Source of the DNA: a virus
Reading direction: 5' to 3' (one strand)
Virus record (IMG/VR): IMGVR_UViG_3300007735_000452
Span: 1-20,472 of that record
Length of the DNA: 20,472 bases
Part shown: one piece after another, positions 1 through 20,472 of the stretch
Numbering within the stretch: position 1 is the first letter of the stretch
Layout of the letters: the number at the start of each line of letters is the position of its first letter
Made by a program: the position numbers and the translations under genes
The notes under the pieces: model-generated
The model's input: only the letters and a program-made list of their open reading frames with translations
Told to the model about the DNA's origin: nothing
Database searches by the model: none

Positions 1-386
1 GTAGAGATGGTGTTGATGGTAAAGATGGTAAGGACGGTAAAGCAGGTAAGGATGGTGTATCTGTTGTTGATGCTTACATTGACATTGACAACTCACTGGT
101 ACTTAAACTGTCTAATGGCATTGAAGTCAGTGCTGGTGAGTTACCACAGACTTCTAAGTCCAAGGACAACATATACATTCAGAATACACAGCAGTTTGGA
201 CTAGATGGTTTACCTGATGCCACTGAAGACCCTGTACCAGAATACTTTCTTGTTAGACAAGACGGACAATGGAAGAAAGCATCGTTTACTTACTTACTTG
301 GTTGGCTTAGTGTTGCGAACATCCTGGCTACTGAAAACGGTGATTTACTTACCACAGAAGCTGGTGACTACATTATCATGGAGTAG
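1..386 (+). CDS. Collagen-like tail fibre protein, C-terminal part (5' truncated by window)
   Basis: The frame starting at base 3 is open from the window edge to the TAG at 384-386, so only the last 127 residues are seen. The visible N-terminus is a Gly-X-Y run (RDGVDGKDGKDGKAGKDG), the collagen-like triplet repeat that forms trimeric stalks in phage fibres. A compact region follows (VSVVDAYIDIDNSLVLKLSNG), then a Ser/Thr- and acid-containing tail ending in DYIIME. The stop lies 2 nt before the next fibre gene, so the two are probably co-transcribed. The role as a trimeric fibre or fibre-tip protein is inferred from the collagen repeat and the neighbours. The ORFs at 7-204 and 205-396 in another frame are shadows of this one. 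Confidence 0.8.
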   Translation, partial: RDGVDGKDGKDGKAGKDGVSVVDAYIDIDNSLVLKLSNGIEVSAGELPQTSKSKDNIYIQNTQQFGLDGLPDATEDPVPEYFLVRQDGQWKKASFTYLLGWLSVANILATENGDLLTTEAGDYIIME

Positions 387-388
387 AC

Positions 389-1291
389 ATGGCTGACATA
401 AAGATATCAGCACTATCAAATGCATCAGCACTGGCTGGTACTGAAGTTGTACCTATTGTACAGGGTGGTAACACAGTAAAGACAACCCTTAGTAACATTG
501 CTGCTTTGTCAGGTAATGGCACAGTAACATCAGTAGCTATGTCAGTACCTACTGGATTAACTGTAACAGGATCACCAGTAACATCAGCAGGTACGTTATC
601 AGTATCGTATACAGCTGGTTATGCAATACCGACTACATCAAAGCAAACTGATTGGGATACTGCTTATAGCTGGGGTAATCATGCCTCTGCTGGTTATGCG
701 GTAGGAACAACAACAATCACTGCTGGTACTGGGTTGTCTGGTGGTGGTGATTTGTCCGCTAACAGAACCATTAACTTAGCGAACACAGCGGTTACAGCAG
801 GTTCATACACTAACGCTAATATCACTGTTGATGCACAAGGTCGTATCACATCAGCAGCGAATGGTACAGGTGGTGGAGGTGGTACAACAACATATGCTGC
901 TACCTTTGACAATAGCGGTACTGGAGCTGCTTCAGGAACTACCTTTGATGGTTCTGTAGCACGAACAATCAGTTATAACACAGTTGGTGCTCCTTCTATA
1001 TCTGGTACTAATGCTACAGGTACTTGGAACATTGATGTGCTTGGTAGTGCTGGTTCAGCTACTAACTTACTTGGCGGTGCTGCTAACAGAATTGCTTATC
1101 AGAGCGGATCAAACACAACAACTTTTATTACTGCGCCAACAACATCAGATACTTATCTTAAGTGGAGTGGATCTGCTTTCACATGGTCTACCGTATCCGG
1201 TGGTGGTGGCGGAGGAAGTACAAATTTAGACGGAGGTGCTCCAGATAGTAGCTACCTTGCCGTTGATCCTATTGATGGAGGAACACCGTAA
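389..1291 (+). CDS. Putative tail fibre / structural protein, Ser-Thr-Gly rich
   Basis: This is a 300-aa protein beginning MADIKISALSNASALAGTE, an N-terminus common in phage fibre proteins of the form 'ADIKISQL..A..L.GTE.VPIVQ'. The body is low-complexity Ser/Thr/Gly/Ala sequence with beta-type repeats (for example GTGLSGGGDLSANRTINLAN and ITVDAQGRITSAANG), typical of trimeric beta-helical shafts. Two polyglycine linkers (near residues 160-165 and 270-276) break it into segments. The C-terminus (STNLDGGAPDSSYLAVDPID) is an Asp/Gly-rich tail. I know of no enzymatic motif in it. The start ATG lies 2 nt after the preceding stop, and its own TAA shares an A with the next ATG (TAATG at 1288-1292), implying translational coupling. 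A virion adhesion role is inferred. Confidence 0.75.
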   Translation: MADIKISALSNASALAGTEVVPIVQGGNTVKTTLSNIAALSGNGTVTSVAMSVPTGLTVTGSPVTSAGTLSVSYTAGYAIPTTSKQTDWDTAYSWGNHASAGYAVGTTTITAGTGLSGGGDLSANRTINLANTAVTAGSYTNANITVDAQGRITSAANGTGGGGGTTTYAATFDNSGTGAASGTTFDGSVARTISYNTVGAPSISGTNATGTWNIDVLGSAGSATNLLGGAANRIAYQSGSNTTTFITAPTTSDTYLKWSGSAFTWSTVSGGGGGGSTNLDGGAPDSSYLAVDPIDGGTP

Positions 1292-2031
1292 TGCCAGTTC
1301 AAGTACAACTACGCCGTGGAACTACTTCTCAGTGGTCTACTGCTAACCCAACACTAGCTTCCGGTGAAGTAGGTGTTGATACATCATTAACCAAGTTCAA
1401 AGTAGGTAATGGATCTACAGCATGGAACAGCCTTGGCTATGCTACATTGACTTTCCAAGGTGCTTATGCTGGCGGTACAACCTATTACCCTAACGATGTA
1501 GCTACATATAATGGTTCTACCTATGTATGCATACTACAAAGTACAGGTAACTTACCTACGAACACAACGTATTGGTCTGTATTAGCATCTAAAGGAACTG
1601 ACGGAACTAACGGTGAAGTAACGCTTAGCACTGCTCAGACATTAACTAACAAGACCATATCCGCTAGTAACAACACGTTAACTGGTCCTGATGGGTCTAC
1701 ACAGGTTGGTTACTTAAGTGCTCCTCAGAACAGCCAATCAGGCTCTACATACACGTTAGTGCTTGGTGATGGTGGAAAAAGTGTTTACTTTACTGGTGGT
1801 TCTACAGCAACGCTTACAGTACCAACCAACGCTTCTGTAGCATTTCCTACAGGAACTACGATCTTAGTGCTCAACAACAACAGCGGTAACTTAACGATCT
1901 CTGGTGCTGGTGTTACGTTTCAACTAGCCAACGGAGCCACTGGTAACCGTACAGTAGCCACTAAAGGCATGGCTTCACTTATTAAAGTCGCCACAGATAC
2001 TTGGTGGGTAACTGGGCCAGGAGTGACTTGA
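1291..2031 (+). CDS. Putative tail fibre protein with Mtd-type N-terminal domain and carbohydrate-binding-like module
   Basis: This is a 246-aa protein. Residues 1-50 (VQLRRGTTSQWSTANPTLAS, then GEVGVDT, KFKVGNG, AWNSLGY) match the N-terminal domain of the major tropism determinant / phage hyaluronidase-like fibre family, which mediates trimerisation and attachment. Residues 55-100 (FQGAYAGGTTYYPNDVATYN ... YWSVLA) look like a short CBM5/12-type carbohydrate-binding module with regularly spaced aromatics. The C-terminal half (LTNKTISASNNTLTGPDGS ... WWVTGPGVT) resembles generic phage fibre beta-structure. Despite the Mtd-like domain there is no C-type lectin end and no reverse transcriptase nearby, so this is not evidence for a diversity-generating retroelement. 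It overlaps the preceding stop by one base and ends 1 nt before the LamG gene. Confidence 0.75.
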   Translation: MPVQVQLRRGTTSQWSTANPTLASGEVGVDTSLTKFKVGNGSTAWNSLGYATLTFQGAYAGGTTYYPNDVATYNGSTYVCILQSTGNLPTNTTYWSVLASKGTDGTNGEVTLSTAQTLTNKTISASNNTLTGPDGSTQVGYLSAPQNSQSGSTYTLVLGDGGKSVYFTGGSTATLTVPTNASVAFPTGTTILVLNNNSGNLTISGAGVTFQLANGATGNRTVATKGMASLIKVATDTWWVTGPGVT

Positions 2032-2032
2032 T

Positions 2033-4057
2033 ATGGCAGGTAACTTAACAGCAATGATTGCGTCTATCTTCTCAGGTAGCGCAGTCACAGCAGACCCTTA
2101 CTACGAATACACCACGCTATTGCTTCCTGGTTCTGGAACCAACGGCGCACAGAACAATACGTTCTTAGACAGTTCTACCAATAACTTCACCATCACCCGC
2201 AACGGCAACACAACACAAGGTACGTTCTCACCGTTCAGTCAGACTGGGTGGGGTAATTATTTTGATGGTAGCAATGATTATTTGAGTACGCCTAATGTTT
2301 CAACATTAAGATTGGGAGCTGGTGACTTTACAATCGAGTTTTGGGCAAATACAACATCTTTTGGCGCTCAACGATATACACCGATTGCTGGAATTTGGGA
2401 TGTAAACGCACCAACATCTACAATTGCATCATATTATGTAGGGATAAACGCTTATGACACTACTTATAAATTAAGTTTTAGCTATATATCAACTGGCGGT
2501 GCAACTACTGATGTTGCATTTGGAACGACAACAAACGGCACCGGCACCTGGGATCACTACGCTGTTGTACGCAGTGGAAATTTACTCTATGGATTTAAGA
2601 ACGGAACATTACTAAATTCTGGCGGTACTGCTATTACAGTCACCATTGCAGATGGTGCGTCAACTGATTTCCGAATCGGTGGAGTAAAAAACGGTAATGT
2701 TTATAATGGGTATATATCCAACTTAAGAATTGTTAAAGGTCAGGCTCTTTATACAAGTAATTTTACGCCTAGCACGACACCGCTGACCACAACAAGCCAA
2801 GGAGCTACGGCAGGTAACGTATCCCTCCTCACCTGTCAATCAAACCGCTTCATAGACAATAGCAGTAACAACTTCACCATTACCGCTAATAATGGCCCGT
2901 TAGTAGTCGCCTTCTCCCCATTCAACCCCACTGCATCGTGGTCTGCTGCGACCTATGGTGGGAGTGGGTATTTTGATGGTAGTGGGGATTATTTGAGTGC
3001 TCCGGCAAGCAATATAACTGACTTTGCAACAGGACAGGCTTTTACATTTGAATGCTGGTTCTATACAACCTCAACTGCATATCAAAGTCTTATAAGATCA
3101 ACTAATGGCTTCTTTTGTGATTTTACTGGAACTTCTGTTGGTTATGGTAAAGCGGGTGTTGCTTACATTATTAATCCTGCAGCAACAGTAAACTTAAATC
3201 AGTGGAATCATTTTGCTGTATCACGAAATACAAGCAATCAAAGCAGGTTATGGTTAAATGGTGTTACAGCTGGGTCAAATAGTTCTGATAACTATTCGTT
3301 TTCTAATGATTCAGTAATTATTGGATTAGCCGCTGGATCTTATTTATCTGGGTATATTTCTGGTATGCGTGTAGTCAAAGGCACAGCAGTTTACGACCCA
3401 ACGCAGACATCTATCACAGTCCCAACCGCACCACTTACCGCCATCACCAACACATCCCTACTACTCAACTTCACCAACGCTGGTATCTACGATGCTACAA
3501 GTAAGAATGACTTGGAGACGGTGGGGAATGCTCAGATAAGTACAACACAAAGCAAGTGGGGTGGGAGTAGTATTTCGTTTGACGGTACTGGTGACTGGTT
3601 GCTTATACCGGATCAACCTCCGCAAAGAATTGGCACAGGCAAGTTCACGATTGAATTGTGGGTTTATAGAAACTCCTCTGGAACCTACGGTCTTGTCGGT
3701 AAAGGTACTGGCACAACAGGATGGTTGGTATCACTTAATAGCAGCAACCAAGTTGTATTTACTTACGCATCAAGCACGATCACGTCTACAGGTACGGTAT
3801 CAGCTACAACCTGGACGCATATTGCTGTTGTCAGAGAAGGTACAAGCACCAATCAAACGAAGATATACATCAACGGAACCAATGACGGTACTGGTACGGT
3901 AAGCACAGACTTCAACCAAACCAATTCCATGTATATCGGTGCTGACAGGACAGGTGGAAGCGCGGCTAATGCGTACGTTCAGGATGTAAGAATTACAAAC
4001 GATGCTCGCTACACAGCTAACTTCACTGCACCAACAGCAGCGTTTCTTACGTTATAG
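2033..4057 (+). CDS. Large tail/adhesin protein with three LamG (concanavalin-like) domains
   Basis: This is a 674-aa protein with three successive LamG-like jelly-roll units. Their leading strands are recognisable near residues 27-87 (TTLLLPGSGTNGAQNNTFLD, FSPFSQTGWGNYFDGSNDYL), 262-326 (NVSLLTCQSNRFIDNSSNNF, FSPFN, GSGYFDGSGDYLSAP) and 473-527 (NTSLLLNFTNAGIYDATSKN, SISFDGTGDWLLIP). Each is followed by the family's typical strands: FTIEFW or FTFECWF, WDHYAVVR, WNHFAVSR or WTHIAVVR, LWLNG or IYINGT, and YISNLRIVKG, YISGMRVVKG or VQDVRITND. Concanavalin-type folds of this kind usually bind glycans, so host-surface recognition is likely (inference). The first two units share near-identical DNA at one joint (2258-2287 and 2969-2998), which suggests recent module duplication or exchange. 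The start has AGGAG upstream near 2018-2023. Confidence 0.8.
   Translation: MAGNLTAMIASIFSGSAVTADPYYEYTTLLLPGSGTNGAQNNTFLDSSTNNFTITRNGNTTQGTFSPFSQTGWGNYFDGSNDYLSTPNVSTLRLGAGDFTIEFWANTTSFGAQRYTPIAGIWDVNAPTSTIASYYVGINAYDTTYKLSFSYISTGGATTDVAFGTTTNGTGTWDHYAVVRSGNLLYGFKNGTLLNSGGTAITVTIADGASTDFRIGGVKNGNVYNGYISNLRIVKGQALYTSNFTPSTTPLTTTSQGATAGNVSLLTCQSNRFIDNSSNNFTITANNGPLVVAFSPFNPTASWSAATYGGSGYFDGSGDYLSAPASNITDFATGQAFTFECWFYTTSTAYQSLIRSTNGFFCDFTGTSVGYGKAGVAYIINPAATVNLNQWNHFAVSRNTSNQSRLWLNGVTAGSNSSDNYSFSNDSVIIGLAAGSYLSGYISGMRVVKGTAVYDPTQTSITVPTAPLTAITNTSLLLNFTNAGIYDATSKNDLETVGNAQISTTQSKWGGSSISFDGTGDWLLIPDQPPQRIGTGKFTIELWVYRNSSGTYGLVGKGTGTTGWLVSLNSSNQVVFTYASSTITSTGTVSATTWTHIAVVREGTSTNQTKIYINGTNDGTGTVSTDFNQTNSMYIGADRTGGSAANAYVQDVRITNDARYTANFTAPTAAFLTL
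2258..2287 (+). repeat. LamG joint repeat, copy 1
   Basis: Fourteen bases TATTTTGATGGTAG and twelve bases GATTATTTGAGT flank a 4-nt variable spot (CAAT). The same arrangement recurs 711 bp (237 codons) downstream, in the same reading frame. It encodes YFDGSNDYLS. Confidence 0.7.
2969..2998 (+). repeat. LamG joint repeat, copy 2
   Basis: This is the second copy of the block at 2258-2287, with TGGG instead of CAAT in the middle. It encodes YFDGSGDYLS at the start of the second LamG unit. The surrounding domain sequence is much less similar at DNA level, so the joint stands out as conserved. Confidence 0.7.
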
Positions 4058-4066
4058 GACTAGACC

Positions 4067-4387
4067 ATGCAATACTGGACAAAGAACGGGTCTATCCCAA
4101 GCACTGAAACTGATGGTACTGAAGGCTGGCAACCGGCTCCTTCGCCTCCGACAGACGTTCCCGCTGACAAAGAGTTGGTATGGCTAAACTGGGAATGGAT
4201 CATCAGAGACCCTAAGCCAGCAGACAGAGTAGGTTATCAGTGGAACTGGCAGCACGAGAGCAGGACTTGGGTAGAGAGTGCTTGGCAGACTGAACTACAG
4301 CCTATAGAGGCTATAGAGTTACCTGAGATTGTGGTTACAACACAACTATCTGGATTTACTACCTCACAAATTTCTGAAATATCTTGA
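4067..4387 (+). CDS. Small Trp-rich hypothetical protein, fibre-associated
   Basis: This 106-aa protein is rich in Trp (MQYWTKNG, LVWLNWEWI, YQWNWQHESRTWVESAWQ) with a proline-rich spacer (PAPSPPTDVPADKE) and a C-terminal segment TTSQISEIS. I do not recognise a named family. Its position at the end of the fibre block, 9 nt after the LamG gene, suggests a chaperone or accessory for the adhesin, or a small virion protein. Its TGA stop (4385-4387) overlaps the first of two CTTGACAAA repeats that precede the head-module promoter. Confidence 0.65.
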   Translation: MQYWTKNGSIPSTETDGTEGWQPAPSPPTDVPADKELVWLNWEWIIRDPKPADRVGYQWNWQHESRTWVESAWQTELQPIEAIELPEIVVTTQLSGFTTSQISEIS

Positions 4388-4390
4388 CAA

Positions 4391-4408
4391 AAGCATTGAA
4401 ACATGCTT
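4391..4408. promoter_or_regulatory. Inverted repeat overlapping promoter -35 (operator candidate)
   Basis: AAGCAT (4391-4396) and ATGCTT (4403-4408) form a perfect 6-bp inverted repeat with a 6-nt spacer, whose right arm enters the -35 box. It is flanked by direct repeats CTTGACAAA at 4383-4391 and 4406-4414. The stem is too weak and has no T-run to be a good terminator. An operator or protein-binding site is possible but unproven. Confidence 0.3.
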
Positions 4409-4435
4409 GACAAATTCATAAAGATGTGGTAAAAT
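4407..4435 (+). promoter_or_regulatory. Sigma70-type promoter for the head module
   Basis: A perfect -35 box TTGACA (4407-4412) is followed by a 17-nt spacer and a -10 box TAAAAT (4430-4435; five of six consensus bases). Transcription would be expected to start about 6-8 nt after the -10, at roughly 4442-4443, which is on or next to the ATG of the following gene. It occupies the only gap in the fibre-to-head transition (4388-4442), so it probably uncouples head expression from the fibre block. Confidence 0.75.
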
Positions 4436-4442
4436 AACAACA

Positions 4443-4688
4443 ATGGATACTACTAAGTTACTAAGATACTACGAAGAGCGATTCGACCTCATGAGCCATT
4501 CAGGATGGAAAACTCTATTGGAAGACGCTAAAGAGTACAGAAACGCAGTAGCGGACATAACCACTATCTCTAGTGGAGAAGAACTACAAGAACGTAAAGG
4601 TCAACTAAAAGCTTTAGATTGGCTCCTAACGATGCATGAAGTTTGGGAAAAAGCCTATGAGGATTTAGTCAATGAGGATACTAAATGA
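4443..4688 (+). CDS. Small helical hypothetical protein
   Basis: This is an 81-aa, charged, mostly helical protein (MDTTKLLRYYEERFDLM ... SGEELQERKGQLKALDWLLT ... EKAYEDLVNEDTK). I do not recognise a named family, although small proteins of this character often sit next to head genes in podoviruses. There is no Shine-Dalgarno before the ATG at 4443. The promoter immediately upstream would place the transcript start at the ATG, giving a leaderless mRNA. An internal ATG at 4491 (MSHSGWKT) is an alternative start. It overlaps the next gene by 17 nt, implying coupling. Confidence 0.7.
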   Translation: MDTTKLLRYYEERFDLMSHSGWKTLLEDAKEYRNAVADITTISSGEELQERKGQLKALDWLLTMHEVWEKAYEDLVNEDTK

Positions 4689-4911
4689 TTTTGAATGTGG
4701 AAACCATCACGTAAGCGAACACTTCGTTGATAGTTCCGTAAGTAGTGTGCAGTGCCCGTACTGTGATTTGTTAGCACATCGTAAGTTAGCAGCTCCTAGG
4801 AGTAAATTGGAAGGCATCACAGGTGCTTTTCCAACCGCTCATGATCGATGGGCAACAGTCCATGAACAGGCAGCAAACGTAGCAAGATCTAAGTCCTACT
4901 ATGAGGGATAA
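4672..4911 (+). CDS. Small putative zinc-ribbon protein
   Basis: This 79-aa protein has C9-x2-H12 near the N-terminus (FECGNHH) and C28-x2-C31 (CPYC), a spacing compatible with a single zinc ribbon of the FmdB-like type. The C-terminal half (SKLEGITGAFPTAHDRWATV, then HEQAANVARSKSYYEG) is probably helical. Its start lies inside the end of the preceding gene, and it sits just upstream of the scaffold. The function is unknown: a regulatory or capsid-assembly role is conceivable, and zinc binding is inferred from the Cys/His pattern only. Confidence 0.7.
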   Translation: MRILNDFECGNHHVSEHFVDSSVSSVQCPYCDLLAHRKLAAPRSKLEGITGAFPTAHDRWATVHEQAANVARSKSYYEG

Positions 4912-4938
4912 CTTAGATTTCTTTTTAATTCCTAACAA

Positions 4939-4953
4939 TTGGGTTATACCCGA
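4939..4953. promoter_or_regulatory. Short palindrome before scaffold RBS
   Basis: GGGT-TAT-ACCC (4941-4951), extended by T-A and T-G pairs at its ends, forms a small hairpin just 5' of the AGGAG ribosome site (4956-4960) of the scaffold gene. No T-run follows it. It could be an mRNA-processing or control site, or chance. Confidence 0.2.
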
Positions 4954-4966
4954 CTAGGAGAAGCAG

Positions 4967-5749
4967 ATGGCTGAATTTGTAGAATCTCTAGATGAAGAAG
5001 TAGGTAACGATGAATTTCAAGCTGTAGAGGCTAAGGCTGAAACAGCACCAACTCAGGAAGAACCTACGATCCCTGAGAAGTATAAGGGTAAATCGTTAGA
5101 TGACATCATAAGGATGCATCAAGAGGCTGAAAAGCTAATTGGTCGTCAAGCACAAGAAGTTGGAGAAGTTCGTAAGTTAGCTGATGAACTCATCAAAAGG
5201 CAAATCACACCGCAGGATCAACCTGCTAAAGCTATCGAAGATGATACTGACTTTTTTGCCGATCCTGTTAAGGCAGTTAACAAAGCAGTTGAATCCCATC
5301 CAGCAGTTGTCCAAGCTCAACAGGCTGCGGCACAGATGGCAAGGATGCAAACTGCAAACAGGCTAGCTCAATCGCATCCAGATTATACACAGGTCATTGC
5401 TGATCCTGAGTTTGCTACCTGGGTGAATGAGTCACCTGTACGTCAAAGATTGTACCTAGCAGCGGACAAACAATTTGATTATGACTCAGCTCATGAACTA
5501 CTGTCTAACTTCAAAGCATTGAAGAAAGCTAAACAGGAAACTGTTCAGCAAGCAGCACAGCAGTTACAGAGCCAAAGAGATCAAACCTTGAAAGCAGCTA
5601 CGGTAGCGGTTGATGGTGCTACTGGTGAAACGAGCAAGAAGATTTATCGTCGAGCAGATCTTATTCGGCTCCAAATGACTGACCCTGAGCGTTATATGGC
5701 ATTACAAGATGACATCATCTCAGCCTATAACGAAGGTAGGGTTCGATAA
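4967..5749 (+). CDS. Capsid assembly scaffolding protein
   Basis: This is a 260-aa acidic, Gln/Ala-rich, helical protein directly upstream of the major capsid gene, the usual place of the T7 gp9-type scaffold. The N-terminus is very acidic (MAEFVESLDEEVGNDEFQAV). It is followed by IPEKYKGKSLDDIIRMHQEA, a motif common in phage scaffolds, and then a coiled-coil segment (AEKLIGRQAQEVGEVRKLAD). The Gln-rich middle (QAQQAAAQMARMQTANRLAQ) and the basic C-terminal end (YNEGRVR) fit a scaffold that binds coat protein through its C-terminus and is lost from the mature head. The start is preceded by a good AGGAGA site. The stop lies 23 nt before the capsid ATG. Confidence 0.88.
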   Translation: MAEFVESLDEEVGNDEFQAVEAKAETAPTQEEPTIPEKYKGKSLDDIIRMHQEAEKLIGRQAQEVGEVRKLADELIKRQITPQDQPAKAIEDDTDFFADPVKAVNKAVESHPAVVQAQQAAAQMARMQTANRLAQSHPDYTQVIADPEFATWVNESPVRQRLYLAADKQFDYDSAHELLSNFKALKKAKQETVQQAAQQLQSQRDQTLKAATVAVDGATGETSKKIYRRADLIRLQMTDPERYMALQDDIISAYNEGRVR

Positions 5750-5772
5750 CCTAAACTTAAAGGAAATTTAAA

Positions 5773-5844
5773 ATGGCTACAGCAGCTTATCCTGGAGGTA
5801 GTTCCTCCATTGTCAACAAGACCAACGCAGATAAATTTATCCCT
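5773..5844 (+). CDS. Major capsid protein, exon 1 (N-terminal 24 codons)
   Basis: The ATG at 5773, after an AAAGGAA ribosome site, encodes MATAAYPGGSSSIVNKTNAD followed by KFIP, an N-terminus typical of T7-like capsid proteins of this group. In this frame translation meets a stop at 5851 after two more codons (S, L), so without splicing only a 26-residue peptide is made. Joined to 6437 it continues as FIP-EIWSDEIIASYKK, the sequence expected in this capsid family. The 5' exon ends in T, as group I introns require for the U-G wobble. This exon is easily missed by gene callers. Confidence 0.9.
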
Positions 5845-5851
5845 AGCCTAT

Positions 5852-5863
5852 AATTTTGGGGAT
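5852..5863 (+). other. Internal guide sequence of the intron (P10 + P1 strands)
   Basis: AATTTT (5852-5857) is complementary to the start of exon 2, and GGGGAT (5858-5863) is complementary to the end of exon 1. The two halves abut, so one guide aligns both exons for ligation. This is the strongest local evidence for the exact splice sites. Confidence 0.85.
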
Positions 5864-5950
5864 GTAAAACCTTCTCTGAATAACTGGGAAAGAACGTAAG
5901 GTGTCTTAACCAGAGGGAACACGACAGTACCAACAATGCAGTTCACGCCT

Positions 5951-5956
5951 AGGAGG
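5951..5956 (+). promoter_or_regulatory. Ribosome binding site of the intronic endonuclease
   Basis: AGGAGG, a full Shine-Dalgarno core, ends 4 nt before the ATG at 5961. The endonuclease thus has its own strong initiation site and is not a fusion to exon 1, which stops at 5851-5853 in another frame. Confidence 0.75.
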
Positions 5957-5960
5957 GTGT

Positions 5961-6404
5961 ATGAAGCGATTAAGTTGGAAGTATATTGCAGGTTTGATTG
6001 ATGGCGAAGGCTGTCTAGATGTTCAAGTAACAAACGGTATTTATGTCAGACCAAGGGTAAGAATAGGTATGGCAGTGAATGCAAAGATGGTACTTGATAT
6101 GATGCAAGTTAATCATGGTGGTTATTTGTGTCACCGTGAAAGTAAGAATGAAAATTGGCAAGATTCTGTAAGTTGGGAACTTGTCGGTTACAACCAAGTG
6201 TGTCCTTTCTTACGAAACATTGCTAATCATCTATATATCAAACACGAACAAGCCAGATTTCTCCTTTGGATGGAGAATAACTTAAAAGGCAAGCAGGTCG
6301 CTGATGCAGCAAGACAGCTTGTAATAACTGAGCTAAAAGCAATGAAGCGTGACCCGCACAGACTAAGTGAGAAGGCACAGGAGAAAGTTTTAATACTTCT
6401 GTGA
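5961..6404 (+). CDS. LAGLIDADG homing endonuclease, intron-encoded
   Basis: This is a 147-aa protein with one LAGLIDADG motif, IAGLIDGEG at residues 9-17, preceded by the usual WKY. D14 and the catalytic-position acid E16 are present. The following strands (CLDVQV, YVRPRVRIGMAVNAKMVLDM, HGGYL, SVSWELVGYNQVCPFLRNIA, YIKHEQARFLLWMENN) match the single-motif family fold. With one motif it should act as a homodimer cutting a pseudo-palindromic site, here presumably the intronless capsid exon junction, so that the intron spreads by double-strand-break repair. Its stop lies 7 nt before the predicted 3' strand of P7, so the gene runs almost into the catalytic core. Activity is inferred; the motif looks intact. 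Confidence 0.92.
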   Translation: MKRLSWKYIAGLIDGEGCLDVQVTNGIYVRPRVRIGMAVNAKMVLDMMQVNHGGYLCHRESKNENWQDSVSWELVGYNQVCPFLRNIANHLYIKHEQARFLLWMENNLKGKQVADAARQLVITELKAMKRDPHRLSEKAQEKVLILL

Positions 6405-6418
6405 TGCGATAGTCGGAG

Positions 6419-6432
6419 CATCTTTTTAGATG
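6419..6432 (+). other. P9 hairpin of the intron
   Basis: CATCT / AGATG form a 5-bp stem with a TTTT loop between the candidate P7 3' strand and the 3' splice site, the expected place for P9. It ends 4 nt before the terminal G at 6436. Confidence 0.6.
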
Positions 6433-6436
6433 TTGG

Positions 6437-7318
6437 GAAATTTGGTCTGATGAAATCATCGCTTCCTACAAAAAAGCATTGGTTATGGCTAATCTTGTAA
6501 ACAAGATGAGCATGAAAGGTAAGAAAGGAGACACACTTCACGTTCCTGTTCCTACCCGTGGTTCTGCATTTGCTAAAGCAGCTAACACTGCTGTTACAAT
6601 TCAAGCTGATGTTGAGACTGAAGTTCAAGTTCTTTTGAACAAGCATTTTGAATACTCGCGTCTAATTGAAGACATCGTTGAAGTTCAGGCTCTTGCCTCA
6701 CTTCGTCGTTTCTACACTGAAGATGCTGGTTATGCTCTTGCACGTCAAGTAGATACTGACCTTATTCAACTAGGTCGTTCAGCAAACAACGGTGCTGGTA
6801 CTGCTGCTTATGCTAACGCATATATTGGTGGTGATGGCAGCACTGCTTACAATAGCGCATCTCCCAATGCTTCAGCACTGACCGATGCTGGTATTCGTCG
6901 TATTATCCAGCGTTTGGACGATAACGATGCTCCTATGACTGATCGTTATCTTGTTGTTCCTCCATCAAGCCGTAACACGCTTATGGGTCTTGCTCGCTTT
7001 ACTGAACAAGCCTTTGTTGGTGAGCAAGGTGCAAACAACACCATCCGTAACGGTCAGATTGGTGATGTATACGGTGTTAAAGTGTTTGTTACGCCTCAGT
7101 GCGATACCGCTACTGGTTCTGCACGTATTGCTCTTATGTTCCACAAAGACGCTGCTGTCCTTGCAGAACAAATGGGTGTTCGTTCGCAGACTCAATACAA
7201 ACAAGAGTATCTAGCTACGTTGTTTACTAGCGATACCCTTTATGGTACTGCTCTGCTTCGTAAGGGTGATTTGAGTTCTGTTCCTACCTCAATGTTCCCT
7301 ATCGCTGTTCCTGCGTAA
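6437..7318 (+). CDS. Major capsid protein, exon 2
   Basis: The exon starts at GAA (6437) and encodes EIWSDEIIASYKKALVMANL, then VNKMSMKGKKGDTLHVPVPT, the conserved N-terminal part of the HK97-fold coat protein of T7-like phages. It continues through QADVETEVQVLLNKHFEYSR, FYTEDAGYALARQVDTDLIQ, YLVVPPSSRNTLM and IRNGQIGDVYGVKVFVTP to MFPIAVPA. With exon 1 the mature reading frame is 317 aa, a normal length for the family. The protein builds the icosahedral head with the scaffold encoded just upstream. Starts at TTG 6479 or ATG 6485 would be false and would lose the conserved N-arm. A strong terminator follows 8 nt after the stop. Confidence 0.93.
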   Translation, partial: EIWSDEIIASYKKALVMANLVNKMSMKGKKGDTLHVPVPTRGSAFAKAANTAVTIQADVETEVQVLLNKHFEYSRLIEDIVEVQALASLRRFYTEDAGYALARQVDTDLIQLGRSANNGAGTAAYANAYIGGDGSTAYNSASPNASALTDAGIRRIIQRLDDNDAPMTDRYLVVPPSSRNTLMGLARFTEQAFVGEQGANNTIRNGQIGDVYGVKVFVTPQCDTATGSARIALMFHKDAAVLAEQMGVRSQTQYKQEYLATLFTSDTLYGTALLRKGDLSSVPTSMFPIAVPA

Positions 7319-7326
7319 GTAACTAT

Positions 7327-7355
7327 AGAGAGGCTGCTTCGGCAGCTTCTCTTTT
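7327..7355 (+). terminator. Intrinsic terminator after the capsid gene
   Basis: AGAGAGGCTGC (7327-7337) pairs with GCAGCTTCTCT (7342-7352) around a TTCG tetraloop, an 11-bp stem with a single G-U pair, and runs into TTTT. The UUCG loop is exceptionally stable. The arrangement resembles the partial terminator after gene 10 of T7 and would limit read-through, so capsid mRNA would exceed that of downstream genes. Confidence 0.85.
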
Positions 7356-7369
7356 ACATAGAGGTCACA

Positions 7370-7531
7370 ATGGCAATATTCAGATGTAAGTGGTCAAATA
7401 ACTTAATGAGTGTAGAGTATGAGTATGACATTGAACAAATGCGTATTCATCCAGAGTATGAAGAAGTAAAAGAAGAACAAGAAAAGAAAACTGAAAAGGT
7501 CCAAAAGGTTAAGAATACCAAAGAGGATTGA
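7370..7531 (+). CDS. Small charged hypothetical protein (53 aa)
   Basis: The ATG at 7370 (GAGGT 5 nt upstream) opens MAIFRCKWSNNLMSVEYEYD, followed by a highly charged tail EEVKEEQEKKTEKVQKVKN ending in KED. The gene fits exactly between the capsid terminator and the next fibre gene, which begins 5 nt after its stop. I do not recognise a family. The charged C-terminal helix could be a coiled coil. It is short, but its tight placement and RBS support it. Confidence 0.6.
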   Translation: MAIFRCKWSNNLMSVEYEYDIEQMRIHPEYEEVKEEQEKKTEKVQKVKNTKED

Positions 7532-7536
7532 CTTTC

Positions 7537-8430
7537 ATGGCTAACTATACGAAGACAACTAACTTTGCTGCAAAAGATTCACTACCGAGTGGATCAGCAG
7601 GTAAGATCATTAAAGGTACTGAACACGATACAGAGTACAACAACATTGCTACTGCTATTGGTACAAAGTTAGATGCTGCGTCTGGTACAGCAACAAACTT
7701 AGGTGTTGTTGGCTTTACGTTTTCTAGTGGTACTATAAGTAACTTAACAACTGATTTAGCAGTTGCTGATGGTGGTACAGGTGCTTCAACAGTAACGGCA
7801 GCAAGAGCTAACTTACTACCATCATATAGTGGAAACGCTTCAAAAGTATTGTCTGTAAATAGTGGATCAACCGATATTGAATGGGCTACACCTTCAGGAA
7901 TATTTTCTACTTATGTTATTTTAACAAGTGGAACATCTTGGACAGCACCAGCAGGTATAACTAAAATTAAAGTTATTTGTATAGGTGGGGGCGGTGCAGG
8001 TAGATGGAATGCTTCTAATCAATATTTTGGTGGTGGTGGTGGAACAGCAATAAAATATTTTACAGTTACACCAGGAACATCGTATACGTATGCTATAGGG
8101 GCTGGCGCAGTTGCTAATGTTAGTGGTTCTGGTGGTTCTTCTACATTTACAGTAGGAGCAGTAACAATTACAGGAGGAGGTGGTGGTTCGCCATTTCAAA
8201 GCGGATACCCAGGTGCTGGTGGCACAGCAACTAACGGAGATATAAATATCCAAGGTCAACCAGGGGCTTTTTTTGCTGGTACAGCGGGCGATAGTGGTTT
8301 AGGTGGCGGGACTTTTCTTGCTCCGTATACGTCAGCAAACGCAGGAGTTGTTAGAAATAACCCAGTTTATGGGGCTGGATCTTCTGTGAACGGTAATGGT
8401 GCTGATGGTGTCATTGTCATTGAATACTAG
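7537..8430 (+). CDS. Tail fibre protein with glycine-rich C-terminal domain
   Basis: The ATG at 7537 is preferred over TTG 7528, because MANYTKTTNFAAKDSLPSGS is the standard N-terminus of this fibre family and AGAGGA precedes it at a usable distance. The protein is 297 aa. Residues 1-110 form the attachment and shaft part (GTEHDTEYNNIATAIGTKLD; LAVADGGTGASTVTAARANL). From about residue 130 a glycine-rich domain begins (WTAPAGITKIKVICIGGGGA; FGGGGGTAIKYFTV; VTITGGGGGSPFQSGYPGAG) and closes with the typical end GADGVIVIEY. Such glycine-rich modules form polyglycine type II sandwiches in some phage receptor-binding adhesins, so receptor binding is plausible. Its place between capsid and tail-tube genes, far from the other fibre genes, is unusual. 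Confidence 0.8.
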   Translation: MANYTKTTNFAAKDSLPSGSAGKIIKGTEHDTEYNNIATAIGTKLDAASGTATNLGVVGFTFSSGTISNLTTDLAVADGGTGASTVTAARANLLPSYSGNASKVLSVNSGSTDIEWATPSGIFSTYVILTSGTSWTAPAGITKIKVICIGGGGAGRWNASNQYFGGGGGTAIKYFTVTPGTSYTYAIGAGAVANVSGSGGSSTFTVGAVTITGGGGGSPFQSGYPGAGGTATNGDINIQGQPGAFFAGTAGDSGLGGGTFLAPYTSANAGVVRNNPVYGAGSSVNGNGADGVIVIEY

Positions 8431-8438
8431 GAATTATA

Positions 8439-8690
8439 ATGGCTATCTACGCAGTTATTGAACAAAATAAAGTTGTCAATGTTTGTGTTGCTGACGAAAC
8501 AGACAACAAACCATCTAATTGGGTTTTTATTGATCCAAACAAAGTTGGTATTGGTTGGGATTATATTGATGGTGTATTTGTTGATCAAAGACCACAACCT
8601 GACATTGTACCTGTTCAACAACCTACTAAAGAGGATTTGTTAGCGCAGCTTCAGCAACTACAGCAACAGATTGCAGCCTTAAGTGAATAA
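8439..8690 (+). CDS. Small fibre-associated protein (tail fibre assembly-like)
   Basis: This is an 83-aa protein. Residues 1-53 (MAIYAVIEQNKVVNVCVADE, SNWVFIDPNKVGIGWDYIDG) match a common small phage fold found next to fibre genes, with the pattern 'Y.VIENGVVVNVIVAD...IGW.Y..G.F'. The C-terminus is a Gln-rich helix (LLAQLQQLQQQIAALSE), likely a coiled coil. AGGAA lies just upstream. It directly follows the glycine-rich fibre gene, which suggests a tip protein or chaperone for it; the role is inferred from position. Confidence 0.65.
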   Translation: MAIYAVIEQNKVVNVCVADETDNKPSNWVFIDPNKVGIGWDYIDGVFVDQRPQPDIVPVQQPTKEDLLAQLQQLQQQIAALSE

Positions 8691-8692
8691 TC

Positions 8693-8893
8693 ATGGCACT
8701 CCAAGCTGATGAGCAAGTCAAGCAAATAGGAGATGCTGTATCAATCCTAACAGTGGTAGGTACGTTAGCAGAGCTACTACCAGCCATTGCAGCAGTGCTA
8801 ACGATTGTATGGACTGCAATTAGGATATTCGAAACAGATACCGTTCAATGTATGTTAGGAAGGAGAAAGAAAAATGCCGATGGTAGCGAATAA
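8693..8893 (+). CDS. Putative holin (small membrane protein)
   Basis: This is a 66-aa protein with a hydrophobic stretch from about V16 to I46 (VSILTVVGTLAELLPAIAAV, LTIVWTAIRI), enough for two short or one long membrane helix, and a basic C-terminal tail (GRRKKNADGSE). The size, hairpin-like topology and charged tail match small class II-type holins of T7-like phages. It would permeabilise the inner membrane and release the cytoplasmic endolysin. It lies more than 10 kb from the endolysin gene (19119), where a second membrane protein is encoded, so the division of labour is unclear. Its end overlaps the next small gene by 20 nt. Confidence 0.65.
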   Translation: MALQADEQVKQIGDAVSILTVVGTLAELLPAIAAVLTIVWTAIRIFETDTVQCMLGRRKKNADGSE

Positions 8894-9026
8894 GAAGTTT
8901 CCTTACACCGCCAAAGGAAAGAAAGAAGCGGAAGAGTATGCATCAAAGAAGGCTAAGAAGATGCATGAGAAGAAAGAATCCAAGGCTATGAAGGCTAAAG
9001 AACGTAAGATGGGTTATCCGTCATGA
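8874..9026 (+). CDS. Small Lys-rich hypothetical protein (50 aa)
   Basis: The ATG at 8874, 8 nt after AGGAGA in the holin gene's end, starts MPMVANKKFPYTAKGKKEAE. The rest is extremely Lys-rich (YASKKAKKMHEKKESKAMKA, KERKMGYPS). It is the first of four tiny basic proteins chained by overlaps, and its TGA overlaps the next ATG (ATGA, 9023-9026). I recognise no named family. The charge suggests nucleic-acid binding or a virion DNA-associated role, which is inference only. Confidence 0.65.
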   Translation: MPMVANKKFPYTAKGKKEAEEYASKKAKKMHEKKESKAMKAKERKMGYPS

Positions 9027-9181
9027 AACCTAAACCCGCTAAAGTACGTAAAGTTATGAAGGAGTACAAAGAAGGTACTCTACATAGCGGTAAAGGCGGT
9101 CCTGTAGTTAAGTCTCGTAAACAAGCAGTTGCTATCGCTTTGTCAGAGGCTGGTATGTCAAAGCCTAAGAAGAAGAAATGA
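9023..9181 (+). CDS. Small basic protein, DUF6496-like (52 aa)
   Basis: This protein reads MKPKPAKVRKVMKEYKEGTL followed by HSGKGGPVVKSRKQAVAIAL and SEAG, ending in KPKKKK. The pattern 'KVMKEYK.GTL.SG....V.SRKQAIAIALSEA' is that of the DUF6496 family as I remember it, small proteins common in phages and bacteria with no known function. The start overlaps the previous stop as ATGA, and its own stop overlaps the next start in the same way (9178-9181). Translation is therefore probably coupled along the whole set. Confidence 0.7.
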   Translation: MKPKPAKVRKVMKEYKEGTLHSGKGGPVVKSRKQAVAIALSEAGMSKPKKKK

Positions 9182-9324
9182 AGCAAGGACTATACGCTAA
9201 CATCCAAGCCAAGCGTAAACGTATCGCTGAAGGCTCTGGTGAGAAGATGAGAAAACCAGGCACTAAAGGTGCTCCAACAGCAAAAGCATTTAAGGAGGCA
9301 GCAAAAACTGCTAAGAAGAAATGA
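9178..9324 (+). CDS. Small basic hypothetical protein (48 aa)
   Basis: This protein reads MKQGLYANIQAKRKRIAEGS, then GEKMRKPGTKGAPTAKAFKE and AAKTAKKK. The core 'KRKRIAEGSGEKMRKPG.KGAPTA' is a recurrent small phage protein with no assigned function that I know of. It is the third member of the ATGA-coupled chain. An internal AAGGAGG (9292-9298) precedes the next start by about 22 nt, too far for normal use. Strongly positive charge and lack of hydrophobic segments point to a soluble, possibly DNA-associated protein. Confidence 0.68.
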   Translation: MKQGLYANIQAKRKRIAEGSGEKMRKPGTKGAPTAKAFKEAAKTAKKK

Positions 9325-9581
9325 AGAAAGATTCAAGGCTGGAAAGAGCAGGAGTCTCTGGATATAATCAACCTAAAAGAACACCAGGACATCCTACGAA
9401 ATCTCACATTGTTGTAGCAAAGGACGGTGATCAAGTTAAGACGATTCGTTTTGGTCAACAAGGTGTTAAAGGTTCTCCTGAAGGATCTGCTAGGAATAAA
9501 GCCTTTAAAGCTCGCCACGCAAAGAATATTGCTAAAGGGAAGATGTCAGCGGCCTTCTGGGCTGATAAAATTAAATGGTGA
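9321..9581 (+). CDS. Conserved small basic phage protein (86 aa)
   Basis: This is an 86-aa protein starting MKKDSRLERAGVSGYNQPKR. The central part TPGHPTKSHIVVAKDGDQVK and TIRFGQQGVKGSPEGS is followed by ARHAKNIAKGKMSAAFWADK and IKW. The blocks 'SGYNQPKRTP.H..KSH.V....G..IKTIRFGQQG' and 'RHAKNI.KGK.SAA.WA...KW' are familiar from many phage genomes, where the protein is unannotated. It ends the chain of four overlapping basic genes and sits 5 nt before tail tubular A. The function is unknown; a virion or DNA-packaging-related role would fit its position and charge. Confidence 0.75.
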   Translation: MKKDSRLERAGVSGYNQPKRTPGHPTKSHIVVAKDGDQVKTIRFGQQGVKGSPEGSARNKAFKARHAKNIAKGKMSAAFWADKIKW

Positions 9582-9586
9582 TCTAA

Positions 9587-10240
9587 ATGGCTACATTCTT
9601 AGATTGTGTTAATGGTGTACTACGTAGGCTTCGTGAGACTGAAGCAGCCTCTGTTACTGACACAACTTATGTTAAGTTAGTAGGTGACTTTGTTAACGAA
9701 GCTAAACGTGAAGTTGAAGATGCATGGAACTGGTCTGTACTTCGTACCACTAAGACAATCACTACTGTCAATGGTACACAGAACTATGAGATCCCTGGTA
9801 CTAATCCTAGGTCTAGGTTATTAGTAGTTTACATACCATCACTGAAGAGAGATCTTCAGCAAGCTACACAGAATCAGATGCATGAATGGAACAACCTTCA
9901 AGGATCAGTAAATGGAGATCCTTTTTATTTTTCTATTGGTAACAGCACATCATCTACTGGTGTTATTACTCTTGATCTATGGCCTATCCCAACGTCAGCA
10001 TTGACTGTTAAAGTAGACTGTGTTGTACCACAGGCTGATTTGTCCGCTAGCACTGATGTGTTGTATGTCCCTTCAGAGCTAGTGATTCAAGGTGCTTTAC
10101 TACGTGCTATCAATGAACGTGGTGAAGATGGTGGTCGTCTAAGCGAACAACAAGCTGATTTGTATCGTAAAGCAGTAGCATCCTATATCTCTATAGAAGC
10201 AGAGCGATACGGTGATGAAACAACCTGGGAGTGGGTATAA
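9587..10240 (+). CDS. Tail tubular protein A (gp11-like)
   Basis: This is a 217-aa protein. Its N-terminus (MATFLDCVNGVLRRLRETEA, VKLVGDFVNEAKREVEDAWN, WSVLRTTKTITTVNGTQNYE) matches the gatekeeper/adaptor tail tubular A of T7-like podoviruses, which forms the dodecameric ring below the portal. The C-terminal part (LYVPSELVIQGALLRAINER, GEDGGRLSEQQADLYRKAVA) is the usual helical end. The length is close to T7 gp11 (196 aa). It overlaps the next gene by one base (TAATG), matching the conserved gp11-gp12 order. Confidence 0.88.
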   Translation: MATFLDCVNGVLRRLRETEAASVTDTTYVKLVGDFVNEAKREVEDAWNWSVLRTTKTITTVNGTQNYEIPGTNPRSRLLVVYIPSLKRDLQQATQNQMHEWNNLQGSVNGDPFYFSIGNSTSSTGVITLDLWPIPTSALTVKVDCVVPQADLSASTDVLYVPSELVIQGALLRAINERGEDGGRLSEQQADLYRKAVASYISIEAERYGDETTWEWV

Positions 10241-11772
10241 TGGCTGCTGAGTTACGGTCAGTTAGTATCGTAGCTCCTGGCTTTGCTGGTCTTAATACAC
10301 AAGACTCTTCAGTAGCTATTACTAAAGACTTTGCACTGAAAGCAGAGAATGCTGTTATTGATCAGTTTGGTCGTATTGCTTGTCGTGGTGGTTGGGATAA
10401 CGTCAATACATCAGCAGGATACAACAGCACAGAACCTACGCTACTCCATGAAGTAGTTAAACAAGACGGTACAACACAGATTGTATCTATTGGTAATAAC
10501 CGTATCTACACAGGTACAACAACACTGACTCAGGTCTATGATGGTTCTGCTACATGGACAGCACAGAACTGGAAAGCAGTTAACTTTAATGACCATACAT
10601 ACTTCTTCCAACGTGCTCATAATCCACTGATCTATGATCACACAGCGAACACATGGACTTTAGTGTCCGCTCATCCTAGCTACTCAGGTACTGTACAGTT
10701 AGCTAATGAAGTCTTAGCTGCTTATGGTCGTTTATGGGTAGCAGATACATCAACGAACAAGACTACGATATGGTGGTCTGATACGTTGATCGGTTACAAA
10801 TGGAATGGAGGCACTTCAGGCTCTTTAGACATTGAGAATGTATTCACTAACGGTACTGACTCAATCGTTGGCCTAGCAGCCTTTAATGGCTTCCTAATCA
10901 TATTCTGTAAGAAGTCTCTGATCATCTATAGTGGAGCTGCATCAGATCCAGCTTCTAATCTTACCTTAGTAGAGGTTATTGATGGTGTTGGATGCATTGC
11001 TAGAGACTCCATTCAGGATGTCGGAACAGATATTTTCTTCCTTAGTGATACAGGGGTTCGTAGCCTCGGTAGAACAATTCAAGAGAAGTCAGCACCTTTG
11101 TTTGATGTATCAAAGAATGTTAGGGATGATCTAATCAGTGACATCGCTATCAACGAAGACAACGAGAACATCAAATCAGTATTCTATGAGAAGTCTGGAT
11201 TCTATCTACTTAGTTTACCAACTAGAGAACTTTCCTACTGCTTAGATCTCAAGCAACGTCTACAGGATGGTTCCTGTAAAGTAACTACGTGGACACTAGC
11301 TCCAAAGGCTTTACTGTCTACAAGAGATAGAAAGTTATACATCAGTAGAGCTGGTTACATTGGTGAATATGCTGCTAGTTACTCTGACAATGGTACAACG
11401 ATTAGGTTCTTGTACTATACCTCTCACTTAGATGCTGGTAACGCATCAATACTGAAGATACTTAAGAAACTATCTATGTTAGTTATTGGTGGTTCGCAGA
11501 CTACATTGTTTCTTAAATGGGGTACAGACTACACTTCTAACTATCAAAGTGCTGAGTTAGCTGTAATACCAAGCACAACACAATCAGAATACAATGTGTC
11601 TGAGTTTAACATTGCTGAATACTTCAGTACAACTAAATCAATCAACCTACTTAAAGCACAACTTAGCAACGATGGTAGAGTGTTCCAAGTAGGTATCGAA
11701 GCTAACGTAGATGCTGATGTACTGTCCATACAACAGATGGATGTATTCTTCAAAACTGGAAGAACAGTATGA
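10240..11772 (+). CDS. Tail tubular protein B (gp12-like)
   Basis: The ATG at 10240 is preferred over GTG 10231, because it overlaps the preceding stop (TAATG) and gives MAAELRSVSIVAPGFAGLNT, the family's N-terminus. The protein is 510 aa. It is a beta-rich nozzle-type protein: QDSSVAITKDFALKAENAVI, DQFGRIACRGGWDNV and internal blade-like repeats (LLHEVVKQDGTTQIVSIGNN; IVGLAAFNGFLIIFCKKSLI; DIFFLSDTGVRSLGR). It is shorter than T7 gp12 (794 aa), as in several marine podoviruses. It should form the hexameric distal tail tube that binds tail tubular A. Confidence 0.85.
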   Translation: MAAELRSVSIVAPGFAGLNTQDSSVAITKDFALKAENAVIDQFGRIACRGGWDNVNTSAGYNSTEPTLLHEVVKQDGTTQIVSIGNNRIYTGTTTLTQVYDGSATWTAQNWKAVNFNDHTYFFQRAHNPLIYDHTANTWTLVSAHPSYSGTVQLANEVLAAYGRLWVADTSTNKTTIWWSDTLIGYKWNGGTSGSLDIENVFTNGTDSIVGLAAFNGFLIIFCKKSLIIYSGAASDPASNLTLVEVIDGVGCIARDSIQDVGTDIFFLSDTGVRSLGRTIQEKSAPLFDVSKNVRDDLISDIAINEDNENIKSVFYEKSGFYLLSLPTRELSYCLDLKQRLQDGSCKVTTWTLAPKALLSTRDRKLYISRAGYIGEYAASYSDNGTTIRFLYYTSHLDAGNASILKILKKLSMLVIGGSQTTLFLKWGTDYTSNYQSAELAVIPSTTQSEYNVSEFNIAEYFSTTKSINLLKAQLSNDGRVFQVGIEANVDADVLSIQQMDVFFKTGRTV

Positions 11773-11794
11773 TCATTTTTGATAGGAATCACTA

Positions 11795-13729
11795 ATGGCT
11801 ACCACATTTAATTTAAGCCCTACAGAAAAGCAAGGAGTCTTAGACTTCATTGTAGGGAACTTAAACAACCCTGAAGTTATCAGAAAAGCTGCACAGCAGT
11901 ACGGTGCTACAGCAGATGACTTAGCCTCTGTGACAGGTCTTCCTGTAGATCAAGTTCATCAGTATTTCTTAAATGCTGGTGTACCTATGGGTACTTTGTT
12001 GACAGGTGGTGTACAACGAAACTTTGGTACTGAAGGTAATATCCGTCAGTTAGACAAGGGCGAAGACATCACTGTTGAGAAGGCTATCGGACGACAAGGT
12101 GATAAGATTGTTGTTCAACGGTATGATGCTTATGGAACACCAACAACGACAAGACTTGCTGATCCTAATACTTCTGAAGGTAAAGGCTGGTTACAAGCAT
12201 TGGGTGTTATTGGGGGTGCTATTGGACTAAGTAGCCTACCTGAGATTAGTTCTTTGTTCGGTGGTGCTGAAGCTACCACTGCTGCTGGTTCTACACTACC
12301 TGCTGCTGGAGCAACAGCCGCTGAAATTGCTGCTGGTTCAGCGTTACCTGCTGCAAGTACACTAACTGGAACTGTTGCAGGACTTGCTCCAGAAACATTA
12401 GCAGCTTTAGAAGCTACAGGACTAGCTAACATTCCTGGTATTGTTGGCACTACTGGTGGTTTACTAGAGGCTGGTTTAGCCGCTGGCGCAGCAGGAACGG
12501 TTGCTAACGCAGCCAACACAACAAAGTCATTAACTGATGCTGCTAAAGTTGCATCAGCAGCTAGCAGTGTTGTTAATGCATTATCTAACCCAGGTGCTAG
12601 TAGTTTACTAGGTAACTTAATTGGCTCTGGTGCTAACTTAGCAATGGTTAACGATGCTGCTGATAAACTACGTAAACAAGGACAGATAAGCCAAGACGAA
12701 TACGATGCATTATCAACAAGATTATTCAATACTTACCGTGATGTAGGTTTAGGTGCTGGTACAGCGTTAGCTAACATTGGTGAACGTGCATCAAAGATGG
12801 TTGGTGACTTCACACCCTATGGTGTATCCACTAACTTAGTAAACACAAAAGTTAATCCACAGACAGGACAACTAGAGAGTAACATTACTGACACAGCGCA
12901 GATGCTGATGGCTCCTCTAGGTAGGGCTGCTATTCAGTCTGCACAGGCTGCTGAGATGACTAACGTAGATCAACTCAGCCAGGATTACTACAACAAGCTA
13001 GCTGCTTTGTCCGCACCTGAAGCACAGCGTCAGCGTCTAGCCACTGAAGAGCGTATGCGTCAGCAAGGTAGGTTAGGTTTACTTGGTTCTGGTCTTGATG
13101 TAACCGGACAACAAGTAAGCACAGCAGCACCTGAGCTAACTGCTTTGGAACAAGCATTGGCAAGACAGCAACTAGAAAGAGAAGTACAGTCTAGAAACCT
13201 TGCATTAGGTGAACGTGGTACACTGTTAAGCCAAGCACAACAAGCTTATGCACCACTACAGCAGATTAGTCAACAAGCACTCCAACAAGCTCAGTTATCT
13301 GGTCAGTTAGGTCAGTTGTCTCAGGCTGGTAGGATTGCACAAACTAATGCTTATATGCAACCTGCTATGACTGGTATCATAGCACCATTGAGTTTGTTTG
13401 CTCAAGGACTACCACAGGTTGCTACTACACAACGACTTGGTATTGCTTCTAACTTAGCTGCACAACAGGCTGCATTAGATGCTCAAGCAACTGGAAGAAC
13501 TAACGTAGCTAACCAGTTATTGGGTCAAAATGGAGCTAATATTGGTAGTCTGATTAACAAAGCAGCAGGTTTGTTTAACCAATCTTCTGGAAGAGAGCTA
13601 TACGATCTATTCAATGTTGGTGGTTTATCACCAGATACATTAGCGGCTTTACAGCAAACAGGAAATGCTGGTTTACAAGATATAATAGGAAATACTGGTA
13701 ATCTACTATCTATTGGATTAGGTGGATAA
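11795..13729 (+). CDS. Internal virion protein / ejection protein, Ala-Gln rich
   Basis: This is a 644-aa protein directly after tail tubular B, where T7-like phages encode internal core and ejection proteins. Residues 1-75 form a compact helical domain (MATTFNLSPTEKQGVLDFIV, DDLASVTGLPVDQVHQYFLN). Residues 135-300 are Ala/Gly-rich and hydrophobic (GVIGGAIGLSSL, AGLAAGAAGTVANAANTTKS, LLGNLIGSGANLAMVNDAAD), potentially membrane-active. The C-terminal half is a long Gln/Ala-rich helical region (LEQALARQQLEREVQSRNLA, QQISQQALQQAQLSGQLGQL). These are features of proteins that leave the virion to form the DNA-translocation channel. AGGA precedes the start at a normal distance. No enzyme motif was seen. 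Confidence 0.7.
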   Translation: MATTFNLSPTEKQGVLDFIVGNLNNPEVIRKAAQQYGATADDLASVTGLPVDQVHQYFLNAGVPMGTLLTGGVQRNFGTEGNIRQLDKGEDITVEKAIGRQGDKIVVQRYDAYGTPTTTRLADPNTSEGKGWLQALGVIGGAIGLSSLPEISSLFGGAEATTAAGSTLPAAGATAAEIAAGSALPAASTLTGTVAGLAPETLAALEATGLANIPGIVGTTGGLLEAGLAAGAAGTVANAANTTKSLTDAAKVASAASSVVNALSNPGASSLLGNLIGSGANLAMVNDAADKLRKQGQISQDEYDALSTRLFNTYRDVGLGAGTALANIGERASKMVGDFTPYGVSTNLVNTKVNPQTGQLESNITDTAQMLMAPLGRAAIQSAQAAEMTNVDQLSQDYYNKLAALSAPEAQRQRLATEERMRQQGRLGLLGSGLDVTGQQVSTAAPELTALEQALARQQLEREVQSRNLALGERGTLLSQAQQAYAPLQQISQQALQQAQLSGQLGQLSQAGRIAQTNAYMQPAMTGIIAPLSLFAQGLPQVATTQRLGIASNLAAQQAALDAQATGRTNVANQLLGQNGANIGSLINKAAGLFNQSSGRELYDLFNVGGLSPDTLAALQQTGNAGLQDIIGNTGNLLSIGLGG

Positions 13730-13730
13730 C

Positions 13731-14924
13731 ATGGCACAACAACAAATGGGTTTATTTGGTCCTACCCCTAATGAGCTACTACAGGCTCAACAGGCCGCTG
13801 ACCAAGCCTTAGCTTTACGTCAATCACAGTTTGCTCCTGGTCAAGGTTTGATGTACCAAGCAGCTAGTGCAGGGCAACGTGCTGGTAGAAACTTAGCAGG
13901 TTTGTTCGGTATCGAAGATCCTGCATTGTCTGAAGCTAAGAAGATGGAAGAGCTAAAGGCTGCTGTGGCTTCTCAGTGGGATGGTAATGATCCGCTAGAG
14001 GCTTACAAGATCTTCGCTAAAGAAGCTTCTGCTAGAGGTCTTACACAGGCTGCTATCGGTGCTGCTACGCAAGTTAAAGCTTTTGAGGCTGATAGGGAAA
14101 AGACTGCTCTTAGTAAGAGAGAAGCTGAAGCAAGAATAGGATTAACAGAAACTCAAACAAAATCTGTTGAAGGCACTGAAAAAAGAGCATCTACTGAGTT
14201 TACCTGGAAAGAACAGGAGAGACCTCTACAACAAGCTATTAAAAATCTTGAGTTTACTAAGAACGTACAAGATATTAATTTACGAAACGCTCAGTTGTCA
14301 GAAGCTCAAATTAAACTGGAAGCAGCACAAGCTGAATGGAATGCGCTTACACCAGAAGAACGGGAAAAGCAAGCTAAGTCGAAAGCCAATCTTTTAATGA
14401 ATAAATTACAGCTTGAGGTTGACAAACTTAAGGCTGATATACGAGCTTCTGATGCTTTAACATCACAGCGATCAAGAGAAACAAGTCAACTAGCTCTTAA
14501 TGTAGGATATGAAAAAGATTTAGAAGGTAGAATTACAAAAGCTGTTGTTACCTTGAAAGACGGATCTGTAAAAGAGATACCTATTGGTGACGCAAAAAGA
14601 TTAGAAGAATCTGGTGTTCCTGTAACAAGTAGAAAACCAACAGGAAAACCAACAGACGAAGAGCAACGAAATCTTATTAGAGCTGCAATAGCAGGTGGTG
14701 GTGCTAAACCACAAACAACACAGTCATCTGCTCCTTTGTCTGAAAGAGCACAAGCCACACAAAATCGTCAGGCTGAGGCAGCTAACAACGATGCTACAAT
14801 ACAAGGTCTTCTCCGTAAAAGAAGGGATGCTGAAAGAAGGGGCGATATTGGAGAAGCAAACCGTATATTAGAAAACGCTAACAAGCTAGCTTATCAAAGA
14901 TATAATGTAAGGCCTTTTCAATGA
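13731..14924 (+). CDS. Internal virion protein, coiled-coil rich
   Basis: The ATG at 13731, one nt after the preceding stop, is preferred over GTG 13722. The protein is 397 aa and begins MAQQQMGLFGPTPNELLQAQ. It is almost entirely charged helix (AEARIGLTETQTKSVEGTEK, AIKNLEFTKNVQDINLRNAQ, LSEAQIKLEAAQAEWNALTP, KANLLMNKLQLEVDKLKADI), predicting long coiled coils. A short beta-like segment (GRITKAVVTLKDGSVKEIPI) and a disordered basic end follow. The position corresponds to gp15-type ejection proteins of T7, but I see no clear sequence motif tying it to that family. Its stop overlaps the next start (ATGA, 14921-14924). Confidence 0.68.
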   Translation: MAQQQMGLFGPTPNELLQAQQAADQALALRQSQFAPGQGLMYQAASAGQRAGRNLAGLFGIEDPALSEAKKMEELKAAVASQWDGNDPLEAYKIFAKEASARGLTQAAIGAATQVKAFEADREKTALSKREAEARIGLTETQTKSVEGTEKRASTEFTWKEQERPLQQAIKNLEFTKNVQDINLRNAQLSEAQIKLEAAQAEWNALTPEEREKQAKSKANLLMNKLQLEVDKLKADIRASDALTSQRSRETSQLALNVGYEKDLEGRITKAVVTLKDGSVKEIPIGDAKRLEESGVPVTSRKPTGKPTDEEQRNLIRAAIAGGGAKPQTTQSSAPLSERAQATQNRQAEAANNDATIQGLLRKRRDAERRGDIGEANRILENANKLAYQRYNVRPFQ

Positions 14925-16108
14925 TAAATATCCTATCGTTAAAGCGACAGGGTGTTTCAGATTCAATTATTGCAGAAGAACTAGCTAGTTCACGAGGTAT
15001 TGATTACAAGGGTTTAAGAAGCCAGGGTGTTACAGACCAAGTAATCATAAGCGAACTAAACAAAGCTCAAGGTGGTCCGGTAGAAGCTTTTAAAGCTGGT
15101 TTTTCTCAAGAGGCTGGTTCTGAAATAACTGGTCTACGTCAGATATTAGGTAGAGAGCCAACTGAAGAAGAACTTATGGCAGAGACTCGTATGCAGTCTT
15201 TACGTGAGCAATCTCCTGTTGCTGGGTGGGCAGGTACATTAGCAGGTAGTATTGTTAACCCAAGTTCTCTTATACCAGGGTCCTTACTTTTTAAAGGAGC
15301 TAAAGGTTTAATAACCGGAGGAGCAGCTGCGGGTGCTGTTGGCGGTGCTCTTCGTCCTTTATATACCCCAGACGAATCTAGACTAGAGTCGGCTGCTATT
15401 GGAGCCGGTGCTGGTGCTGTTTTAGGAGGAGCTTTAGCAGGTGCAAGCGATATTGTTGGTCGTTTATTTAAAAAGGAAATAGATAATGTAAACGTTGGTC
15501 GTCGAACTATAGACGATGCTGTACAGCAAACAACAGACACCACTCAAACAACAACGCCAGCAACCTTTGAATCTCCTGAAGTACAGCGCATCATTGAAGA
15601 AATGGGATCTACTGGTGCTGTACCTAGACAGGCTGCACTGTTATCAGAGCAACCTCCTAGGATGGGTTTTACTGAGTTCATGCAGCGAGAACAGGCTAGA
15701 GTAGCTCCAGGAGAGGCTGTTCAGCAAGAAGCTGCTTTACTACGTCCTATCACTGAAGAAGCTCCTACAGGCCCTACAGGGCTTGCTAGGGTTATGCAAA
15801 TGGAGCAGCAAAGGATTGCTGATGAACAACCTAATGTAGGTGCTTTACTTACTAAAAGGTCTGATGATTACTTTACTCAAACTGCTAGAGTAGCTGATGA
15901 AGGTATATCTACACCGAAGGTACAGCAGTTAGCAAAAGATACTGGACAAGATATTCGCACTGTGTTAAAAGATGTTAAGGCTAGTGATGATGTATTAAAA
16001 GCTTTGGACGAAGCTAATCTCACTCAGTTACCTAAAACATTTGATGAGGCGATAGATGTACTAGAGAATACGCCTTCACTAAGGAGAATACTAGATGCGT
16101 GTCTGTAA
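14921..16108 (+). CDS. Large internal virion protein (gp16-like), N-terminal part, frame 1 of 3
   Basis: This is a 395-aa frame coupled by ATGA to the preceding gene. It opens with two tandem helical repeats (LKRQGVSDSIIAEEL, LRSQGVTDQVIISEL). Residues 108-175 hold two glycine-zipper hydrophobic segments (LLFKGAKGLITGGAAAGAVG and AAIGAGAGAVLGGALAGASD), likely to insert into membrane. The rest is acidic helical sequence. It ends FDEAIDVLENTPSLRRILDA-CL with TAA at 16106-16108, while the following frame continues a similar helical protein without a gap. Summed with the next two frames the length is 1254 aa, near T7 gp16 (1318 aa), so this is probably the N-terminal part of one protein or of a split complex. 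No lytic transglycosylase motif was recognised. Confidence 0.68.
   Translation: MINILSLKRQGVSDSIIAEELASSRGIDYKGLRSQGVTDQVIISELNKAQGGPVEAFKAGFSQEAGSEITGLRQILGREPTEEELMAETRMQSLREQSPVAGWAGTLAGSIVNPSSLIPGSLLFKGAKGLITGGAAAGAVGGALRPLYTPDESRLESAAIGAGAGAVLGGALAGASDIVGRLFKKEIDNVNVGRRTIDDAVQQTTDTTQTTTPATFESPEVQRIIEEMGSTGAVPRQAALLSEQPPRMGFTEFMQREQARVAPGEAVQQEAALLRPITEEAPTGPTGLARVMQMEQQRIADEQPNVGALLTKRSDDYFTQTARVADEGISTPKVQQLAKDTGQDIRTVLKDVKASDDVLKALDEANLTQLPKTFDEAIDVLENTPSLRRILDACL
16081..16086 (+). promoter_or_regulatory. Shine-Dalgarno for the second internal virion frame
   Basis: AAGGAG ends 8 nt before the ATG at 16095, optimal spacing. In the upstream frame the same bases encode part of S-L-R-R. 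It allows independent restart of translation at the frame junction, which argues against a simple sequencing error. Confidence 0.5.
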
Positions 16109-16697
16109 TGCAGAAGCTGTTGTCAGGGCTGTTGTACCACGATATAAGTGGCAAGACTTGTCCGAAGCACAGCGAGAAAAGATATTTAGACTTGGACCTG
16201 AAGCTTCTAAACACATCATGGAGCGTGGTGATACCTTAGATGGTTTAACTATGCGTGATGTTTATGACAGCATTGGTGAACAGTTTCAACAAAGAATGAC
16301 CGCAGCATCAAGGAATGTTGTACCGGACAAGAAAGTTATTGATAGTGTTGATAAGTTCTTAGCGAACAAAGATGTAGGTTTTGCTGGTGAATGGGTTAAG
16401 ACAGCTTGGTCTAAAGGCAAAGCATTTAATGCTGAAGAACTAGAGGTAGCTGCTAGAGGTTTCTCTCATGCAGTGAATACTGCTAATGATTCTGCGTTAC
16501 TAAAGCTAGTAGAGCAAGGTGATGAAGCTGCATTAGCTACCTTGGTACAGGCTCAGAACGATATTGTAGCTCTTCGTGCTGCATTGGAAGGAGCAGGATC
16601 TGAAGTTGGTAGAGCACTACGCTATATCCAAAACATACAGAAAGCACAGCAAGAGAATAAACTTATCAACAGTGTCTTTGGAGTTGGTCCATGCTAA
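16095..16697 (+). CDS. Large internal virion protein, middle part, frame 2 of 3
   Basis: This is a 200-aa helical protein, MRVCNAEAVVRAVVPRYKWQ, then DLSEAQREKIFRLGPEASKH, VDKFLANKDVGFAGEWVKTA and EGAGSEVGRALRYIQNIQKA. Upstream in this frame are stops (TAG at 16092-16094), so the frame can only begin at the ATG or be entered by a shift. It overlaps the previous frame by 14 nt and is +1 relative to it. It may be a genuine separate subunit (good Shine-Dalgarno) or the centre of one large protein whose gene has been broken. No domain was recognised. Confidence 0.6.
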   Translation: MRVCNAEAVVRAVVPRYKWQDLSEAQREKIFRLGPEASKHIMERGDTLDGLTMRDVYDSIGEQFQQRMTAASRNVVPDKKVIDSVDKFLANKDVGFAGEWVKTAWSKGKAFNAEELEVAARGFSHAVNTANDSALLKLVEQGDEAALATLVQAQNDIVALRAALEGAGSEVGRALRYIQNIQKAQQENKLINSVFGVGPC

Positions 16698-18670
16698 AGG
16701 TCAGTGAGAATTGTAAGAAGTTTCTTCAAGACTTTGCTAGGATGCAGCTAGACGCTAAAGCATCAGGACTAACTAGCGAAGCTAATAAGTTATCTTCAGA
16801 TGTAGTAAAGCTTGTGTCTTCTAATCCTACGTTAGCTAAGAAGATGCAGGAGTATTACGTCAATAGTCTAATCTCTGGTTTAGGCACACCAGTTGTTAAC
16901 GTCTATTCAGCCTTCTTCAAAGGTGCTATTGCCCCTTGGGAACGAATGATTGAAGCTGTTGTCGAACGTGGTGCTGAAGGAAAGACTATCCGTGAAGGTT
17001 TGTCAATGTTTCCTGCTTTAGTGACATCGTTCGCTGAAGCATGGAGGTTTGCTGGTAGAGGTTTCCTCAATGGTGCTCCGTTAGACTTAACTTATGCTGT
17101 AGGATCTAAAGATGTAAACAAGTTCTTAGAGAACTTTAGAACTAAAGCAATTGGTACAGGCAAGATAACCACTAATGCTGATGGTACAGTTACTTACATT
17201 GAACCATCTAAATCTGCTGAAGCACTTGGTGAACTTGTTCGTTTACCAACCAGGGTATCTGTAGCAGTAGATGAGTTCTCTAAAGCATTCTTTCGTAGAA
17301 TGGAGATTAACGCACTGAAGTATCGCTATGCTTATGGCATGAGTGATGATCAGTTTCGTAAGCTTAATATGAGAGATAATCTTGATGCTACTCCAGAAGA
17401 GATTGCTGCTGCTAGACAGGCTTTAGTATCTAAGTTACAAGCTATCGACTTCCAGGATGAAAACTGGATGACTAAGATGCGTCTTGCTGGACTTGAAAGA
17501 GAAGCAGCATCAATCACTCAGTTTGCTAAAGAGAATACATTTCAGGCAGATCTAGGTAAGGTAGGTAATACATTAACAAAACTAAGAAACGACTATCCTT
17601 TGTTGTCTTTTGTCATACCGTTTATTAAGACACCTATTAACATCACTAAAGATTTCTTCAGGTACACACCAGGAAGTGCTTTAGCTTATGCAGGTACAGA
17701 TAAGTTTTCCAATGTCGTAGCAAAGAACTTAATGGGGTTAGCTACTATATCAAGCATTATTGGTCTATATGAATCAGATACAATAACTGGTCATCATAGT
17801 GATAAAGAAAGAGCTACTAAAGAAGCTGCTGGTATACCTGAGATGTCTATTAAAATAGGTAATCAATGGTATGACTATTCAAGAATAGAACCTATATCAT
17901 CAACACTTGGGTTTACACTTGATGTAATGTCACGGTACAAGGATTTAGTTCGTGAAGGAAAAGATACTGAAGCTAACAAATTAGTATCTGGTTTTATGTC
18001 AGTGATGCGGGACAACCTAGTTGAGAAAACATTCTTGGCTGGTATTGCTAACTTTGTTATGGCTGCGACCGATGCAGAACGATATGGTCCACAGATCCTA
18101 AACAATACAGTTGGTTCTTTAGTCCCTGCTGTTGTAGGCTCTGTAGCACGTCTACAAGATCCTGTCAACAAAGAAGTAGATAGTGCTGTTGCTTCGCTGA
18201 TGAATCGTATCCCAGGATTAAGAGAAGAGTTACCAACTAAGTTTGACATACTTGGTCAACCTAAGACTGTAGCACCAGGACAAGTACTTGGTCTAGCTTC
18301 TAGAGAGGCTGAGCAGACACCAGTACAACAACTTCTTGATAACCCTTATGTAAACATTCGACCAGTTACTAAGAGGTTGTACGGTATGGAGTTAGATGCT
18401 GAGCAACTTAGTCGCTTACGTCAGCTCACAGGTGAGGCTGTAGAACGAACACTAGCACCTAGAGTAGATGCTTTAAACCGTATCGAAGATCCTAGGGTTA
18501 GGGCTACCAGAATAGAGAAGATTGTAGAGAAAGCCAGAGAAGCTGGTCGTAAACAGTTTATGTCAGAGAATATCAGAAACCCTGAATTCAGAGATGCTTT
18601 TATTAAGTATCGTCAAGAGCAACGAGGTGTCTTTAAAGAAGAACTACCTAGATTTGATGTAGGGAGGTAA
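16691..18670 (+). CDS. Large internal virion protein, C-terminal part, frame 3 of 3
   Basis: This is a 659-aa protein. The ATG at 16691 overlaps the previous stop by 7 nt, with GGAG at 16680-16683 upstream. Recognisable segments are YYVNSLISGLGTPVVNVYSA, FFKGAIAPWERMIEAVVERG, FAEAWRFAGRGFLNGAPLDL, LPTRVSVAVDEFSKAFFRRM, LLSFVIPFIKTPINITKDFF and LMGLATISSIIGLYES, a pattern found in large structural proteins of many aquatic phages. The amphipathic and hydrophobic helices near residues 295-360 could interact with membrane during ejection. The C-terminus is strongly charged (RATRIEKIVEKAREAGRKQF). It returns to the frame of 14921-16108, so the middle cistron alone is out of phase. The role in DNA ejection is inferred from position. 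Confidence 0.72.
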   Translation: MLKVSENCKKFLQDFARMQLDAKASGLTSEANKLSSDVVKLVSSNPTLAKKMQEYYVNSLISGLGTPVVNVYSAFFKGAIAPWERMIEAVVERGAEGKTIREGLSMFPALVTSFAEAWRFAGRGFLNGAPLDLTYAVGSKDVNKFLENFRTKAIGTGKITTNADGTVTYIEPSKSAEALGELVRLPTRVSVAVDEFSKAFFRRMEINALKYRYAYGMSDDQFRKLNMRDNLDATPEEIAAARQALVSKLQAIDFQDENWMTKMRLAGLEREAASITQFAKENTFQADLGKVGNTLTKLRNDYPLLSFVIPFIKTPINITKDFFRYTPGSALAYAGTDKFSNVVAKNLMGLATISSIIGLYESDTITGHHSDKERATKEAAGIPEMSIKIGNQWYDYSRIEPISSTLGFTLDVMSRYKDLVREGKDTEANKLVSGFMSVMRDNLVEKTFLAGIANFVMAATDAERYGPQILNNTVGSLVPAVVGSVARLQDPVNKEVDSAVASLMNRIPGLREELPTKFDILGQPKTVAPGQVLGLASREAEQTPVQQLLDNPYVNIRPVTKRLYGMELDAEQLSRLRQLTGEAVERTLAPRVDALNRIEDPRVRATRIEKIVEKAREAGRKQFMSENIRNPEFRDAFIKYRQEQRGVFKEELPRFDVGR

Positions 18671-18672
18671 TG

Positions 18673-19137
18673 ATGTTTGAACTCATTGGTGCTCTTATCG
18701 GTGGTGTCTTTCGTCTTGCTCCAGAGGTCTTAAAGATCTTAGATAGGAAGTTTGAAAGAGAACATGAACTGAAGAAGTTAGATGTTGAAGTCTCTATCGC
18801 TAAGATGCAAGCAGAGTTTGCTCTACAGCAGGGACATCAACGTCTACAAGAGCATGAATTAGATGCTATCGGTGAAGCATTCAAACAACAAGCAGAGTCT
18901 GACAGCAAAGCCTGGAAGTGGGTAGCATCACTATCTGCTTTGGTTAGACCAGCAGTGACGTACTGGTTTGTAGCTTTCTATTCAGTTGTCAAAGCTGCTG
19001 GACTATACCTAGCTTTTCTTCAGGATGGTTCATGGACAGCAGTGTTGTTATCAGGATGGACTGACTACGATGAAGGTATGCTGTCATTGATTCTAACTTT
19101 TTGGTTCGTTGGTAGGGTATGGGAATCAAAGAAGTAA
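18673..19137 (+). CDS. 3-TM holin-like membrane protein (GTA_holin_3TM type)
   Basis: Two consecutive ATGs exist at 18670 and 18673. The second is chosen because AGGGAGG (18661-18667) then lies 5 nt upstream. The protein is 154 aa. An N-terminal amphipathic segment (MFELIGALIGGVFRLAPEVL) is followed by a charged coiled coil (about 20-80; DRKFEREHELKKLDVEVSIA) and two clear membrane helices (VRPAVTYWFVAFYSVVKAAG and MLSLILTFWFVGRVW). The layout and sequence match the phage holin family called GTA_holin_3TM as I know it. It is immediately followed by the endolysin, which it overlaps by 19 nt, so a lysis role is likely. Confidence 0.72.
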   Translation: MFELIGALIGGVFRLAPEVLKILDRKFEREHELKKLDVEVSIAKMQAEFALQQGHQRLQEHELDAIGEAFKQQAESDSKAWKWVASLSALVRPAVTYWFVAFYSVVKAAGLYLAFLQDGSWTAVLLSGWTDYDEGMLSLILTFWFVGRVWESKK

Positions 19138-19691
19138 TCGACATTGCTGAACCACTAATCAAGAGATTCGAAGGCTGGAGAAGTAAACCCTATCTATGCA
19201 GTGCTAACGTCCCCACCATAGGCTGGGGATCAACCATGTATGAGAATGGTGATAGGGTTACCTTAGATGATCCTGAGATCTCAAAAGAAAGAGGACAGGA
19301 ATTGTTCGAACTTGATGCAGAAAGGTTCCTACTTCAAGTCTACAAAGCCTGTCCAGTGTTGACGAAACACCAAAATAAAGCTGCTGCAATACTTAGCTGG
19401 ACTTATAACTTAGGACCAGCTAGGCTCCGATCATCCACGATGCGAACAAGAATAAACCAAGAGCGATGGGAGGAAGCTGTTCAAGAACTAAAGCGTTGGA
19501 ATCTTGCAGCAGGTAAAGTAACCAAAGGACTTGTTCTTCGTCGTGAAGCAGAGGCGACATTATTCCTCCTTAGCCCATCCAATAACAAAGCTAAAGATAG
19601 CGATGTTAACGAAGACAAAGAACCCTTCGAGAAGAACCTCAGAGCTGTCCTCGTCAGTTACGACAAAATCATCAGAGTAGCAAATCCCTAA
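19119..19691 (+). CDS. Endolysin, GH24 lysozyme (T4-like muramidase)
   Basis: This is a 190-aa protein. The catalytic region RFEGWRSKPYLCSANVPTIG followed by WGST matches phage lysozymes that cleave the MurNAc-GlcNAc bond of peptidoglycan. E18 corresponds to T4 lysozyme E11 and T33 to T26. The position of T4 D20 is C27 here, giving an E-C-T triad. HQNKAAAILSWTYNLGPARL and WNLAAGKVTKGLVLRREAEA are the usual C-lobe motifs. There is no signal peptide or N-terminal membrane anchor, so release needs a holin. A 35-residue charged extension after LFLLSP is unusual for the family. It starts inside the upstream membrane-protein gene. Confidence 0.92.
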   Translation: MGIKEVIDIAEPLIKRFEGWRSKPYLCSANVPTIGWGSTMYENGDRVTLDDPEISKERGQELFELDAERFLLQVYKACPVLTKHQNKAAAILSWTYNLGPARLRSSTMRTRINQERWEEAVQELKRWNLAAGKVTKGLVLRREAEATLFLLSPSNNKAKDSDVNEDKEPFEKNLRAVLVSYDKIIRVANP

Positions 19692-19755
19692 CATAAACCC
19701 TGGTAGAAAAGACCAACCATAGATATTCGGCATAGTTTTCCTTAGTGACCTTTAT

Positions 19756-19781
19756 AGACCCCTTTGCAGGGGTCTTTTTTT
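19756..19781 (+). terminator. Intrinsic terminator at the end of the structural/lysis operon
   Basis: AGACCCC (19756-19762) pairs with GGGGTCT (19769-19775) around TTTGCA and is followed by a run of seven T (19775-19781). The T-run is only on the + strand side, so it terminates rightward transcription. The rest of the gap after the endolysin stop (19692-19755) shows no gene or clear promoter. Confidence 0.92.
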
Positions 19782-19783
19782 AT

Positions 19784-20472
19784 CTAGATTTCACACACAC
19801 CGGCTACACAGGCAAGCTGCTGTGCACCTTCAACGTTATCATCATTTTCCTTAAGCATGTCCCAATTGATGTCAACAGGCATCTTAGCTAACAAGGCTTC
19901 ATAGTCTTCCTTGCTGCATGTCTCATAAGGAGCCTGTCGATAAGTGCCCCCATCCATTGGCAGGAATGATACACCAGTACAGATGTCAAAGTTATCGAAT
20001 ACCCAAGCCCCTACAGTAGGCCATTCATTCTCATTGACTGAGATAGTTACTGAAGGTTTATGTTCGCACCAGTGAAGCTGATATACACGCCATAGCTTAA
20101 GATGAGATATAGCATCAACATCATCCCTGGTAATAGCACCTTCAGGAGCCTTCATAGGAAATGAGAACACTGTAGTGCTATCTGGTCTCATCACACAAGG
20201 TTCACTAGGAATACCTTGTTCGATCATAAACGCCGTGAGAGGGTCTTTTTTATCTGATCGTACACGCCTAATGTAATACTGGGCATGTTGAGGATGAATG
20301 CCAGAAGCAGTGCCACACAACTGAGACACAGTACCAGAAGGCTTGACGCAAGTGATAGCAGCAGAGACAGGGATATTAAGAGCTTCTGCTGTAACTTCAT
20401 TAGCAACGATTGCTTCATTTCTCAACATCTCCAATCTTGCTGGTAACGCTTTATCATCAGGATCATTCAGTA
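19784..20472 (-). CDS. Class II (adenosylcobalamin-dependent) ribonucleotide reductase, C-terminal part
   Basis: The minus-strand frame is open from the window edge to the TAG at 19784-19786; 228 residues are visible and the N-terminus is outside. The block AAITCVKPSGTVSQLCGTAS and GIHPQHAQYYIRRVRSDKKD is diagnostic of monomeric B12-dependent ribonucleoside-triphosphate reductase (RTPR type). The C-terminal CVAGVC near the end has the C-x4-C spacing of the redox pair that re-reduces the active site. The enzyme makes deoxynucleotides for phage DNA replication without needing oxygen. It converges on the structural operon, so it belongs to another transcription unit, probably early or metabolic. 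TTG 20434 is not the real start, since the frame continues upstream (ALPARLEMLRNEA). Confidence 0.92.
   Translation of the reverse strand, partial: LNDPDDKALPARLEMLRNEAIVANEVTAEALNIPVSAAITCVKPSGTVSQLCGTASGIHPQHAQYYIRRVRSDKKDPLTAFMIEQGIPSEPCVMRPDSTTVFSFPMKAPEGAITRDDVDAISHLKLWRVYQLHWCEHKPSVTISVNENEWPTVGAWVFDNFDICTGVSFLPMDGGTYRQAPYETCSKEDYEALLAKMPVDINWDMLKENDDNVEGAQQLACVAGVCEI

Follow-up and report, generated by a model that had tools for sequence, protein, structure and literature searches.

The capsid gene and its two exons

The window, which is the whole 20,472-nt IMG/VR virus record IMGVR_UViG_3300007735_000452, comes from a podovirus-like phage. Its major capsid protein gene lies on the plus strand in two parts, and the stretch between them carries an open reading frame (ORF) for a predicted homing endonuclease.

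5773-5844, plus strand: exon 1 of the major capsid protein gene, 24 codons (MATAAYPGGSSSIVNKTNADKFIP), ending in ADKFIP
5845-6436, plus strand: group I intron of 592 nt, supported by covariation of P1, P3, P6, P7, P8, P9 and P10 and by the empty-site pair L015/L076
5961-6404, plus strand: LAGLIDADG homing endonuclease ORF of 147 aa in the P6 loop, with a GLIDGEG motif
6437-7318, plus strand: exon 2 of the major capsid protein gene, beginning EIWSDEIIASYKK

A first-pass annotation of the sequence had proposed the exon and intron positions, and they stand: 5773-5844 joined to 6437-7318 is an open frame of 317 aa, and the frame of exon 1 is stopped inside the intron at 5851-5853. The spliced product matched phrog_267 (major head protein) with 168.5 bits (E 5e-49) over residues 10-300, and exon 2 by itself with 157.4 bits (E 1.2e-45). 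Exon 2 also matched Pfam Phage_capsid_2 (E 1.2e-13), and the capsid product matched the PDB capsid 9jwb (E 1.6e-34). The flanking genes are weakly scaffold-like upstream and encode tail proteins downstream; this gene order and the profile match of the spliced product together identify the major capsid protein. Capsid comparison places cyanopodoviruses and HTVC011P nearest among isolates, none of them reaching 60% identity, and the window does not include the early region. The predicted ligated exon junction is TTTATCCCT-GAAATTTGG, and the peptide crossing it would be FIPEIWSDEIIASYK (FIP/EIWSDE). Head formation would depend on splicing.

The capsid protein might instead start in exon 2, at TTG 6479 or ATG 6485, with exon 1 and the intron as a dead remnant, which was the reading that the first-pass annotation had set against its own. 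A 279-aa ORF does run from TTG 6479. However, it scored 138.5 bits against phrog_267, 30 bits below the spliced frame, and the exon 1 residues and EIWSDEIIASYKK are kept in intronless capsid genes among the matches listed. A dead intron would also lose the covariation of P3, P7, P8 and P9, yet this is kept in dozens of lineages. We consider a capsid start in exon 2 very improbable.

Elsewhere in the window, the minus strand at 19784-20472 encodes a ribonucleotide reductase (phrog_367, E 4e-60), truncated by the contig end to its C-terminal part. No tRNA was found, and no promoter-like site rose above chance.

Intron boundaries and catalytic core

The following elements make up the intron core, all on the plus strand.

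5839-5844: P1 exon strand AUCCCU, pairing with the internal guide at 5858-5863, with U.G at the splice site
5851-5853: in-frame TAA in the P1 loop, where a ribosome on unspliced RNA would stop 9 nt past exon 1
5852-5857: P10 intron strand AAUUUU, pairing with exon 2 GAAAUU at 6437-6442
5858-5863: P1 internal guide GGGGAU, supported by pairing and covariation
5870-5876: P3 5ʹ strand CCUUCUC, pairing with GAGAAGG at 6369-6375
5884-5887 and 5910-5913: P4, CUGG/CCAG, 100% paired and nearly invariant
5890-5907: P5 hairpin between the P4 strands, from a single-sequence fold
5915-5923: P6 5ʹ strand GGG-AA-CACG, pairing with 6348-6355 (GGG-CACG/CGUG-CCC)
6361-6365 and 6410-6414: P7, 5ʹ GACUA and 3ʹ UAGUC, the guanosine-binding helix by position
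6376-6383 and 6396-6403: P8, the stretch following P3
6417-6434: P9 hairpin AGCAUCU-UUUU-AGAUGUU, supported by covariation
6436: intron terminal G (omega G), the same in relatives with a clear 3ʹ site

To count pairs, we used an alignment of 36 related introns with 50 pairs and 1734 cells. Pairing was kept in 95.0% of the cells, a figure inflated by deriving the structure from the same sequences, compared with 34.4-45.4% when the partners were slid by 1-3 columns. Double changes, which this derivation does not inflate, were found at 27 of the 50 pairs and in 239 cells, compared with 57.6 in shuffles (0 of 500 as high), and the covariation score was 0.397 against 0.116 for shuffled introns, the shuffles ignoring kinship. 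In these sequences, the double changes are the firm part of the structural evidence.

The P1, P10, P9 hairpin and terminal G described in the first-pass annotation are all present, and their pairs covary among the 36 introns. P1 was 96.3% paired with double changes in three of six pairs, and its variants in relatives include AUUCCU/GGGAAU, UUGCCU/GGGCAA and ACGCCU/GGGCGU. For P10, the four pairs nearest the splice site were 97.6% paired with double changes in three of them, and the outer two pairs were 73.6% paired. These values come from the alignment count, which we used in place of an automatic whole-strand scan; in the scan, 62 of 5000 shuffles did as well as P10, a weak result owed in part to a pattern that set the 3ʹ site wrongly in several loci. 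P9 was 88.1% paired with double changes in six of seven pairs.

P3 was identified from the relatives, in which a variable heptamer before P4 complements a heptamer in the final codons of the ORF. It was 99.6% paired in the 36 introns with double changes in five of seven pairs, and it occurs as 16 distinct strand pairs, among them CCUCUUC/GAAGAGG, CCGUUUC/GAAACGG, CCAAAUC/GAUUUGG and UGGAAUC/GAUUCCA. P6 was 97.6% paired with double changes in four of seven pairs, P7 was 100% paired with an A-U to G-C double change in five loci, and the inner six pairs of P8 were paired in 97.7% of cells, here too with double changes. The intron thus combines a P1 with U.G and internal guide, a P3-P7 pseudoknot with P4, P6 and P8, and a P10 with terminal G, as a group I intron does. 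Neither P7.1 nor P7.2 was seen in the comparison of intron cores. An alternative placement had P3 adjoining P4 and took the conserved ACGACA...GCAGUUC stretch upstream of the ORF for P7; it was rejected, as its strands lack covariation, whereas the ORF end covaries.

Phage genes can likewise be split by inteins and translational bypass elements, both of which may carry endonucleases, and either might be imagined here in place of an RNA intron. The exon-1 frame, however, stops many times within the intron, beginning at 5851, the endonuclease ORF has a start of its own, and the RNA helices P1 and P10 covary with exon bases, which leaves an intein or bypass element barely conceivable.

Searches with the Rfam group I model

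A search of the intron with the Rfam group I model (RF00028), suggested as a check in the first-pass annotation, which would have taken a miss as refuting the intron, gave no match in the window at the gathering score or even at E 10, and at the curated score 0 of 19 relatives matched. This failure is not diagnostic, because the T4 td and nrdB introns, both proven, are likewise unreported at the gathering score. The td intron scored 40.3 bits and the capsid intron of mycobacteriophage LittleE 30.7 bits, over 204 contiguous nt, of the 50 bits needed. An Rfam match is an aid to detection and no defining feature of group I introns. The miss here is likely due to the 420-nt insertion in the P6 loop.

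The endonuclease ORF and its expression signals

The ORF in the window matched Pfam LAGLIDADG_1 with E 4.8e-4, 1.6 bits below the cut-off, and the same profile matched 22 of 23 relatives (best E 2.4e-9). Its AlphaFold2 model had a pLDDT of 93.9, and the best Foldseek matches were I-CvuI and I-CreI (E ~2e-8), enzymes that originate in algal chloroplast introns. These PDB structures share the single-motif LAGLIDADG fold and the size of about 150 residues (TM ~0.67), but are only 16-20% identical to the ORF product. The motif and the modelled alpha-beta-beta-alpha-beta-beta-alpha fold would place the protein in the single-motif, homodimeric class. Residues G11, D14, G15 and E16 are invariant among the 23 relatives. 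The spliced target AAATTT-ATCCCTG-AAATTT (5833-5838 plus 6438-6443) is a possible pseudo-palindrome for a homodimeric enzyme.

5945-5960, plus strand: hairpin ACGCCU-AGGA-GGGUGU, abutting the ORF start, with Shine-Dalgarno bases in the loop and 3ʹ arm

The pairing of this hairpin is kept in most relatives with stems such as AAUACC/GGUAUU, ACUAC/GUAGU, AUCUAU/AUAGAU and ACAACC/GGUUGU; as these were chosen for pairing, only their variety counts as evidence. In 60 of 61 distinct introns, the frame of exon 1 meets a stop no more than 12 nt past the 5ʹ splice site, against a chance of about 0.24 uncorrected for kinship; the count includes by-eye correction of three mis-split rows (57 as printed). 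Both an early in-frame stop and a hairpin over the ORF start are known in phage introns (PMC3073962).

Overlap of the ORF with the ribozyme

From its place in the P6 loop, the ORF runs with its 3ʹ end into the catalytic core, a point that the earlier annotation had missed.

6348-6404, plus strand: coding and ribozyme region, codons 130-147 (RDPHRLSEKAQEKVLILL) followed by the stop TGA at 6402-6404; contains P6 3ʹ (6348-6355), P7 5ʹ, P3 3ʹ and P8

P3 was paired throughout (7/7) in 41 of 42 loci, despite one of its strands coding for protein. At unchanged residues, codon identity was 0.70 for codons 128-140 compared with 0.46 for codons 1-126, and the lysine of SE(K)A varies to Q, R, T, E, V, A, L or S, tracking the RNA pairing. 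Of 71 distinct ORFs, 34 stop at the P8 end and 10 inside P7; the others mostly stop in or near P9, with a few in exon 2, giving about a dozen places altogether. Edgell and colleagues predicted compensatory evolution and variable stop positions for ORFs that invade the core, and the overlap and stop variation fit their 'core creep' (PMC3073962). The family is a natural data set on the question raised there, how an ORF evolves once it has come to overlap the core of a ribozyme.

Codon identity in the first ten codons of the ORF (5961-5990) was as high as in the ribozyme overlap (0.70). In some relatives (L045 at 1487-1650, L050, L066, L071 and L073), the ORF has a Cys-rich, zinc-finger-like extension located in the P8 loop.

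Relatives, insertion sites and mobility

Relatives of the ORF numbered 75 in viral contigs, with more found by profile, giving 76 distinct copies altogether. All are from uncultured contigs, and two copies end at a contig end, leaving 74 with a readable flank. All 74 sit in a capsid-type gene with exon 1 upstream, and in most cases the downstream neighbour is the capsid protein from about residue 25 of the spliced product. This context persists where the capsids share only 20-25% identity. No relative was found in the cellular genome collection, and no phage isolate with an intron matching the window DNA was found. Proteins matching the ORF at 32-39% occur in Gordonia, Mycobacterium and Streptomyces phages and in cyanophage PP, annotated as other genes.

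The insertions fall at three sites within 10 nt. About 64 members occupy site A (between CCT and GAA), two (L174 and L187) occupy site B, 6-7 nt beyond A, and eight (e.g., L325 and L331) occupy site C, 10 nt beyond A between TGGT and CA; sites B and C, and six rows missed by the pattern, were assigned by eye. The internal guide of the introns at B and C is altered to match (AAAUCU/GGAUUU and UUUGGU/GCCAAA, respectively). The exon bases adjoining the intron, compared by eye, are almost identical between L331 at site C and L001, a near relative of the window, at site A. CCT precedes the intron in 66 of 66 site A members, whereas of 81 intronless genes only 28 have CCT as this Pro codon.

The intron boundaries follow from an empty-site pair, L015 carrying the intron and L076 lacking it. 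The two are identical over 92.4% of the capsid DNA, 95.7% upstream and 85.3% downstream, with the junction TTTATCCCT followed by GARATTTGG. In other pairs, the introns are far more alike than their surroundings. L001 and L013 have introns 98.5% identical, compared with 79.1% for exon 2 and 78.5% for the upstream gene; the window and L013 have introns 96.1% identical, exon 2 79.2% and upstream 80.9%; and the introns of L003 and L007 are 100% identical, with exon 2 at 91.1% and upstream at 77.1%. Near-identical introns (98.5%) in capsid genes about 79% alike indicate that the intron moves horizontally.

The ribozyme might splice while the protein is inactive or mainly a maturase that aids splicing. 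Some LAGLIDADG proteins do show maturase activity (review PMC3984707), the motif here reads IDGEG, and the C-terminal residues track RNA pairing. On the other hand, capsid genes that have diverged share almost identical introns, which requires that the intron recently moved horizontally into one and the same site, and the four motif residues are invariant in the 23 relatives. An inactive or maturase protein is improbable on these grounds.

Core covariation, the empty-site pair, the capsid profiles and the LAGLIDADG fold all bear out the central proposal of the first-pass annotation, a group I intron with a LAGLIDADG ORF in the capsid gene. Judged from sequence comparison, the insertion in the major capsid gene is very probably a group I intron that splices itself, is mobile and encodes a LAGLIDADG endonuclease. 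A ribosome on the capsid transcript would halt at the P1-loop stop codon, the RNA would fold P3-P9, and guanosine bound in P7 would attack just behind the final U of exon 1; exon 2 would be aligned by P10, and the ligated exons would give the 317-aa capsid protein. The ORF would be translated from intron RNA, limited by the hairpin over its start. As its final codons also form P6, P7, P3 and P8, translation and ribozyme folding would be mutually exclusive for each RNA molecule. The product may act as a LAGLIDADG homodimer and cut those capsid alleles of co-infecting phages that lack the intron, and break repair would copy the intron into the cut allele.

More tentatively, and with some doubt, this could be a capsid-only intron lineage of uncultured phages that has moved among the three sites by re-pairing of the guide, with an endonuclease C-terminus dictated by the ribozyme, and that serves as a weapon breaking the capsid gene of a rival during mixed infection. 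By analogy, PMC11620839 reports that the intron endonuclease of phage PhiPA3 interferes with a competing phage.

Comparison with known introns

The first-pass annotation had found an intron in the capsid gene unfamiliar, but there are precedents. Splicing of the LittleE capsid intron was demonstrated in 2013 by RT-PCR and N-terminal sequencing (PMC3706429; JF937101). It too interrupts a major capsid gene, is probably of group I and has a LAGLIDADG-type ORF, but it is 819 bp long, its ORF lies beyond the core and is read from the opposite strand, and it is known from one phage only, a siphovirus with an HK97-type capsid. For crAss-like phages of the delta and zeta groups, PMC7886860 describes group I introns in capsid genes, likewise with endonuclease ORFs and sometimes several per gene; these phages are of another order and from the gut, and their introns also occur in PolB, primase and other genes. 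A capsid intron of lactococcal phage Tuc2009 is mentioned as a citation in PMC3706429.

Regarding ORF placement, the T4 td intron with I-TevI is similar in having its ORF in the P6 loop extending into P7 and a hairpin over the ribosome-binding site, and an early in-frame stop is common to most introns of the td type; it differs in its GIY-YIG enzyme, an overlap of only 20 nt and its gene, thymidylate synthase (PMC3073962). The LSU rDNA intron of Synechococcus lividus has a LAGLIDADG ORF overlapping P6/P7/P3/P8, but in the same table the ORF is filed under P8, and the intron is in a cellular ribosomal RNA gene (PMC3073962).

Capsid introns are thus already known. In the open-access literature, no description of the family in the window was found, and this large and well-populated family is apparently undescribed. 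The novelty lies in the family itself, in its having one target gene only, in how close together the sites are and in the extent of co-evolution between ORF and ribozyme. The family is of interest for its specificity for one gene across very divergent phages, the three adjacent sites and the co-evolution data. From the contigs compared, putative self-splicing introns of uncultured podovirus-like phages appear to settle repeatedly in one structural gene that is highly expressed. A capsid gene recurrently split in this way is therefore easily annotated with a start too far downstream.

Additional introns in the same capsid genes

In L174 (3330-4930), the capsid gene apparently has two group I introns with a 3-nt exon (GGT) between them. 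The site B intron comes first and is followed by a site C intron that carries a 250-aa two-motif LAGLIDADG ORF (4066-4818) and has its own P3 (CCTTATC/GATAAGG) and its own P7. More introns were seen in the same capsid genes of L021 (3440-4700), L043 (from 3560), L056, L065 and L071. The additional intron of L021 is about 30 nt into exon 2 and has a two-motif LAGLIDADG ORF, and those of L043, L065 and L071 are at the conserved codons NTEYEG, the ORF in L071 looking like an HNH endonuclease.
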